This document shows positions 1-64,000 of a DNA stretch of 64,000 nt, one piece after another. The translations under genes were made by a program, and so were the position numbers. Each line of letters starts with the position of its first letter. Within the stretch, counting starts at the first letter, position 1. The notes under the pieces were generated by a model. The model was given only the letters and a program-made list of their open reading frames with translations, was not told the origin of the DNA and made no database searches. The DNA lies in NCBI RefSeq assembly GCF_018860635.1, contig NZ_JAHKPT010000004.1, forward strand, positions 310,001-374,000, read 5' to 3'. The DNA comes from Aliiglaciecola lipolytica (GTDB taxonomy: Bacteria; Pseudomonadota; Gammaproteobacteria; Enterobacterales; Alteromonadaceae).

Positions 1-104
1 GCCGCGCTAAAAAACGCTTTGATGAAGCAGAAAATTTGGTTTTTGATGATGAGCCAACCCAACAATCAGAAAAAAAAGAGCGGGAGTCTTCGATAAATGA
101 GTAG
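1..104 (+). CDS. ccoQ: CcoQ (FixQ), cbb3 cytochrome oxidase small subunit, 3' end only
   Basis: The third reading frame is open from the window edge to a TAG at 102-104 and encodes a highly charged tail (RAKKRFDEAENLVFDDEP, then Lys/Glu-rich). CcoQ is a short single-span protein of the cbb3 oxidase whose cytoplasmic tail follows a basic stretch after the membrane helix, and it normally sits directly before ccoP. Here the last 8 bases overlap the ccoP start, as expected for translational coupling in ccoNOQP. The membrane part and the start lie outside the window, so identity rests on the tail character and position. Confidence 0.75.
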   Translation, partial: RAKKRFDEAENLVFDDEPTQQSEKKERESSINE

Positions 105-1077
105 CTTTTGGAGTATTTGGGTCTCAGTAATCTCATTGGGAACAATTCTAGGGTGTTACCTAATCTTACGCTGGTGTCTGTTGAATAAAACAGGCGTTGA
201 AGAAGGTGACGATATGCATCATTCGTTTGATGGTATTATCGAAATCAATAACCCTCTACCTAAATGGTGGACAATCATGTTCTACATGACCATGATTTGG
301 GGGATTTTGTATTTATTACTTTATCCGGGTTTAGGGAATTGGAAAGGTTTGTTAGGTTGGAAAAGTTCAAACCAAGATATTCAAACCCTGCAAGAATCGA
401 AAGATGCAGTTTTAGCGTCTCGAGAAGAAGCGAAAAACGCCCTCTTCGGTTTAGGTGGTGTTGGTGTTGAATATGATCGTGAACTTGAAAAGGCCGAAGA
501 AAAATTTGCGCCAATTTTCAACCAATACGCCGAACAGCCAATTGAAGTGTTAGTTAATAACGAAGAAGCCCTAAAAATTGGTCAGCGCTTGTTTATGCAG
601 AACTGTTCTCAGTGTCACGGTTCTGATGCTCGTGGTCAACGAGGCTTCCCTAACCTGACTGACCATGACTGGTTATACGGTGGAACGCCAGAGAAGATTG
701 TTGAAACCTTAACAAATGGTCGCCAAGCCAATATGGCCGCATGGTTACCTTCTTTTGGTGAGCAAGGTGTTAAAGAAGTCGTTGCTTATGCGTTAAGTTT
801 AAGTGGTAGACAAGTTGACCCTGACTTAAAAGAAGCAGGTAAAGTACGCTTTGCAGTATGCTCTGCTTGTCACGGCGCAGATGGTAAAGGTAATCAAGCG
901 CTAGGCGCTCCGAACTTAACAGATAATATTTGGTTATATGGTGGCAGCACCGACGTAGTCACTGAAACTGTTAACTACGGACGAGCTGGTGTTATGCCCT
1001 CTTTCAAAAACACTTTGGGAGAGAAGAAGATACACCTAGTGGCTACCTATGTTTATAGTTTATCTAAAGATAAATAA
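97..1077 (+). CDS. ccoP: CcoP, diheme cytochrome c subunit of cbb3-type cytochrome oxidase
   Basis: Membrane-anchored diheme cytochrome c that passes electrons from soluble c-type cytochromes to the CcoN/CcoO core of the high-affinity cbb3 terminal oxidase. The 326 residues hold two N-terminal hydrophobic segments (about 5-27 and 58-77) and then two periplasmic cytochrome c domains with heme motifs C170-SQ-C173-H174 and C255-SA-C258-H259. Each domain has a distal methionine candidate in an AAW/MPSF segment. Length is normal for the family. It follows ccoQ with an 8-base overlap, and the oxidase assembly genes fixH-ccoI-ccoS lie downstream. A stem-loop after the stop separates the structural and assembly genes. 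Confidence 0.97.
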   Translation: MSSFWSIWVSVISLGTILGCYLILRWCLLNKTGVEEGDDMHHSFDGIIEINNPLPKWWTIMFYMTMIWGILYLLLYPGLGNWKGLLGWKSSNQDIQTLQESKDAVLASREEAKNALFGLGGVGVEYDRELEKAEEKFAPIFNQYAEQPIEVLVNNEEALKIGQRLFMQNCSQCHGSDARGQRGFPNLTDHDWLYGGTPEKIVETLTNGRQANMAAWLPSFGEQGVKEVVAYALSLSGRQVDPDLKEAGKVRFAVCSACHGADGKGNQALGAPNLTDNIWLYGGSTDVVTETVNYGRAGVMPSFKNTLGEKKIHLVATYVYSLSKDK

Positions 1078-1095
1078 ACATTGAGTTGTTACCTA

Positions 1096-1122
1096 ACAAA
1101 GCCTCGTTTAACGAGGCTTTGT
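1096..1122. terminator. Stem-loop between ccoP and fixH (weak or attenuating terminator)
   Basis: ACAAAGCCTCG at 1096-1106 pairs perfectly with CGAGGCTTTGT at 1112-1122 around a 5-base loop. The following bases (GTTCTTAAAT) form only a poor U-tract. It could partly terminate ccoNOQP transcription or stabilise its 3' end, lowering expression of the assembly genes relative to the subunits. Confidence 0.55.
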
Positions 1123-1147
1123 GTTCTTAAATAAGAAGTAAATATTA

Positions 1148-1639
1148 ATGAATCGCTCAGATAAAACACCTTGGTACAAACAATTTTGGCCTTGGTTTTT
1201 AATCACCATACCCGTTGTTTCCATATGTCTTAGTGTCACCATGTTAAATCTTGCCTTAAATACTGAGGATAGTCTGGTCATAGATGACTATTACAAGGAA
1301 GGCAAAGGCATCAATTTAGAACTAACTAAAATTCAAGAAGCCAAAGCTCAAGGTATCACCACACTTTTGACAATTGATGGTAGTCGAGTACAACTTGAGT
1401 TTTTATCAGGCAAACCCACTTCTGGTGAAGCGTTAAAACTGCATTTTTATCATGCAACGCTCCAAGATAATGATTTTTCGTTATTGTTGACCCAAGATGC
1501 AAATGGCAATTACAAAGCTAATGCAGAGAAACCTATTACTGGTAAATGGAAGTTAACTCTTTCACCTTTGAATGAGCAATGGAAGATAATGCAGGATACA
1601 GGTTTACCACAAAAAGCCCCTTTCAACTTTAATCCTTAA
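1148..1639 (+). CDS. fixH: FixH/CcoH family cbb3 oxidase assembly protein
   Basis: A 163-residue protein with one N-terminal membrane anchor (about 13-37, PWYKQFWPWFLITIPVVSI) and a periplasmic domain, matching FixH/CcoH proteins that join the cbb3 subcomplexes during assembly. The PW...W.WFL...P entry to the helix and the ...DDYYKEGKGIN segment after it are typical of the family. Its TAA overlaps the ccoI ATG (TAATG), so the two are translationally coupled. The usual ccoG gene is missing between ccoP and fixH. Function is assigned from family and operon position. Confidence 0.9.
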   Translation: MNRSDKTPWYKQFWPWFLITIPVVSICLSVTMLNLALNTEDSLVIDDYYKEGKGINLELTKIQEAKAQGITTLLTIDGSRVQLEFLSGKPTSGEALKLHFYHATLQDNDFSLLLTQDANGNYKANAEKPITGKWKLTLSPLNEQWKIMQDTGLPQKAPFNFNP

Positions 1640-4026
1640 TGCAAAATAGTAACTCACAAAATTGCTATCATTGTGGGCTTCCAATAATAAATGGAGAAGT
1701 CTTCTGGGCAGACATCTTAGGTGAGCCTCGCAAAATGTGTTGCCCTGGCTGCCAAGCTGTGGCTGAAGCAATTGTCAGCAACGGACTAGAAGATTATTAC
1801 CGCTTCAGAACCGAATTTGCCGACAAGGGAGATGAATTACTAACCGAAACACTCGATACCTTAAAAGCATACGATCATGAAGAGATTCAGCAAGAATTTG
1901 TGGTCGATGACGGCAGCCAAAAACAAATACAATTAACCATCGAAGGAATAAGCTGCGCTGCCTGTGGTTGGCTGATTGAAAAACAACTTTTAAAAACGCC
2001 CGGAATTAAACGAATTGCAGTCAACGTATCTGCACGTCGAGCAACGATTAATTGGATAGATTCAGAACTAAAACTTAGTGAAATCATCGGACAACTAGAA
2101 TCTATCGGCTATCACGCACTTCCCTTCCAAGCAGACGAACATGAAGCCTCTTATCAGAAAGAATCCAAGAACTATTTAAAACGAATTGGATTGGCTGGCT
2201 TAATGAGCATGCAAGTTATGATGTTAGCCATTGGTCTTTATTTCGGCATTTTCGGTTCAATAGATGATGCGACCAAAGAGTTTCTTCATTGGGTTAGTTT
2301 CTTATTGACCACCCCGGTTGTGCTGTATTCTGGATTTACTTTTTATAAAAGTGCTTTTAGTTCTCTGCGGATGGGATCTGTAAATATGGATTTTTCGGTT
2401 TCAATCGCAATTATTGGCACTTTTGTGGCTAGTGCCTGGGCAACCATTTCCCATACGGGGGAAATCTATTTTGAATCCGTATGTATGTTTATCTTTTTAT
2501 TACTGATTAGCCGATTTTTGGAACATCGTTCACGACATCAGGCCAGCCTAATATCGGCAAATATGTTTAAGTATATTCCATTAACGGCGATGCAAATTGA
2601 TGACGATAATAAGCAAACTTCGGTATTAGCCAAACATCTTAAAAAAGGACAAAAAATAGTAGTCCGTCCTGGAGAAACTTTTCCAGTAGACGGGGTAATA
2701 ATCAACGGAAATGGCAACGTGGATGAATCTATGTTGACCGGTGAATCAGAAAAAATCAGAAAAAGCACCGGCGCTCATGTCTATGGCGGAACCATTAATT
2801 TATCAGGTTCTTTTGAAATTGAAGTTGAAAACGAGCTTAAATTGTCCCTGGTGAACAAAATTTTACGCCTTCAAGAGTTAGCTCTTTCAGATAAACCCAA
2901 GGCAGCTGTATATGCAGATATTGCCTCCAAGTACTTTATTGTAATTGTTCTAGGTATCACCTTAATAAGTTACGTTGGCTGGCTGGCTTATCAACCAGAA
3001 CGCGCTTTTTGGGTTGCCATATCAATCCTAGTTGCGACCTGCCCTTGCGCCCTTAGCTTGGCAACGCCGACGGCTTTAACCAGTGCAATAGCAAAATTAA
3101 ATCAATATGGCTTATTAGTTAAAAGAGCAAATATTATCGATGTTATGCCTGATGTCGACACCGTGATTTTTGATAAAACAGGCACGCTAACCAATGGACA
3201 TTTCAGTGTAAGTGACGTCGAGCTCTTTAACGCAGCAGATGAAACTTTTGTTTATAATTTAGCTGCCGGATTAGAACTCTATTCAAAACATCCGATATCT
3301 CACGCGTTTCAATCTCAGACCCCCTGCGCAGTTTCCCAAGTAGTTACTGTGGCGGGAAAAGGTTTACAAGGAACCTACCAATCTCAAGTCGTTAAGATAG
3401 GTAACATAAGTATTCTTGATAACAGTGATGGTTTACGACCCACTGAGGATGACTCTCGAGTTTATCTGCAATTGGGTAAGCAATTAATTGCTGCATTTAG
3501 CGTAAAAGATGTAGTTAAAAAAGACGCAAAACAACTCGTCGATGACTTACGCAGCAAACAATTGGTGATGTTAAGTGGTGACTCAGAAATAAACGCGTCT
3601 TTGGTCGCTGATTCTTTAGGTATCCCGAACGTTTATTTTAGACAAACGCCAATACAAAAACTGACATACATTCAAAACTTACAAGCCAAAGGACACAAAG
3701 TTTTGATGATTGGTGATGGCATCAATGACGCCCCAGTTTTGGCCGCTGCTGATGTATCAATTGCGGTAGGTGACGCCAGTGACATGGCGAAACGTTCTGC
3801 CGATATCATTTTATTAAATTCAAAATTAAGTAATGTTAAGTTTGCTGTTAGTATGGCGATTAAAGTGCGTACCAAAATCAAACAGAACATGGTTTGGGCC
3901 ATTGGCTATAACGCGTTAATTCTTCCCCTAGCAGTAGCCGGATATTTAAGCCCGTGGATGGCCGTAATTGGCATGTCGTTAAGTTCAATTATTGTGGTCG
4001 CAAACTCTATTCGTTTACTACGTTAA
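1639..4026 (+). CDS. ccoI: CcoI/FixI, copper-exporting P1B-type ATPase for cbb3 oxidase assembly
   Basis: Pumps copper out of the cytoplasm to supply the CuB centre of the cbb3 oxidase. The 795 residues begin with a Cys-rich segment (CYHCGLPI, then CCPGCQAVAEAI) typical of FixI. A heavy-metal-associated domain follows, with GISCAACGW at about residues 103-111. Next are membrane helices, the actuator motif TGES, the metal-channel motif C468-P-C470, the phosphorylation motif starting at D512 (DKTGT) and the hinge GDGINDAP. All P-type ATPase catalytic motifs are intact. It lies between fixH and ccoS. A housekeeping CopA would usually lack the Cys-rich zinc-finger-like N-terminus. Confidence 0.96.
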   Translation: MQNSNSQNCYHCGLPIINGEVFWADILGEPRKMCCPGCQAVAEAIVSNGLEDYYRFRTEFADKGDELLTETLDTLKAYDHEEIQQEFVVDDGSQKQIQLTIEGISCAACGWLIEKQLLKTPGIKRIAVNVSARRATINWIDSELKLSEIIGQLESIGYHALPFQADEHEASYQKESKNYLKRIGLAGLMSMQVMMLAIGLYFGIFGSIDDATKEFLHWVSFLLTTPVVLYSGFTFYKSAFSSLRMGSVNMDFSVSIAIIGTFVASAWATISHTGEIYFESVCMFIFLLLISRFLEHRSRHQASLISANMFKYIPLTAMQIDDDNKQTSVLAKHLKKGQKIVVRPGETFPVDGVIINGNGNVDESMLTGESEKIRKSTGAHVYGGTINLSGSFEIEVENELKLSLVNKILRLQELALSDKPKAAVYADIASKYFIVIVLGITLISYVGWLAYQPERAFWVAISILVATCPCALSLATPTALTSAIAKLNQYGLLVKRANIIDVMPDVDTVIFDKTGTLTNGHFSVSDVELFNAADETFVYNLAAGLELYSKHPISHAFQSQTPCAVSQVVTVAGKGLQGTYQSQVVKIGNISILDNSDGLRPTEDDSRVYLQLGKQLIAAFSVKDVVKKDAKQLVDDLRSKQLVMLSGDSEINASLVADSLGIPNVYFRQTPIQKLTYIQNLQAKGHKVLMIGDGINDAPVLAAADVSIAVGDASDMAKRSADIILLNSKLSNVKFAVSMAIKVRTKIKQNMVWAIGYNALILPLAVAGYLSPWMAVIGMSLSSIIVVANSIRLLR

Positions 4027-4048
4027 CCAGCGCTAATAGGAAATTAAA

Positions 4049-4234
4049 GTGAGTATCATTTATGTGCTAATCCCCATCGCTATTGTGCTAGTACTGTTAG
4101 CCATAGGGATCTTTTTTTGGGCGGTCAAATCCAATCAGTTTGAAGATTTAGAGCGTCAAGGATACAACATTCTATTCGATGATGACGTGGATAAAAAAGT
4201 ACAAGTAAAAAAGCCAAAAACTAACGACAAATGA
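4049..4234 (+). CDS. ccoS: CcoS, cbb3 oxidase maturation protein
   Basis: A 61-residue single-span protein: one hydrophobic helix (about 3-25) followed by the conserved KSNQFEDLERQGYNILFDDD segment of CcoS/FixS, which is needed to insert cofactors into the CcoN subunit. It starts with GTG at 4049, preceded by a weak AGG-containing site. Its stop overlaps the next ATG by four bases (ATGA), so it is coupled to the TauE-like gene. Length and position after ccoI are exactly as usual. Confidence 0.93.
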   Translation: MSIIYVLIPIAIVLVLLAIGIFFWAVKSNQFEDLERQGYNILFDDDVDKKVQVKKPKTNDK

Positions 4235-4896
4235 ACGACTTAAGCTGGTTTTCTGCAATATTAATCGGACTTGCTGGAAGTGTGCATTGCGCTGGGATGT
4301 GCGGTGGAATTGTGACCTCATTTACCTTTGCATTACCAAAGAATAAGTCACAATGGCCGTATTTAATTGCCTATAATTCAGGCCGCATTTTATCTTATAG
4401 TTTCGCTGGCGCAATCGCTGGGCTGTTGGGTCAGATCGTCACCACAAAATCCTTTATCAATCCTCAAGCACTGACCCTTTTTGGCGGAGTATTTATGGTT
4501 CTGCTTGGATTATATGTGGGACAGTGGTCAAAACTACTGGTTAAAGTAGAAAAAGTTGGCGCTATTTTTTGGCGTAAAATTAGTCCCATATCAAAGCGTT
4601 TCATTCCCTTTAAACACCCAATCTATGCTGTACCCTATGGCCTAATCTGGGGCTGGTTGCCCTGTGGGTTGGTTTATTCGACGTTAACATGGAGTGTTTC
4701 CACCGGCAGTGTGGTACAAGGTGCTATCACCATGTTTTGCTTTGGCTTGGGCACTTTGCCCATCATGTTAGCAATGGGAGCCAGCGCCAGCCAAATAAGA
4801 GGATGGTTGACCCAACCAGTGGTAAAACGAAGCGTTGCAGTCTTATTATGCTTATTTGGCTTGATTTTATGTTACCAAGGGATTCATAATTGGTAA
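4231..4896 (+). CDS. TauE/SafE-like membrane protein of the cbb3 assembly cluster
   Basis: A 221-residue polytopic membrane protein with about six helices. It has the family's paired motifs, HCAGMCGG near residue 20 and WLPCGLVYS near residue 140. These Cys-containing motifs are found in sulfite exporter TauE/SafE-family proteins (YgiH/CcoA-neighbour type) encoded with cbb3 oxidase genes, where a role in copper or metal handling is suspected but not settled. It overlaps ccoS by four bases, and fnr follows after 25 bases. The substrate is not known, and it differs from the second TauE-like gene at 16.2 kb. Confidence 0.8.
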   Translation: MNDLSWFSAILIGLAGSVHCAGMCGGIVTSFTFALPKNKSQWPYLIAYNSGRILSYSFAGAIAGLLGQIVTTKSFINPQALTLFGGVFMVLLGLYVGQWSKLLVKVEKVGAIFWRKISPISKRFIPFKHPIYAVPYGLIWGWLPCGLVYSTLTWSVSTGSVVQGAITMFCFGLGTLPIMLAMGASASQIRGWLTQPVVKRSVAVLLCLFGLILCYQGIHNW

Positions 4897-4921
4897 CTAA
4901 TGAATTAATTGGAATTAACTA

Positions 4922-5659
4922 ATGTCAGATCCGAACAAGTTCAGTATTCGCTGCCAAAACTGCAGTTTTAATCACCTATGTATACCGGTGGCTCTGAATC
5001 AGACTGAAATGGAGAGTTTGGACGAAATCATAGAACGCAAGCGCCCTTTGCATAAAAATGATCAATTAACTATTCCTGGGCAAAAATTTACGTCGCTGTT
5101 TGCAGTAAGAACGGGCTCATTTAAATCTTACATAACCTCTCCCGATGGCGAACAACAAATTACAGGGTTTCATTTTCCCGGTGATATTGTCGGCTTTGAT
5201 GGACTATTTTCTGAAAAATATCAAAGTTATAATCAAGCGATGGAAACCTCCATGGTTTGTGAGTTACCTTACGACAAGTTAGATATTATGAGCGCACAAC
5301 TTCCTACACTGCGCAAAGAAATGCTTAAAATTATGAGCACAGAAATAAACCAAGATCACAGTCTCATGATGTTATTAAACAAGCGCACAGCAGAAGAACG
5401 TCTTGCCCACTTCCTAATTAATCTATCAGATCGTTTTCGCTCCCGCGGTTTTTCTGAATTAGAATTTAATTTAACCATGACCCGAAACGAAATTGGTAAT
5501 CACCTTGGTTTAACTGTTGAAACCGTCAGTCGTTTACTCACCCGTTTTCAAAAAGAAAATATCATCAAAGTTGATGGGAAATTTATACAAATTCTCAATT
5601 TGGCGGTACTTAGAGAGAAACTTGGTGAACACGTTTTAAATAAACAAGCCTGCGGTTAA
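4922..5659 (+). CDS. fnr: FNR (EtrA/Anr type) anaerobic transcription regulator
   Basis: Oxygen-sensing CRP-family regulator that dimerises when its [4Fe-4S] cluster is intact and binds TTGAT-N4-ATCAA. The 245 residues contain cluster ligands C11, C14, C20 and C113, a cyclic-nucleotide-binding-like fold and a C-terminal helix-turn-helix (ETVSRLLTRF). The ETVSR core of the recognition helix is the same as in E. coli FNR. It follows the oxidase assembly genes, and a near-consensus FNR site lies just downstream, before uspE. The gene order cco-fnr-uspE is common in Shewanella and Alteromonas relatives. Confidence 0.96.
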   Translation: MSDPNKFSIRCQNCSFNHLCIPVALNQTEMESLDEIIERKRPLHKNDQLTIPGQKFTSLFAVRTGSFKSYITSPDGEQQITGFHFPGDIVGFDGLFSEKYQSYNQAMETSMVCELPYDKLDIMSAQLPTLRKEMLKIMSTEINQDHSLMMLLNKRTAEERLAHFLINLSDRFRSRGFSELEFNLTMTRNEIGNHLGLTVETVSRLLTRFQKENIIKVDGKFIQILNLAVLREKLGEHVLNKQACG

Positions 5660-5674
5660 GTCTTTTAATTTAAA

Positions 5675-5688
5675 TTGATTCAGGTCAA
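5675..5688 (+). promoter_or_regulatory. FNR/ANR box upstream of uspE
   Basis: TTGAT-TCAG-GTCAA matches the FNR consensus TTGAT-N4-ATCAA in 9 of 10 fixed positions. Its centre is about 92 bases before the uspE ATG (5774), which leaves room for a class II promoter with a 5' leader of about 50 bases. This predicts oxygen-dependent control of uspE. Because it lies in the 3' flank of fnr it is unlikely to control fnr itself. Confidence 0.75.
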
Positions 5689-5773
5689 AACAATTAGTCT
5701 GTTAATTGGCAAACTAGCTAAAGTAGCCATACACTTAATATACGTAGTGTAAACGTTTGAAGGGAATTAATTT

Positions 5774-6706
5774 ATGTCCGTATTTAACAAAATACTAGCT
5801 GTTGTAGACCCAACTACAGAAGATCAAAAAGCGTTTAAAAGAGCGCTTTTATTGGCAGAAAAGACCGGCGCCAGTATTACTGCGTTTCTGTCCATATATG
5901 ATTTCTCTTATGAAATGACCACTATGCTCACCGTGGATGAAAGAGAAACGATGCGCCAAGCTGTGGTGGATGACAAAACCGATTGGCTTGCCAATATAGT
6001 TGAACCCCTAGCGGCTAACTCATCTATTTCAGTAGATATAAAAGTGGTCTGGCATAATCGGCCATATGAAAGTGTATTGTTCGAAGTGATTGATCACAGC
6101 TATGATTTAATCGTCAAAGGAACCCACGAGCATGACACCCTAAAGTCAGTGATATTCACCCCGACTGATTGGCATATCCTACGTAAATCACCGGTTCCAG
6201 TTTTACTTGTTAAAGAACATGATTGGCCTATTAATGGCAATATTTTAGCTGCGGTAGATGTGGGCAGTGAAGATGAAGAACATCATAGCTTAAACAAGTT
6301 AATCACTAAAACCGCTGGATTGATGGCTGATTTACTGGAAGGACATGTAAACTTGGTTAATTCTTACCCAGGTACACCGGTTAATATTGCCATCGAAATA
6401 CCAGAGTTCGATCCGGTTGGCTATACAGAGTCAGTTAAACAACACCACGCCAAATGTATGCTTGAGCACGCTCAAGAATTCAATATCCCACAAGAAAATC
6501 AACATCTTAGTGAAGGTTTGCCTGAGGATGTCATTCCTTCAGTGGCAAAAGCTATCGACGCAGAGTTAGTGGTTATCGGTACTGTAGGTCGCACCGGTAT
6601 TACAGCCGCCCTTATCGGTAACACGGCTGAACATACGATAGATTCACTCAATTGTGACGTTTTAGCAATTAAACCAGAAGGCTTTGAGTGTCCTCTTAAA
6701 CATTAA
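5774..6706 (+). CDS. uspE: Universal stress protein E (tandem Usp)
   Basis: A 310-residue cytoplasmic protein made of two Usp domains (about 3-150 and 160-303). The C-terminal domain keeps the nucleotide-binding signature G-x2-G-x9-G-(S/T) in GTVGRTGITAALIGNTAEHT. Tandem UspE proteins are linked to stress resistance, motility and aggregation in E. coli, and to anaerobiosis where the gene neighbours fnr. AAGGGA lies a suitable distance before the ATG. The FNR box at 5675-5688 points to induction at low oxygen. Confidence 0.93.
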   Translation: MSVFNKILAVVDPTTEDQKAFKRALLLAEKTGASITAFLSIYDFSYEMTTMLTVDERETMRQAVVDDKTDWLANIVEPLAANSSISVDIKVVWHNRPYESVLFEVIDHSYDLIVKGTHEHDTLKSVIFTPTDWHILRKSPVPVLLVKEHDWPINGNILAAVDVGSEDEEHHSLNKLITKTAGLMADLLEGHVNLVNSYPGTPVNIAIEIPEFDPVGYTESVKQHHAKCMLEHAQEFNIPQENQHLSEGLPEDVIPSVAKAIDAELVVIGTVGRTGITAALIGNTAEHTIDSLNCDVLAIKPEGFECPLKH

Positions 6707-6762
6707 CCTTACATAACCTTGTGATACTTAGAAAATGACTGCAAACATTTAAATTTAGGGTG

Positions 6763-6791
6763 TTTATGTCCTTTATGAGGACAGGTATAAT
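6763..6791 (+). promoter_or_regulatory. Candidate sigma-70 promoter for ttcA
   Basis: A perfect TATAAT at 6786-6791 has TTTATG 17 bases upstream (6763-6768) as a weak -35. An imperfect GTCCT/AGGAC inverted repeat lies in the spacer. A start point near 6798 would give a leader of about 27 bases before the ttcA ATG at 6825. Confidence 0.45.
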
Positions 6792-6824
6792 CCGCGCTGA
6801 TAGCAATGTTTTTCTAGGAATAAG

Positions 6825-7730
6825 ATGAGTAAGGTCGAGTCTCTGTCTGAGAGTAAAAAATACAGTTTTAATAAACTTCAAAAGCGCCTAAGACGAAATG
6901 TAGGCAAAGCAATTGCCGATTTTAATATGATCGAAGATGGCGATAAGGTAATGGTCTGCCTGTCTGGCGGAAAAGACAGTTACACCATGCTTGATATTTT
7001 AATGTTTCTGCAAAAGATTGCGCCAATTAAATTTGAAATTATTGCGGTTAATTTAGATCAGAAACAACCAGGCTTCCCCGCTGAGATACTGCCTAACTAC
7101 TTACAAGAATTGCAAGTTCCATTTGAAATCGTCACGGAAGACACCTATTCGATTGTAAAAGATAAAATTCCAGAGGGAAAAACAACTTGTTCACTATGCT
7201 CTAGATTACGCAGAGGGATACTTTACAAGACGGCAACCCGACTAGGCGCAACTAAAATCGCGTTGGGGCACCACCGTGACGACATGTTAGAAACACTATT
7301 CTTAAACATGTTTTATGGCGGACGCTTAAAATCTATGCCTCCCAAGTTAGTCAGCGATGATGGCAAACAAATGGTCATTCGTCCCCTAGCCTACTGTGCT
7401 GAAAAAGAAATTACCCAATATTCTGATTTAATTGAGTTCCCGATTATTCCTTGTAATTTATGTGGCTCGCAAGAGAACCTACAACGCAAAGTTATTAAAA
7501 ACATGCTAGTCGACTGGAACAAGCGTTTTCCGGGTAGGATTGAAAGTATGTTTAGGGCAATGCAGAATGTCGTGCCTTCGCATCTTGCCGATAGTGAACT
7601 TTTCGACTTTAAAACCTTAGAGACGCAACAAACACCGTTTGTTAACGGTGATATTGGATTTGATCAAGAAGATTTTTCTACACCTTCAACAAGTGCTGAT
7701 GACACTGTCAAAATAATCAATATTAGTTAA
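6825..7730 (+). CDS. ttcA: TtcA, tRNA 2-thiocytidine(32) synthetase
   Basis: Iron-sulfur, ATP-dependent enzyme that thiolates cytidine 32 of some tRNAs. The 301 residues carry the PP-loop SGGKDS (47-52), a C122-SL-C125 pair and C210-NL-C213. Cys122, Cys125 and Cys213 correspond to the [4Fe-4S] ligands of the E. coli enzyme at the same numbering. The last 40 residues are a variable acidic tail. It is a single gene with its own promoter, next to uspE as in related genomes. The patatin gene follows after 15 bases. Confidence 0.97.
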
Positions 7731-7745
7731 GGATCATTATAGTAA

Positions 7746-8807
7746 ATGAAAATTGGATTAGCACTAGGAAGCGGCGCTGCTCGAGGTTGGGCGCATATCG
7801 GTATAATACAGGCGTTAGAAGAACTAGGCATCAAGGTTGACGTGGTCGCTGGTTGTTCCATTGGTGCCTATGTAGGAGCCGCGTATGCAAGCAATAAACT
7901 GGATCCACTCGCAGAATGGGCAAGCTCTCTAACTGAGTGGCAAGTTTTAGGACTGTTAGGGGTTGGATTTCGTAAAGGTGGACTGGCTAGCGGAATTAAA
8001 GTGTTTAAAGCCCTTGAAGACAATTTTTGCGAACGAGACTTTGAACACTTATCCAAACCCTTAGGTGTTGTGGCGACCGATTTATATAGTGGTAAAGAGG
8101 TTTCATTTACTCAAGGTCCTATTGCGGATGCGGTTAGAGCATCCTGTGCAATACCTGCCCTGTTTCCACCCATTGCGCACAAAGGCCGTTGGCTAGTGGA
8201 TGGTGCTGTGGTCAACCCAGTGCCGGTAAATCTTTGTCGGCAACTAGGTGCTGACTTTGTTTTTGCGGTTAATCTAAGTGCAGATTTTAGGCCTGAAGTT
8301 CAAGCTCAATATCAAATGGAACATGAAAATAATCAAAAACGAACCAATGATTTTTTTAATAAAAGTCAGTCGTTTATGCAGCGTCTTTTCAGTGGCAAGT
8401 TCAAAAAAGACAATGATATGGACGATGATGAGCTTGAATCTTTAGAAGATCTAGAAAACATGGCACTGGATTCTGACTTTGACGCCAATAGTGAAGAGCA
8501 AATAACCACCTCAGAAACTCAGGTAGAAACGCCGGAGCAAGTAACGGCGACGCAAAAATCATCAAATGTTAAATTAACTGACAATACCCCTAGTATGTTA
8601 GGTGTCATGTCCAGTTCGTTAGATATCCTTCAGGCAAGAGTCACCCGCTCGCGATTAGCTGGCGATCCCCCCGATATACTAATTGAACCCCAGTTACGCG
8701 ACTTTGGCATTATGGAGTTTCATCGCGCGGCTGAGTTAATTGAAGAGGGGCGTCAAAGCGTCAACCGTGTTGCTGCGCAGATTAAATATCAATTGCGTCT
8801 CGACTAA
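7746..8807 (+). CDS. rssA: Patatin-like phospholipase, RssA type
   Basis: A 353-residue serine hydrolase of the patatin family. It has the oxyanion segment GSGAARGWAHIG (8-19), the nucleophile elbow G-C-S38-I-G and the catalytic Asp in V-D152-G-A. Residues about 190-290 form an acidic, low-complexity insert (DDDELESLEDLENM...). The conserved C-terminal part then resumes (DILIEPQLRDFGIMEFHRA). RssA-type proteins are cytoplasmic or membrane-associated and their natural substrates are unknown. It lies 15 bases after ttcA, probably cotranscribed. The acidic insert makes it longer than E. coli RssA (about 300 residues). Confidence 0.88.
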   Translation: MKIGLALGSGAARGWAHIGIIQALEELGIKVDVVAGCSIGAYVGAAYASNKLDPLAEWASSLTEWQVLGLLGVGFRKGGLASGIKVFKALEDNFCERDFEHLSKPLGVVATDLYSGKEVSFTQGPIADAVRASCAIPALFPPIAHKGRWLVDGAVVNPVPVNLCRQLGADFVFAVNLSADFRPEVQAQYQMEHENNQKRTNDFFNKSQSFMQRLFSGKFKKDNDMDDDELESLEDLENMALDSDFDANSEEQITTSETQVETPEQVTATQKSSNVKLTDNTPSMLGVMSSSLDILQARVTRSRLAGDPPDILIEPQLRDFGIMEFHRAAELIEEGRQSVNRVAAQIKYQLRLD

Positions 8808-8825
8808 TTCACTCTACGGATATCG

Positions 8826-9455
8826 TTATTTGGTTATTGCTGTCACGCGATATGGGGCTTCAGAAAACTGGATCTGATTGCCCTGCTCTAGCCAGTCTCC
8901 GGTAATTACTGCATGATGTTCATCGAGATAAATTTCGGCAGGAATAGAGTCTCTGTCAACATTATCGAAATAAAACTGCAAGCCGGTAACTGACGGCATT
9001 AGGAACGACAAAAAGCTGCCCATATCATCAAAAAACACTGTGTATTGCTGATACAAATCTTGTAACTCTTGATGTGTATATTGCTGTTTTAAATAAGAAG
9101 GTTTAGTTTCCAACTGAACTGACATGTCACATTGATTATTATTTTCTAATAGTTCAAATTCGACAATTGCTTTAGCTTGGCTTAATGCTTTTTCGGTGGG
9201 TAACAAAAACCGGTTTTCAGGCGTTACTGTAACAGGTAGTGTGACTTTTTGAGTGACTATATTAGCGGTTTTAATTTCACATAAATCGCCATTTCTGACG
9301 TTTTTAAAACCAAATGCAAATTGCAATGCAGGTGTTTCTTCATTATCGATTTTTTTAAGGTGACTGTAAAAACTTGAGTATTCAACTGAAAGTGTATCAG
9401 CAAAAGCCAAACCACAAAAACTAAACAACACTAAGGTAAAACTTAAGATTTTCAT
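8826..9455 (-). CDS. DUF2987 family periplasmic protein
   Basis: A 209-residue protein with a cleavable signal peptide (MKILSFTLVLFSFCGLAFA) and a mature domain resembling DUF2987 proteins of Vibrio and Shewanella. Recognisable segments are VEYSSFYSHLKKI near the start, FGFKNVRNGDLCEIKTANI and a C-terminal IQFSEAPYRVT. The two mature cysteines could form a disulfide. Function is unknown. It overlaps the upstream bax-like gene by four bases, so the pair is probably cotranscribed. Placement in DUF2987 is from memory of family members and is moderately sure. Confidence 0.7.
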   Translation of the reverse strand: MKILSFTLVLFSFCGLAFADTLSVEYSSFYSHLKKIDNEETPALQFAFGFKNVRNGDLCEIKTANIVTQKVTLPVTVTPENRFLLPTEKALSQAKAIVEFELLENNNQCDMSVQLETKPSYLKQQYTHQELQDLYQQYTVFFDDMGSFLSFLMPSVTGLQFYFDNVDRDSIPAEIYLDEHHAVITGDWLEQGNQIQFSEAPYRVTAITK

Positions 9456-10261
9456 ACTGGTAAAAACTTCCTATTGAAACGTATCATATTGATTAACTCT
9501 TCGATATATTCATCACCCCGCTGGGAGTAACTTTTCAACCCTTTGGCTAGCTTTTCTGCTGTAATTTGTTTGTCGTTTTCACGCAAAGATAGACGAATCG
9601 CCCTTAACTCTTTATACGCATCATGTCGATTTAAATTGCGGAAATAGGTACTCACTGCGTGATCCAAACTTTTAAACTTAGCCACCTCATGAGCGGCATC
9701 TTCATTTCGCCGTTTTGGTACAAAACCGCACCCTTTTCGGAAACACCAAAGTCCAAAAAAATTATAACCTTTTTGAGCAAATCGAGAGGTTCCCCAAGCT
9801 GACTCGTTCGCTGCTTGCATAAGCACCAACTCAACAGGAATAATGTCTATTCGACGCATTAATCGGTCCACGATTGAATTCAAATCGTCGTCAGGGTCAA
9901 CGCGATATTCTTTCACTAGTGAATCGAGTCTCTTTTGCTGCAAATAACTAAAAGGCAATTGTTGTTCAATTGCGTTTTTTATTTCATTCAGAAAATCCCG
10001 TTTTTGAATAATCACTTTATTGTGATGATGAATTGCAGGTAACAAATAGTCGAAAAATGCTTTTTTCCGTTCCGTAATTGATTGTATCTTAGCGAAGTTA
10101 GGCATTTTTTGTTCTACATAAGGAGCGATATTTTGCTCATCAAAAGGATCTAACTCCTTTGGTGGAAATAAAAATGGGTAACTTAACACTACAGCGCCAA
10201 ACACCCAGATTATTCCCAAATAGAGAATCCGTCTAGGGCCTGGAAAGTCAACGTTATGCAT
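9452..10261 (-). CDS. bax: Bax-like protein with glucosaminidase (lysozyme-like) domain
   Basis: Membrane-anchored putative peptidoglycan N-acetylglucosaminidase. I place the start at the ATG at 10261, which overlaps the preceding stop as ATGCATAA with GGAG about 12 bases upstream. The reading frame is open further but would begin deep inside the neighbour. The 269 residues have one membrane helix (about 12-29) and a C-terminal domain with the AANESAWGTSRFAQKGYNFFG-type signature, whose Glu is the expected catalytic acid. The rest matches E. coli Bax (PKRRNEDAAHEVAKF, YSQRGDEYI). Cell wall turnover is likely. The target bond is not proven. Confidence 0.85.
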   Translation of the reverse strand: MHNVDFPGPRRILYLGIIWVFGAVVLSYPFLFPPKELDPFDEQNIAPYVEQKMPNFAKIQSITERKKAFFDYLLPAIHHHNKVIIQKRDFLNEIKNAIEQQLPFSYLQQKRLDSLVKEYRVDPDDDLNSIVDRLMRRIDIIPVELVLMQAANESAWGTSRFAQKGYNFFGLWCFRKGCGFVPKRRNEDAAHEVAKFKSLDHAVSTYFRNLNRHDAYKELRAIRLSLRENDKQITAEKLAKGLKSYSQRGDEYIEELINMIRFNRKFLPV

Positions 10262-11021
10262 CAAATGTAGTATCTCCATCAGACCCTTGTTGTTGGGTCT
10301 CATCGTTTAAATTGTTATTGTCTGTACTGTTACCGTAACCAAAAAGTTCACAATACAATAAACCATTAATATTATAGTAATAGGGTAAAAACAGTAGCAA
10401 ACCAATCCCAAAAGAAACTATCGAAAGTAGCAACAACAATAAAAATACGACATATAAAATAGTGAACGGGAATAAATAACGGTTTACCATCTTAATAGAA
10501 AGTAATAATGCATCTATTGGTGTGAACTTTTTATCTGCTACCAATAATACTGCAAAACTCGTAGCGATCATTAAATATAAACCAGGCAAGATAAATAACG
10601 TCATCCCAGCTTTAGTTATTATGATTATAAATGCGGTTACCAAACATATAGGGATTGCTTGTGGAATGGTTGAGAATAAAAACTTAACAGAACCCACTCG
10701 CTTCAGATGAGACCGAGCTCCTTGTAACATCAATGCTGCAGTGACAGGCGCTAAAACCATTTGAATAATTAAATCCAATGTCATCAGATGACTTTGAGTT
10801 ACTTGTTCCATGGTCTGTATATCATTAAATTTGAAAAATGCCGTTGCAATTAACAAACTTAGACCAAAAACCACCAGTAACATTTGCAAGAAAATTAAAA
10901 TACTACCAGTAGTATTTTTAAATCCCTTGGCCAATATATTCTTCAAGTTAAAGTTATATTCACCATTTAAGTTCTGTTTAATAAGTTCTGAATAGTTTTT
11001 TTGTATGAGTTTAAACATCAA
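10254..11021 (-). CDS. Integral membrane protein of unknown function
   Basis: A 255-residue protein with about six hydrophobic segments spread over residues 30-225. It has a short basic N-terminus and a polar Asn/Asp/Gln-rich tail (STDNNNLNDETQQQGSDGD). The overall layout resembles YciC/UPF0259-like bacterial membrane proteins, but I see no diagnostic motif. The stop overlaps the bax start by eight bases, so the two are coupled. It may assist the cell-wall enzyme, which is only a guess from position. A second ATG lies one codon downstream. Confidence 0.6.
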   Translation of the reverse strand: MMFKLIQKNYSELIKQNLNGEYNFNLKNILAKGFKNTTGSILIFLQMLLVVFGLSLLIATAFFKFNDIQTMEQVTQSHLMTLDLIIQMVLAPVTAALMLQGARSHLKRVGSVKFLFSTIPQAIPICLVTAFIIIITKAGMTLFILPGLYLMIATSFAVLLVADKKFTPIDALLLSIKMVNRYLFPFTILYVVFLLLLLLSIVSFGIGLLLFLPYYYNINGLLYCELFGYGNSTDNNNLNDETQQQGSDGDTTFDA

Positions 11022-11037
11022 TATTTCATTCGTTAAA

Positions 11038-11694
11038 TTAAGTGGACAAAAGGAGGTTAATGGCTAATACAATTAGAATAACGCCCATGATTCGATCAAA
11101 AATATAACCATTTTTCAGTAATGAAGAGCGAATTTTAGAGCCACTCATTATGTACGACAAAAAACAAAACCATATGCCCGTCGCAAAAGCTAAATAAATG
11201 CCGTAGCTAAATTTTATTAGCATTGGAGTTTGTGGGGCTACAGCAACTGCAAATACGGTTAGAAAAAACAAAGTAGCTTTAGGGTTTAATCCATTTGTCA
11301 TAAAGCCAATTAAGAAAGACTTTTTATCAGAAGTAACCTGTTTCTCAATTGGTTGTGCTTGTAATGATACATCATTTTCTAATCTATTTGGCACACTGCG
11401 GACAGCCCCCCAGCCCAAATACAGCAAGTAAGCTGCCGCCAAATAGGCAAATACTTGAAATAGCCATGGTGTGGTTTTAATTAAGATACCAATGCCCAAT
11501 AAAGAGTAAGCAACATGGATCAAAATTCCCGCGCCGACACCCACACTGGTATACATAGCAGAGCGCCTTCCACTACTTATACTTTGTTTTAAAACCACAG
11601 CAAAATCAGGGCCAGGACTGGCAACCGCAAAAAAATGTAAGCTAGCAATAGCAGCGAACTCTAACCAATATGGGGATAAATCAGGAAAAATCAT
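11038..11694 (-). CDS. LysE/RhtB family amino acid exporter
   Basis: A 218-residue, roughly six-helix transporter. The N-terminal [32 protein letters not shown] matches the RhtB/LysE signature (PGPxxxxVxxxxxxxGxxxGxxxxxG). The middle [19 protein letters not shown] is the family's second conserved block. Members export small neutral or basic amino acids or derivatives, and the substrate here cannot be read from sequence. The start overlaps the end of cobB by four bases, so the two form a transcription unit. Confidence 0.88.
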
Positions 11695-12413
11695 GGCTTT
11701 ATTAGCGACTCTATATAATCAGGAATAACTTCTGTAGCAGGTCCATAGTGACTCTCTGAAAACGCACTAAAACCGTTACTTGGTTCTAAATTTAGCTCAA
11801 CACAATGGGCACCATAAAGACTCGCCTGTTGAACAAACCCAGCAGCAGGATACACGTTTCCGGAAGTCCCTACAGATATAAAAAGATCGGCTTTTGCTAA
11901 TGCTTCAGATATTTCGTCCATATACATTGGCATTTCACCAAACCACACAATATTCGGTCGAACCATATTCGGTTGATGGCAACAATCACATTGACTATTT
12001 TGATCGTAAGAATCAAAAGTTTCTGTTACTTTTTGACTTCCTAAACAGCGGTAACTTAATAAGTCGCCGTGCATATGTAAAAGTCGTTTTGAGCCTGCTC
12101 TTTCATGCAAATTATCAACATTCTGGGTAATTAAAAGAAAGTTGTCTGCTAAATACTCCTCTAATTCAGCCAATGCTAAATGACCTTTATTAGGGGCGAT
12201 TTCTGGCGACTGTAATTGCGCTCTGCGCTGATTGTAAAAACGATAGACCAAGTCGGGATTACGTTCAAATGCTTCAGGAGTTGCAACATCTTCAACACGG
12301 TGCTTTTCCCATAAACCATCATTATCTCTAAACGTTTTCAAACCTGACTCGGCGGAAATGCCAGCGCCAGTTAACACCACCACCTTGGATGATTTTGTAA
12401 ACCCTTTAAACAT
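11691..12413 (-). CDS. cobB: CobB-type sirtuin, NAD-dependent protein lysine deacylase
   Basis: Removes acetyl or succinyl groups from protein lysines using NAD. The 240 residues hold the Rossmann motif [16 protein letters not shown] (15-30), [12 protein letters not shown], the catalytic His in HMHGDL and a C-terminal GTSGNVYP segment. Y60 and R63 (FYNQRR) are the residues that give class III sirtuins desuccinylase activity. The zinc-binding region (YRC..., CDCC) resembles E. coli CobB, with one position not cysteine. A lysE-type gene is coupled downstream, and an RpiR regulator is divergent. Confidence 0.93.
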
Positions 12414-12502
12414 GATTTGTACTATATTCCTTGATTTTGAAGCGTTTAAACTTTGTAGATGACGCGCTTTTGGTTACACTAGATCTGGATTAACTCATTA
12501 TC

Positions 12503-13327
12503 TTGGAAAATGGTTTGCCAAAATCAAAATTTGTAGCGCTTATCTCTCAATCTTACCAGCAGCTGTCACCAAATGGGCGTAAAATTGCTAATTATCTGCA
12601 ACAAAACCCAACTGATGTTTTAAATTTATCTGTAGCTGAAATAGCCCAAATCACCCTCACCTCTAAAGCAACCGTAAGTCGTTTCTTTCGGCAGTTAGGT
12701 TATGACAACCTTCAACAAGTAAAAGATCAAATGCGCCAAGCTCGTAATGCTGGTATGCCGTTAGGCACGGTGCATAAGAACAACGATTATATCACTCAAG
12801 AATTAGATCGAATAAGACAAACTTGGGATAATGTAAAACCTGAAGATATTACTCAACTAGTAGAGTCTATAACACTTGCTTCTAGAATAACCTTAATTGG
12901 CTTTAGAAATAGCTACCCAGTGGCGATGCATTTTCGCCAACAGCTTCTGCAAGTACGAGGAAAAGTAAGGCTTTTACCCCTACCTGGTCAAACCCTTGGT
13001 GAAGAAATTGAAGATATCTCTAACGACGAATTAGTCATTATTATTGCCTTTCGTCGACGCCCCAAAATTGTTGAAAAATTGATAGATCTTATCCCTAAAA
13101 AACAACTTGTATTAATGGCCGACCCCTCGGCACAAATATACAAAGAAAAGGTAAACCAATTATTTATATGTCAACTAGGACAAGAATTACCCTTAGACAG
13201 CTACTCTGCTCCTATGAGTGTAATTTCAGTTATATGCAATCAAATTCTCAATTCCGATAGGTACGCTGAACAAAATCGTATTGATGCAATTTCCAATTTA
13301 TTCAAACAATTAGACGAATTAGAGTAA
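12503..13327 (+). CDS. MurR/RpiR family transcription regulator of the ureide operon
   Basis: A 274-residue regulator with an N-terminal helix-turn-helix of the RpiR type (about 1-77, LSVAEIAQITLTSKATVSRFFRQLGY) and a C-terminal SIS sugar-phosphate-like domain (about 130-255). The frame has no ATG or GTG near its start. TTG at 12503 is the only usual initiator after the in-frame stop at 12491-12493, and it leaves a full HTH. A ureide-degradation operon begins 85 bases downstream in the same direction, so this is its likely local regulator. SIS domains in this family also sense non-sugar ligands, including ureides. Confidence 0.85.
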   Translation: MENGLPKSKFVALISQSYQQLSPNGRKIANYLQQNPTDVLNLSVAEIAQITLTSKATVSRFFRQLGYDNLQQVKDQMRQARNAGMPLGTVHKNNDYITQELDRIRQTWDNVKPEDITQLVESITLASRITLIGFRNSYPVAMHFRQQLLQVRGKVRLLPLPGQTLGEEIEDISNDELVIIIAFRRRPKIVEKLIDLIPKKQLVLMADPSAQIYKEKVNQLFICQLGQELPLDSYSAPMSVISVICNQILNSDRYAEQNRIDAISNLFKQLDELE

Positions 13328-13342
13328 AAACCACCATTTAAT

Positions 13343-13377
13343 CAACTGTTTCTCTTGACTAATGGGTGAAACAGTTG
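13343..13377. promoter_or_regulatory. Inverted repeat between rpiR-like gene and amidase operon, candidate operator
   Basis: CAACTGTTTC (13343-13352) and GAAACAGTTG (13368-13377) form a perfect 10-bp inverted repeat with a 15-base spacer. A TTGACT (13355-13360) that could serve as a -35 sits between the arms. The right arm continues into GAAACA-GT-TGTTTC (13368-13381), itself palindromic. RpiR regulators bind such repeats. A weak intrinsic terminator is the alternative, but the stem is AT-rich, the loop long and the T-run short. Confidence 0.5.
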
Positions 13378-13411
13378 TTTCATAAGCCTATGTTTAATTA
13401 AGTTTGGTTTC

Positions 13412-14599
13412 ATGAAGTCTTCATTTCACTCGCCATTTGTACTGCCCGTTAACTTAGATATAAACAAAACTAGTCATCGTTCGAAATCACAGCCCTTAAA
13501 AGGTTGGACTTTGGCGGTTAAAGATTTGTTTGATATTGACGGCATTGTCACAACCGCCGGCAACCCAGATTGGGCAGCTACACATCCGGTTCCAACGCAA
13601 ACGTCGGAGACTGTCGCCTGTTTATTAGAAGCCGGTGCCGAATTTGTGGGTAAAACTATCACTGACGAATTAGCTTACAGTCTTAACGGTCAGAATATAC
13701 ATTATCCTGAACTGGTTAATTGCTTGGACGAAGAACGTATTAGTGGTGGTTCATCAAGTGGCTCTGTTGTTGCTGTTGGGCGTAATCTAGCCCGAATTGG
13801 TTTAGGCACAGATACCGGTGGATCTATTCGTGTACCAGCGAGTTATAATAATTTAGTCGGCTTTAGACCTACCCACGGAGTAATATCATTAAAAGGGGTT
13901 GTGCCGCTCGCCCCCTCTTTCGATACCGCTGGTTTTATAACCAATACGATTCAAGATGCGTTAGCTATCGCTAAATGTCTGATACCAGATCAACAAGAAA
14001 ACAGTAAATCTCTTAATACGCCGGTTGTACTCAGTGAACTTGTGGGACTTAGTCAGCAAAGGCAAGAAATTTTTAATTGGCTTGAAAGCAAATTTAATGG
14101 TTGCTGGGTAAAAGACAAAGAGATATCCGCGGAAACTGTAGAACAAGCCTCTAACGCATTTAGAGTTTTACAAGGAAGAGAAATCTGGCAAACTCATGGT
14201 GATTGGATAATAAACTCACGACCCAAGTTTGCCGAAGATATTCAACAACGCTTTGAATGGTGTGAAACGTTAACAAAAGAAGATGAATTGTCGGCAATTC
14301 AGCAACAGCAAAAATTGCAAACAGACATTTCTTCACTGTTAAAACAAGACCGGTATTTAATACTACCCACTACACCGGGTCCTGCGCCAAGATTAGATAC
14401 CTCCGCATCAGAAATTGCAGAATATCGAAAAAAGCTAATGCAATTCACCTGTATAGCCGGTTTAACGGGTTGTCCACAATTACATATGCCGTTATTTAAA
14501 AATGATAATACAGCCTATGGTTTGTCGATTTTAGGTCCTAAAAATAGCGACTTAGCATTGCTAAGTTTAGGTCAGAAGCTTATGGAAACTGCTGAATGA
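13412..14599 (+). CDS. Amidase-signature hydrolase of the ureide operon
   Basis: A 395-residue amidase-signature enzyme with the full catalytic triad: K37 in VKDLFD, cis-Ser S114 in SGGSSSG and nucleophile S138 in GTDTGGSIR. It resembles the short AMI1-like amidases (GKTITDELAYSLNGQN). The family cleaves amides, ureides and carbamates. It is the first gene of an operon with an oxamate-hydrolase-like enzyme, a ureidoglycine aminotransferase and allantoate amidohydrolase, so an oxalurate-, oxamate- or allophanate-like substrate is plausible. The exact reaction is not readable. It overlaps the next gene by four bases. Confidence 0.8.
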   Translation: MKSSFHSPFVLPVNLDINKTSHRSKSQPLKGWTLAVKDLFDIDGIVTTAGNPDWAATHPVPTQTSETVACLLEAGAEFVGKTITDELAYSLNGQNIHYPELVNCLDEERISGGSSSGSVVAVGRNLARIGLGTDTGGSIRVPASYNNLVGFRPTHGVISLKGVVPLAPSFDTAGFITNTIQDALAIAKCLIPDQQENSKSLNTPVVLSELVGLSQQRQEIFNWLESKFNGCWVKDKEISAETVEQASNAFRVLQGREIWQTHGDWIINSRPKFAEDIQQRFEWCETLTKEDELSAIQQQQKLQTDISSLLKQDRYLILPTTPGPAPRLDTSASEIAEYRKKLMQFTCIAGLTGCPQLHMPLFKNDNTAYGLSILGPKNSDLALLSLGQKLMETAE

Positions 14600-16191
14600 A
14601 ACATAAAATACAAAATCTGGAACATACATCGACCACAACAGGGTTTACTGCTCCGCATTATGCAGCAGCTCAGGCCGGTCAACATATTTTAGACACTGGT
14701 GGTACAGCCATTGAAGCCATGGTTGCAGCTGCAGCATCTATAGCAGTAGTTTACCCACATATGAACGGTTTAGGCGGAGACGGATTTTGGTTAATTAGCG
14801 AACCTGGTAAAGCGCCAATCGGCATTGACGCCAGCGGATGTGCTGCGGCCCTTGCGACTTCAGAGTTCTACCAAGATCTTAGCGAAATACCATCGAGAGG
14901 TGGAAAGGCTGCATTGACAATGGCTGGTGCGGTTTCGGGTTGGCAAAAAGCGCTTGAAATTAGCCAACAATGGCAAGCTAATAAACCTTTAGAAGAACTA
15001 TTATCCACCGCAATTGGACAAGCTGAATGGGGCTTAGAAGTTACTCAAAGTTTAACGGATGCAAGTTTTAAGACCTTTGATGATTTGCATCAAAGCCCGC
15101 CTTTTGAGCAATTTTTAATTAAAGGAAAAGCCCTTAAAAAGGGAAAAATAGTAAAATTACCCAAATTGGCAAAAACCCTTTCTCAACTAGCTGAAAGAGG
15201 TTTGGACGATTTTTACCGTGGAGAAATTGGCCAAAAATTAGCAGCTGATTTAACGGCCTCAGGGTCACCACTTCGTGAACAAGACTTCATTGACTATCAA
15301 GCAAAGTTAGTTACCCCACTTAGTGTTGATGTTTCCCTTGGTAAACTCTACAACCTTGGCGCACCCACACAGGGCGTAGCCTCTTTATTAATTTTAGCTT
15401 TGTTTGACAAGGTTAAACATTTGGCCGCTGGAGAACACGAATATCCGCATCTATTAGTGGAATGCACCAAACAGGCATTCCTAATACGCAATCAATTTGT
15501 GACTGATGAGAGCCGATTAGAACGCCCATTATCGGACATGCTTGAACAATCTATTATTGATGAATTAGCAACCAAAATCAGCGCAACTAAAGCCTTAGAT
15601 TGGCCAAACGAAGCCAAACTAGGTGACACGGTTTGGATGGGTGCATGTGATAGCTCTGGCAGAATGGTGAGCTACATTCAAAGTTTATACTGGGAATTTG
15701 GAAGTGGCGTTGTTTCCGATTCTACAGGGATTGTTTGGAACAACCGAGGTACATCATTTAGCTTAGATGTTAATTCGAACCAATATTTAAAACCTGGTTT
15801 AAAACCATTTCATACCCTTAACCCTGCATTTGCAGAATTACATGATGGTCGACGAATTAGCTACGGCACTATGGGTGGCGAAGGTCAACCGCAAACACAA
15901 GCTGCGATTTTTAGTCGTCATGTTTTTCAAAACTTGCCCATGGATAAAGCAATTGAATCCCCTCGTTGGCTACTAGGTCGAACTTGGGGGGATCAATCAC
16001 ACAATTTGAAAATTGAGGAAGACCTTGATCCCTTAGTGATCGAATCTTTGCAGGCGAAGGGCCATGATATAGCAATAGTACCTCCAAACAATGAAATGAT
16101 GGGGCATGCTGGGATGATTGTGCATAATCCTGATGGCAAAGTGAGCGCAGCTACCGATCCACGTAGCGACGGTAAAGCATTTCCTTACTAA
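14596..16191 (+). CDS. Gamma-glutamyltransferase-family Ntn-hydrolase, candidate oxamate amidohydrolase (HpxW-like)
   Basis: A 531-residue enzyme of the GGT superfamily with no signal peptide, so it is cytoplasmic rather than a periplasmic glutathionase. The expected autocleavage site is before T345 in LGDTVWM, giving an alpha chain of about 344 and a beta chain of 187 residues. A GGEGQPQTQAA segment near residue 435 is the family's late glycine motif. In Klebsiella the GGT relative HpxW hydrolyses oxamate to oxalate and ammonia in urate breakdown. The neighbours here (PucG, allantoate amidohydrolase) make oxalurate, which supports that role. Activity on another amide cannot be excluded. Confidence 0.72.
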   Translation: MKHKIQNLEHTSTTTGFTAPHYAAAQAGQHILDTGGTAIEAMVAAAASIAVVYPHMNGLGGDGFWLISEPGKAPIGIDASGCAAALATSEFYQDLSEIPSRGGKAALTMAGAVSGWQKALEISQQWQANKPLEELLSTAIGQAEWGLEVTQSLTDASFKTFDDLHQSPPFEQFLIKGKALKKGKIVKLPKLAKTLSQLAERGLDDFYRGEIGQKLAADLTASGSPLREQDFIDYQAKLVTPLSVDVSLGKLYNLGAPTQGVASLLILALFDKVKHLAAGEHEYPHLLVECTKQAFLIRNQFVTDESRLERPLSDMLEQSIIDELATKISATKALDWPNEAKLGDTVWMGACDSSGRMVSYIQSLYWEFGSGVVSDSTGIVWNNRGTSFSLDVNSNQYLKPGLKPFHTLNPAFAELHDGRRISYGTMGGEGQPQTQAAIFSRHVFQNLPMDKAIESPRWLLGRTWGDQSHNLKIEEDLDPLVIESLQAKGHDIAIVPPNNEMMGHAGMIVHNPDGKVSAATDPRSDGKAFPY

Positions 16192-16210
16192 ACAAGAGAA
16201 GTAAAAGTAC

Positions 16211-17032
16211 ATGGATTTAATAATCGAAAATTACCCTACTATACTGGCGTTGATGGCGACTGGTGTGTTCGCAGGTATATTAGCGGGTTTACTGGGTGTC
16301 GGTGGCGGAATCGTGATAGTGCCAGTGCTGTATTTCTTGTTTCAACATTTTGGTGTTGATCCCAGCTCTGCCATGTTAATTGCCACTGCGACGTCATTGG
16401 CCACTATTGTACCTACATCCGTTAGTTCGATTCGCTCCCATCGCAAAAAAGGCAATGTTGATTTCGAATTATTAAAATTTTGGTGGATGTTTGTGTTACT
16501 AGGTGTCCTAGTCGGTAGCTTCTTGGTGACCATTGTAAATGGTTATTGGTTAACGCTGATGTTTGCGATTATTGCCACCCTTGCGGCGTTAAACATGCTA
16601 TTTAGAGCATCCAAACCTCCAATTTTTAACCAACTTCCTAACCGAGCGGGCCAAAGCCTAATTGCCAGTATCATTGGCATGCTGAGCTCCATGGTTGGTA
16701 TCGGTGGCGGAACCCTATCCGTGCCAATTTTAACCAGTTTTAATTATCCGGCACACAAAGCGGTAGGAACGGCAGCAGCGATTGGATTATTAATCTCGTT
16801 GCCAGGTGCGCTAACTATGTTGATTTTTGGTCAAACACCGGTAGATGCCCCTATTTTTACCTATGGATTAGTCAATTTAGTCGGCTTTGTTTGCATCGTT
16901 CCTCTTACCGTACTTTTTGCTCCAGTGGGCGCATCACTTGGCGCTAAACTTGATGGCAATTTACTGAAAAGAGTGTTTGCTGTTGCACTATTAATTACGG
17001 GCGGTCGAATGCTTGCTCAAGTTCTACTTTAA
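16211..17032 (+). CDS. TauE/SafE family transporter in the ureide operon
   Basis: A 273-residue transporter of about eight helices with the two repeated family signatures GLLGVGGGIVIVPVL (about 27-41) and MVGIGGGTLSVPIL (about 161-174). TauE/SafE proteins move small organic or inorganic anions. Within a ureide operon it may carry a carboxylate such as oxalate, oxamate or glyoxylate, though this rests only on context. It lies 19 bases after the GGT-like gene and 8 bases before pucG, so it is surely cotranscribed. Confidence 0.85.
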   Translation: MDLIIENYPTILALMATGVFAGILAGLLGVGGGIVIVPVLYFLFQHFGVDPSSAMLIATATSLATIVPTSVSSIRSHRKKGNVDFELLKFWWMFVLLGVLVGSFLVTIVNGYWLTLMFAIIATLAALNMLFRASKPPIFNQLPNRAGQSLIASIIGMLSSMVGIGGGTLSVPILTSFNYPAHKAVGTAAAIGLLISLPGALTMLIFGQTPVDAPIFTYGLVNLVGFVCIVPLTVLFAPVGASLGAKLDGNLLKRVFAVALLITGGRMLAQVLL

Positions 17033-17040
17033 GGAGAATC

Positions 17041-18264
17041 ATGTCTTTACTTAGTCCTCCACCGCGCCTTTTAATGGGGCCTGGTCCAATAAATTGTTAT
17101 CCACGAGTACTGAATGCCATGTCGACCCAGTTGGTAGGTCAATACGATCCCGTTATGACAGGCTATATGAACGAAGTTATGTCGTTATACCGTGGTGTTT
17201 TTAACACCGACAATGAAGCGACATTGTTAATCGACGGGACATCCAGAGCGGGTATAGAAGCTGTTTTGGTTTCATGCATTGAACCCGGCGACGATGTTTT
17301 AGTACCCGTATTTGGACGTTTTGGGCATTTATTAGCTGAAATTAGTGAACGTGCAGGTGCAAAGGTTCATATTATTGAAGCTCCTTGGGGGGAAGTTTTC
17401 AAGCCCGAACAAATTGAACAAGAAATCAAAAAGATACGCCCTAAAGTCTTGGCTTTAGTTCAAGGTGACACCTCTACAACCATGCTTCAGCCATTAGAAA
17501 ATATTGGTGAAATTTGTGAAAAGTATGACGTGTTATTTTACAGCGATGCCACAGCATCTATTGGTGGTAATCCGTTTAAAACTGATGAATGGAAATTAGA
17601 TGCCGTTTCAGTCGGGTTACAAAAATGTCTTGGCGGCCCGTCGGGCAGTGCACCTATAACCTTAAGTGAAAAATACGTGCAAAGGGTTAGACGCAGACAA
17701 CACGTTGAAGCAGGAATTCGAAACGAACAACATGCTGATGGATTAGGTTTACGTATTCGTTCTAACTATTTCGATATTCCGATGATTTTGGATTATTGGG
17801 GAGAAGAACGCCTTAATCATCATACTGAAGCGACATCAATGTTATACGCAGCCAGAGAGTGCGCTCTCCAATTATTGGACGAAGGCATAGAAAACAGTAT
17901 TAAGCGACACAAATTACATGGTGACGCTATGCTCGCCGGTGTTAAAGGTTTGAACTTAAAACCCTTTGGCGATTTAACTCATAAAATGAACAATGTTGTG
18001 GGAGTTTATATTCCAGACAATGTGAATGGCGAGCAAATTCGTGAACAACTTCTACACCAATATAACATTGAGATAGGTACTTCATTCGGCCCGTTACACG
18101 GCAAAATTTGGCGCATTGGAACCATGGGTTATAACGCCAGAAAAGACACGGTTTTACATACTTTACAAGCACTTGAAAACACCTTAAGGCGTGCTGGTCA
18201 TCAATTGCAGTCTGGACTAGCCACTGATATGGCGTTTGATGTTTACACTAATGAGGAGAACTAA
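17041..18264 (+). CDS. pucG: (S)-ureidoglycine-glyoxylate aminotransferase (PucG-like)
   Basis: PLP enzyme of the class V alanine-glyoxylate aminotransferase family, 407 residues. The N-terminal LLMGPGPINCYPRVLNAMS, the SDATASIGGNPF block and the PLP lysine in VGLQKCLGGPSG are typical of PucG. It transfers the amino group of ureidoglycine to glyoxylate, producing glycine and oxalurate. The next gene makes ureidoglycine from allantoate, so context strongly favours PucG over serine- or alanine-glyoxylate aminotransferase. A clear AAGGAG site precedes the ATG. Confidence 0.88.
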   Translation: MSLLSPPPRLLMGPGPINCYPRVLNAMSTQLVGQYDPVMTGYMNEVMSLYRGVFNTDNEATLLIDGTSRAGIEAVLVSCIEPGDDVLVPVFGRFGHLLAEISERAGAKVHIIEAPWGEVFKPEQIEQEIKKIRPKVLALVQGDTSTTMLQPLENIGEICEKYDVLFYSDATASIGGNPFKTDEWKLDAVSVGLQKCLGGPSGSAPITLSEKYVQRVRRRQHVEAGIRNEQHADGLGLRIRSNYFDIPMILDYWGEERLNHHTEATSMLYAARECALQLLDEGIENSIKRHKLHGDAMLAGVKGLNLKPFGDLTHKMNNVVGVYIPDNVNGEQIREQLLHQYNIEIGTSFGPLHGKIWRIGTMGYNARKDTVLHTLQALENTLRRAGHQLQSGLATDMAFDVYTNEEN

Positions 18265-18266
18265 AG

Positions 18267-19520
18267 ATGTTTACTTCCTATGTTCAAACTGTCCTCAAAC
18301 GATGTGACGAATTGGCTTTGATTAGTCAAAGTCCTGAATACATAGATCGTCGCTATTTGACGAATGAACATAAACTCGCAAATCAATTAGTAGCAAGTTG
18401 GATGGAACAGGCCAACATGCAAACATGGCAAGATGAGGCCGGCAATCAATGGGGATGCTATAAAAGCCCTTACCCTGATGCCGAAACGTTAATAATAGGT
18501 AGTCATTTAGACACTGTACCTAACAGTGGTAAATACGATGGCATCCTTGGTGTACTTTTACCATTAGGATTGGTGCAATGGTTTGCTGATAATTCCATTA
18601 CGTTACCCTTTAACTTAGAAATTGTTGGCTTTGCCGATGAAGAAGGCACCCGTTTCGGTACGACTTTATTAGGCAGCAGAGCTGTGGCTGGTACTTGGCA
18701 AGATAGATGGGCCAGTTTACTGGACAAAGACGGATTAACCGTAGCCACCGCACTGAGAGATTTTGGGCTGAATATTAACAATATTCACAATGCGAGCAGA
18801 GCGCAAAGTAATTTGTTGGGTTTTGTTGAAGTGCATATTGAGCAAGGCCCTGTACTTGAAAGTCAAAATCTACCGGTGGGAATTGTCAGCGGAATTGCTG
18901 GCGCAAAACGTTACAAAATAGAGATAGAGGGGCACGCAGGTCATGCGGGAACCGTGCCTATGGCCTTACGTCAAGACGCGATTGCAGGTGCTGCTGAAAT
19001 GATTTTGGCAATAGAACAAGCCGCAATTGAGCATGAAGTTGTTGCCACTGTAGGACAGATTCAATCGCTAACAAATGCCGTTAACGTAATTAGTGGTAAA
19101 GTGGATATTAGCTTAGATGTACGAAGTTTAGATAATAGCAAACGTGACCTATGCATCGAACAGATCAAACAAAAAGTTGAGTATATAGCGCAAATAAGGG
19201 GCCTTACTGTAACCGAACATCTGACCCATGAAGCCGATGCGACACTCTGCCACCCAGACATCATGTCGCAGCTTGAATCAGCCTGCGCAATGAACAGAAT
19301 AAAACCCTTTGTGTTGAGTTCGGGAGCTGGTCACGATGCCATGGCAATGGCCGAACTGTGTCCTACTGGTATGTTATTTGTGAGATGCGCGAAAGGGATT
19401 AGCCATAACCCTGCAGAATCAGTTAACTTCGAAGACGTTAATGATACTTTATTAGTGCTAAAGTCATATGTTGACCAATTAGCAAAGCAATATGGTGAAA
19501 GTAGCGAGCTTGTAGCCTAG
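18267..19520 (+). CDS. allC: Allantoate amidohydrolase (M20 family)
   Basis: Metal-dependent amidohydrolase, 417 residues, converting allantoate to ureidoglycine with release of ammonia and CO2. Metal-binding motifs are SHLDTVPNSGKYDGILG (about 75-91), DEEGTRFG and EVHIEQGPVLE. The dimerisation domain lies between, and a C-terminal SGAGHDAMAM completes the active site. The family also contains N-carbamoyl-amino-acid and ureidoglycolate hydrolases, but adjacency to pucG and puuE fits allantoate. It is the last gene of the operon and starts two bases after pucG. Confidence 0.88.
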   Translation: MFTSYVQTVLKRCDELALISQSPEYIDRRYLTNEHKLANQLVASWMEQANMQTWQDEAGNQWGCYKSPYPDAETLIIGSHLDTVPNSGKYDGILGVLLPLGLVQWFADNSITLPFNLEIVGFADEEGTRFGTTLLGSRAVAGTWQDRWASLLDKDGLTVATALRDFGLNINNIHNASRAQSNLLGFVEVHIEQGPVLESQNLPVGIVSGIAGAKRYKIEIEGHAGHAGTVPMALRQDAIAGAAEMILAIEQAAIEHEVVATVGQIQSLTNAVNVISGKVDISLDVRSLDNSKRDLCIEQIKQKVEYIAQIRGLTVTEHLTHEADATLCHPDIMSQLESACAMNRIKPFVLSSGAGHDAMAMAELCPTGMLFVRCAKGISHNPAESVNFEDVNDTLLVLKSYVDQLAKQYGESSELVA

Positions 19521-19551
19521 AGCAAACTAATTTCACCATTAATTTCGATAT

Positions 19552-20403
19552 TTATTCGATGGGACAAAGTGGATCAGCCCCCCACTCGCTCCAAGACCCA
19601 TCATAGACACTCCAGTTTTCTATGCCTATTTGGTAAGCCGCTAGGGCGAGTATACAAGCGGTGACACCTGAACCACAGGAAAAGTGAAGCTGGACATTTG
19701 CAGCATTAGTAAAAGGTTTAAAAAGTCGCCTAATACTCGCTGTGTCAATGAACTTACCGTCATTAAGTAGTTGGGCATAATGCAAATTATGTGAATGTGG
19801 TATATGCCCACTTCTTACTCCTTTCCTAGGTTCAGCCTCTGTACCATTGAATCTAGCAGGACTTCGAGCATCAACAACCGTGAAATCAGGGTTATTCAAG
19901 TTGTCCATAATGTGTTGTTTATTCACCAACAAATCAGAGTTGAATTTTACTTGGTAATTGGTTTTTTGCGGATTTTGAAGGAGTGTTGGTTGCACTTTGA
20001 AACCGGCATCAATCCAAGCTTGAAGTCCTCCATCCAAAACAAATACTCGTTTATGCCCCATAATTTTTAACATCCACCATGCCCTTGGTGCACTAAAGCT
20101 GCCTTGGTCATCATAAATAACCAAAGTAGCATTATTACTAATACCAAGTTTAGACATCTGCTGTGCAAAGTATGTCGGCGGGGGTAGTGAATGAGGTAAA
20201 CCACTGTCTTTATCTACAAAAACGGAATCAAAATCGAATAGTTTGGAGTCAGGTATATAACACTTTTCACTTTGTTTACTAACGTAATTCACCGGAAAGG
20301 CAACATCAGTAAACAGCATTTGTACCGTTTCAGTGTTTAATAACAACTGCAATTGTTCTGGGTTAATAAGCGCCCTATTTGTTTGACTCTGCTCAGAATT
20401 CAT
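19552..20403 (-). CDS. sseA: Sulfurtransferase, SseA/3-mercaptopyruvate type
   Basis: A 283-residue tandem rhodanese protein: a non-catalytic N-terminal domain (about 10-145) and a catalytic C-terminal domain with loop C-G-S-G-V-T-A, the sequence typical of 3-mercaptopyruvate sulfurtransferases rather than thiosulfate-specific rhodaneses. It transfers sulfur from mercaptopyruvate to thiols or cyanide. It overlaps the ABM-fold gene upstream by 11 bases, so the pair is cotranscribed. Its location inside the purine region may be chance, or it may supply sulfur for the molybdenum cofactor of xanthine dehydrogenase, which is only a suggestion. Confidence 0.9.
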   Translation of the reverse strand: MNSEQSQTNRALINPEQLQLLLNTETVQMLFTDVAFPVNYVSKQSEKCYIPDSKLFDFDSVFVDKDSGLPHSLPPPTYFAQQMSKLGISNNATLVIYDDQGSFSAPRAWWMLKIMGHKRVFVLDGGLQAWIDAGFKVQPTLLQNPQKTNYQVKFNSDLLVNKQHIMDNLNNPDFTVVDARSPARFNGTEAEPRKGVRSGHIPHSHNLHYAQLLNDGKFIDTASIRRLFKPFTNAANVQLHFSCGSGVTACILALAAYQIGIENWSVYDGSWSEWGADPLCPIE

Positions 20404-20710
20404 AATCTCTCTCTACTTTAGCTATTCTTACTGAATACGATCGGTACCATTTTTGTTTTCCCAATGCCTGGGCTGCCAGATGGTCTTGTTGCTTCTTCCA
20501 ATTTTGAATAGATTTTAGATCACGCCAATAGGATACCGTAATGCCTAATTCTTCCCTCGCTGATTCCACCCCTAAATAACCATCAATTTGCTGCGCTAAC
20601 CCAAGCATTTTGATTGACGTGGCAGCATAATCCTCGTCAACCTCAGTGCGCAACGACGTAAAAATAACCGCATAATATGGCGGTGAAGGTGTTTTAGCCA
20701 ATTGCGTCAT
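20393..20710 (-). CDS. Antibiotic-biosynthesis-monooxygenase-fold protein
   Basis: A 105-residue single-domain protein of the ABM dimeric alpha-beta barrel fold. Features are YYAVIFTSLRTE at the first strand, a central GYLGVESAREELGITVSYWRD and a closing HLAAQALGKQKWYRSYSVRIAKV. Such small proteins act as oxygenases, isomerases or stress proteins, and the substrate cannot be inferred. It is translationally coupled to the sulfurtransferase. The DUF985 cupin gene is divergent, with a 55-base shared promoter region. Confidence 0.78.
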   Translation of the reverse strand: MTQLAKTPSPPYYAVIFTSLRTEVDEDYAATSIKMLGLAQQIDGYLGVESAREELGITVSYWRDLKSIQNWKKQQDHLAAQALGKQKWYRSYSVRIAKVERDYEF

Positions 20711-20765
20711 TCTTAAACTCCTTGATATAGTAAGTAACCTAATTAAACCGACTCAAAGCATATTA

Positions 20766-21374
20766 ATGAAGTTACCCATATATTATCTCACTGCAAGTTT
20801 TTTAGCGTTATCCTTAGGTGCTTATGCACAACAAAGTCATCAGCAAGTCAATATGGCAGAACATAAGCAAAATCCAACAATTAAACAATTAGTCGAAAAA
20901 TTAGCTCTGGAACCACATGTCGAAGGTGGCTACTTCAAACAAACATTTAAAGCAGACAGTCAACCTCTAGTCAACACGCCAAAGGGCTCTAGGGTGACGA
21001 TGACGTCAATATATTACCTACTCACTGCGGATAGTCCCATAGGGCACTTTCATCGCAATACGTCAGACATCATGCATTATTTTCATGCCGGTGATCCAAT
21101 CACTTATTATCTTATACACCCTGATGGGAGTTTAGAAACGAAAGTGTTGGGTCCTGACGTACTTGCCGGACATGAGTACCAGTTTGTTGTAAAAGGCGGT
21201 GTGTGGAAAGCCTCAACCATTTCGGTAACAGGTGAAAACGGATATGGATTGATTGGTGAGGCCGTAGCTCCTGGATTTGAGTATGAAGATATGCAATTAG
21301 CCGAAAGACAAACATTGATAAAAGATTTTCCACAGCATAAAACACTGATTAAACGCTTAACTCGCCAACACTAG
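20766..21374 (+). CDS. DUF985 cupin protein with signal peptide
   Basis: A 202-residue protein with an N-terminal signal sequence (MKLPIYYLTASFLALSLGAYA) and a cupin domain of the DUF985 family. Hallmarks are EPHVEGGYFKQTFKA, TSIYYLLTADSPIGHFHRNTSDIMHYF, GDPITYYLIHPDGS and VAPGFEYEDMQLA. Conserved His residues could bind a metal. Most DUF985 proteins are cytoplasmic, so predicted export is unusual. Function is unknown. It stands alone between the divergent ABM gene and the convergent adenine deaminase. Confidence 0.82.
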   Translation: MKLPIYYLTASFLALSLGAYAQQSHQQVNMAEHKQNPTIKQLVEKLALEPHVEGGYFKQTFKADSQPLVNTPKGSRVTMTSIYYLLTADSPIGHFHRNTSDIMHYFHAGDPITYYLIHPDGSLETKVLGPDVLAGHEYQFVVKGGVWKASTISVTGENGYGLIGEAVAPGFEYEDMQLAERQTLIKDFPQHKTLIKRLTRQH

Positions 21375-21390
21375 TTTAGCGGTAGTGATG

Positions 21391-22398
21391 TTAAATTCGG
21401 GTTTGGATTAGTTTGTCTATTTCCTGCACCCATTGCTGTTTTTCTTGCGCTGAAAGGAAACTTCCTGTGAAGCCGTTTTTAACTAAGGTTATAAGTTGTT
21501 CTTGGTTTAAATTGAGCGCCTGGTGTAACGCTAGGTAGTTCTCATTTAAGTAGCCACCAAAATAACTAGGATCATCTGAATTCACAGTGACTAGAATATC
21601 TTTTTCTAATAGCTCGAGAATATTGTGCTCTGACATATCATCGAACACGCAAAGTTTAGTGTTTGATAAAGGACACACAGTTAACGGCATTTGCAACTCT
21701 GCCAGTGTTTGTATCAATTTAGGATCATCACTGCTTCTAACGCCGTGATCGATTCTATCTACTTTCAGTAAATTGAGGGCTTGCCAAATATAATCCGCCG
21801 GTCCTTCTTCTCCGGCATGGGCGACACACGGCAAACCAAGGGTTCTGGCTTGTTCGAATACCTGCGCAAATTTTTCAGGTGGATTACCTAATTCTGAACT
21901 ATCCAATCCTACTGCATCGATATGTTCAAAATAAGGAATAGCGGATTGTAAAGTATCGATGGCTTCTTGCTCACTTAAATGCCGTAAAAATGACATTATC
22001 AACAAACTAGATTGACCCCATTGTTGCTTCGCATCCTCAATGGCGCGAATAAACCCAGACATAAACGTTTCGAAAGCAATCCCTCTTTGCGTATGGGTTT
22101 GAGGATCGAACATCATTTCAGTGTGAACAATATTTTGTTCTTTGCACTTCAGCAAATAACGCCACATCAACTGATAAAAATCATCTTCGTCAACCAACAC
22201 AGATGCGCCTAAATAATACAGATCTAAAAAGCTTTGTAGATCTTCAAAATTGTACGCCTTATGAATTTCGTCGATGCTTTGATAAGGTAATTTAAGCTTG
22301 TGTTTTTTACTCAGCTCAAGTAATAAATCAGGCTCTAAAGTACCTTCGATATGAAGATGCAATTCCGTTTTTGGTAATAGTTGAATTAAGTTGTTCAT
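21391..22398 (-). CDS. Adenine deaminase (adenosine deaminase superfamily)
   Basis: A 335-residue zinc hydrolase of the adenosine/adenine deaminase family. Metal and catalytic motifs are [10 protein letters not shown] (11-20), [12 protein letters not shown], the DHGVRSSDD segment and [12 protein letters not shown]. The [11 protein letters not shown] segment and the Gly-Pro after HAGEE are typical of bacterial and fungal adenine deaminases of this superfamily rather than true adenosine deaminases. It would convert adenine to hypoxanthine, feeding the divergent xanthine dehydrogenase. It lies 12 bases after puuE in the regulator operon. Confidence 0.88.
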
Positions 22399-22410
22399 AT
22401 CTGCTCTTTA

Positions 22411-23325
22411 TTATCGCTTTGATTGTTCCACGGGAAAGTGAGTTAGCCAATGCTGGGCTATTTGCTCTCTGGTACACATCCACACATCTTCAAAGCTCTG
22501 CACATATTCAATAAAACGACGCAGCGCTGCTATTCTTGCAGGACGACCTATAATTCGACAATGCAAACCAATCGACAACATTTTAGGGCTATGCTCCCCT
22601 TCCAAATATAAAGTATCAAATGCGTCTTTTAAATATTGATAGAACATCTCGCCATTATTAAACCCTTGGGGTGTAGCAAAACGCATGTCATTGGTATCAA
22701 GGGTATAAGGAACAATCAAAAGCGGTTTACTATAGTGATGGTCGTAATAAGGCAAATCATCGGCGTAGCTGTCTGCACAGTAAACAATATCATCTCGTTC
22801 TGCGATTAACTTAAGGGTGTTCGGACTGGTTCTGCCGGTATACCAGCCGCTAGGGTTAGTGCCGGTTATTTTCTCGTGTAAATGGATTGACGCATCAATC
22901 AACTTACGCTCCTTTTCAATTGGCATATTTTGATAGTCAATCCAACGCATGGCATGACTAGCAATTTCCCAATTCGACGCTAACATCGCCTCTACAGCTT
23001 CTGGATTTCGCTGCAACGCCATGGTGACACCAAAAACGGTTACCGGGACATTCAACTCGTTGAGTAAACGATAAATCCGCCAAAAACCGGCTCGACTACC
23101 ATATTCATATAAGGTTTCCATGCTTTGGTGTCTATCTGCATAGGCTTTGGCACCTATGATTTCAGACAGGAATATTTCTGAGAATTCATCTCCATGTAAT
23201 ACGCAGTTTTCACCACCTTCTTCGTAATTCAACACAAACTGAATGGCAATTTTAGCTTTATTAGGCCATTTAGGCTTTGGTGGGAATTGCCCGTACCCTT
23301 TGAGATCACGAGGATAGGATTGCAT
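22411..23325 (-). CDS. puuE: Allantoinase PuuE (polysaccharide-deacetylase fold)
   Basis: A 304-residue cofactor-independent allantoinase that opens the hydantoin ring of (S)-allantoin to allantoate. It shows the PuuE hallmarks YPRDLKGYG at the N-terminus, VLNYEEGGE, YEYGSRAGFWR, EIASHAMRWIDY and TPQGFNNGEMFYQYLKD. It supplies substrate to the allantoate amidohydrolase encoded at 18.3 kb. The gene is 14 bases after the RutR-like regulator and 12 bases before adenine deaminase. Confidence 0.94.
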   Translation of the reverse strand: MQSYPRDLKGYGQFPPKPKWPNKAKIAIQFVLNYEEGGENCVLHGDEFSEIFLSEIIGAKAYADRHQSMETLYEYGSRAGFWRIYRLLNELNVPVTVFGVTMALQRNPEAVEAMLASNWEIASHAMRWIDYQNMPIEKERKLIDASIHLHEKITGTNPSGWYTGRTSPNTLKLIAERDDIVYCADSYADDLPYYDHHYSKPLLIVPYTLDTNDMRFATPQGFNNGEMFYQYLKDAFDTLYLEGEHSPKMLSIGLHCRIIGRPARIAALRRFIEYVQSFEDVWMCTREQIAQHWLTHFPVEQSKR

Positions 23326-23339
23326 ATTTCTATTCCTTC

Positions 23340-23984
23340 TTATCGATATTGCTCAGGTATGTCTAAACTACAACCCTTCAAAATTAAACTTATAATCGAC
23401 TTAGTCGCATTTTCAAATTCCGCTCTATCCATTTCTTTACCCTCAAGGTGAGTAATTTGTACTGCAAAATCTGCATAGTGCTGACAACACGCCCAGATGT
23501 GGTAAAGCAAATAATGGGCATTGGAAACTTGAATTTTACCTTCATCCATCCAATGCTTAATAACTTCAACTCTCCCCTTCATCCAAGCTGCATGTTGGTC
23601 TTTGTAAAAACCGTAAAGATTTGGAGCACCGTTGATGATCTCTAATGCGAATATCCGAGAAGCTTCTGGTCTAACTAATGAAAATTCCATTTTATCTTTT
23701 ATGTATCTGGCTAACACTTCCGCTGGATCATCATCTTTAGTAGCTTCATCAAAAACCGAGTTCCATAATTCTAAGATTTGCTGTAAAACTGCAAGATATA
23801 GGTTTTCTTTACTCTTAAAATAATAAAGAACATTGGTTTTAGGTAATTGCGCTCTATCAGCAACTTGCTGAATGCGAGTGCCTTTAAATCCATGTTTTGC
23901 GAACTCATGTTCTGCTGCATTTAATATTAATTGTTTGTTTGCTGCGCCTATTCGGCCTTCTTTATTGATTTTATTATCAGTCAT
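23340..23984 (-). CDS. RutR-like TetR family regulator of purine catabolism
   Basis: A 214-residue TetR-type repressor. The N-terminal HTH (about 20-60, GTRIQQVADRAQLPKTNVLYYFKSKENLY) and C-terminal WACCQHYADF closely follow E. coli RutR (KTNLLYYFPSKE, WASTQHYADF). RutR binds TTGACCA-N2-TGGTCAA and responds to uracil or thymine. A nearly perfect copy of that site lies at 24129-24144, between this gene and xdhA. It therefore probably represses both its own operon (regulator-puuE-adenine deaminase) and the divergent xdh operon. The inducer here may be a purine breakdown product rather than a pyrimidine. Confidence 0.9.
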   Translation of the reverse strand: MTDNKINKEGRIGAANKQLILNAAEHEFAKHGFKGTRIQQVADRAQLPKTNVLYYFKSKENLYLAVLQQILELWNSVFDEATKDDDPAEVLARYIKDKMEFSLVRPEASRIFALEIINGAPNLYGFYKDQHAAWMKGRVEVIKHWMDEGKIQVSNAHYLLYHIWACCQHYADFAVQITHLEGKEMDRAEFENATKSIISLILKGCSLDIPEQYR

Positions 23985-24128
23985 GGTCCATTATTTCTGT
24001 TATTGAAGGTTGAAGCCTTTTAAGGCATGCATCTATCTTCCTTTTGACAATGTATCATTAGTTCTTGGCATTTCTAAGTCGCCATGCAAACTATTTTAAA
24101 TAAAATCATCAATTACATTCAATATAAG

Positions 24129-24144
24129 TTGACCAGCTGGTCAG
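24129..24144. promoter_or_regulatory. RutR-type operator between regulator and xdhA
   Basis: TTGACCA-GC-TGGTCAG matches the RutR box TTGACCA-N2-TGGTCAA in 13 of 14 fixed positions and is palindromic apart from the ends. It lies 145 bases upstream of the divergent regulator ATG and 124 bases upstream of the xdhA ATG, so it could control both operons. Confidence 0.8.
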
Positions 24145-24267
24145 GTTTTATATTATATGTATAAAGGTAATCAAGCAAAACAAAAATTCGCAATATTAGT
24201 TTGTTCAAATAATCTAGAACATTGATATATAAGATAATGGATAACCAATCGGTAGTCGGGAAAAACT

Positions 24268-25707
24268 ATGGTTCAATTTTTACTTAACAATGTGAAGACT
24301 GATATTGACTCAGTGGAAACAGATTTAACGGTTTTAGACTACCTTCGTGAACATCAAGGGTTGTGTGGTACTAAAGAAGGATGTGCTTCAGGTGATTGCG
24401 GTGCTTGTACTGTAGTATTAGCGCAATTGAATGAGCAACAAGATGGTATTGAATACAAGTCAATCAATAGCTGCGTTACTTTTACCAGTGCTTTGCAGGG
24501 TAAACAACTTATCACTGTAGAACATTTGTCTGATGGCAAGCAATTGCACCCGGTGCAATCGGCAATGGTAGAACAGCATGGCTCTCAATGTGGTTTTTGC
24601 ACACCTGGTTTTGTGATGTCGCTTTTTGCTTTATATCATCAAGACAAGCCAAACAGCCGACACAATGTGGAGTTGGCATTATCGGGCAACCTATGCCGTT
24701 GCACAGGATACCGCCCTATTATCGATGCAGCGCTAAATAGTTGCCAATCTAAAACCGCCGACAAATTTGATCAGGTTGAACAGCAAACAATAGAAAGTTT
24801 AAAGGCCATCAAAAATCAGAATGCGGGATTAGATGGGCTATATGTACCGACTACACGACAAGCATTAGCGGAGCTGGTCAAAACCTACCCTGAAGCTCGT
24901 TATGTTGCAGGCAGCACTGATCTGGCATTAGAGGTGACCCAACAATTAAACAATTTGGACTGTTTGATTGACCTTAAATCTGTTCCAGAACTAAACAAAT
25001 TAACAGTCACAGACACCCATTTACAGATTGGGGCAGCACTACCATTTAACCAAATCGAACCCACACTACTGAGTCACTTCCCAAGCTTAGATGAATTATT
25101 GTGGCGATTTGCTTCTGTGCCTATTCGTAATCAAGCAACCCTTGGTGGAAATGTAGCTAACGCCTCTCCCATTGGTGATATGCCGCCGGTTCTGTTGGCA
25201 TTAAATGCGCAAATATTGTTAGACAATGGCAATGCCACCAGACAAGTGCCCGCCAGATCGTTTTTTCTAGATTATCGTAAAACAGCGATGCAAAACGGGG
25301 AATGGATTGATTCTGTTCACCTTCCCCTGTTGCAAACAAACGCAGTTTTAAAAGCCTACAAGGTTTCAAAACGCATAGAGGATGACATTTCCGCTGTTTG
25401 CGCCGTTTTTCATGTTGTTATAAAAGACAATAAAATTGAAAATATAAGTACCGGATTTGGAGGTGTTGCTGCGACTCCTGTAACTGCGAACGAATTTGAA
25501 CAAGCAATGCAAGGCGCAACATGGAACGCCTCTGAAACCCTAGAATTGGGTAAGCAGCTTTTGCAAAATGCATTTAAACCAATGGACGATGTGCGCGCTT
25601 CGGCCCAATATCGCACTGATTTAGTGGTGAATTTATGGCATCGATTCTGGTTAGAGAACACCCAACAAAATAATATAATTGAAACACGGGTGGTAAATCA
25701 TGCGTAA
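24268..25707 (+). CDS. xdhA: Xanthine dehydrogenase small subunit (FeS/FAD)
   Basis: A 479-residue electron-transfer subunit that moves electrons from the molybdenum centre to NAD. The first 160 residues carry two [2Fe-2S] clusters: CGTKEGCASGDCGAC near residue 33, CGFC near 112 and CRCTGYRP near 148. A CO-dehydrogenase-type FAD domain follows, with AGSTDLALEV near residue 215 and ATLGGNVANASPIGDMPPVL near residue 292. It overlaps the xdhB start by eight bases. It is first gene of the xdhABC-uraD-uraH-guaD-puuD operon and lies behind a RutR-type operator. Confidence 0.96.
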   Translation: MVQFLLNNVKTDIDSVETDLTVLDYLREHQGLCGTKEGCASGDCGACTVVLAQLNEQQDGIEYKSINSCVTFTSALQGKQLITVEHLSDGKQLHPVQSAMVEQHGSQCGFCTPGFVMSLFALYHQDKPNSRHNVELALSGNLCRCTGYRPIIDAALNSCQSKTADKFDQVEQQTIESLKAIKNQNAGLDGLYVPTTRQALAELVKTYPEARYVAGSTDLALEVTQQLNNLDCLIDLKSVPELNKLTVTDTHLQIGAALPFNQIEPTLLSHFPSLDELLWRFASVPIRNQATLGGNVANASPIGDMPPVLLALNAQILLDNGNATRQVPARSFFLDYRKTAMQNGEWIDSVHLPLLQTNAVLKAYKVSKRIEDDISAVCAVFHVVIKDNKIENISTGFGGVAATPVTANEFEQAMQGATWNASETLELGKQLLQNAFKPMDDVRASAQYRTDLVVNLWHRFWLENTQQNNIIETRVVNHA

Positions 25708-28078
25708 ATTAATTGATCTGGCAATCGACAAAACACCTAGTGGCAAGATTGGAACATCCAGTAAACATGATAGTGCTAATCGTCACGTAACAGGTAAAGC
25801 TATTTATGTTGATGATAAAAATTTACCAGCCAATACCTTATTCGCTGCTATCGGAACCAGCAAGATCGCTTGTGGGCAGATTCAAAAACTGGACTTATCA
25901 AAAGTCTGGGCTAGCCCTGGCGTAGTCGATGTAATTACAGTTGAGGATGTTCCAGGGCACGCAGACATTGGGCCTGTATTTAAAGGCGATCCCATACTCA
26001 CCAGCGATCAAATTTCGTTTAATGGTCAGGCTATTTTCGCAGTTTTAGCCACATCTACTCGATTAGCTAGACAAGCTGTTCTAAACGCCGAGATTGAATA
26101 TAGCCCATCATCGGCAACCTTGAGCACTGAAGAAGCTCATCAAAAACAGGAATTTGTGCGTCCTGCGCACAAAATGCAACAGACCCTCCCATCTCAAATT
26201 AAGAACAACAATATTGAGCAAATTGAATCCTGTTTAAAGGTAGGTGGCCAAGAACATTTATACCTCGAAGGTCAAGTTTCAGTTGCTATTCCCCAAGAAG
26301 AAGATCGAATGATGATCTATACATCTAGTCAACATCCAAGCGAAGTGCAAAAATTGGTTGCTGAAGTGCTAGATGTATCAATCAACAAAGTCACCGTTGA
26401 TATGCGTCGCATGGGTGGCGGATTTGGTGGTAAAGAGACACAAGCAGCACAATGGGCATGCATAGCCGCGATTTTGGCCCATCGTCAATCAGTGCCAGTA
26501 AAAATACGCCTACCGAGAATGCAGGATATGCAGGTGACAGGGAAACGTCACCCATTTACTAACAAATATAAAGTGAACATTGATCAAAACGGACTCATTC
26601 AATCCAGTGAATTTGAAATTAATGGTGATTGCGGACACTCCCCTGATTTATCTGATGCAATAGTTGACCGTGCAATGTTTCACGTTGACAACGGCTACTA
26701 CCTCGGTCAAACCGAAGTGGTTGGACATAGATGCAGAACCAATAAAGTATCTCATACCGCTTTCAGAGGATTTGGTGGCCCCCAAGGAATGATAGTTGCT
26801 GAAGACATGCTAGATAAGATTGCTCGGCATAGAAAAATAGACCCGCTCACTGCTAGAAAACGCAACTTGTACCAAAACGTTGGGGTAAATGAAACCCATT
26901 ATGGAATGCCAATCGGGCAAAATGTTCTGCCTGATTTGCTCGAAAAATTGGAACACAGCAGTGATTATTGGAATCGCAGAAAACAAATCCAAGAATTCAA
27001 TCAATCCAGCCCTATTATTAAAAAAGGTTTGGCATTAACTCCGGTAAAATTTGGTATTTCATTTACCGCTAAACACCTTAATCAAGCGGGTGCGCTGCTG
27101 CATGTTTACACTGACGGTAGTATTCAAGTAAACCATGGCGGCACCGAAATGGGTCAAGGGTTACATACTAAAGTGGCGCAAGTGGTAGCGAACGAGTTTG
27201 GCTTGCCAATTGAGAAAATAGAGGTAACAGCAACACGCACCGATAAAGTGCCCAATACCTCTCCCACCGCTGCATCTAGTGGTACAGATATGAATGGTAA
27301 AGCCGCGCAAAATGCGTGTATTGAAATTAAACAACGTTTAGCGCCATTAATGCTCGCGCTATTCGCAAGAGAATCGGCGCAACAACAAAATACAAACCAA
27401 CAATCTGTAAGCGTCAATGATGTAGAGTTTGTCGATCAGCATGTTTGTATTCAGGATTTTAAAATCCCCTTTGCCGAATTGATCCAAGCAGCCTATTTTG
27501 AGCGCATATCACTTTCAACTACCGGCTTCTACCAAACCCCAAAAATTCATTACGATCGGGAAACAGGCAAAGGGCGTCCTTTTTTCTATTTTGCTTACGG
27601 CGCCTCGTGTAGCGAAGTGCTAATTGATACCCTAACCGGTGAAATGCGAGTAGAACGTGTGGATATTCTCCATGATGTCGGTAACAGCCTCAATCCAGCC
27701 ATCGACATTGGCCAAATTGAAGGAGGATTTATACAAGGCATGGGTTGGTTGACCAGCGAAGAATTATTGTGGGATAAAACCGGTAAACTAATTAGTAATA
27801 ATCCCGCAACTTATAAGATTCCAGCAATTGGTGATACCCCTAGGGAATTTAATGTCGAACTTTATCCCCACGCCAACACTGAAAATACCATATACAACTC
27901 TAAAGCGGTGGGCGAACCACCTTTGATGTTGGCGATATCCGTTTGGTGTGCAATTAAGGATGCAATTTCCAGTGTTTCTAACTATGCATTAGATCCACAA
28001 TTAAATACCCCGGCCACCCCTGAGAAAATTCTAAAAGCTTGTCAAAACATCCGTACTTCGATGGACACTCCAGCATGA
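25700..28078 (+). CDS. xdhB: Xanthine dehydrogenase molybdopterin-binding large subunit
   Basis: A 792-residue molybdenum hydroxylase subunit that oxidises hypoxanthine to xanthine and xanthine to urate. Features include MGGGFGGKETQAAQWA, the substrate-region RGFGGPQGM (Arg of bacterial XdhB), GTEMGQGLHTKVAQ for cofactor binding, and the catalytic glutamate in KAVGEPPLML near the C-terminus. Length is typical for the bacterial two-subunit type. Its TGA overlaps the xdhC ATG. Confidence 0.96.
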   Translation: MRKLIDLAIDKTPSGKIGTSSKHDSANRHVTGKAIYVDDKNLPANTLFAAIGTSKIACGQIQKLDLSKVWASPGVVDVITVEDVPGHADIGPVFKGDPILTSDQISFNGQAIFAVLATSTRLARQAVLNAEIEYSPSSATLSTEEAHQKQEFVRPAHKMQQTLPSQIKNNNIEQIESCLKVGGQEHLYLEGQVSVAIPQEEDRMMIYTSSQHPSEVQKLVAEVLDVSINKVTVDMRRMGGGFGGKETQAAQWACIAAILAHRQSVPVKIRLPRMQDMQVTGKRHPFTNKYKVNIDQNGLIQSSEFEINGDCGHSPDLSDAIVDRAMFHVDNGYYLGQTEVVGHRCRTNKVSHTAFRGFGGPQGMIVAEDMLDKIARHRKIDPLTARKRNLYQNVGVNETHYGMPIGQNVLPDLLEKLEHSSDYWNRRKQIQEFNQSSPIIKKGLALTPVKFGISFTAKHLNQAGALLHVYTDGSIQVNHGGTEMGQGLHTKVAQVVANEFGLPIEKIEVTATRTDKVPNTSPTAASSGTDMNGKAAQNACIEIKQRLAPLMLALFARESAQQQNTNQQSVSVNDVEFVDQHVCIQDFKIPFAELIQAAYFERISLSTTGFYQTPKIHYDRETGKGRPFFYFAYGASCSEVLIDTLTGEMRVERVDILHDVGNSLNPAIDIGQIEGGFIQGMGWLTSEELLWDKTGKLISNNPATYKIPAIGDTPREFNVELYPHANTENTIYNSKAVGEPPLMLAISVWCAIKDAISSVSNYALDPQLNTPATPEKILKACQNIRTSMDTPA

Positions 28079-28929
28079 TGAAGAACCAGTGGTTTGATGG
28101 TGTAATGCACTGCCAAAATAACGCAAAAGCTTATGTTGTGTTGACCGTAATGGGGTCTGTAGGATCAACGCCTCGAGCGCAAGGTACCAAAATGGTGGTA
28201 ACCGAAGATCGGATTTTTGACACCATTGGCGGTGGTCAACTTGAACATTTATCGATTAAAAAAGCTCGCGAATTACTCACCCTAAAAAGCCAAAGTCAAC
28301 ATGTAGAGTATTTTCCTTTAGGTGCTAAATTAGCCCAATGCTGTGGCGGTGCGACTCATGTATTATTTGAAGTATTCTGCCAGCACGTTAATCAGTTAAT
28401 GCTTTTCGGCGCAGGTCACGTCGCTCAGGCGCTAGTGCCGATAATATCGCAACTTCCTTTGAATATTGTCTGGGTTGATTCACGCCAAGAGATGTTTGAT
28501 GAAGTAGATAAATCAGAACTTCAGTTACCCACCAATGTAAGCGCCTTAATTGCAGAAGATTGCACCGACGCTTTGGATGAATACCCAGTCAATTACGTAT
28601 TGGTTATGACCCATGATCACCAATTGGATTTTGAACTGGTCCACAAAGCTTTAAATATCGATAGTGTCGAATATTTAGGTTTGATTGGTTCTGCAACAAA
28701 AGCCAAACGTTTTCGAACACGCTTAGCTAATCATGGGATTAGCGCCCCAATGCTAGAAAAATTAGTCTGTCCTGTTGGTATTACTGATATTCCAGGTAAA
28801 CGCCCTATTGAAGTTGCCGTCTCTATTGCCGGTCAACTCATTGGCTTACTCAATAAACATGAATCAAATGAATCGCAAAATAGCCAAGCTGCTTGGTTAC
28901 AAACCAAAGAAATAGCGAAATTATTATGA
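28075..28929 (+). CDS. xdhC: XdhC, molybdenum-cofactor chaperone for xanthine dehydrogenase
   Basis: Binds molybdenum cofactor, promotes its sulfuration and inserts it into XdhB. The start is set at the ATGATG at 28075, which overlaps the xdhB stop by four bases. The longer open frame would begin inside xdhB. The protein (about 284 residues) has the N-terminal XdhC/CoxI domain with GSTPRAQGTKMVV, GGGQLEH and CCGGATHVLFE, and a Rossmann-like C-terminus with LFGAGHVAQAL, MTHDHQLDFEL and LIGSATKAKRF. All family blocks are intact. Confidence 0.93.
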   Translation: MMKNQWFDGVMHCQNNAKAYVVLTVMGSVGSTPRAQGTKMVVTEDRIFDTIGGGQLEHLSIKKARELLTLKSQSQHVEYFPLGAKLAQCCGGATHVLFEVFCQHVNQLMLFGAGHVAQALVPIISQLPLNIVWVDSRQEMFDEVDKSELQLPTNVSALIAEDCTDALDEYPVNYVLVMTHDHQLDFELVHKALNIDSVEYLGLIGSATKAKRFRTRLANHGISAPMLEKLVCPVGITDIPGKRPIEVAVSIAGQLIGLLNKHESNESQNSQAAWLQTKEIAKLL

Positions 28930-29432
28930 CCTTAGATGAACTCAATAAATTACCAGACCACGAAGCTTACACATGGTTTAAAAGTTGCTGTGAATCCTCT
29001 GTTTGGTCTACATTCATGGTGCAGTCTCGACCTTTCACATCAATTGAACAAATTAACGAGGTCGCTAGTCATAAATGGCCTTCACTCACTGAGGAAGACT
29101 ATTTAGAAGCCTTTAAAGCCCATCCAATGATCGGAGATATTGCAACCTTAGAAGCTAAGTTTGCTAATACTTCCGCTTTAGCGGAACAAGAACAAGCCAG
29201 TGCCATAGGCGCAGATCCAAAAGTGTTACAGGAACTTCACCGCTTAAATCAGCAGTACCTTGAAAAAAATCAGTTTATTTTCATTATTTGTGCCACCGGA
29301 CAAAGCGCTGAGAACATGTTAGCTGCGATTCAGAAGCGCATTCATAACGATCGTAAAACTGAAATTGGGTTAGCAGCAGAGCAACAGCTAAAAATTGCAC
29401 TATTAAGAATCAAAAAAGGCTTAACCGCCTAA
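28926..29432 (+). CDS. uraD: OHCU decarboxylase (UraD)
   Basis: Decarboxylates 2-oxo-4-hydroxy-4-carboxy-5-ureidoimidazoline to (S)-allantoin. The start is taken at the ATG at 28926 (ATGA overlap with the xdhC stop), giving 168 residues that begin MTLDELNKLPDHEAY. Family markers are the catalytic His in AHPMIGD, LNQQYLEKNQFIFIICATGQSA and a C-terminal EIGLAAEQQLKIALLRI. The next gene, uraH, produces its substrate. Confidence 0.94.
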   Translation: MTLDELNKLPDHEAYTWFKSCCESSVWSTFMVQSRPFTSIEQINEVASHKWPSLTEEDYLEAFKAHPMIGDIATLEAKFANTSALAEQEQASAIGADPKVLQELHRLNQQYLEKNQFIFIICATGQSAENMLAAIQKRIHNDRKTEIGLAAEQQLKIALLRIKKGLTA

Positions 29433-29447
29433 ACAGAGAAGAAATCT

Positions 29448-29771
29448 ATGAATAGCTTATCTAGTCACGTACTTGATACGGCAGCGGGAAAACCTGTGCC
29501 AGATTTAGCCCTACAACTCACGACTCCTGATGGCAAAATTATTGACGCTCAAACGGATAATGATGGACGTTGTAATCAATGGAGCGACGTTAATTTTATT
29601 GCTGGTCAATATCAATTGCGCTTTTATGTAGAAACCTATTTAATCGAAAAACACGGTGAGAGTTTCTACCCATTCGTTGATGTCAGCTTTAATTTACCTG
29701 AAGACGGCGGCCATTATCATGTCCCTTTATTGATATCGCCGTACGGTTTCAGTAGTTACCGAGGCAGCTAA
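29448..29771 (+). CDS. uraH: 5-hydroxyisourate hydrolase (transthyretin-like, UraH/PucM)
   Basis: A 107-residue hydrolase that opens 5-hydroxyisourate to OHCU. It has the family signatures: an N-terminal SSHVLDTAAGKPVPDLALQL with the catalytic His, a central TDNDGRCN, an FYPFVDVSFN segment, and the C-terminal tetrapeptide YRGS that marks hydroxyisourate hydrolases against true transthyretins. There is no signal peptide, so it is cytoplasmic. It is 15 bases after uraD. Confidence 0.96.
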   Translation: MNSLSSHVLDTAAGKPVPDLALQLTTPDGKIIDAQTDNDGRCNQWSDVNFIAGQYQLRFYVETYLIEKHGESFYPFVDVSFNLPEDGGHYHVPLLISPYGFSSYRGS

Positions 29772-29777
29772 TACTAT

Positions 29778-31106
29778 ATGAAATCAGATTTACAAATATT
29801 TCGCAGTAGTATTTTGCACTTCCCTTTGACAACAAGCTCTCCAGATGAGGGTTACGCGTTCTATAAGGACGGTTATTTGGTTACGCGTAACGGTAAAATC
29901 GAAGCAATTGGCCACTATTCAGCGTTGCCCGACGAGTATGTGTCTTTAGCGGTTGAAGACTACCGAGGTAAGTTGTTAGTTCCAGGCTTCATTGATAGCC
30001 ATTTACATTTCCCACAGACCGAGATGATAGCTAGCTATGGTGAACAGTTACTGCAATGGTTACAAAACTTTACTTTCCCGACAGAAACTAAGTTTCAGAA
30101 CCATGACTATGCCCATGCCATGGCTGAGTTATTTTTAAGCCAGTTATTTTGTAACGGAACCACTACTGCAATGGTGTATTCCAGCGTGCATAAGCAAGCT
30201 ACGGATGCACTTTTTAGCGCCGCGACTGCACATCAAATGGCGCTGATTGCTGGTAAAGTCTGCATGGACCGAAACTGTCCTGAAGATTTACAAGACTGTC
30301 CAACGTCAGCGCAAAAAGACAGCGCTGAACTGATTGAAAAATGGCATAACAAAAATCGCACTAAATACGCATTAACACCAAGATTCGCACCAACAAGCAC
30401 TGAAGCGCAGTTAGCGTCTTTAGGCGAATTAGCGCAACAATACCAAGATGTATATATTCAAACTCACCTATCTGAGAATATGCATGAAATTGCGTGGGTA
30501 AAAGAACTTTATCCACAACATCAACACTATTTAGATGTATATGATCATCATCACCTAGTCAGAAAAGGCAGTGTGTTTGGTCATTGTATTCATTTACAGC
30601 AAGCTGAATGGGATTTATTGGCGCAAACACAAGCAACTATTGCCTTTTGCCCCTCTTCTAATTTGTTCTTAGGCAGCGGCTTATTTAACCTAGACAAAGC
30701 AAGGCAATCATCTGTAAATGTCGCGTTGGCGACCGATGTTGGTGCCGGCACTTCGTTTAATATGCTAAGGACCATGGGGGATGCTTATAAAGTTTGCCAA
30801 CTTAATCATTGTAAGCTGTCTGCATTAAGTGGTCTTTATATGATGACCCAAGGTACCGCAGCGTCATTAGATCTGGAACATAGTATTGGTAATTTAAATC
30901 CAGGTAGTCATGCAGATTTTGTCGTACTGGATCCTAAATTTAGTCAGCTTAGTGAAATAAGAACAGATTCTTTAATAACAGAAGGGACTGTCAACTTACC
31001 CTCTGATGTGTTATTTGCATTGAGCATGTTGGCAGATGAAAGAACCACTGAAGCCACTTACATCGCCGGAAAAGCGGTGTTTAAACAACCCACGAGGAGC
31101 AATTAA
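29778..31106 (+). CDS. guaD: Guanine deaminase
   Basis: A 442-residue zinc amidohydrolase converting guanine to xanthine. It shows PGFIDSHLHFPQTEMIASYG (zinc-binding HxH), the guanine deaminase signature MDRNCPEDLQD, QTHLSENMHEIAWVKELYP, GHCIHLQ and the catalytic region ATDVGAGTSFNMLRTM. All are typical of E. coli and mammalian guanine deaminase. It lies six bases after uraH and abuts puuD directly, with the same operon and likely the same RutR-type control. Confidence 0.95.
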   Translation: MKSDLQIFRSSILHFPLTTSSPDEGYAFYKDGYLVTRNGKIEAIGHYSALPDEYVSLAVEDYRGKLLVPGFIDSHLHFPQTEMIASYGEQLLQWLQNFTFPTETKFQNHDYAHAMAELFLSQLFCNGTTTAMVYSSVHKQATDALFSAATAHQMALIAGKVCMDRNCPEDLQDCPTSAQKDSAELIEKWHNKNRTKYALTPRFAPTSTEAQLASLGELAQQYQDVYIQTHLSENMHEIAWVKELYPQHQHYLDVYDHHHLVRKGSVFGHCIHLQQAEWDLLAQTQATIAFCPSSNLFLGSGLFNLDKARQSSVNVALATDVGAGTSFNMLRTMGDAYKVCQLNHCKLSALSGLYMMTQGTAASLDLEHSIGNLNPGSHADFVVLDPKFSQLSEIRTDSLITEGTVNLPSDVLFALSMLADERTTEATYIAGKAVFKQPTRSN

Positions 31107-32306
31107 ATGGTTTGGATGGACTGGGTATCGTTGTTTATTCGTTGGTTTCACGTTATCGCGGGTGTGGCTTGGATTGGCGCATCATTTTACTTTATTTGGT
31201 TAGATAACAACTTACAGCAACCACCGGAATGGAAAAAGAACAAAGGCATTAAAGGCGATTTGTGGGCGGTTCATGGAGGTGGCTTTTACGAAGTCGCTAA
31301 ATATCAATACGGCCCTGAAAAAATCCCAGAAACCTTACATTGGTTTAAATGGGAAGCCTATACCACTTGGATAAGTGGATTTAGTTTACTTATTTTAGTT
31401 TATTACTTTGGAGCGTCTGCTTTTTTAATCGATCCTAATATTATGGAGTTAACCCAAAGCCAAGCTGTATTAATGGGTTTAGGGTTAATATTTGGCGGCA
31501 TGTTGATGTATGAAGTAGCCTGCCGCAGTCCGTTAGCAAAAAGCCCATTGTTATTCGCGATCTTTCTATTAATACTGTTAACGGTTGCGGCTTGGTTGGC
31601 AACCCAATGGTTTAGCGGGCGTGGCGCTTACATACATATCGGAGCGCTGATTGGAACTATCATGGTGGCAAACGTCTTCTTGCAAATCATGCCGTCACAA
31701 AGAGCCATGGTTGATGCCGTAAAGAACAAACAAGAGGTCGACCCAAGCTGGGGAGAGAAAGCTAAGTTACGCTCAGTACACAACAACTACCTTACCCTAC
31801 CTATTTTGTTCATCATGATTAGCAATCATTATCCCATGACTTATTTACACGAGCAGAACTGGCTAGTGTTGATAGCACTATGTGTGGTTTCGGCATGGAT
31901 AAGACACTTTTTCAATTTAAAACATCTCGGTGTATTTAAACCGTCAATCTTAATTAGTGGTGCTGTGGCTATGCTGGCAATTGCAATTTGGGTTTCTGCT
32001 CCGAATATATTAACCACATCAGAGCCACAAACTAAGCAAGGCACGGAATTAGTCTCTCAAAGCCAAGTGAAACAAGTGTTAGATAGCCACTGCGTTTCTT
32101 GTCATTCAAAAACACCAACAGACCCCATGTTTCCGTCGCCTCCACTGGGCTTAGTTATGGATGATTGGAAAGATGTGGAAAACAAATTAAGCGTCATTTA
32201 TCAACGGGTATTCGTGACTCGTGATATGCCCTTTTTAAATAAAACTCAAATGACAAATGAAGAGCGAAAACTAGTAGCAGATTGGTACCTGCAAAATTTA
32301 AATTAA
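31107..32306 (+). CDS. puuD: PuuD, membrane urate hydroxylase with fused cytochrome c domain
   Basis: Integral-membrane urate oxidase that converts urate to 5-hydroxyisourate and passes electrons to the respiratory chain instead of making peroxide. The 399 residues contain about eight hydrophobic helices, starting with the conserved FIRWFHVIAGVAWIGASFYFI-type segment (about 9-30). A C-terminal cytochrome c domain carries C329-VS-C332-H333. The stop meets the end of convergent hutG with a four-base overlap. It is the last gene of the xdh operon, so xanthine oxidation and urate oxidation are coexpressed. Confidence 0.93.
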   Translation: MVWMDWVSLFIRWFHVIAGVAWIGASFYFIWLDNNLQQPPEWKKNKGIKGDLWAVHGGGFYEVAKYQYGPEKIPETLHWFKWEAYTTWISGFSLLILVYYFGASAFLIDPNIMELTQSQAVLMGLGLIFGGMLMYEVACRSPLAKSPLLFAIFLLILLTVAAWLATQWFSGRGAYIHIGALIGTIMVANVFLQIMPSQRAMVDAVKNKQEVDPSWGEKAKLRSVHNNYLTLPILFIMISNHYPMTYLHEQNWLVLIALCVVSAWIRHFFNLKHLGVFKPSILISGAVAMLAIAIWVSAPNILTTSEPQTKQGTELVSQSQVKQVLDSHCVSCHSKTPTDPMFPSPPLGLVMDDWKDVENKLSVIYQRVFVTRDMPFLNKTQMTNEERKLVADWYLQNLN

Positions 32307-33280
32307 ACGCTATTGTCGATACTCACTGCTTTTGCATGAACTGATTCAAACAAAATACGAGCCGCTAACTTAGCGGTTCGAGAATCAATATCGAATACTG
32401 GATTCAGTTCTGCAATATCCATTAACCTCCATTTAAAATTCATTTGTGCTTGCTGGGTGGTCAACCATCGAATGATGGATATAACAAAAGGCAGCGAAAT
32501 ACCGAAAGAGCTTGGCGCGCTAACACCAGGAGCAAGGGACGCAGAAAAAGCGTCTAAACAAACAGTAACATAAAGTTCGTCAACCTCTTGCAGCATAGGT
32601 GTAAGCAACGCTTTCGCCGCATCTAACTGACAATCTTCATCTAATAAATAGCCTACCTTTAGTGTTTGCGCGCATTGAAACAATGCTTGCGTATTAGCCG
32701 GTTTAGCAACGCCCAAACAGGTATAATGAAATGCCTCAGTGTATTGTTTACAAGCTTGCGCTATTTGGTAAAAAGCGGTACCAGAACTTGCATTAGGCGA
32801 CGGTATGCGCAGATCAAAATGCGCGTCGAAATTGATAATGCCTATTTTAGGTTTTGTTTTAGCCTGCACATTTTTGCGTAAGCCAGAGTAACTGGCCAAG
32901 GCAATTTCGTGTCCGCCGCCCAAACCAATTACAAACGCTGATGAATTTAACGCAGCATTAATTTGTTGAGAATAATTGTGTTGCGCTTCTTCCAGGTTAT
33001 GCTGGGAGTCCACGTTTCCCAGATCTTTAATTGATTTGTCTAAATGCCAAGCCAAACTACACAGACTAGCGCGAATCGCGTTAGGACCGGCTTTCGCCCC
33101 TACTCGGCCTTTATTGACTGCCACACCAAGATCACAACTAAATCCCAATAAAGCGATATCCGTTTGCGACGTGGTTTGTTCCATGACTTGATGCCAGCGA
33201 CGGCTGTTAATTCCGCCTTCATTGTCGACTCGTCCAGTCCAATGAAAATGAGAATTTTGACTAAACAAGCTTGCCTCCAA
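32303..33280 (-). CDS. hutG: Formimidoylglutamase HutG (arginase family)
   Basis: Hydrolyses N-formimidoyl-L-glutamate to glutamate and formamide, the last step of the short histidine degradation route. The 325 residues hold the ureohydrolase manganese motifs GGGHEIA, FDAHFDLR and CLDAFSASLAPGVSAP. The arginase-family fold separates it from the N-formylglutamate deformylase that shares the name hutG in pseudomonads. It overlaps the end of hutI by 20 bases, so hutI-hutG is a coupled unit. Confidence 0.93.
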   Translation of the reverse strand: MEASLFSQNSHFHWTGRVDNEGGINSRRWHQVMEQTTSQTDIALLGFSCDLGVAVNKGRVGAKAGPNAIRASLCSLAWHLDKSIKDLGNVDSQHNLEEAQHNYSQQINAALNSSAFVIGLGGGHEIALASYSGLRKNVQAKTKPKIGIINFDAHFDLRIPSPNASSGTAFYQIAQACKQYTEAFHYTCLGVAKPANTQALFQCAQTLKVGYLLDEDCQLDAAKALLTPMLQEVDELYVTVCLDAFSASLAPGVSAPSSFGISLPFVISIIRWLTTQQAQMNFKWRLMDIAELNPVFDIDSRTAKLAARILFESVHAKAVSIDNSV

Positions 33281-34472
33281 ACCATTTACTAACGGGTTTG
33301 TATTGATTTACTGTATAAACGAGTTGCGCTGGATGGGAAATATCCCATAAACACAAATCGGCTCGGCACCCAGCTTTTATTTCTCCCCGGTCTTTTAAGC
33401 CTAACGCTTTGGCAGCGTTTACGGTAATGCCTCGCAATGCTTCTTCAGGGGTTAGTGCGAATAACACACAAGCCATGTTGGCACAGGTGAGAATTGATGC
33501 GATAGGAGAACTTCCGGGGTTTAAATCGGTGGCTATAGCCATTGGTACTTGTTGCTTTCGTAATGCTTCAATGGGCGGCTTCTGTGTTTCATTTAGGAAG
33601 TAAAACGCGCCAGGAAGCAAAACTGCAACAGTATCGGATAGCTTTAAATTAAATACATCAGATGCAGGCAGATATTCAATGTGATCAACGGATAAAGCAT
33701 GATAATCACATGCTAACTTCGCACCTTTTAAATCACTAAGTTGTTCTACATGAGCTTTAATCGTTAGCCCAAACTGTTGAGCAGCTTTAAATACTCGCTC
33801 ACATTGAGCTGGACTAAAACCGATACTTTCACAAAACACATCCACACTGTCAGCTAACTTTAATTCGCTTATTTTAGGCATGACCTCGTCACAAACGAAA
33901 TCAATATAAGCATCCGCGTCCTGAGCGAATTCGGCTGGCAACGCATGGGCACCCAAGTAAGTTGCAAGAATCTTAACGGGTAATTCGTCACTTAATTTTT
34001 TCGCAACTTGTAGCATTTTTATTTCAGTGTCTAAGTCCAAACCGTAACCTGATTTGACTTCCAACGTTGTGACACCTTCATTGACTAACGCAGTAGCCCT
34101 TAATATTGCAGACGCTAATAACTCATCTGCTGTCGCTTTACGGGTTGCGTTTACGGTACTTTTTATGCCACCACCTTTAGCAGCAATACTTTGATAACTT
34201 TCACCGTTGAGTCGCCTTTCAAATTCATTGGCACGGTCACCGCCATACACTAGATGAGTATGACAATCGATAAAGCCGGGTAATATCCACTTTCCACCGC
34301 CATCAAATTTGCTTTTAGCATTTCCAGAAAAATTAGACAATTCACCAACATAAACGATGCGCTCGCCGTCTATTGTGATGCAGCCATTTTTTATTTCGCC
34401 ATAGGGGGCAGAGCCAGTCAACATAGTAGCTATTTGAACGTTGTAAATAAGGTAATCGCAGGGATTCGACAT
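33261..34472 (-). CDS. hutI: Imidazolonepropionase HutI
   Basis: Zinc/iron amidohydrolase that opens imidazolonepropionate to formimidoylglutamate. I choose the ATG at 34472 (AGAGATCTT before it). The open frame extends upstream only to a GTG without a site. The protein has about 403 residues, with FIDCHTHLVYGGDRANEFE, a GGIKSTVNATRKA block, KSGYGLDLDTEIKML, HVEQLSDLKGA and ATDLNPGSSP. Divergent hutC starts 98 bases away with a HutC operator between. Confidence 0.95.
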   Translation of the reverse strand: MSNPCDYLIYNVQIATMLTGSAPYGEIKNGCITIDGERIVYVGELSNFSGNAKSKFDGGGKWILPGFIDCHTHLVYGGDRANEFERRLNGESYQSIAAKGGGIKSTVNATRKATADELLASAILRATALVNEGVTTLEVKSGYGLDLDTEIKMLQVAKKLSDELPVKILATYLGAHALPAEFAQDADAYIDFVCDEVMPKISELKLADSVDVFCESIGFSPAQCERVFKAAQQFGLTIKAHVEQLSDLKGAKLACDYHALSVDHIEYLPASDVFNLKLSDTVAVLLPGAFYFLNETQKPPIEALRKQQVPMAIATDLNPGSSPIASILTCANMACVLFALTPEEALRGITVNAAKALGLKDRGEIKAGCRADLCLWDISHPAQLVYTVNQYKPVSKWFGGKLV

Positions 34473-34519
34473 AAGATCTCTATAGTACCGTTGCACGAGT
34501 AATCAGTGTACTTGCGGTA

Positions 34520-34535
34520 ACTTGTATATACAAGT
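34520..34535. promoter_or_regulatory. HutC operator between hutI and hutC
   Basis: ACTTGTATATACAAGT is a perfect 16-bp palindrome in the hutI/hutC divergent promoter region. Its core TTGTATATACAA is the known type of site bound by HutC repressors. Placement 48 bases from hutI and 36 bases from hutC fits repression of both directions with relief by urocanate. Confidence 0.85.
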
Positions 34536-34570
34536 AAGATGCATTTTATTTACAATTAATTAACAGCTTA

Positions 34571-35278
34571 ATGGCCTCACATTTTGTCAAAATAAAATCC
34601 CATCTATTGGCACAAATAGCCAATGGCACAATGCAGCATGGGGATAAGGTTCCTTCTGAAAATAAACTAGCTGAACAATTTGGTGTTAGCCGGATGACGG
34701 CACGAAGAGCGCTGACAGATTTAGTTAACGAAGGGATCTTATTACGTTCGCAAGGTTTAGGAACCTTTGTGAATGATCAGCGACCTATGAGTTCAATGTT
34801 AGAAATTAATAGTATTGATGACGAAGTTTTAAAACGGGGTCATAGTTATTCGAATCAGGTGATATGCCAACAAAAAATATTTGCCAATACACATCAAGCA
34901 AATTTGTTAGGGATGGCTGTCGGGTCTCTTGTTTACAATACTAAAATAATTCACCTAGAAAACGATACGCCTATTCAATTAGAAGACCGTTTAGTAAATC
35001 CTCATTATGCACAAGATTACATCGAGCAGGATTTTAACAATACAACGGCTAATCGCTATCTTAATCAGGTTGCCCCACTAACCGAAGCAGACCATGTAAT
35101 AGAAGCTTTATTACCTACACCAGACATTGCAGCGGCACTATCTGTTGCTATAGAACAACCTTGTTTATTGATTTCACGTCGTACCTTTTCAGCTAAAGGC
35201 ATAGTGAGTTTTGCCAGCCTTTACCATCCAGGCAATCGATATCGATTGGGTGGCCACCTAGACTTTCAGGCTCTTTAA
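34571..35278 (+). CDS. hutC: HutC, GntR-family histidine utilisation repressor
   Basis: A 235-residue repressor with an N-terminal winged helix ([32 protein letters not shown], about 24-55) and a C-terminal UTRA ligand domain with [19 protein letters not shown] and [19 protein letters not shown]. The second segment is a HutC hallmark. The usual inducer is urocanate. It precedes hutU by 31 bases and is probably cotranscribed with hutUH under autocontrol through the palindrome upstream. Confidence 0.93.
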
Positions 35279-35309
35279 CAAGAGTCCTCTAATTGAGAGA
35301 CATTCAAGC

Positions 35310-36989
35310 ATGAACAAACGTTACTCCAAACGCATAGTAAAAGCGCCAACAGGCAGCAATATAACCGCTAAAAGTTGGTTAACTGAAGCACCAATGCGGA
35401 TGTTAATGAACAACTTAGATCCTGAGGTCGCAGAACATCCTCATGAGTTAGTAGTATATGGCGGCATTGGTCGCGCAGCACGAAACTGGCCGTGTTTTGA
35501 TAAAATCGTAGAAGTGCTAAAACGGCTTAACGATGACGAAACTCTATTGGTGCAAAGTGGTAAACCTGTAGGCGTATTTCCGACCCATAAAAATGCCCCT
35601 AGAGTACTCATCGCCAACTCAAATTTAGTACCTCACTGGGCGACTTGGGAACATTTCAATGAGTTAGATAAACAAGGTCTAATGATGTACGGGCAAATGA
35701 CTGCTGGTTCTTGGATTTACATAGGTTCACAAGGCATAGTTCAAGGAACCTATGAAACATTTGTAAGTATCGCCAAGGCACACTTTAATGGACAAGCAGC
35801 AGGCAAATGGATTTTAACCGGTGGTTTAGGAGGAATGGGTGGAGCTCAACCTTTAGCGGCGACTATGGCAGGCTTTTCAATGTTAGCGGTAGACGTTGAT
35901 GAAAGCCGCATAGATTTCCGCTTAAAAACCGGATACCTAGACAAAAAAGCCAAAAATTTGAATCATGGCTTAGCATTACTTCAGCAAGCGAAACAAAATG
36001 GTGAAGCCATCTCAATAGGATTATTGGGAAATGCCGCTGACGTATTTAGTGAAATTGCTGAATCAGACAATATTCCCGATGTAGTCACCGATCAAACCAG
36101 TGCCCATGATCCTCTAAACGGTTACCTTCCACAGGGCTGGACACTTGAACAAGCTGCTAAAATACGTAAAAAAGATGAAAATAGAGTAGTTCTAGCTGCT
36201 AAAAAGTCTATGGCGGTACAAGTCAACGCAATGTTACGCTTACAGGCTAAGGGAGCAGCAACGCTAGATTATGGTAACAATATTCGTCAAATGGCATTGG
36301 AAACGGGAGTTGATAATGCATTCGATTTCCCAGGTTTTGTGCCCGCTTATATTCGACCACTATTTTGCCAAGGTATAGGTCCATTTCGGTGGGTCGCACT
36401 CTCTGGTGATCCTGAGGATATTTATAAAACTGACACCAAAGTAAAAGAACTGATCAGTGATGATCCTCACCTACATAATTGGTTAGATATGGCCAAACAG
36501 CGAATTCAATTTCAAGGTCTGCCCGCTAGAATTTGTTGGGTAGGTTTAGGACAACGACAAAAACTTGGTCTAGCTTTTAATCAAATGGTTCGCTCAGGTG
36601 CACTTTCCGCTCCCATTGTAATTGGCCGAGATCATTTGGACTCTGGTTCTGTCGCATCCCCTAACCGTGAAACAGAAAGTATGTTAGACGGTTCAGACGC
36701 AGTATCAGATTGGCCCCTATTGAATGCAATGTTAAACACGGCTAGTGGCGCGACTTGGGTAAGTTTGCATCATGGCGGCGGCGTTGGTATGGGATTTAGC
36801 CAGCATTCTGGGGTAGTCATAGTCTGTGACGGAACATCCGAGGCAGATGAGCGCATAGCAAGAGTATTGCATAATGATCCAGCCACAGGAGTCATGCGCC
36901 ATGCTGATGCCGGTTATGATATTGCAATTCAATGTGCAAAACAAAAAGGCTTAGATTTGCCTATGATAGAAGAGGCTAACCATGGCTAA
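35310..36989 (+). CDS. hutU: Urocanate hydratase HutU
   Basis: NAD-dependent enzyme converting urocanate to imidazolonepropionate. At 559 residues it has the family's usual length. Recognisable blocks are [36 protein letters not shown], the NAD-binding loop [35 protein letters not shown], and [14 protein letters not shown] with the conserved active-site cysteine. The stop lies eight bases inside hutH, so they are coupled. Confidence 0.97.
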
Positions 36990-38502
36990 AATCATCTTAA
37001 AACCAGGTCAGGTTAGTCTTGAACAATTAGCTAAGATTCATCGCAAGCATGTTCCATTGGAGTTACATGAGTCTGCCATTGAAGGCATTAATGCCGCTGA
37101 AGAAACAGTGTTAAATACCACCGAAAAAGGCAAAACAGTTTACGGTATTAATACTGGATTCGGCTTACTTGCAAACACCAAAATTCCGCAACATGAATTA
37201 GAGGCATTACAACGCAGTATTGTGTTATCCCATGCTGCTGGTACAGGTAACTTCATGCCTGATAATACCGTTCGGTTAATGATGTTTCTAAAAATTAACT
37301 CATTAGCAAGGGGATTTTCAGGTATTCGATTAAGTGTCATTAATGCCCTTATCACTCTATTTAATGCGCAAGTTTATCCAGCCATTCCAGAAAAAGGATC
37401 AGTTGGAGCGTCTGGCGATTTAGCACCATTAGCACATATGAGTGCAGTGCTGCTTGGTGAAGGTGAAGCCTTTTTTCAAGGTCAAAAATACCCAGCTAAA
37501 AAGGCATTAAAAATCGCCAAGTTATCGAAGATTGCATTGGCACCAAAAGAAGGGCTTGCGCTGTTAAACGGAACACAAGCGTCAACCGCTTTTGCCCTGC
37601 AAGGTTTGTTTTATGCCGAAAACGCATTAAACAGTGCCATTGCAATCGGCAGTTTAAGCGTGGAAGCCGCGTTGGGCTCGAGAGTGCCTTTTGACGAACG
37701 TATTCATGTTGTCCGTGGACATCAAGCGCAAACGGATATCGCAGCGGCTTATAGACAACTATTGGCATCTTCCACTATAGGCAATTCCCACCAAGGCTGT
37801 AACAAAGTACAAGACCCCTACTCTTTGCGCTGTCAGCCTCAAGTAATGGGTGCCTGTTTAGCGCAAATACGATTTGCCGCGCAAACCCTGCTTGTTGAAG
37901 CGAATGGCGTATCAGACAACCCACTGGTGTTTGCAGATAGCGGAGATATTTTATCTGGCGGCAATTTTCATGCTGAAACGGTTGCTATGACCGCTGATAT
38001 GTTAGCCATTGCATTGTGTGAAATAGGATCTTTGGCAGAACGCAGAATGGCATTACTGATCGACAATAATCTTAGCGGTTTACCCCCATTTTTAGTTGAA
38101 AATGGCGGGGTCAATTCCGGCTTTATGATCGCCCAAGTCACCTGTGCAGCGCTAGCTAGCGAAAATAAAACCTATGCTCATCCGGCGTCTATAGATTCAC
38201 TGCCAACCTCTGCAAATCAAGAAGATCATGTATCCATGGCTACTTTTGCTGCCCGTCGATTAAGAGATATCTATGATAATGTGGCGGGAATATTAGCCAT
38301 TGAGTGGCTTGCAGCAAGCCAAGGCGTGGACTTTAGAGCGCCTTTGACATCCAGTACTCAACTCGAAAAAGTTAAGCGTTTACTGCGTTCAAAAGTACCT
38401 TTTTACGATAAAGATAGATATTTTTCACCTGATATTGAGAATGCAAAAACTCTCATTCGCAGTCACGCACTTTCAGATCTCGTCCAATTAAAACTGCTGT
38501 AA
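36982..38502 (+). CDS. hutH: Histidine ammonia-lyase HutH
   Basis: Deaminates histidine to urocanate, the first step of the pathway. The 506 residues contain the MIO cofactor triad A143-S144-G145 in [14 protein letters not shown], the NTGFGLLA N-terminal block, GLALLNGTQ, and [14 protein letters not shown] for substrate binding. It is the last gene of hutCUH. A convergent terminator follows, used by the next gene on the other strand. Confidence 0.97.
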
Positions 38503-38568
38503 AAAGGCAACATTAATTTAGGCACATTGGGATGATATAAGCTTCAACTGCAAAAGTGAGATTACAGA

Positions 38569-38597
38569 CAAAAAAAAGACCAAGTTAAACTTGGTCT
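38569..38597 (-). terminator. Intrinsic terminator of the choice-of-anchor gene
   Basis: AGACCAAG (38577-38584) pairs with CTTGGTCT (38590-38597). On the minus strand the hairpin is followed by a run of eight T (A-run at 38569-38576 on the plus strand). This is a textbook terminator just downstream of the minus-strand gene at 38619. Confidence 0.85.
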
Positions 38598-38618
38598 CTT
38601 ATATTCTCACAAATACAC

Positions 38619-39533
38619 TTAGCTACGACGTCTCAACCGCATCATTAAACCTAGTCCACTGAGCAATAAAAAAACGCCTAGAGGTTCATCGACGTTGGTA
38701 GTCGGTGGATTATTCACTCCACCGTCGTTGTCAGTATAAATACCAGTTAAGTTACTTAAGAATACGCCACTGTCATAAACGCTGTCTGACGTATCAGCGA
38801 TAGCAATTTTAAGGGTATGCTGAGTTAAACTTTCATCAACCAGACCGATTAAATTTAAGTTCTGACTAAATCCATCATACTCAATATCGAATAATCCTGT
38901 TGTATTATCCAAGAAGTTACTCGCATTAGCTCCTTCAACAAATGACACTAAACTTGAATCTGGAAAAAACGCATAGTTGGTTCCATCTACAAATACACCG
39001 AACACATCAGTGACTCCCTGATCTGGGAATTCATCACTACCGAATATGAAATCTAGAGATATAGCGTTAAAACCTGCGCCCAACATGAAATCAAATTCTA
39101 TATAATTGACATCATTGGTTATTGATGATGGCGCACCCGCATCATTCAAAATTGCGGTTAAGTCTGCATCACCTCCGGTTCCTGGAATGAAAGGGTCAAA
39201 ACTTGTTTCTGTGTTAACACTAGGTATGTTCGCTGTACCACTGGTTAATACTGCACCTTCTCCCATACTGACAGTAGAAGAGCCATCAGTAATATTAACA
39301 CCGGAAAAAATACCAGACTGGGCAGAGTTACTGCTGAAACCATCACCAATTGCCCCTACAAAGGTTTCACTACCTGCAATTACACTTACACCACCACCGG
39401 AAACAACCAAAGAACTGGTAATGTCAGAGATAGCGTCATCGCCAGTTTCAATTAAATCCAGTCCTAACAATCCTGCGTTAGCACTAAAAGAGGAGACGAA
39501 GAATAGCGAAATGCCAAGGTTTTTTATTTTCAT
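38619..39533 (-). CDS. Choice-of-anchor L domain protein with PEP-CTERM-like C-terminus
   Basis: Secreted surface or matrix protein, about 304 residues. The start is set at the ATG at 39533, which has AAGGA eight bases upstream. The signal peptide is MKIKNLGISLFFVSSFSANA. The body is a choice-of-anchor L domain (GIFSGVNITDGSSTVSMGEG..., NDVNYIEFDFMLGAGFNAISLDFIFGSDEFPD). The C-terminus has DEPLG, a hydrophobic span and RLRRRS, a PEP-CTERM-like sorting signal that an exosortase would process. No exosortase gene is in the window. Role unknown, possibly in extracellular polymer attachment. Confidence 0.85.
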   Translation of the reverse strand: MKIKNLGISLFFVSSFSANAGLLGLDLIETGDDAISDITSSLVVSGGGVSVIAGSETFVGAIGDGFSSNSAQSGIFSGVNITDGSSTVSMGEGAVLTSGTANIPSVNTETSFDPFIPGTGGDADLTAILNDAGAPSSITNDVNYIEFDFMLGAGFNAISLDFIFGSDEFPDQGVTDVFGVFVDGTNYAFFPDSSLVSFVEGANASNFLDNTTGLFDIEYDGFSQNLNLIGLVDESLTQHTLKIAIADTSDSVYDSGVFLSNLTGIYTDNDGGVNNPPTTNVDEPLGVFLLLSGLGLMMRLRRRS

Positions 39534-39783
39534 TAGATTAATCCTTATCAAATGTAAACATGTTTTATCTTAAAACCCAATAATACCTCTACTCCTTGAG
39601 TTTTGTTCATTTTATGAGCAAGCATAACATAGGCCAAAATATTTATCTTTGTAAAAACAAAAACATAAAAACAAGCAGGTTGCTTAAAGGAGTGAAAGTG
39701 TAAATTTATTTGACAGAAAATTGTGACAGAAAAAACTGAATAAGAGGTATAAGAAAAAGATAACAAGATAACAAGTTAACAAT

Positions 39784-39811
39784 TTATGCCTGCCTTATTC
39801 GGCAGACATAA
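39784..39811 (-). terminator. Stem-loop downstream of the VOC gene
   Basis: TTATGCCTGCC (39784-39794) and GGCAGACATAA (39801-39811) pair with one mismatch around a six-base loop. On the minus strand it follows the VOC protein stop by about 20 bases. The T-run after it is weak, so termination is probable but not certain. Confidence 0.55.
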
Positions 39812-39829
39812 ATATAAATAATGTAACGC

Positions 39830-40210
39830 TTAGCCCATGCGCTTCAAAGCACAGAGTTTATTTCCTGCTGGATCTTTCAAATAAGCTAAATACATGTCAC
39901 CTGAAGGAGATTTGCGGATCCCAGGAGGATCTTCACAGTCAGTACCACCATTTGCCAAACCAGCAGCATGCCAAGCATTTCCTTGTTCTGGACTATCTAC
40001 TGAAAAACCAATAGTACTGCCATTACCATGACTTGCAGGCTCACCATTAATTGGTTTAGTAATTGCGAAAATACCAGTATCAGTTATATAAAAACAGCGA
40101 CCTTTAGGGTCAATGACACCAGGTTTGCAACCTAACTCAGCGAAAGTAGCATCATAAAACGCTTTCGACTCTTCTATGCTATTTGCACCTAACATAATGT
40201 GACTAAACAT
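39830..40210 (-). CDS. VOC (glyoxalase/bleomycin resistance) family protein
   Basis: A 126-residue single-domain vicinal-oxygen-chelate protein. It starts MFSHIMLGANSIEESKAFYDATFAELG and ends DPAGNKLCALKR, the two ends of the paired beta-alpha-beta-beta-beta modules. The metal-ligand positions cannot be set with confidence. Members are lyases, dioxygenases or binding proteins, and no substrate can be inferred. It stands alone with its own stem-loop downstream. Confidence 0.85.
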   Translation of the reverse strand: MFSHIMLGANSIEESKAFYDATFAELGCKPGVIDPKGRCFYITDTGIFAITKPINGEPASHGNGSTIGFSVDSPEQGNAWHAAGLANGGTDCEDPPGIRKSPSGDMYLAYLKDPAGNKLCALKRMG

Positions 40211-40339
40211 AACTTTACTCCGTTAAATCATTTTCTGAACGAATAGATTACCGTGAAAAACACCAATAATCTATTCGTAATCTCAGCTTTAATTTGCGCT
40301 ATACGTTTTTATTTAAATTTAGTCATTGTTAAACTTATT

Positions 40340-43300
40340 TTACTCGTCTGCTTCAGAATTGACCTTCTTTTTGTCATCCTGTTGTGGTTCAAACTGTTCA
40401 TTCGCACTAGAGCGAACCGTTAATAACATACTCAGAGCAGACACAATAAATGCTGTGGTTTTTTGTGGTGATAGAGTGTAAAAATAATCCCATGCCTGAC
40501 TCTTATGATCGGTATAACTATCTACTCTATCGGGATATTTGTCGATATAAGCTAGTTTGACAGCGTGACCGATAGTAGCATCAACAATAATCGGCTCATC
40601 GATTTTCAAACTTGAATTTTGTTCAAAAAAGCTTGCCATTGCATTTAATGATTCAATGGTTAATTGGCGATATTCTGCGGCATGAATATTATTCAACAGG
40701 TGTTCGGTTATCAGCGCAAAGGCTGTTTCTCCAGGAGTCATATCACTCAATACAATACCGCTATCAATGCGATTCCTGCGGTCCATCTTATTACCAATCA
40801 CTAGCCCTGGCGTATGGTGTAAAATTTGCCAAATCTGTTGATTGAAAGATGCAGAACGACGGTCAATAATCCCCTGATGTTGTCGCCACACTAACCAGCC
40901 ATCTTTGGGCGTAGAAAGTTGTTCAAGCCCTAAGTTTTGCTGCCAGTTTAGTTTTTCGGAAATACCTTTAGCATGCAATTTTTCCATTTTTTGCGGTAAA
41001 TCAGAGAGCGATTGATAATCTTCTAATACCGCTTCCAAGCGTTCCTGAATGACCGACGGTGCCATGGCCATCAAACTTTCGTACGCTTCATCGGTAGCTA
41101 ACTTCTGTGAACGCGCAATTTGGCTGGTAAGCAATATAATTAGGTGACTGACACGGATCGTCATTAATTCTCTGAATAATTCGGGACGTGCTTTAATTAA
41201 CAATCCAAGGCATAACAACACTTCTTGGGTTAAAATTTGGTCGCGCACATCATCACGGCAATAATGATGAATTTTTGCTAATAACTCGTCATCAGTTAAA
41301 GGCCTAGATATAAGCGATTCGTCGGTATAAGAACGCCCAACTTGAATGTTTTTCTGGGCAACCAGGATTGCGCTTACCACTAAGCCAAGATCACCATCTA
41401 CTTTTTCTAATAAGCCTGCTGCATGGCGCAATACAGACCAAAGCCGTAAGCGCCCTGCTTCACTATAAACCTCTTCAAGCGCGTCTGTTAATCGATAACA
41501 GGTATCACTGTAGGTAATGGTTGAATCCAACCCTTGAAGTTTTACCAATACCGATAAAATTTCGACTTGTTCAAATAAATTATCTGAGGCGGCCAATCTA
41601 TCTGCTAGCAATTGCGTATCAGTGATAAAGGAGATTTCAACTTCTTCACTTTGTGTTAAAGGTGCATTGGAGCCGCTAGAGATTAATGTAGTTCTAAATG
41701 GCGTAACACTAATGGATATTTCATTTGGTAACGCATAGCCATTCAAATCATCAAAACGCTCAATTGCCGCTGTAGGAGTGAGTTGCGCCATTTTGCCCAT
41801 TTTCACAGGAATACCGTCTACGTAACCGGAATCAATCTTTTTTATCAGTTCGAAAAAGGAAGTTCTGTCAGCATCTAACATTTGACGAGTTAACATAACG
41901 GTCACGGTAGGTCTGCCTGTTTCCGTCCAATTTCGATGCAAATAACTCAACTCACTTTTGAAGCGTCGAACCATAAAATCGATGTCATAGCTTAAAAAGA
42001 ACGCTTGTTGAATAAAAGATGGGGTTAAGCAAACAAAACGTGATTTGCCTAATACATACACTCGGCTTGTGGTTAAACTTTTGGGGATCCTAAAAGAGCG
42101 CCCAGTTAATCCTAACGACTGATTCGCACCGACTTGCGAATACATAGTTGCAATGTCTTCTGGTCGACAAACCTTAACCGGTGAAATATCGCTGATCGTT
42201 TCCGTCATTAGTCCACTGCCTGCCAATTCAGATTGCAGTGCTTCGTCTTCAGCCAAAAATACTAGTTGAACAACTGGTTGTTTGACAGGTTTAACATGTC
42301 GACGTCCGATCGGATCTAAGTCACCCGGACGTAACAGTCCATCTTCCAACATCGCGCCTAATAAGAATAAACTCTGAGCCCAAACAAGAGGAACGTTCTC
42401 GTTTGGCAAACGATCTTGCGAATGTGGAGTTTCTCGCTCTTTATCAATGGATTCTAAAGGTACATAATACAATTCGGGAAGCAGTAGATGACCTTCTTGC
42501 TCAACCATCACCGAGTCTAAACGACTTCGATAATGCTCCACTTGCTGTCTGTCATCTCTAAAAATGGCGTCTAAATACAAATAGGCATAAAACAAAGGCC
42601 ACTCTGACTCAATGTTTTCAAATTGTTTTAGCTCTTGTTCTTCATAGTGAAGACGACCTTCATCTTCTAATACGGTTTGGTGGCCGTCACGTAGGAAACG
42701 TTTTAACCCATATCTACCTTCAAGTTTACCAATAATATCGTTCCGTACCTTATCCGAAAGCGTTTGATTTGGAACCGCAAACGCCGGAAAGCCGACAACA
42801 CTCAACAAAGCTGCATCTATTTCTTTGGTAATGGACTCCCTTGGTAACATAGCACTTAGCGTAATATTGGCTTGAGCGATATTATCCGGTACAACGTGAA
42901 TAACAGAATTTTGTGAGCCCTTAGCGCCAAATAAATTAAATCCTGATAATGCTTCCAACGCGGCTTTGGCCATGCCTAACGAACTTGCGTTTAGCTCAAC
43001 ATGTCCGCTGTTAGATTTAGCCCCACGCTCCCAAATACCAAAATCTGGTGTGCGATAAGCCCGTTCAATGTAGAACACCAAGTTCTGAATAAAATCAACT
43101 TCTTCATCGCTCCAAATTAACTCTAATCCAGATGCGATCATTTGCGTTAGTGTCAGCAAAAATACAGAGGTCGCATCAATTTGCAAATGTCCCCATTCAT
43201 GATCTGCCACTACATTGTCGCCGGTCGCGGTATCATATTTTGCATGCAGGGAATCATCTGGACTACGGCTTTTTTTGAAGGCTTCGACTTTAGCTGACTG

Positions 43301-43588
43301 ACTCATCATTGACCGTAACAAACCACGCATTAATTTTACCGTGCGCTGTTGAAGCTCAAATCCACGCCCTCCATCATCATCCAATTGGCGATATGCTAAC
43401 GCTAGTCCCCAAACAGCTAAAATACTGTAAACATTATCCCGTACCCACGCATCTTGATAATTACCATGATTTGTTATCGCAGTACTAGCCGGCAATAACC
43501 CCGATATAGGGTGCTGTTTGTCAATTATGACCGCCTTAATTTGCTGATAATATTTATCTAGGCTGATTCTTAAGTTAATGTCTTGCAT
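40340..43588 (-). CDS. GH15-family protein resembling phosphorylase kinase alpha/beta subunits
   Basis: A 1082-residue cytoplasmic protein. The start is placed at the ATG at 43588 (MQDINLR), with AGGA seven bases before it. The frame reaches a GTG five codons upstream that lacks a site. Residues about 1-430 form a GH15 glucoamylase-like (alpha/alpha)6 barrel with AWVRDNVYSILAVWGLALAY, DSLHAKYDT, WGHLQIDATSVFLL, FIQNLVFYIERAY, FGIWERG, and LNASSLGMAKAALEAL. These are nearly identical to mammalian phosphorylase kinase alpha. The similarity continues into the C-terminal half (LRLWSVLRHAAGLLEK, ILTQEVLLCLGLL, MTPGETAF, EYRQLTIESLNAM). Predicted role: alpha-glucan binding or hydrolysis, or control of glycogen metabolism. 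No glycogen gene is adjacent. Confidence 0.88.
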   Translation of the reverse strand: MQDINLRISLDKYYQQIKAVIIDKQHPISGLLPASTAITNHGNYQDAWVRDNVYSILAVWGLALAYRQLDDDGGRGFELQQRTVKLMRGLLRSMMSQSAKVEAFKKSRSPDDSLHAKYDTATGDNVVADHEWGHLQIDATSVFLLTLTQMIASGLELIWSDEEVDFIQNLVFYIERAYRTPDFGIWERGAKSNSGHVELNASSLGMAKAALEALSGFNLFGAKGSQNSVIHVVPDNIAQANITLSAMLPRESITKEIDAALLSVVGFPAFAVPNQTLSDKVRNDIIGKLEGRYGLKRFLRDGHQTVLEDEGRLHYEEQELKQFENIESEWPLFYAYLYLDAIFRDDRQQVEHYRSRLDSVMVEQEGHLLLPELYYVPLESIDKERETPHSQDRLPNENVPLVWAQSLFLLGAMLEDGLLRPGDLDPIGRRHVKPVKQPVVQLVFLAEDEALQSELAGSGLMTETISDISPVKVCRPEDIATMYSQVGANQSLGLTGRSFRIPKSLTTSRVYVLGKSRFVCLTPSFIQQAFFLSYDIDFMVRRFKSELSYLHRNWTETGRPTVTVMLTRQMLDADRTSFFELIKKIDSGYVDGIPVKMGKMAQLTPTAAIERFDDLNGYALPNEISISVTPFRTTLISSGSNAPLTQSEEVEISFITDTQLLADRLAASDNLFEQVEILSVLVKLQGLDSTITYSDTCYRLTDALEEVYSEAGRLRLWSVLRHAAGLLEKVDGDLGLVVSAILVAQKNIQVGRSYTDESLISRPLTDDELLAKIHHYCRDDVRDQILTQEVLLCLGLLIKARPELFRELMTIRVSHLIILLTSQIARSQKLATDEAYESLMAMAPSVIQERLEAVLEDYQSLSDLPQKMEKLHAKGISEKLNWQQNLGLEQLSTPKDGWLVWRQHQGIIDRRSASFNQQIWQILHHTPGLVIGNKMDRRNRIDSGIVLSDMTPGETAFALITEHLLNNIHAAEYRQLTIESLNAMASFFEQNSSLKIDEPIIVDATIGHAVKLAYIDKYPDRVDSYTDHKSQAWDYFYTLSPQKTTAFIVSALSMLLTVRSSANEQFEPQQDDKKKVNSEADE

Positions 43589-44154
43589 AGTCGTTCCTAT
43601 CACTGTGGAAAAGAGATGCTGAAAATGTGCATCTTGAAAAAGTTAATCACATTATGCTTTTAGTACGATCGATAAATTACCACCGTGATTTCAAAAATGA
43701 GTTACGTCTTTAACTACTTGTTTTACTACTTAGGGCCATAACAGTACTTAGCTTAATATAAAGTTAGCGAGCAAGGTTCACGCCAATCATAGCTGCACAA
43801 GTTATTTAGCATCCAAGTTTCAATTCAATTAAGCGCAAAACTTCAAATAACCTAATTTGCCTACGCTTAAGTTAGTCATTTGCATGCTTAATTCAAACTA
43901 AATCGATTAAGTAAAGCATATAATAAGGCTCAGATAAACAGCTATCAATAGTTTAATGCACACATTGTGTGCATTAAACTTATACAACTCATTGCATCTT
44001 AAGATCTAAAAAGATGGTTTGATCCGTCTTGGGAACCGCTGTGAAAACACTATTTGAAGGCTTCGTTGTACATATGATTTTTAGGCGTTCTGTTTGTACC
44101 GCCTAATCCGACTGTCTGTGCCCTCTTATCCTGCGCTTACACGAAACAGAAAAC
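43589..44154. other. 566-base gap between GH15 gene and yihY
   Basis: AT-rich spacer with no convincing reading frame. It should hold the promoter of the GH15 gene near its left end. It contains a 29-bp palindrome (43951-43979) and a TATAAT at 43919-43924 without a good -35. A TTAGGCG/CGCCTAA hairpin (44081-44106) lies downstream of yihY with no T-run in the yihY direction. An unannotated small RNA is possible but not shown. Confidence 0.5.
43951..43979. repeat. 29-bp perfect palindrome
   Basis: GTTTAATGCACACA at 43951-43964 and TGTGTGCATTAAAC at 43966-43979 are exact reverse complements separated by a single T. No T-run follows in either direction, so a dimeric regulator site or a structured RNA is more likely than a terminator. 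Confidence 0.75.
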
Positions 44155-45051
44155 CTACGACATTATTCGTTTATCGATTCGTACTGCAGTATTACGCGGC
44201 ACTATAGATTTTCCTCTAGCCTCCAAATGAACACGGGTAAATGCAGCCCCGAATAGCAAGATTAGCGACGAATAATAAACCCAAAGTAAAATTATCACCA
44301 CTGAACCAGCCGCACCATAGGCAGACGCGGTTGCGGTATAAGCCAGATAAGCTGCAATCCCATAACGGCCTAATGAAAACAATATCGCGGTGACCAGAGC
44401 ACCCGCCATAACATCTTTCCAACTGAGTTTGACATCTGGCAGTACTTTAAAAATAGTCGCAAACAACAGTGCGATCATCGCCAATGAAACGATAAACTCA
44501 GCGCTTCCGAGTAACATTTCAACGAATGGTAGAAACTCAGCGGTGTAATTAAGCACGGCTCGCAAAGCTACACCAAGTAGCAAAGACACAAGCAATACAA
44601 AACCGATTGATAGCACCACCATTAATGAAAATAATCGTTTTTTGGCTAGCAAAAACAAACCGTTGCGATCAGGACTCGCGGTTACCCCCCATATTGAATT
44701 TAGAGAATACTGCATTTGACCAAATACCGTGGTTGCACCTAACATCAATGCTCCAACCCCAAGTAAAGTTGGTAATATTCCTGAAGCTTCTATTCGAGAT
44801 TGGCTTACCGCACGTTCAACTACAGCAGCGGCCTCTTTGCCCATGATGTCAGCAAACTGAGCGACTATTTGCCCTTGAGCGGCGTCTTCCCCTAAAACTA
44901 GGCCAATCACAGTGACTGCAATAATGACAATAGGCGCTAACGAAAACAGTGTGTAAAAAGCTAGAGCCCCAGCATAACTGAAGGCATTTTCATCCAACCA
45001 CAATTTACCTGTATCCCGTAAAATATTTTTCCAATAGTGCACAAAGTGCAT
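44155..45051 (-). CDS. YihY/BrkB family inner membrane protein
   Basis: A 298-residue protein with about six membrane helices, of the YihY family once annotated as ribonuclease BN. It begins WKNILRDTGKLWLDENAFSYAGALAFYTLFSLAPIVIIAV, the family signature. GVGALMLGATTVFGQMQYSLNSIW and the late YGAAGSVVIILLWVYYSSLILLFGAAFTRV are also typical. Function is unsettled; it is not a nuclease. It is monocistronic, with REP-type repeats upstream. Confidence 0.9.
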   Translation of the reverse strand: MHFVHYWKNILRDTGKLWLDENAFSYAGALAFYTLFSLAPIVIIAVTVIGLVLGEDAAQGQIVAQFADIMGKEAAAVVERAVSQSRIEASGILPTLLGVGALMLGATTVFGQMQYSLNSIWGVTASPDRNGLFLLAKKRLFSLMVVLSIGFVLLVSLLLGVALRAVLNYTAEFLPFVEMLLGSAEFIVSLAMIALLFATIFKVLPDVKLSWKDVMAGALVTAILFSLGRYGIAAYLAYTATASAYGAAGSVVIILLWVYYSSLILLFGAAFTRVHLEARGKSIVPRNTAVRIDKRIMS

Positions 45052-45458
45052 CGTAATCCTACTCCATTAATGAGGTCGAACAGATAACAGGCTATTCAGT
45101 TATCGTTACGTCTGAAATAAAAGAAAGCAGAGTAAAACACATCCCTGATCTAATCAATTAACAATCGCGGGGCTAAAGCAACCGCATACAAAAACCGTAG
45201 CATGGCCTTCAGGCCATGGGCATCAATTAACAATCGCTAGGTTAACGCCTCCACCTACAAAAACCGTAGCATGGCCTTTAGGCCATGGACATCAATTAAC
45301 AATCGCGGGGCTAAAGCCACCACCGACAAAACCAACTGATATGGCTAACTGTTGAACTGGAAATTTTAATACACACAGCGACTGTTAAAGTCCGCGCAAA
45401 TTGAAGTATGAAGTATGAAATAAATGAAGAAGTATTGCTGAATTCTCTAAAAAGAGAA
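45052..45458. other. Gap between yihY and tRNA-Leu
   Basis: The left 100 bases are the presumed yihY promoter and leader. Most of the middle (45154-45334) is the REP array. The remaining stretch to 45458 is AT-rich with no gene; a near-repeat GAAGTATGAAGTATGAA lies around 45402-45418. AATTCTCTAAAAAGAGAAT at 45441-45459 (hairpin) would be the terminator of the tRNA operon. Confidence 0.5.
45154..45334 (-). repeat. BIME-like array of REP elements, 2.6 copies of a 69-bp unit
   Basis: Three copies start at 45154, 45223 and 45292 with a 69-base period; the last is cut short. Each unit contains the palindrome CATGGCCTTTAGGCCATG after GTAG (plus strand) and a second, opposed element whose core GGGGCTAAAGC is the complement of GCTTTAGCCCC. 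The two elements face each other as in BIMEs. It is the same family as the array at 49267-49574 but inverted. Copy 2 has diverged in the second element (TAGGTTAACGCC). Confidence 0.85.
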
Positions 45459-45459
45459 T
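45441..45459 (-). terminator. Hairpin after the Gly-Cys-Leu tRNA operon
   Basis: AATTCTCT and AGAGAATG-type arms (ATTCTCT/AGAGAAT) form a seven-pair hairpin directly next to the tRNA-Leu 3' end on the minus strand. The T-content after it is low, so it may be a processing hairpin rather than a strong terminator. Confidence 0.45.
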
Positions 45460-45545
45460 GGTGCCCGGGGCCGGACTTGAACCGGCACGATCTTACGATC
45501 GAGGGATTTTAAATCCCTTGTGTCTACCAATTTCACCACCCGGGC
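45459..45545 (-). tRNA. tRNA-Leu (anticodon TAA)
   Basis: On the minus strand, an 87-base cloverleaf with acceptor GCCCGGG/CCCGGGC, encoded CCA, a long variable arm typical of leucine tRNA, and anticodon loop TTTAAAA reading UUA codons. It is last of three tRNAs in the order Gly-Cys-Leu, as in E. coli glyW-cysT-leuZ. Confidence 0.95.
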
Positions 45546-45610
45546 ATCGGATGAACTCACATAACCTGTGAGAGGGTTTTCCAAGCCTCATACTAAATGA
45601 GGAGGCGTTA

Positions 45611-45684
45611 TGGAGGCGGAACCCGGAGTCGAACCGAGATCCACGGATTTGCAATCCGCTGCATAGCCATTCTGCCATTCCGCC
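45611..45684 (-). tRNA. tRNA-Cys (anticodon GCA)
   Basis: A 74-base minus-strand tRNA with acceptor GGCGGAA/TTCCGCC, encoded CCA and anticodon loop TTGCAAA. It lies between tRNA-Gly and tRNA-Leu in the same transcript, 65 bases upstream of tRNA-Leu. Confidence 0.96.
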
Positions 45685-45688
45685 AATT

Positions 45689-45764
<76 letters not shown>

Positions 45765-45826
45765 ATTTAACTGCTTTTAAATCTTTTCAGTTAATTACAT
45801 TTGGCTCTCGCTAAATGATGGCGTGC

Positions 45827-45854
45827 ATTTTACATTCAAAGAGATAACTGTCAA
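45827..45854 (-). promoter_or_regulatory. Strong promoter of the Gly-Cys-Leu tRNA operon
   Basis: On the minus strand TTGACA (45854-45849), a 16-base spacer and TAAAAT (45832-45827) are followed by a GC-rich discriminator (GCACGCC), the pattern of stringently controlled stable RNA promoters. The start point would be about 55 bases before tRNA-Gly. Confidence 0.8.
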
Positions 45855-45926
45855 CAACAAAAATGATGATTTTGTACTGTTTGCACGAAAAATGACTTAA
45901 ACGCATCAATTTCGAGCAAACCGTGT

Positions 45927-46508
45927 TTATTTTATACTAGATTGCTCATTACTGGTTAAGCTTTTCCAAGCTGCGACTGTATAAGAAACCATCGACCAAG
46001 CCGACAACACCGCAGAAATATATAATAATACGTAACCCAGTTTCACCCAATAGATGGGGAATCCCATGAAATAATCCATTTCAGACAATAAACCGATCAA
46101 CGCAAGCATTTGCGCCATGGTTTTTGCTTTACCAATAAATGAAACCGCAACGATGTCACTTTTACCATGTTGCCCCATCCATTCGCGCAGCGCTGAAATA
46201 TACACTTCCCTCGACATTAACAAAATCGCAGGAATAGTGATCCACACAGTATTATAACTATGGGTAATCATTAACAATGCGGCAGCTACAATCAGTTTAT
46301 CTGCCACTGGGTCTAAAAATGCCCCAAATGCAGAAGACTGCTTTAATTTCCGTGCTAAGTAACCATCAAACCAATCAGTTAACGCTGCAAACCAGAATAT
46401 AAATGCTCCAGCTTGTCTGGCCCACTCCCAATCGAGATAGTACACCACCACAAATACAGGGATGAGTACGACTCTTAACATGGTAATAATATTTGGAATT
46501 GTCCACAT
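45927..46508 (-). CDS. pgsA: Phosphatidylglycerophosphate synthase PgsA
   Basis: Inner-membrane CDP-alcohol phosphotransferase that makes phosphatidylglycerophosphate from CDP-diacylglycerol and glycerol 3-phosphate. The 193 residues contain the CDP-OH-P signature D-x2-D-G-x2-A-R-x8-G-x3-D-x3-D (residues 45-70, DWFDGYLAR...LDPVAD). About four membrane helices and an N-terminal WTIPNIITMLRVVLIP complete the fold. It follows uvrC as in E. coli, and the tRNA operon lies downstream. Confidence 0.96.
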   Translation of the reverse strand: MWTIPNIITMLRVVLIPVFVVVYYLDWEWARQAGAFIFWFAALTDWFDGYLARKLKQSSAFGAFLDPVADKLIVAAALLMITHSYNTVWITIPAILLMSREVYISALREWMGQHGKSDIVAVSFIGKAKTMAQMLALIGLLSEMDYFMGFPIYWVKLGYVLLYISAVLSAWSMVSYTVAAWKSLTSNEQSSIK

Positions 46509-46553
46509 ACTTCTATCTAACCTTTGCTTAATTTTCCAGTATTTGAGTCTTGG

Positions 46554-48383
46554 TTAAGAATGCAGATGCTCATAAATAATATCAGCAAGCTCTTCACTAA
46601 TTCCAGGCACTCGGGATATCTCGTCTCGGCTAGCTTGCAAGACGCCGTGGATTCCCCCCATGTACTTTAATAAACTTTGTCGCCGCTTAGCACCCACTCC
46701 GGGAACTGACTCTAATACGGAGGTGCGCTTAGCTTTTTGACGCTGTTGTCGGTGACCGGTGATAGCAAAACGATGGGATTCATCTCGAATATGTTGAATC
46801 AAATGTAGTGCTGGGGAATCGGCGGACAAGGGTATAGTATCATGATTCCCAGCAAGAATAAGCGTCTCTAACCCAGGTTTTCGACTCGTTCCTTTAGCCA
46901 CACCAATTAACAATGGTTTTTTAGGGGCTTTCCAATTTTCAAAATGCGCTTCTGCTTGGGCTAATTGGCCTTTACCACCATCAATAAAAACGATATCTGG
47001 AATTTTAGATTCGTCAGTAGGTTGTTTATAGCGTCGGCTCAATGCCTGCGCCATAGCAGCGTAGTCATCCCCTGGGGTGATACCTTCAATATTATAGCGA
47101 CGATAATCTGTTTTAAATGGTCCGTCACGATTAAACACAACACAAGAGGCAACAGTTTGCTGGCCAGATGTATGGCTGATATCGAAACATTCCATTCGTT
47201 GAATCGGTTGCTCGAACTCCAATACCTTTTCCAACTCCAAATAACGAGCAAACACAGATTTTTGTTGATTCTGTTTAGCTTCTAATGCGTTCTCAGCGTT
47301 GGTGATGGCCAGTTGTAAATAACGTTTTTTCTCGTCTCTGGCACCTTTGTAAAATTTAACCTTGTATCCAGCTTCAGCACTTAACAGTTTTGTAATCGCG
47401 TCTTCATCTTCTAACCCCATTGGCATAACAATTTGTTTGGGGATGGTTTTGTTGCCAGCTAAATAGAACTGTAAAACGAAAGATTGTAAGATTTCCATTT
47501 CTGTCGTTTGGCTAGGTACTTTTGGAAAAAAGCTTTTACTACCTAACAACTTATTGTCACGGATAAATAAGCCTTGAATACTGGCTATTCCGTTACGATA
47601 AACAAAACCTAACACATCCATCTCTTGTTCGTTGCCACTCACCCACTGTTGCTCTTGAACTTTATTCAAGGCACTAATTTGATCGCGATAGCGGCCGGCA
47701 GATTCAAAACGCAACTCTTTACTGGCTTGCTCCATTTTATTCACCAGACTTTCAATAACTTGCTGATTTTTGCCTTTCAAAAACATGGTCGCAAGATTAA
47801 TTTGTTCAGTGTACTCCTCGTCCGTCACCAAACCTTCCACACAAGGACCTGCACAACGTTTTAATTGATACTGCAAACAAGGACGGCTTCTCGCTCGATA
47901 ATAGCTGTCTTCACACTGCCTAATCGGAAAAAGCTTTTGCATAGTCCTAAGACTTTCTCGGACTGCCCAAGCACTTGGGTATGGTCCAAAATAAGAGCCT
48001 TTTAACTTTTTTGATCCGCGATGCAATGCTAAACGAGGATGTCTATGTTCGGAGAGGAAAATAAAGGGGTAAGACTTATCATCACGTAAAACAACGTTGT
48101 ATCGAGGTTTATATTTCTTGATGAAGTTATTTTCAAGAATGAATGCTTCCGTTTCACTGTGTACAACAGTCACATCCATGTCTGCAATTTGCCTGACCAA
48201 CGACTGTGTTTTGATACTGTCGACGTTGGTTCTAAAATAACTCGATACACGCTTTTTTAAATTTTTCGCTTTACCAACATATATAACGTCGTTTTTATCA
48301 TTATACATCCGGTAGACACCGGGTTTTGAAGTGAGATTTTTTAGAAAGCCTTTGTGATCAAAAGGAACTGCTTTATCCATCAT
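46554..48383 (-). CDS. uvrC: UvrC, excinuclease ABC subunit C
   Basis: Makes the dual incision in nucleotide excision repair. The 609 residues comprise a GIY-YIG nuclease for the 3' cut (about 17-95, PGVYRMYNDKNDVIYVGKAKNLKKR), a UVR/UvrB-binding helix (about 205-240), an RNase H-like domain for the 5' cut (ECFDISHTSGQQTVASCVVF, IDGGKGQLAQA) and a C-terminal helix-hairpin-helix pair (SVPGVGAKRRQSLLKYMGG). Two ATG codons start the frame. It is nine bases after uvrY, the conserved uvrY-uvrC pair. Confidence 0.97.
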   Translation of the reverse strand: MMDKAVPFDHKGFLKNLTSKPGVYRMYNDKNDVIYVGKAKNLKKRVSSYFRTNVDSIKTQSLVRQIADMDVTVVHSETEAFILENNFIKKYKPRYNVVLRDDKSYPFIFLSEHRHPRLALHRGSKKLKGSYFGPYPSAWAVRESLRTMQKLFPIRQCEDSYYRARSRPCLQYQLKRCAGPCVEGLVTDEEYTEQINLATMFLKGKNQQVIESLVNKMEQASKELRFESAGRYRDQISALNKVQEQQWVSGNEQEMDVLGFVYRNGIASIQGLFIRDNKLLGSKSFFPKVPSQTTEMEILQSFVLQFYLAGNKTIPKQIVMPMGLEDEDAITKLLSAEAGYKVKFYKGARDEKKRYLQLAITNAENALEAKQNQQKSVFARYLELEKVLEFEQPIQRMECFDISHTSGQQTVASCVVFNRDGPFKTDYRRYNIEGITPGDDYAAMAQALSRRYKQPTDESKIPDIVFIDGGKGQLAQAEAHFENWKAPKKPLLIGVAKGTSRKPGLETLILAGNHDTIPLSADSPALHLIQHIRDESHRFAITGHRQQRQKAKRTSVLESVPGVGAKRRQSLLKYMGGIHGVLQASRDEISRVPGISEELADIIYEHLHS

Positions 48384-48392
48384 GCCAATTTT

Positions 48393-49037
48393 TTATAGTT
48401 GATTACTATCGATTAAATTATGACGCAGGGCTAAATGGGTTAATTCCACATCTGACCCAACTTTCAATTTTTCAAACATTCGATAGCGGTAAGTATTAAC
48501 CGTTTTGGCACTAATATTTAATTTGTTTGCAATATCTGGCACTCGGCTCCCTTTGGTAAGCATAATAGTAATCTCCAGTTCCCTACGAGATAACTGATCA
48601 AAAGGGTTAGTATCATTAAGGTTTAATTGACCTATGGCAATTTGCTGGGCAATTTCAGGCGCGATATAACGTTGACCAGAAGAAACTTTACGGATAGCAA
48701 TGACCATTTCCTGCGGTTCAGTACCTTTAGTGATGTAGCCGTATGCGCCTAATTGCATCACTCTTGCAGGAATCGGGTTTTCGGTATGCACAGAAACCAC
48801 TATTACTTTTGAATCTTGGGCATAATGAATAATTTGCTTCGTTGCTTCTAACCCGCCAATACCTGGCATATTCATGTCCATAAGCACAATATCAGGTGGA
48901 GAGTTGCGGCAAAACTTAATCGCTTCCTCACCATTATTGACTTCGCCAACAACTTTAAAATCAGCAACATCTTCAAGAATGCGACGGATACCGGTTCTCA
49001 CCAATTCGTGGTCATCTACTAAAAGTAGTTTTATCAA
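48393..49037 (-). CDS. uvrY: UvrY/GacA response regulator
   Basis: Response regulator of the BarA/UvrY (GacS/GacA) system, which drives CsrA-sequestering small RNAs. The 214 residues have a receiver domain with the phosphoacceptor D54 in VLMDMNMPG, K105-type conserved lysine in YITKGTEP, and a LuxR-type HTH at the C-terminus (ELEITIMLTKGSRVPDIANKLNISAKTVNTYRYRMFEKL). It heads uvrY-uvrC-pgsA. A 19-bp inverted repeat lies 43-98 bases upstream of its start. Confidence 0.95.
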   Translation of the reverse strand: MIKLLLVDDHELVRTGIRRILEDVADFKVVGEVNNGEEAIKFCRNSPPDIVLMDMNMPGIGGLEATKQIIHYAQDSKVIVVSVHTENPIPARVMQLGAYGYITKGTEPQEMVIAIRKVSSGQRYIAPEIAQQIAIGQLNLNDTNPFDQLSRRELEITIMLTKGSRVPDIANKLNISAKTVNTYRYRMFEKLKVGSDVELTHLALRHNLIDSNQL

Positions 49038-49079
49038 AGCTTACCCCAAAATCAATCTACAGCACTATATTCATCAGAC

Positions 49080-49135
49080 TTTGTAATTAATATTTGTCTT
49101 CTTAGATACATAGTTCGACAAATATTAATTACAAA
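49080..49135. repeat. Perfect 19-bp inverted repeat upstream of uvrY
   Basis: The arm 49080-49098 (T followed by TTGTAATTAATATTTGTC) is the exact reverse complement of 49117-49135, with an 18-base loop. It lies in the uvrY promoter/leader region. In RNA it would form a long AT-rich hairpin; in DNA it could be a regulator site. There is no T-run to make it a terminator. Confidence 0.8.
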
Positions 49136-49266
49136 CTTCTAGCTAAATCCTAAAATCCCTTTGAGGAAACATATAAAGAGCAATTATAGCGGGATTAAAA
49201 ATAACCTGTATAGGGTTAATTTGAAACTTAAAAACGAAAATAAGTAGGAGATATGTTTTTGCTCGC

Positions 49267-49574
49267 TGTAGGCGGTGGCTTTAGCCCCGCGATTAGCAAT
49301 TTAACACCCATGGCCTAAAGGCCATGCTACGGTTCGTTGTAGGCGCTGGCTTTAGCCCCGCGATTAGCAATTTAACATCCATGGCCTAAAGGCCATGCTA
49401 CAGTGTGTTGTAGGCGGTGGCTTTAGCCCCGCGATTAGCAATTTAATACCCGTGGCCTAAAGGCCATGCTACGGTTCGTTGTAGGCGCTGGCTTTAGCCC
49501 CGCGATTGCCATTTTAACACCCATGGCCTAAAGGCCATGCTACGGTGTGTTGTAGGCGGAGGCTTTAGCCCCGT
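49267..49574 (+). repeat. BIME-like array of REP elements, 4.3 copies of a 71-bp unit
   Basis: Units start at 49267, 49338, 49409, 49480 and 49551 (last one partial) with an exact 71-base period. Each has GTAG followed by the imperfect palindrome GCGGTGGCTTTAGCCCCGC, then a spacer GATTAGCAATTTAACA, then an opposed element CATGGCCTAAAGGCCATG-CTAC (GTAG on the other strand). GTAG plus a palindrome is the hallmark of REPs mobilised by RAYT (TnpA-REP) enzymes. Alternating linkers (GGTTCGT and GGTGTGT or AGTGTGT) suggest duplication of a two-unit block. Confidence 0.9.
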
Positions 49575-49601
49575 ATTTCATTTCTGCGAGGACAAAAAAG
49601 C

Positions 49602-49630
49602 AAAAACCCGCAACAAGTGCGGGTTTTTTA
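49602..49630 (-). terminator. Terminator of the tRNA-Ser gene
   Basis: AAAAACCCGCA and TGCGGGTTTTTT pair around a short loop (ACAAG). On the minus strand the hairpin is followed by a T-run, a few bases after the tRNA-Ser 3' end. Confidence 0.85.
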
Positions 49631-49633
49631 ATG

Positions 49634-49725
49634 TGGCGGATAGCGAGGGATTCGAACCCCCGGTACGTTTGACCGTACGTCTGATTTCAAGTCAGGTGCA
49701 TTAAACCGAGCTCTGCCAGCTATCC
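49634..49725 (-). tRNA. serT: tRNA-Ser (anticodon TGA)
   Basis: A 92-base minus-strand class II tRNA with acceptor GGATAGC/GCTATCC, discriminator G, encoded CCA, a long variable arm (GTACGGT...ACCGTAC-like stem) and anticodon loop CTTGAAA for UCA codons. It lies next to yccA, as serT does in E. coli. Confidence 0.95.
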
Positions 49726-50028
49726 GAATTTTGTACTTCTTTAGCGAATTGAACTATTTGCTTTAGAGCTAAATTGTTCTGCGCTTCCGAAGTGGGGCGA
49801 ATATTAATGACCTTTTTGCAGCTTGTAAAGAGGATAACGCAAATTTTTATTCAAACGCTCTTTCTTTGTCCGATTTGTTCGCTATTTCGACAATATATGG
49901 CTTGTTACAAAGAGTTGATACGATAATACTTGAAAAAGTGAACCAAACACCATACAAATAGACTAATTAAACAATACTATAGCAATTTGCTAAGTCACTC
50001 ACTTTTATATGCCTATTGGAGGTTTTTT
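49726..50028. other. Divergent promoter gap between tRNA-Ser and yccA
   Basis: The left half holds the tRNA-Ser promoter. The right half is AT-rich leader for yccA, ending in GGAGG seven bases before the ATG at 50029. Apart from these I see no gene. Confidence 0.6.
49801..49829 (-). promoter_or_regulatory. Promoter of tRNA-Ser
   Basis: On the minus strand TTTACA (49829-49824), a 17-base spacer and TAATAT (49806-49801) are followed by a GC-rich TCGCCCC discriminator. It is about 75 bases upstream of the tRNA 5' end. Confidence 0.7.
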
Positions 50029-50706
50029 ATGGATCAAGATCGTTATGTTCATGTAGACAGGGTTGGTTCTCGCCCGTCAGTATTGGAAACCAATAAGGTT
50101 CTCCGCAATACTTACATGTTGTTAGCAATGACATTAGCGTTTAGTGCAGTTTGTGCAGGCGCAGCAATGGCCATGGGGCTTGGCCAAGGCGCAGCAATGA
50201 TTATGAGTCTGGCAGCTTTGGTAATGATATTTTTCTTAAATAAAGTTGAAAACAGCTCAAGTGGAATTTTGTTTGTTTTTGCTTTTACTGGTTTATTAGG
50301 TGGCTCTTTAGGGCCAATGCTTAACTATTATTTAGCATTCCCTGGTGGCCCTGCACTAATAATGCAAGCTTTAGGTACTACTGCGTTAGTATTTTTTGGT
50401 TTATCAGCTTATGTATTAACTACCAAGAAAGATTTTTCCTTTATGGGTGGTTTTTTGATGGTAGGTTTAATCGTTGCTGTAGTAGCGAGTCTTGCTAACC
50501 TTTTCTTAGGTATACCAGTACTAAGTTTAGCCATTAGCGCAGCCATTGTGTTCATCATGTCTGGACTAATTTTATTTGATACAAGTAGAATTGTTAATGG
50601 TGGTGAAACGAATTACATTCGCGCGACTGTTTCAATGTACTTAAACATCTATAACTTATTCACGTCAATTTTGCACTTACTAGGTGCTTTTGGCGGCGAC
50701 GATTAA
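50029..50706 (+). CDS. yccA: YccA, BAX-inhibitor-1 family membrane protein
   Basis: A 225-residue inner membrane protein with seven helices, modulating FtsH protease in E. coli. The start is the ATG at 50029 with a perfect GGAGG site; an upstream TTG in frame lacks one. Sequence blocks NTYMLLAMTLAFSAVCAG, LGGSLGPMLNYYL and LFDTSRIVNGGETNYIRATVSMYLNIYNLFTSILHLLG are characteristic of the family. It has its own terminator, so the tusDCBE genes downstream need a separate promoter or readthrough. Confidence 0.95.
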   Translation: MDQDRYVHVDRVGSRPSVLETNKVLRNTYMLLAMTLAFSAVCAGAAMAMGLGQGAAMIMSLAALVMIFFLNKVENSSSGILFVFAFTGLLGGSLGPMLNYYLAFPGGPALIMQALGTTALVFFGLSAYVLTTKKDFSFMGGFLMVGLIVAVVASLANLFLGIPVLSLAISAAIVFIMSGLILFDTSRIVNGGETNYIRATVSMYLNIYNLFTSILHLLGAFGGDD

Positions 50707-50723
50707 TATTTTTTGATATGCTA

Positions 50724-50754
50724 AAACACCTCAGCTTTGCTGGGGTGTTTTTTT
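50724..50754 (+). terminator. Terminator of yccA
   Basis: AAACACCTCAGC-TTT-GCTGGGGTGTTT forms a 12-pair hairpin (one G-U) followed by seven T. It is a textbook intrinsic terminator 18 bases after the yccA stop. Confidence 0.92.
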
Positions 50755-50794
50755 ATGTGGCAACTAATGTCACCGTTAATATGGGATCATTTAT

Positions 50795-51187
50795 TTGGCT
50801 AGCTTCTGCATAATAGTTACTTCTTCCCCACTTGAATCTCAGGACTGCTACAGTGCCTATCGTTTTGTTCAAGCCGCGATCGAAGATGGGCATAGTATCT
50901 CTGGCGTTTTCTTTTACCAATCAGGTGTAGAGCTTGCCAATTCATTTCAAACAATGCTTTCTGATGAATTAGCAATTTACCCTAAATGGTGTGAATTAGC
51001 AGATAAACACGCTATTCCTTTGCAAGTGTGTGTAACAGCAGCCAATCGACGGGGAATTTTAAGTGAACAAGACTCGCTACAAAATGACACACCTGCTCTA
51101 TTCAATCTTAATCCTCCTTTTCAATCCGTGGGTATTGGCGAGCTAGTTAGCATGCTGAATGAAAGTGACAGGAGTATTCAATTTTGA
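50795..51187 (+). CDS. tusD: TusD, sulfur relay protein for tRNA 2-thiouridine
   Basis: A 130-residue DsrE-family subunit of the TusBCD complex that receives persulfide sulfur from TusA and passes it to TusE for mnm5s2U in wobble position 34. The active cysteine is in LQVCVTAANRRGIL (about residue 76; Cys78 in E. coli). There is no ATG; TTG at 50795 is the best start because the conserved strand FCIIVTSSP begins at once. Its stop overlaps the tusC start. Confidence 0.92.
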   Translation: MASFCIIVTSSPLESQDCYSAYRFVQAAIEDGHSISGVFFYQSGVELANSFQTMLSDELAIYPKWCELADKHAIPLQVCVTAANRRGILSEQDSLQNDTPALFNLNPPFQSVGIGELVSMLNESDRSIQF

Positions 51188-51543
51188 AGTCTCTGGCAAT
51201 CATTAATCAAACCGGACCAATGAACAACAATGCTGGACAAGAGTCGGTGGATTTAGTTTTAGCATCAGCAAGTTTTGGCCAATTCGTCAGCGTATTCTTT
51301 ATTGATGATGGCGTGTTTCAGTTACTTACAAATCAAAATCCAGGAGAGTTAGAGCATAAGCATTTTGCAAAAAGCTTCGGTGCTTTTGAGTTTTATGATG
51401 TTGAAAATATTTTTGTGTGTAAAGAAAGTTTAGAAAAACGGGGGCTTGATAAAGCTCAGTTAAATGTAAGTTGTCAGCTATTAACGCCTTCAGAGTTAAA
51501 TGCCCAGCTTCAAAAATCCGATAACATAATTACTTTGTCATGA
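51184..51543 (+). CDS. tusC: TusC, sulfur relay protein
   Basis: A 119-residue DsrF-like subunit of TusBCD, without a catalytic cysteine role. It starts at TTG (51184), overlapping the tusD TGA, and begins KSLAIINQTGPMNNNAGQESVDLVLASASFGQFVSVFFIDDGVFQL, as the family does (compressed form of E. coli TusC). It overlaps tusB by four bases. Confidence 0.9.
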   Translation: MKSLAIINQTGPMNNNAGQESVDLVLASASFGQFVSVFFIDDGVFQLLTNQNPGELEHKHFAKSFGAFEFYDVENIFVCKESLEKRGLDKAQLNVSCQLLTPSELNAQLQKSDNIITLS

Positions 51544-51827
51544 TCCTACATAAATTTTCAGTAAGTCCATTTTCCAATACGAATCTAGAAAATGCACTGT
51601 CACGTATCGATGCTAATGACGGCATATTATTGATGCAAGACGCAGTCTATGCATTAAATTCAGCTCCTATCTGTGAGCAACTATCGCAGCGCACAAAAAA
51701 TCTGTATGCCCTTGAACCTGACTGCATAGCTAGAGGTATCCAGTGTAACGAATTTCCAATTCTCATGATTGACTATAATGGTTTTGTCGCCTTAACACTT
51801 GATTACGATAACTTAATATCTTGGTAG
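51540..51827 (+). CDS. tusB: TusB, sulfur relay protein
   Basis: A 95-residue DsrH-like subunit, the same length as E. coli TusB. It has ALSRIDANDGILLMQDAVYAL near the N-terminus and a LIDYNGFVALTLDYDNLISW-like end. ATGA overlap with tusC and an eight-base gap to tusE show one transcript. Confidence 0.9.
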   Translation: MILHKFSVSPFSNTNLENALSRIDANDGILLMQDAVYALNSAPICEQLSQRTKNLYALEPDCIARGIQCNEFPILMIDYNGFVALTLDYDNLISW

Positions 51828-51835
51828 TAGAATAA

Positions 51836-52174
51836 ATGGAACATTACATCGAGTTTAACAATAAAAAAATTGCCACTGATAAAATGGGGTACCTATTATC
51901 TGTAGATGATTGGGAGCCTGAACTAGCCGAAGTCATTGCAGCTAAAGAGAATATCGAATTAGACGAAAATCGCTGGCAAGTAGTGACATTTGTGCGGAAC
52001 TTTTATTTGGAATTTAACACCAGCCCTGCCATTCGCGCATTAGTAAAAGCCATGGCCAACGAATATGGTCCTGAAAAAGGCAATAGTCGCTACTTACAGC
52101 GTTTATTTCCTAAAGGTCCCGCTAAACAAGCTACCAAGATTGCTGGGCTGCCAAAACCAGCAAAGTGTTTGTAA
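51836..52174 (+). CDS. tusE: TusE, sulfur relay protein (DsrC family)
   Basis: A 112-residue DsrC/TusE protein that carries persulfide sulfur from TusBCD to MnmA. The penultimate cysteine (PAKCL) is the active residue (Cys108 in E. coli). [21 protein letters not shown] and [18 protein letters not shown] are family signatures. In E. coli tusE lies next to yccA, while tusBCD is elsewhere; here all four are together. Confidence 0.94.
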
Positions 52175-52191
52175 TCAAATTGGCTAAAAAG

Positions 52192-52220
52192 AGAATGCAG
52201 CATGAATCATACTGCATTCT
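52192..52220. terminator. Stem-loop between convergent tusE and serS
   Basis: AGAATGCAG (52192-52200) pairs with CTGCATTCT (52212-52220); inner ATG/CAT bases extend the stem. The hairpin is symmetrical and lies between two converging stops, so it can serve both directions, though flanking T-runs are short. Confidence 0.55.
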
Positions 52221-52226
52221 GAACTA

Positions 52227-53525
<1,299 letters not shown>

Positions 53526-53532
53526 TTAATTC

Positions 53533-53916
53533 TTAACCTTTAACCAATTGCGTACCTAACCATGCTGCCATCAAGCAACAGGTTATATTTAAAAAGATAT
53601 TTAAGATCCCTTTCAACCAAAGCCCTTGCTGCATAAGCAACAAAGTATCCACAGAGAACGTTGAGAAGGTAGTAAAAGCACCGAGTAAACCGATACCAAT
53701 TGCAGTTCGCCATAACACTATTTCTATTTGGCCGTGTTCAATTAACGCGTACACCAAACCAAGAAAAAACGAACCAACCACATTGACCAGCAGTGTACCA
53801 AAAGGAAAGCCTTTACCAAACCATTGCAGCATCATTTGTGAAAGAAAAAAGCGCATGCACGCACCAACTGCCCCACCTGCAGCGATATAACTATAAATAG
53901 CGATACTGTGCGTCAT
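53533..53916 (-). CDS. crcB: CrcB/FluC fluoride channel
   Basis: A 127-residue four-helix protein forming a dual-topology fluoride channel. Family signatures are GGAVGACMRFFLSQ, GTLLVNVVGSFFLG and GLLGAFTTFSTFSVDTLLL (the Phe-box and Na+-site region). It is embedded in the rarA-crcB-serS transcript with 11-base gaps, so it has no fluoride riboswitch of its own. Confidence 0.95.
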   Translation of the reverse strand: MTHSIAIYSYIAAGGAVGACMRFFLSQMMLQWFGKGFPFGTLLVNVVGSFFLGLVYALIEHGQIEIVLWRTAIGIGLLGAFTTFSTFSVDTLLLMQQGLWLKGILNIFLNITCCLMAAWLGTQLVKG

Positions 53917-53927
53917 TAATTGCCCTT

Positions 53928-55235
53928 TTACTGTTTACCATCTAAATCTTTTAGGAAACGTAATTTAGCCTTAATTTTTGTCTCAAGTCCACGTTCAACT
54001 GGTTGATAATACTCAGTATCGGGCATTTCTTCAGGAAAATAATTTTCACCGGCAGCATATGCGTGGGGTTCATTGTGGGCATAACGATAATCTTTGCCGT
54101 ACCCCAAATCAGCCATTATCTTAGTAGGAGCATTCCGTAAATGTGCCGGTACTGGATAATCAGGCTTGTCTTTTACATCAGCCATGGCCGCCTTGAATGC
54201 GGTGTAAACGGCGTTACTTTTTGCAGCACAAGCACAATAAATAGTGGCTTGCGCAATGGCTCTTTCGCCTTCCGCTGCACCCACCCTATGGTAGATATCC
54301 CATGCATTTAGGCAAACCTGCATGGCTCTGGGATCGGCATTGCCAATATCTTCAGTGGATATCGCTAAAAGTCGCCTTGCTACTGCTAATGCGTCGCCAC
54401 CGGCGGTTAATATTCTGGCGTACCAATACAAAGCACCATCAGCAGAAGATCCTCGAACGGATTTATGAAACGCAGACAACATGTCATAAAATAGATCTCC
54501 TCCTTTATCAAATTGTGAGACTTTTTCTCCCACAGCTTGAGCGACGGTTTCAATATCAACAATGCCCTCTTGCGCAAAATCCACGCTTAGTTCTAAATAA
54601 TTGAGCAATCGACGAGCGTCGCCGCCAGCCAATTCTATTAGGCGTTTTTGAGCAACTGCATCAATTTGAATCGTTTGATTGCCTAAACCATTCACTTTGT
54701 CTTTCAAAGCCTGTTCTATAACCTGTTGTAGGTCTTGATGACTTAATGCTTGTAGAACATAGACTCGGGCACGAGACAACAACGCATTATTTAGTTCAAA
54801 AGAAGGGTTTTCTGTGGTCGCACCAATAAATGTCACAGTGCCGTCTTCAATAAAAGGCAAAAACGCATCCTGCTGAGCTTTGTTGAAACGATGGACCTCG
54901 TCTACAAACAATATGGTACGTTTGCTTTTTACCGCGGCATGCTGCTTGGCGACTTCAATTGCACTGCGGATGTCTTTGACCCCTGAGGTAACCGCAGAAA
55001 TGCGTTCAATGTGAGCGTCACAATGGCTAGCAATAATCTCGGCTAACGTTGTCTTACCGGTACCTGGTGGCCCCCACAGAATCATTGAATGACAATTGCC
55101 GTTCTCTAATGATTTTCGTAACGGTTTATTCGGACCGATAATGTGTTGTTGACCAACGTATTGGTCAACCGTTTTGGGCCGCATTTTGGCCGCTAAAGGT
55201 TCAAATGAGGGAGTATCGTTAAAATCCAATTCCAT
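53928..55235 (-). CDS. rarA: RarA (MgsA), replication-associated AAA+ ATPase
   Basis: A 435-residue clamp-loader-like AAA+ protein acting at stalled replication forks. It shows Walker A (GPPGTGKTT, about 55-63), Walker B with sensor ([18 protein letters not shown]), [22 protein letters not shown], and the C-terminal tetramerisation domain with [15 protein letters not shown]. It lies two bases after lolA, in the lolA-rarA-crcB-serS run. Confidence 0.96.
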
Positions 55236-55237
55236 TT

Positions 55238-55882
55238 TTAGCGTTGATCGTCCAAATCAAAACCATCGGGAATGGTAAAAACGAATTGTTCATCACCGAT
55301 ATTAATATTCTGTTTTACATCTGAGAAAGTCAACTGGCTGGTTTGTTGTTGGCGATCGATAAAACTCAACTGACTCAGCTGATTATTTTCAAATTTTAAT
55401 TTTAATTCGCTAATTTGCGATTCTGGCGATATTGCAATAATACTGTACACATCATTATCAGCGTAAGTAATAGTAAATTCTGACCACTGCTCATTGCTTG
55501 GATTGGTCAATAATACAATGGGGTTGTTGGACACAGAATCGGCTTGGTTAATCGCTGTTACTTGTTCAACAAAAGGGTCTGAATACCATAGTGTTGTGCC
55601 ATCAGCGACCATCAGGTTTTCATCAGGAGAATTCACCTGCCAAATCATTAAGTTGGGTTGTTTCAATGTCATTTGACCGGAGGATTCTTGCACTAGTTCC
55701 CCCTGTCCATCAGTAACTTTTTGTTCGAATGCAGCAGTAAAGGTTTTTAACGATAGTAATTTCTGTTTTAAATTTTCACTGGCATCTGGACTATCGCCTT
55801 GGTTCCCATGAGCGACGCTGATACTCGAAAGCATCAAAATTCCGACAAATACGCAGTATGACTTGATTAATTTACTTCTCAT
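55238..55882 (-). CDS. lolA: LolA, periplasmic lipoprotein carrier
   Basis: A 214-residue protein with a signal peptide ([26 protein letters not shown]) and the LolA half-barrel. It ferries outer membrane lipoproteins from LolCDE to LolB. Family segments are [63 protein letters not shown]. It lies five bases after ftsK, conserved order. Confidence 0.94.
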
Positions 55883-55887
55883 TTTGA

Positions 55888-58341
55888 TTAATCCTTTGGT
55901 GGCGGTGGTGCTAAAACTTCACGAGTACCATTGTGACCCGCAGCACTTACGACGCCACTTTGTTCCATTTGTTCAACTAATCTTGCTGCGCGATTGTAAC
56001 CAATTCTGAATTTTCGCTGCACACTGGAAACAGATGCCCGTCTAGATTCAGTAATAAACGCCACGGCTTCATCGTAAAACGCATCAAATTCCTGATCGGC
56101 TCCCTCTGGTTGCTCTCCAGGCAGCAAAACTTCTGCACTGCTTTCACCATTGAGTATTTCATCAATATAATTAGGTTCGCCCCGTTTCTTCCAATCTGCA
56201 ACCACGGCATGTACTTCGTGATCATCAACAAAGGCTCCGTGTACCCGTGTGGGTACGCCTGTGCCAGGAGGTAAATACAACATATCCCCCATTCCCAACA
56301 ACGACTCTGCTCCTTGTTGATCTAAGATGGTACGAGAATCAATTTTCGACGACACCTGAAAGGCAATACGGGTGGGAATATTGGCTTTAATTAGTCCAGT
56401 AATAACATCCACTGAAGGACGTTGTGTGGCAAGCACTAAGTGAATTCCTGCTGCCCTCGCCTTTTGCGCGATTCGAGCAATCAGTTCTTCCACTTTTTTC
56501 CCAACAATCATCATCATGTCGGCAAATTCATCAACCACAACGACAATGGCTGGCAATTTTTCTAAATCGGGGGCAACGGTTTCCATACTTTCTTCGAATC
56601 GCCACAGTGGATCTTTGATAGGTTGTCCGTCTTCGATAGCTTGTTTAATTTTCGCGTTGTAGCCTTTAAGATTTCTAACTCCTAAAGCTGACATCAATCG
56701 ATAACGACGTTCCATCTCGCCTACACACCATCTTAATGCATTCGCCGCTTCTTTCATGTCAGTTACCACTTCAGACAACAAATGCGGGATGCCTTCATAG
56801 ACCGAGAGCTCTAGCATCTTAGGATCAATCATTATCATACGCACATCTTCTGGAGATGATTTGTACAACAAACTGAGGATCATCACGTTGACCCCTACCG
56901 ACTTACCGGACCCTGTGGTACCTGCAACTAATAAATGTGGCATTTTAGCTAAGTCCACAATCACAGGTTTACCCGATATATCGGCACCTAACACCATAGT
57001 CAGTGGCGAATCGTTGCCTTGGAAAGCTTGGCATGCGATAACCTCACTTAAACGTACCATGTCTCTATTTTTGTTCGGCAACTCTAATCCAATAACTGAT
57101 TTGCCGGGGATAACTTCAACCACCCGAACGGACATTGCCGACATAGCACGAGCTAAATCTTTAGATAAGGCGGTAATTCGACTGACTTTCACGCCAGGTG
57201 CAAGGTCCAACTCAAAGCGCGTAATAACCGGACCTGGAAAAACTCCCACTACTTTAGCTTCAATATTAAAATCTAATAATTTTTCTTCCACTAGGCGGGA
57301 AACTATATCCAATTCTTCTTGGGTAATGGGGTTTTTAACTTTGTCAGCACGTTCTAACAAGTCAAATGAAGGTAACGGGCCTAAAGAATCATCGACCTCC
57401 CCTACTGGTTTTGCATTGCCATTTAAATGAGGTGCTGTGGTGTTTTGTGTTTGTTTTTCAGCTTGAATATCAGCCGTGGGCTCTGCCTTAAACGGTTCTG
57501 GTTGCTCGGTGTTTTGTTTTTCTTTTTTACCGGTTATTTTCTTTTTAAGCTCAGACACCGACAAAATACTGGGTTTAGGCTCAGGTTTAGGTTGTTCAAA
57601 TATTTCTTCAGGAATAGTAATCGTTGGCTCTACGGGAGTGGCTCGTTCAGCGGCCTTAAATGTAGTGATCTCTACGTCATTATCACTTGTTTCATTGCTA
57701 GCTGATTTAAAAGTTAACCTTGCAATAGGACTTTGTTGAATTAGTTTTGGAGTGCGATATAAAAACAATCCCGACAAAATAGTTACTTCACCTAACTTAT
57801 CGACGACCGTCACTAAGGAAATGCCAGTGACCAAGGTTATCCCCGTCAACAAAAAGCACAGTAACAGTAATGTAGTACCAACTAAACTAAAGTAAGGAAT
57901 TAACGAACTACTGATTACGTCTCCAATCATACCACCGGCAGAAAAATGGAAAATATCATCAAAGTTGATACTCAAAATACCTGAAATACCCACTAAAAAT
58001 AATATTGAGCCAATAATACGTAAGCCAATCGTTAAATAATCAATTTGTTCAATGCGTTTAACTTGCTGAAATAAAAACCAGCCAGTAAAGGCTATTATAA
58101 ACGGCAAAATATACGCGAAGCGGCCAAAACTAAAAAATAGCACATCGGCAAACCAAGCACCTATAGGCCCTACCCAATTATGGATATTTCCTTGAAATCC
58201 AGCCTGAGACCAACTCGGGTCAGCACTATTAAAAGATGCTAAAGCAAGCAGAATAAAAAATGCGAAGGCACATGATAAAATCATGCCCACTTCCATTATT
58301 CGTTGTATTCCAGATAGACGCGCCATAAAACTATAATTCAA
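55888..58341 (-). CDS. ftsK: FtsK DNA translocase
   Basis: Septum-located motor that segregates chromosome termini and activates XerCD at dif. The 817 residues have four or five N-terminal membrane helices (about 15-185), a fairly short Glu/Lys/Pro-rich linker (about 225-320), the RecA-like motor with Walker [13 protein letters not shown] and Walker [14 protein letters not shown], and a C-terminal winged-helix gamma domain ([27 protein letters not shown]) that reads KOPS. The linker is much shorter than in E. coli FtsK (1329 residues). Confidence 0.97.
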
Positions 58342-58421
58342 TTCTAGGTATTATTTTTCTACCCATACCTTACCAGTGACAGTGCCAAAATCCTAGTTAA
58401 TGCTCTCCCATTGAGTGCTAT

Positions 58422-58907
58422 TTACTTCAGATTGATTTTAATTTGAGCAGTATGCTTAACTTCTTCCATAACCACATAAGTTCGTGATTCGCTGACACCA
58501 GGTAAACGCAATAATGTATCCCCTAGTAATTTTCGATAACTAGACATATCCGCGACTCTAGCTTTAAGTAAAAAATCAAAGTTGCCAGAAACTAGATGGC
58601 ATTCTTGAATATCATCATGTTTTCTCACCGCCGTAGAAAATTCTTCGAAAATATCCACACTGGTTTTGCTTAACGTAATTTCCACAAAAACTAACATTGC
58701 AGCGCCTAACTTTTGTGGATCAAGTTGTGCGTAATAACCTGTGATATACCCTTGTTGTTCTAAACGCTTAACCCTTTCTAGACAAGGGCTGGCGCTTAAT
58801 CCAACGGATTTAGCCAAATCGACATTTGAAATTTTTCCATTTTTTTGTAATTCAATCAGGATGTTACGATCGATTCTGTCGAGGTGTTTTGGGGTTTTTA
58901 CCAGCAT
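58422..58907 (-). CDS. lrp: Leucine-responsive regulatory protein Lrp
   Basis: A 161-residue global regulator with an N-terminal HTH (IDRNILIELQKNGKISNVDLAKSVGLSASPCLERVKRLE) and a C-terminal RAM ligand domain (IQECHLVSGNFDFLLKARVADMSSYRKLLGDTLLRLPGV). It is nearly identical to E. coli Lrp throughout. lrp-ftsK order is conserved. The alanine dehydrogenase gene is divergent, and a near-perfect Lrp box lies between. Confidence 0.97.
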   Translation of the reverse strand: MLVKTPKHLDRIDRNILIELQKNGKISNVDLAKSVGLSASPCLERVKRLEQQGYITGYYAQLDPQKLGAAMLVFVEITLSKTSVDIFEEFSTAVRKHDDIQECHLVSGNFDFLLKARVADMSSYRKLLGDTLLRLPGVSESRTYVVMEEVKHTAQIKINLK

Positions 58908-58935
58908 TATTTAAAACCGCATATCATTAATTTAT

Positions 58936-58950
58936 CAGTATAATATACTG
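58936..58950. promoter_or_regulatory. Lrp-binding site between lrp and ald
   Basis: CAGTATAATATACTG is a perfect 15-base palindrome matching the Lrp consensus YAGHAWATTWTDCTR at 14 of 15 positions. It is centred 36 bases from the lrp ATG and 94 bases from the ald ATG, placed to repress lrp and control ald. A related half site (CATATACTGCG) lies at about 58989-58999. Confidence 0.8.
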
Positions 58951-59036
58951 CATAACGCATAAAAACAGAACAAAAGTTTTTTTAATGTCGCATATACTGC
59001 GTGCCTATTCTTGCAATTCAAAAGGTTGGGTTAAAA

Positions 59037-60167
59037 ATGCTAATTGGAGTTCCTAAGGAAATTAAAAATCATGAGTACCGTGTTGGATTAACACCTGCTG
59101 CGACAAAAGAGTTTGTCACACATGGCCACGAAGTACTGATAGAAAACAATGCTGGCGCTTCAATAGGGTTTGATAATGATCAGTATATTGCTGCTGGTGC
59201 GGTAATTATTGACACAGCAGAAGAAATCTTTGCCCGTGCAGAAATGATTGTGAAAGTAAAAGAGCCACAACCTAACGAATGTAAAATGCTTCGTGAAGGC
59301 CAGACCCTTTATACTTACTTGCATCTAGCACCTGATCCAACCCAAACGGAGCTATTAGTTGCATCTGGCGCAACCTGTATCGCCTATGAAACGGTTACAG
59401 ACAATAGAAACGGTTTACCTCTTCTGGCTCCGATGAGTGAAGTTGCCGGCAGAATGTCTGTACAAGCAGGCGCTCATTATCTTGAAAAAGCACAAGGTGG
59501 TAGCGGCACACTACTTGGTGGTGTTCCAGGCGTAGCTCCAGGTAAAGTACTAGTAATTGGTGGTGGTGTTGTGGGCACTAATGCTGCCAAAATGGCAATT
59601 GGCCTTGGTGCTGATGTCACAATTTTAGATCGTTCATTAACTCGTTTACGCGAATTAGACGATATTTTTGCTAACCAAGTGAAAACCGTCTATTCAACCA
59701 TAGATGCAATAGATTACTATTCGTCAAAAGCCGATTTGGTCGTTGGAGCAGTCTTAATTCCAGGAGCGGCAGCACCTAAACTACTTAGCAAAGAACATAT
59801 TGCTAACATGAAAGAGGGTTCAGTTGTGGTTGATGTGGCAATAGATCAAGGTGGCTGTTTTGCAACCTCAAAAGCTACAACTCATCAAGATCCTGTCTAC
59901 ATCGTTGATGGTGTTGTCCATTACTGCGTTGCTAATATGCCCGGTGGCGTAGCAAGAACATCAACTATGGCATTGAATAATGCAACACTACCTTTCGGTT
60001 TGGCATTAGCCAATAAAGGACCAAAACAAGCAATGCTTGATGATGTTCACTTGTTAAATGGATTGAATGTCCATAAAGGCAAAGTGACATATAAAGCAGT
60101 GGTTGACGCCTTAGGTAAAGAGTTAAATCTAGAATATATGGACGCACGTGCAGCACTAGAAATGTAA
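59037..60167 (+). CDS. ald: Alanine dehydrogenase
   Basis: NAD-dependent reversible deamination of L-alanine to pyruvate. The start is the ATG at 59037, because the family begins [20 protein letters not shown]; the frame extends to a GTG at 59001 that is not needed. About 376 residues, with catalytic Lys (KVKEP) and His (YLHLAPD) segments, the NAD loop [24 protein letters not shown] and [20 protein letters not shown]. It is divergent from lrp, a usual pairing in which Lrp controls alanine use. Confidence 0.96.
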
Positions 60168-60191
60168 TATTGACTATTACACGTCACACAC

Positions 60192-60220
60192 AAAAAAGCT
60201 GCTTTTAAAGCAGCTTTTTT
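60192..60220. terminator. Bidirectional terminator between ald and pyrF
   Basis: AAAAAAGCTGCTTT and AAAGCAGCTTTTTT are complementary around a short T/A loop, with T-runs in both directions. It lies between the converging stops of ald and pyrF and can serve both. Confidence 0.92.
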
Positions 60221-60241
60221 ATTGTTTCTAATTTAAATACT

Positions 60242-60937
60242 CTAAGCAACTGATAGATTAATATCCAATAACGCTCTTAGAGGATCGGCAGCCTGAGTAA
60301 TTGGTCGGCCAATAACCATGTAATTAACCCCTGCTAATATTGCTTCAGGAGGTGTCATCACTCGCTGTTGGTCACCTTTATCAGACCCTAAAGGTCGAAT
60401 ACCGGGAGTAACCAATAGAAAATCTTTATCTAAGGAGCTTCTCAGAATCGGGGCTTCTTGTGCGGAACACACTACCCCATCTAACCCACAATTTTTTGTC
60501 AGCTTAGCCAGTCTTAAAACCTGTTGCTCAGGAGAATCTTTTATTCCAATTGCATTAAGTTGACTCTGTTCCATACTGGTGAGCACTGTCACTGCTATCA
60601 GTTTAGGTTGGTCCGCCCCTAGTGTAGCTAGTTGAGTTTTGGCGTTTTCCATCATTTTAGGACCACCGGAAGCATGCACATTTAACATCCATACTCCCAA
60701 GTCGGCCGCTGCCAAACATGCTTTGCCGACAGTGTTTGGAATGTCATGGAATTTAAGATCTAGAAAAACATCAAACCCCCTGTTAACTAATTCCTTTACA
60801 AACTCAGGACCAAAATAGGTAAACATTTCTTTACCGATCTTTAATTTGCATAAATTACTATCAAGTTGGCTAACTAAATTTAATGCTTTGGCCCTGTTAT
60901 CAAAATCTAATGCAACTATGACTCTTGTATCACTCAT
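60242..60937 (-). CDS. pyrF: Orotidine 5'-phosphate decarboxylase PyrF
   Basis: Last step of UMP synthesis. The 231 residues form a TIM barrel with [11 protein letters not shown] (6-16), the catalytic Lys/Asp group in [13 protein letters not shown] and a phosphate-binding [17 protein letters not shown] plus VIGRPITQA. It follows lapB by seven bases as in E. coli. Confidence 0.96.
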
Positions 60938-60944
60938 AAATCGA

Positions 60945-62114
60945 CTATTCTCCGTCTAACCCTTTAATTGGTTTTACCACACCCCATTTCTTACATGATG
61001 GACACAACCAATGTATTTGACGTCCGGAAAAACCGCAACTCAAACAACGATACTTTGGCCGCATTTTAATTTGTTCTTCTACCAATCCTTTAACCATTGT
61101 CAGACTCTCACGGGTTTTATCGTCGACTTCGTCTTCAATAAAAAAGCCCATCAGGGTTTTAAAGCCTTTCATGGTTGGCGTTTTTTTCAATTGGTCGAAC
61201 AATACCGTTTCCGCAGTCTCAGTATTCTCTTTTTTAGCTAACAATTTCACTTTTGCTAAATACGAAGTCGCACATTGCTGCCAATATAAATCTAAAACCG
61301 CTTCTAATTGAGCATCATTATTGAGCTTCTCAGCACATTGTTCTAGTTTAGGTACTGCTTCGCTAAACCAACTGATGTCGCGAACAGGCACTTCTTTTAA
61401 ATAATCGAAGGCTTTTTGATAATCACCCTGTTGAATGGATAGATCGCCTAAAATCAACCAAGGCCTTACCCCGTGTTCATAAGCCGCAATTGCTTTTTGT
61501 AGCGATTTTTCAGCTGTTTCATATTTCTCTTGTTTGATCATTTTTAATGCTTGTTCACAATAAAAATGAGAAATACGTATACACAATACATCGCTATCAC
61601 CGTGACAATCCATCATACGCTCACCAAGCTCTATCGCTCTATCCCACTCTTTTGTAGTTTGATAGATGCTAAATAGATGCTGTTGGGCGTCTAGGAAATG
61701 TTTATCACTGTCCAATAATTCTAAAAAGGCATTTTCGGCGCGCTCTAAAAAGCCCGCCATCATATAATCTTTACCAAGCTCTCGTAGCGCTTGTCTATTT
61801 TGTGATTCGGACAATTCTTGTTTACTAACCAAATTCTGGTGCACACGAATAGCACGATCTAACTCACCACGATGTCTGAAGAAATTTCCCATAGCTATAT
61901 GAGTTTCAACGGTATCACTGTCTAAGCTCATCATTTTCATTAATGTATCAACCGCTTTATCTGGTTGATCAGACAATAAAAAGTTTAAACCTTTAAAGTA
62001 ATGTCGAGAGAGAATACTGGATTGTTTGCGCTGTGCTTGACGGACGCTATTGCGTCCCATGACATAACCATAACCAGCAGCAACAGGAAGTAATAAAAAA
62101 AGTAATTCAAGCAT
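60945..62114 (-). CDS. lapB: LapB (YciM), LPS assembly regulator
   Basis: Inner-membrane-anchored TPR protein that presents LpxC to FtsH and balances LPS with phospholipid. The 389 residues have one N-terminal anchor (about 2-18), about six to nine TPR repeats ([31 protein letters not shown] and so on) and a C-terminal rubredoxin-like metal site C-LS-C ... C-PS-C. All are features of E. coli LapB. It is coupled with lapA and pyrF. Confidence 0.96.
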
Positions 62115-62119
62115 CCAGA

Positions 62120-62380
62120 TTAACTACTTGCAATGTCAGTTGTGCGATTACGTTTCTGTAACCGATTGATGCGCCATTTTAATTTAAGCCAAACAAGTGT
62201 GAAAACTAACGAGCTAAATATTACGCCGGCAGCAAAAAAAGACATTAATAAAATTGAGAGGCGCATTTCCATGGTACCCATTAAATAATCAAACATCACG
62301 GCTTGATCATTTTTTGCACCTAAAAGTGATGCTACCAGCATGATAATAATGAAAATGATAACGATCAGGAATATTTTCAA
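62120..62380 (-). CDS. lapA: LapA (YciS), DUF1049 membrane protein
   Basis: An 86-residue protein with two membrane helices (about 2-20 and 43-66), of the LapA/DUF1049 family, working with LapB in LPS regulation. NDQAVMFDYLMGTMEMRLSILLMSFFAAGVIFS is the family core. It lies five bases before lapB; ihfB lies upstream behind a terminator. Confidence 0.92.
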   Translation of the reverse strand: MKIFLIVIIFIIIMLVASLLGAKNDQAVMFDYLMGTMEMRLSILLMSFFAAGVIFSSLVFTLVWLKLKWRINRLQKRNRTTDIASS

Positions 62381-62470
62381 TCTTAAACCTCAAATTGTTA
62401 AGGAAAAAACGCTTATTAAGCGGTATCAAAGCTTATAGTACAAAACTATGTACCTAGTTGTCACCCAAAC

Positions 62471-62504
62471 AAAAACGGCACTCTAAAAAGAGTGCCGTTT
62501 TTTT
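62471..62504 (-). terminator. Terminator of ihfB
   Basis: ACGGCACTCT-AAAA-AGAGTGCCGT forms a ten-pair hairpin with T-runs on both sides, so it works for the minus-strand ihfB transcript, 15 bases after the stop. lapA downstream must therefore have its own promoter in 62381-62470. Confidence 0.92.
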
Positions 62505-62518
62505 AAAATAAAATAATC

Positions 62519-62809
62519 TTAATGTGCCAGACCTTCGTTAACACGTTCACGCAATTCCTTACCAGGTTTAAAGTGAGGAACGTATTTACCTTCCAGTTTA
62601 ACCGTTTCACCTGTTTTAGGGTTACGGCCAACGCGAGGAGCACGAAAATGCAACGAGAAACTACCAAAGCCACGTATCTCTATGCGATCACCCTTTTGAA
62701 GGGTTTGCGCCATTTGCTCTAGCATCTCTTTAATTGCAGACTCAACATCCTTAGCAGGAACGTGACGAGCTTTATCGGCGAGCCTTTCAATAAGTTCTGA
62801 TTTAGTCAT
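62519..62809 (-). CDS. ihfB: Integration host factor beta subunit
   Basis: DNA-bending protein that pairs with IhfA. The 96 residues match E. coli Ihf[12 protein letters not shown] start, [46 protein letters not shown] with the arm prolines (the P of GRNPKTG) that intercalate in the DNA. HU subunits lack the [20 protein letters not shown] end. It follows rpsA as in E. coli. Confidence 0.96.
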
Positions 62810-62855
62810 TAGAAATCTCCGTTAATCAAAAATACTTTACCGATGAGACTGACAA

Positions 62856-62881
62856 TCAGGCACTTTGGTTCAAGTGCCTGA
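62856..62881 (-). terminator. Stem-loop after rpsA
   Basis: TCAGGCACTT (62856-62865) pairs perfectly with AAGTGCCTGA (62872-62881) around a six-base loop. It lies ten bases downstream of the rpsA stop on the minus strand, with only a weak T-tract (TTGT), so it may attenuate rather than end transcription into ihfB. Confidence 0.65.
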
Positions 62882-62890
62882 GCATAAGTT

Positions 62891-64000
62891 TTATTCTTCG
62901 CCTTTAGCAGCTTTGAATGCTTCGGCCATCGCGTTAGCAAATCCAGCATCATCTGGCTGTTGATTTACTTTTTCGATAGCTTCTTTCTCGTCTGCTTGGT
63001 CTTTCGCTTTAACCGACAAGTTAACGATACGGTTCTTACGATCTACGCCCATAAATTTGGCTTCAAGATCATCACCTACATTAACAACTTCAGAAGCATC
63101 TTCTAAACGTTCAACTGTCAAATCACCAACACGAACGTAACCATCTACTTCTTCTGCCAAGTTAACCGTAACACCTTTAGCGTCTACAGCGGTAACCTTA
63201 CCAGTAACGATAGCACCTTTCTTGTTATCTGTCAGATACTTATTGAACGGATCTTCTTCAATCTGTTTAACACCTAGTGAAATACGCTCGCGCTCTGGGT
63301 CGACTTGCAATACCACAGCTGAGATTTCATCACCTTTCTTGTATTCACGAACAGCGTCTTCGCCAGTCTTATTCCAAGAAATGTCAGACAAGTGAACTAG
63401 TCCGTCGATGCCGCCGTCAAGACCGATGAAGATACCGAAGTCAGTGATAGATTTGATCTTACCGCTAACCTTATCGTTCTTCTCGTGAGACTTAGCAAAT
63501 TCTTCCCAAGGGTTAGCTTTACATTGCTTAAGACCTAGAGAAATACGACGACGTTCTTCGTCAATTTCAAGAACCATAACTTCAACAACATCACCTAGGT
63601 TAACAACCTTAGATGGGTGGATGTTTTTGTTAGTCCAATCCATTTCAGAAACGTGAACCAAACCTTCAACACCGTCTTCGATTTCAACAAAACAACCGTA
63701 GTCAGTAAGGTTAGTAACCGCACCTGATAATTTAGAACCTTCAGGGTAACGGTTAGCAATTTCTTGCCAAGGATCGCTGCCCATTTGTTTCATACCAAGA
63801 GAAACACGAGACTTCTCTTTGTCGAACTTCAATACTTTAACGTTAATTTCGTCACCAACGTTAACGATTTCACTTGGGTGCTTAACGCGTTTCCAAGCCA
63901 TATCAGTAATGTGAAGTAGACCGTCTACACCGCCTAGGTCAACGAATGCACCGTAGTCAGTAAGGTTCTTAACGATACCTTTAACTTCATGGCCTTCTTC
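62891..64000 (-). CDS. rpsA: 30S ribosomal protein S1, C-terminal part
   Basis: Essential mRNA-binding ribosomal protein. The window holds the last 369 residues; the frame runs off the right edge, so the true start lies outside. An internal Met at 63901 is not the start: upstream codons ([10 protein letters not shown]) continue the S1 sequence. It covers the end of S1 domain 3 and domains 4 to 6 ([64 protein letters not shown]) and ends [14 protein letters not shown]. It is followed by ihfB. Confidence 0.97.

Follow-up and report, generated by a model that had tools for sequence, protein, structure and literature searches.

A bacterial GH15 protein with the full-length architecture of phosphorylase kinase alpha and beta and a predicted alpha-glucan hydrolase activity

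The gene at 40340..43588 on the minus strand of the window (the whole stretch of 64,000 nucleotides that was analysed) encodes a protein of 1082 residues that is a full-length D1-D5 homologue of the alpha and beta subunits of phosphorylase kinase (PhK), with both GH15 catalytic glutamates and other recognisable active-site motifs. We regard it as a predicted active intracellular GH15 exo-alpha-glucosidase belonging to the bacterial PhK alpha/beta family, and as the kind of enzyme from which PhK alpha and beta would descend; judged from sequence, this reading has a probability of about 0.65. The family is already known, with a curated Pfam model and a scattered bacterial occurrence, and the window protein is not unique in it. 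A working alpha-glucan hydrolase, the bacterial counterpart of PhK alpha/beta within a known family, is the better reading of this protein.

In the parts of PMC10978961 drawn on here, PhK alpha is reported to keep both catalytic Glu residues in its glucoamylase-like domain and to have no detectable hydrolase activity, the human protein having none that could be detected as glucoamylase on maltose, isomaltose or glycogen. The intact-looking active site of the bacterial protein, the context of glycogen use in some members of the family, and a difference in one Tyr together make the view of PhK alpha as a dead glucoamylase testable. In addition, the bacterial protein is a simpler system for the D1-D5 architecture, free of the gamma and delta subunits, and its family is a concrete case in which an enzyme may have become a regulator within its own pathway. 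By our analysis, this descent from enzyme to regulator, with a named residue, is the part worth following up.

Gene architecture and full-length likeness to PhK alpha and beta

The coordinates and length in the preliminary description were right, and the gene lies on the minus strand, the plus strand of 40340-43588 being full of stops. The ATG at 43588 is the likelier start; a GTG upstream at 43603 is an alternative that adds five residues (40340-43603 in the list of open reading frames). The motifs quoted earlier (DSLHAKY, FIQNLVFYIE, FGIWERG and others) are present in the translated protein. Two Pfam models, which together mark the PhK alpha/beta family, match over their curated cut-offs: Glyco_hydro_15 at residues 8-814 (3.4e-84, 283.7 bits, cut-off 22) and the phosphorylase b kinase C-terminal domain KPBB_C at residues 827-1060 (40409..41110, minus strand; 1.1e-88, 296.9 bits, cut-off 27), the latter region also being matched in the PDB. 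The GH15-type barrel D1 covers residues 1-410 or thereabouts (42359..43588, minus strand) and a D2-like region about residues 411-600 (41789..42358, minus strand); these approximate boundaries, like all domain borders used below for regional identities and invariance counts, were set in this analysis. Promoter-like sites (11, versus 13.5 in shuffles) and terminator-like sites (4 versus 3.6) showed no excess over chance.

A phmmer search of the PDB at E up to 0.01 matched two distinct sequences, PhK alpha (E 1.9e-213; stretches 5-608, 657-856 and 897-985) and PhK beta (E 1.4e-172; stretches 9-858 and 897-1038). The last 243 residues of the window protein, searched alone, still matched beta (9e-12) and alpha (1.3e-5). 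The claim that the likeness runs through the C-terminal half is thus borne out by the phmmer stretches, by KPBB_C and by this shorter search, and similarity of the barrel alone is ruled out. Identity to human alpha (PHKA1) spans the full length and is much weaker towards the C terminus: 57% in D1 (400 aligned residues), 35% in D2 (190), 30% in residues 701-860 (157), and 30% in D5 over the 82 residues with alpha sequence for comparison. Overall, the window protein is 43% identical to PHKA1 and 34% to human beta (PHKB).

When a profile of 28 family members was searched against the PDB at E up to 1, PhK alpha and beta were again the only matches, and one plain GH15 protein of the same order (L175) gave a weak partial match that was not significant (E 0.057). 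An ordinary bacterial GH15 enzyme is therefore ruled out, and the protein is, as had been proposed, more than a generic glucoamylase; neither of the two outcomes named beforehand as speaking against that proposal, barrel-only similarity and an ordinary GH15 protein, was found. The structural comparison that had been called for agrees with this result: the AlphaFold2 model of the window protein aligns best with PhK alpha and beta, residues 4-1064 being aligned with 8z5r_A at 13.7 A rmsd. The same model is weakest at the catalytic loops, with pLDDT below 50 at 186-196, 297-311 and 323-328, which limits what it can say about the active site. Glucoamylase 1lf6, glucodextranase 1ug9 and glycosidase 5z3a have the D1 barrel fold in common with the window protein, but these ordinary GH15 enzymes are unmatched by the family profile up to E = 1, and the alignments of 1lf6 and 1ug9, which have no KPBB_C region, are confined to residues 5-433 and 6-555 of the model. 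The homology to PhK, in contrast, continues collinearly past the barrel into the C-terminal region.

The human subunits differ from the window protein in several respects. PhK alpha residues from about 620 to 760 have no match in it, and those from about 964 to 1052 are unmatched or bridged by insertions; PHKA1 (PDB 8jfk), for its part, does not have a Tyr-bearing stretch that the window protein has. PHKB is collinear with the window protein (9-858 and 897-1038) and similar in overall length, but it has Lys in place of the base Glu and K-I-Q-D where the window protein has W-V-R-D. Unlike PhK alpha in the holoenzyme, where the regulatory subunit carries a CaaX prenylation motif, the window protein ends in NSEADE; Cys at -4 was found in 0 of 67 bacterial rows, in agreement with the isoprenylation tail having been described as missing.

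Active site, gene neighbourhood and predicted role

Alignment, together with the covered passages of PMC10978961 (which name Glu185 and Glu371 as the catalytic pair of PhK alpha), points to Glu187 (43028..43030, minus strand; PHKA1 Glu185) as the candidate general acid and to Glu372 (42473..42475, minus strand; PHKA1 Glu371, Lys in PHKB) as the candidate general base. Both are invariant in 64/64 bacterial rows, which comprise 63 loci and the window protein after four duplicate loci and one fragment had been left out. In the motif AWVRDN, Arg50-Asp51 (43436..43441, minus strand) contains by motif the equivalent of Asp55 of Aspergillus glucoamylase, whose role is treated in PMC4837477 (passages covered). 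The Glu pair alone proves nothing for activity, because human PhK alpha has both Glu residues and is inactive in the assays covered from PMC10978961.

A further difference lies at the -6 position from the Arg of W-x-R-D. Tyr44 (43457..43459, minus strand) occupies this position by alignment of the bacterial rows, and Tyr was found here in all 67 rows of a set that adds three Abditibacteriota-type rows to the 64, within HG[ND]Y in those printed. Human alpha has Gln at -6, and both HMMER alignments show it to be shorter by six residues at this place; human beta has Asp and is shorter by four. As read from alignments, 1lf6, 1ug9 and the plain GH15 protein L175 have Tyr at the same place as the window protein. 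The equivalent residue of Aspergillus glucoamylase is Tyr48, which is hydrogen-bonded to the base Glu400. Among the entry titles of the glycosidase 5z3 series, a Y48F mutant stands solved beside E178A and E335A. The passages covered of PMC4837477, a study on the role of Asp55, do not mention Tyr48. Loss of the -6 Tyr may be one reason for the inactivity of PhK alpha despite both Glu residues. Human alpha does have another Tyr two positions further up, which might substitute for it.

On the reading that we prefer, the protein would be a cytoplasmic enzyme of glucoamylase type that follows the GH15 mechanism, Glu187 serving as acid and Glu372 as base, and that cuts glucose off maltodextrins derived from glycogen at their non-reducing ends. 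It would work alongside glycogen phosphorylase. Glucokinase would then feed the freed glucose into central metabolism, which in some relatives means the Entner-Doudoroff pathway, and the C-terminal D3-D5 region would probably support assembly rather than catalysis.

Gene order in some relatives suggests such a role. The arrangement is zwf-pgl-edd-eda-[gene]-glk, tightly packed, in Sulfuricurvum (L016) and in a MAG of the Epsilonproteobacteria (L014), and zwf-pgl-edd-glk-eda-[gene] in Saccharospirillum (L013 and L027), malQ being next downstream in L013. In a member of the Thiotrichales (L015) and in Sulfurimonas (L017), glk directly follows the gene. A carbohydrate phosphorylase frame ends 16 bp before the gene in L017, and another lies just before zwf in L016. 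The genes glgB and glgX directly follow in L022, L138 and L139 (L022 also having a GH13 gene directly upstream and glk beyond), are found past an adjacent malQ in L136, and lie 2.6 kb off on the opposite strand in L029. Glucokinase as a partner gene in some relatives suggests that free glucose is the product.

Eight seed families were counted (glk, eda, edd, pgl, zwf, glgB, glgX and glgP), glgA, glgC and malQ being outside the set. At least one seed gene was found in 11/66 loci versus 1/18 control stretches, which were places picked by the analyst in 18 of the genomes, some loci ending close to the gene; by locus this difference is not significant (Fisher p 0.45), because 55 loci have no seed gene at all. 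The weight of the context evidence lies not in this test but in the 33 seed genes packed into the 11 loci with tight spacing, several of the 11 being near relatives of each other. In the flanks covered, seed genes were found in 0/14 loci of the window's clade, 0/20 cyanobacterial loci and 0/4 Abditibacteriota-type loci, so that the context argument rests on relatives about 37-45% identical. In the window itself, the flanking genes encode an unassigned protein of 126 residues and a BrkB-family membrane protein, with no glycogen genes. Across the window's clade, the recurrent annotated neighbours are a LysE-type transporter, a response regulator and a flavin oxidoreductase, which give no functional lead.

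An active GH15-type enzyme might also have a different substrate, for example trehalose or some other glucobiose, or the glucoside of a compatible solute. The fold is common to enzymes of several specificities, no seed gene lies near the genes of the window's clade or of cyanobacteria, and NCBIfam, which has no adequate model, gave as its sole match the archaeal trehalase TreH1, far below threshold (E 9e-4, 18 bits, cut-off 820). However, 11 of the 66 loci adjoin glgB/glgX, glucokinase or Entner-Doudoroff genes, and some malQ or phosphorylase, and we consider another substrate decidedly unlikely.

The protein might instead be a regulator as in PhK: its GH15 domain would sense glucan or glucose, and the whole protein would bind glycogen phosphorylase or a bacterial Ser/Thr kinase and control it. 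Such a role would fit the full-length architecture common with PhK alpha/beta, the phosphorylase genes adjoining or near in L017 and L016, and the nine Pkinase matches in the host genome. Against it, conservation is concentrated on the catalytic domain: 111 of 410 positions are invariant in D1, including the catalytic residues, but only 7/190 in D2, 4/160 in residues 701-860 and 7/165 in D5, the domain that binds the gamma subunit in PhK alpha according to the parts of PMC10978961 consulted. All nine kinase matches fall outside the window, in line with what the preliminary description had held for adjacent kinases, and a single one shares the window's contig, some 123 kb off; the glucokinase neighbours in some relatives also speak for free glucose as the product. 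We hold a regulatory role to be unlikely. The parallel claim that no phosphorylase gene is adjacent stands for the window and fails for L017 and L016.

The host genome has one glycogen phosphorylase, on another contig (C27) beside pgm, and one glucokinase; no other GH15 protein over the cut-off was found in it. Within the taxonomic family, phosphorylase was present in 30/30 genomes with KPBB_C versus 115/166 others (p 5e-5, by genome). Counting by genus weakens this co-occurrence (10/10 versus 41/52 overall, p 0.07; p 0.13 with the 8 genera over the cut-off).

Distribution of the family

The family is patchy, with members in Cyanobacteria, several proteobacterial groups, Campylobacterota and Abditibacteriota; in GTDB the Abditibacteriaceae belong to Armatimonadota. 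With the host genome counted, KPBB_C was found in 5/9 genomes of the genus, 30/196 of the taxonomic family (28 over the cut-off) and 8/398 of the phylum. In samples whose genomes are labelled by the phylum of the sample's centre, and with centres counted, it was found in 34/146 genomes around an Acaryochloris MAG (33 over the cut-off), 4/201 around an Abditibacteriaceae MAG and 1/150 around a Campylobacterota MAG, as well as in 1/14 control genomes (Synechococcus elongatus). A scan of genome contigs gave 28 loci. The nearest named relative of the window protein is from Aliiglaciecola lipolytica (L009, 87% identity), followed by Paraglaciecola species; these relatives place the host among the Alteromonadaceae. 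There is no sign of plasmid or virus carriage: tblastn found no match in the plasmid collection, and neither of two pattern matches in the scan of viral contigs was a relative.

Cyanobacterial and Abditibacteriota-type GH15/KPBB_C proteins are the same full-length protein with the same active site, and no seed-gene neighbours were seen beside them. The 21 rows measured (20 cyanobacterial and L012) are 46-51% identical to the window protein by BLAST. Our literature search, which covered its sources in part, brought up no study of a PhK alpha/beta homologue from bacteria; 'phosphorylase kinase' is absent from the part covered of a review of prokaryotic alpha-glucan enzymes (PMC11046441), and a 'glycogen phosphorylase kinase' is mentioned in the abstract of PMC6716455, on the proteomics of marine Synechococcus.

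Descent of the eukaryotic subunits

Eukaryotes were represented in all trees and comparisons by two human sequences. A tree of 58 rows, built without eight near-duplicate or neighbouring loci, joins human alpha with beta (SH-aLRT 99) and groups the two with 19 cyanobacterial sequences and one from Abditibacteriaceae (99); the window's clade stands separate (100). Smaller trees gave similar groupings, with support of 97 for the alpha-beta pair and 92 for the larger group with cyanobacterial/Abditibacteriota forms in 33 rows, and of 88 and 94 in 22 rows. AU tests on the 22 rows rejected neither a grouping of the human sequences with the alteromonads (p 0.195) nor one of the cyanobacterial and Abditibacteriota types without the human sequences (p 0.384), and the placement of the eukaryotic proteins is thus a best estimate. 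The branch of beta is very long, and a treekit warning flags the joining of alpha and beta as one between long branches. Because the human pair stands apart from the window's clade, the protein is not especially 'alpha' in descent, and in this respect the preliminary description, which called it an alpha homologue, does not hold.

The preliminary description had also left open whether the protein was an ancestor or an ancient transfer in either direction. Transfer from bacteria to eukaryotes is favoured but not proven. We propose, as a tentative reading that may well prove wrong, that animal PhK alpha/beta came from a bacterial glycogen-degrading enzyme, the hydrolase being still active here and elsewhere, that the donor was near the cyanobacterial/Abditibacteriota branch, and that the Tyr stretch was lost before or around the alpha-beta duplication, which would have left a regulator of glycogen phosphorylase. 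Eukaryotic PhK alpha and beta would each have lost the short stretch with the active-site Tyr (six residues in alpha, four in beta), and beta would in addition have lost its base Glu along with W and R of W-x-R-D, some catalytic residues being missing from beta also in the covered parts of PMC10978961. With these losses, what had been an enzyme would have become a regulatory scaffold or a sensor of sugar.

Acquisition of the bacterial genes from a eukaryote would account for the long blocks nearly identical with the human protein and for the patchy distribution (8/398, 4/201 and 1/150 genomes in the phylum, Abditibacteriaceae-centred and Campylobacterota-centred counts), but the patchiness is also compatible with transfer among bacteria and loss. 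The Tyr stretch is kept in 67/67 bacterial rows and missing from both human paralogues, which stand together beside the cyanobacterial/Abditibacteriota forms inside a tree of many bacterial lineages. Since the bacterial forms are broad and have intact active sites, this direction is highly improbable.

Pairwise identities fit descent from a slowly evolving enzyme family that gave rise to two faster regulatory paralogues, although two eukaryotic sequences do not prove the direction. PHKA1 is closer to all 20 main-clade cyanobacterial rows (45-48.5%) than to PHKB (39.2%), and PHKB is closer to 16 of these 20 (range 37.8-41.8%) than to PHKA1; one divergent row, L121, was left out of these counts. 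Human alpha and beta are nearer to the cyanobacterial rows and L012 than to the window protein, and at 43% identity to PHKA1, versus the 45-48.5% of the 20 cyanobacterial rows, the window lineage is not the bacterial one nearest in sequence.

Gene runs with phosphorylase and glucokinase

In two Campylobacterota MAGs, a gene for a PhK alpha/beta-like GH15 protein lies in one run with genes for a carbohydrate phosphorylase and a glucokinase (L016:1707-12180, Sulfuricurvum; L017:1460-7295, Sulfurimonas). The Sulfuricurvum run also carries zwf, pgl, edd and eda, and by its gene content is a compact glycogen-to-Entner-Doudoroff set. The carbohydrate phosphorylase of these runs is 546 aa long.

Divergent and outlying homologues

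Divergent PhK alpha/beta-like proteins are encoded near glgB and glgX at four further loci, L138:4217-11652, L139:6427-13827, L136:8665-17513 (with malQ also nearby) and L022:6261-15511 (with GH13). In a profile search, the phosphorylase b kinase C-terminal domain (KPBB_C) scored only 91-106 bits in L136, L138 and L139, and therefore the C-terminal domain drifts while the GH15-type barrel, D1, stays.

In the tree, the KPBB_C protein of L121 (genome G550 of the cyanobacterium-centred sample) fell outside the main cyanobacterial clade; its branch was long and joined the tree close to Saccharospirillum.

Window genes at lower coordinates than the PhK alpha/beta-like gene

A 310-aa protein is encoded at window:38619-39551; a Pfam search of it returned no match at 1e-5, and by eye its N terminus is signal-like and its end PEP-CTERM-like. 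Translations inspected by eye at window:24268-38502 showed apparent histidine-degradation (hut) and purine-degradation gene runs, the latter with xanthine dehydrogenase, guanine deaminase and OHCU decarboxylase types.
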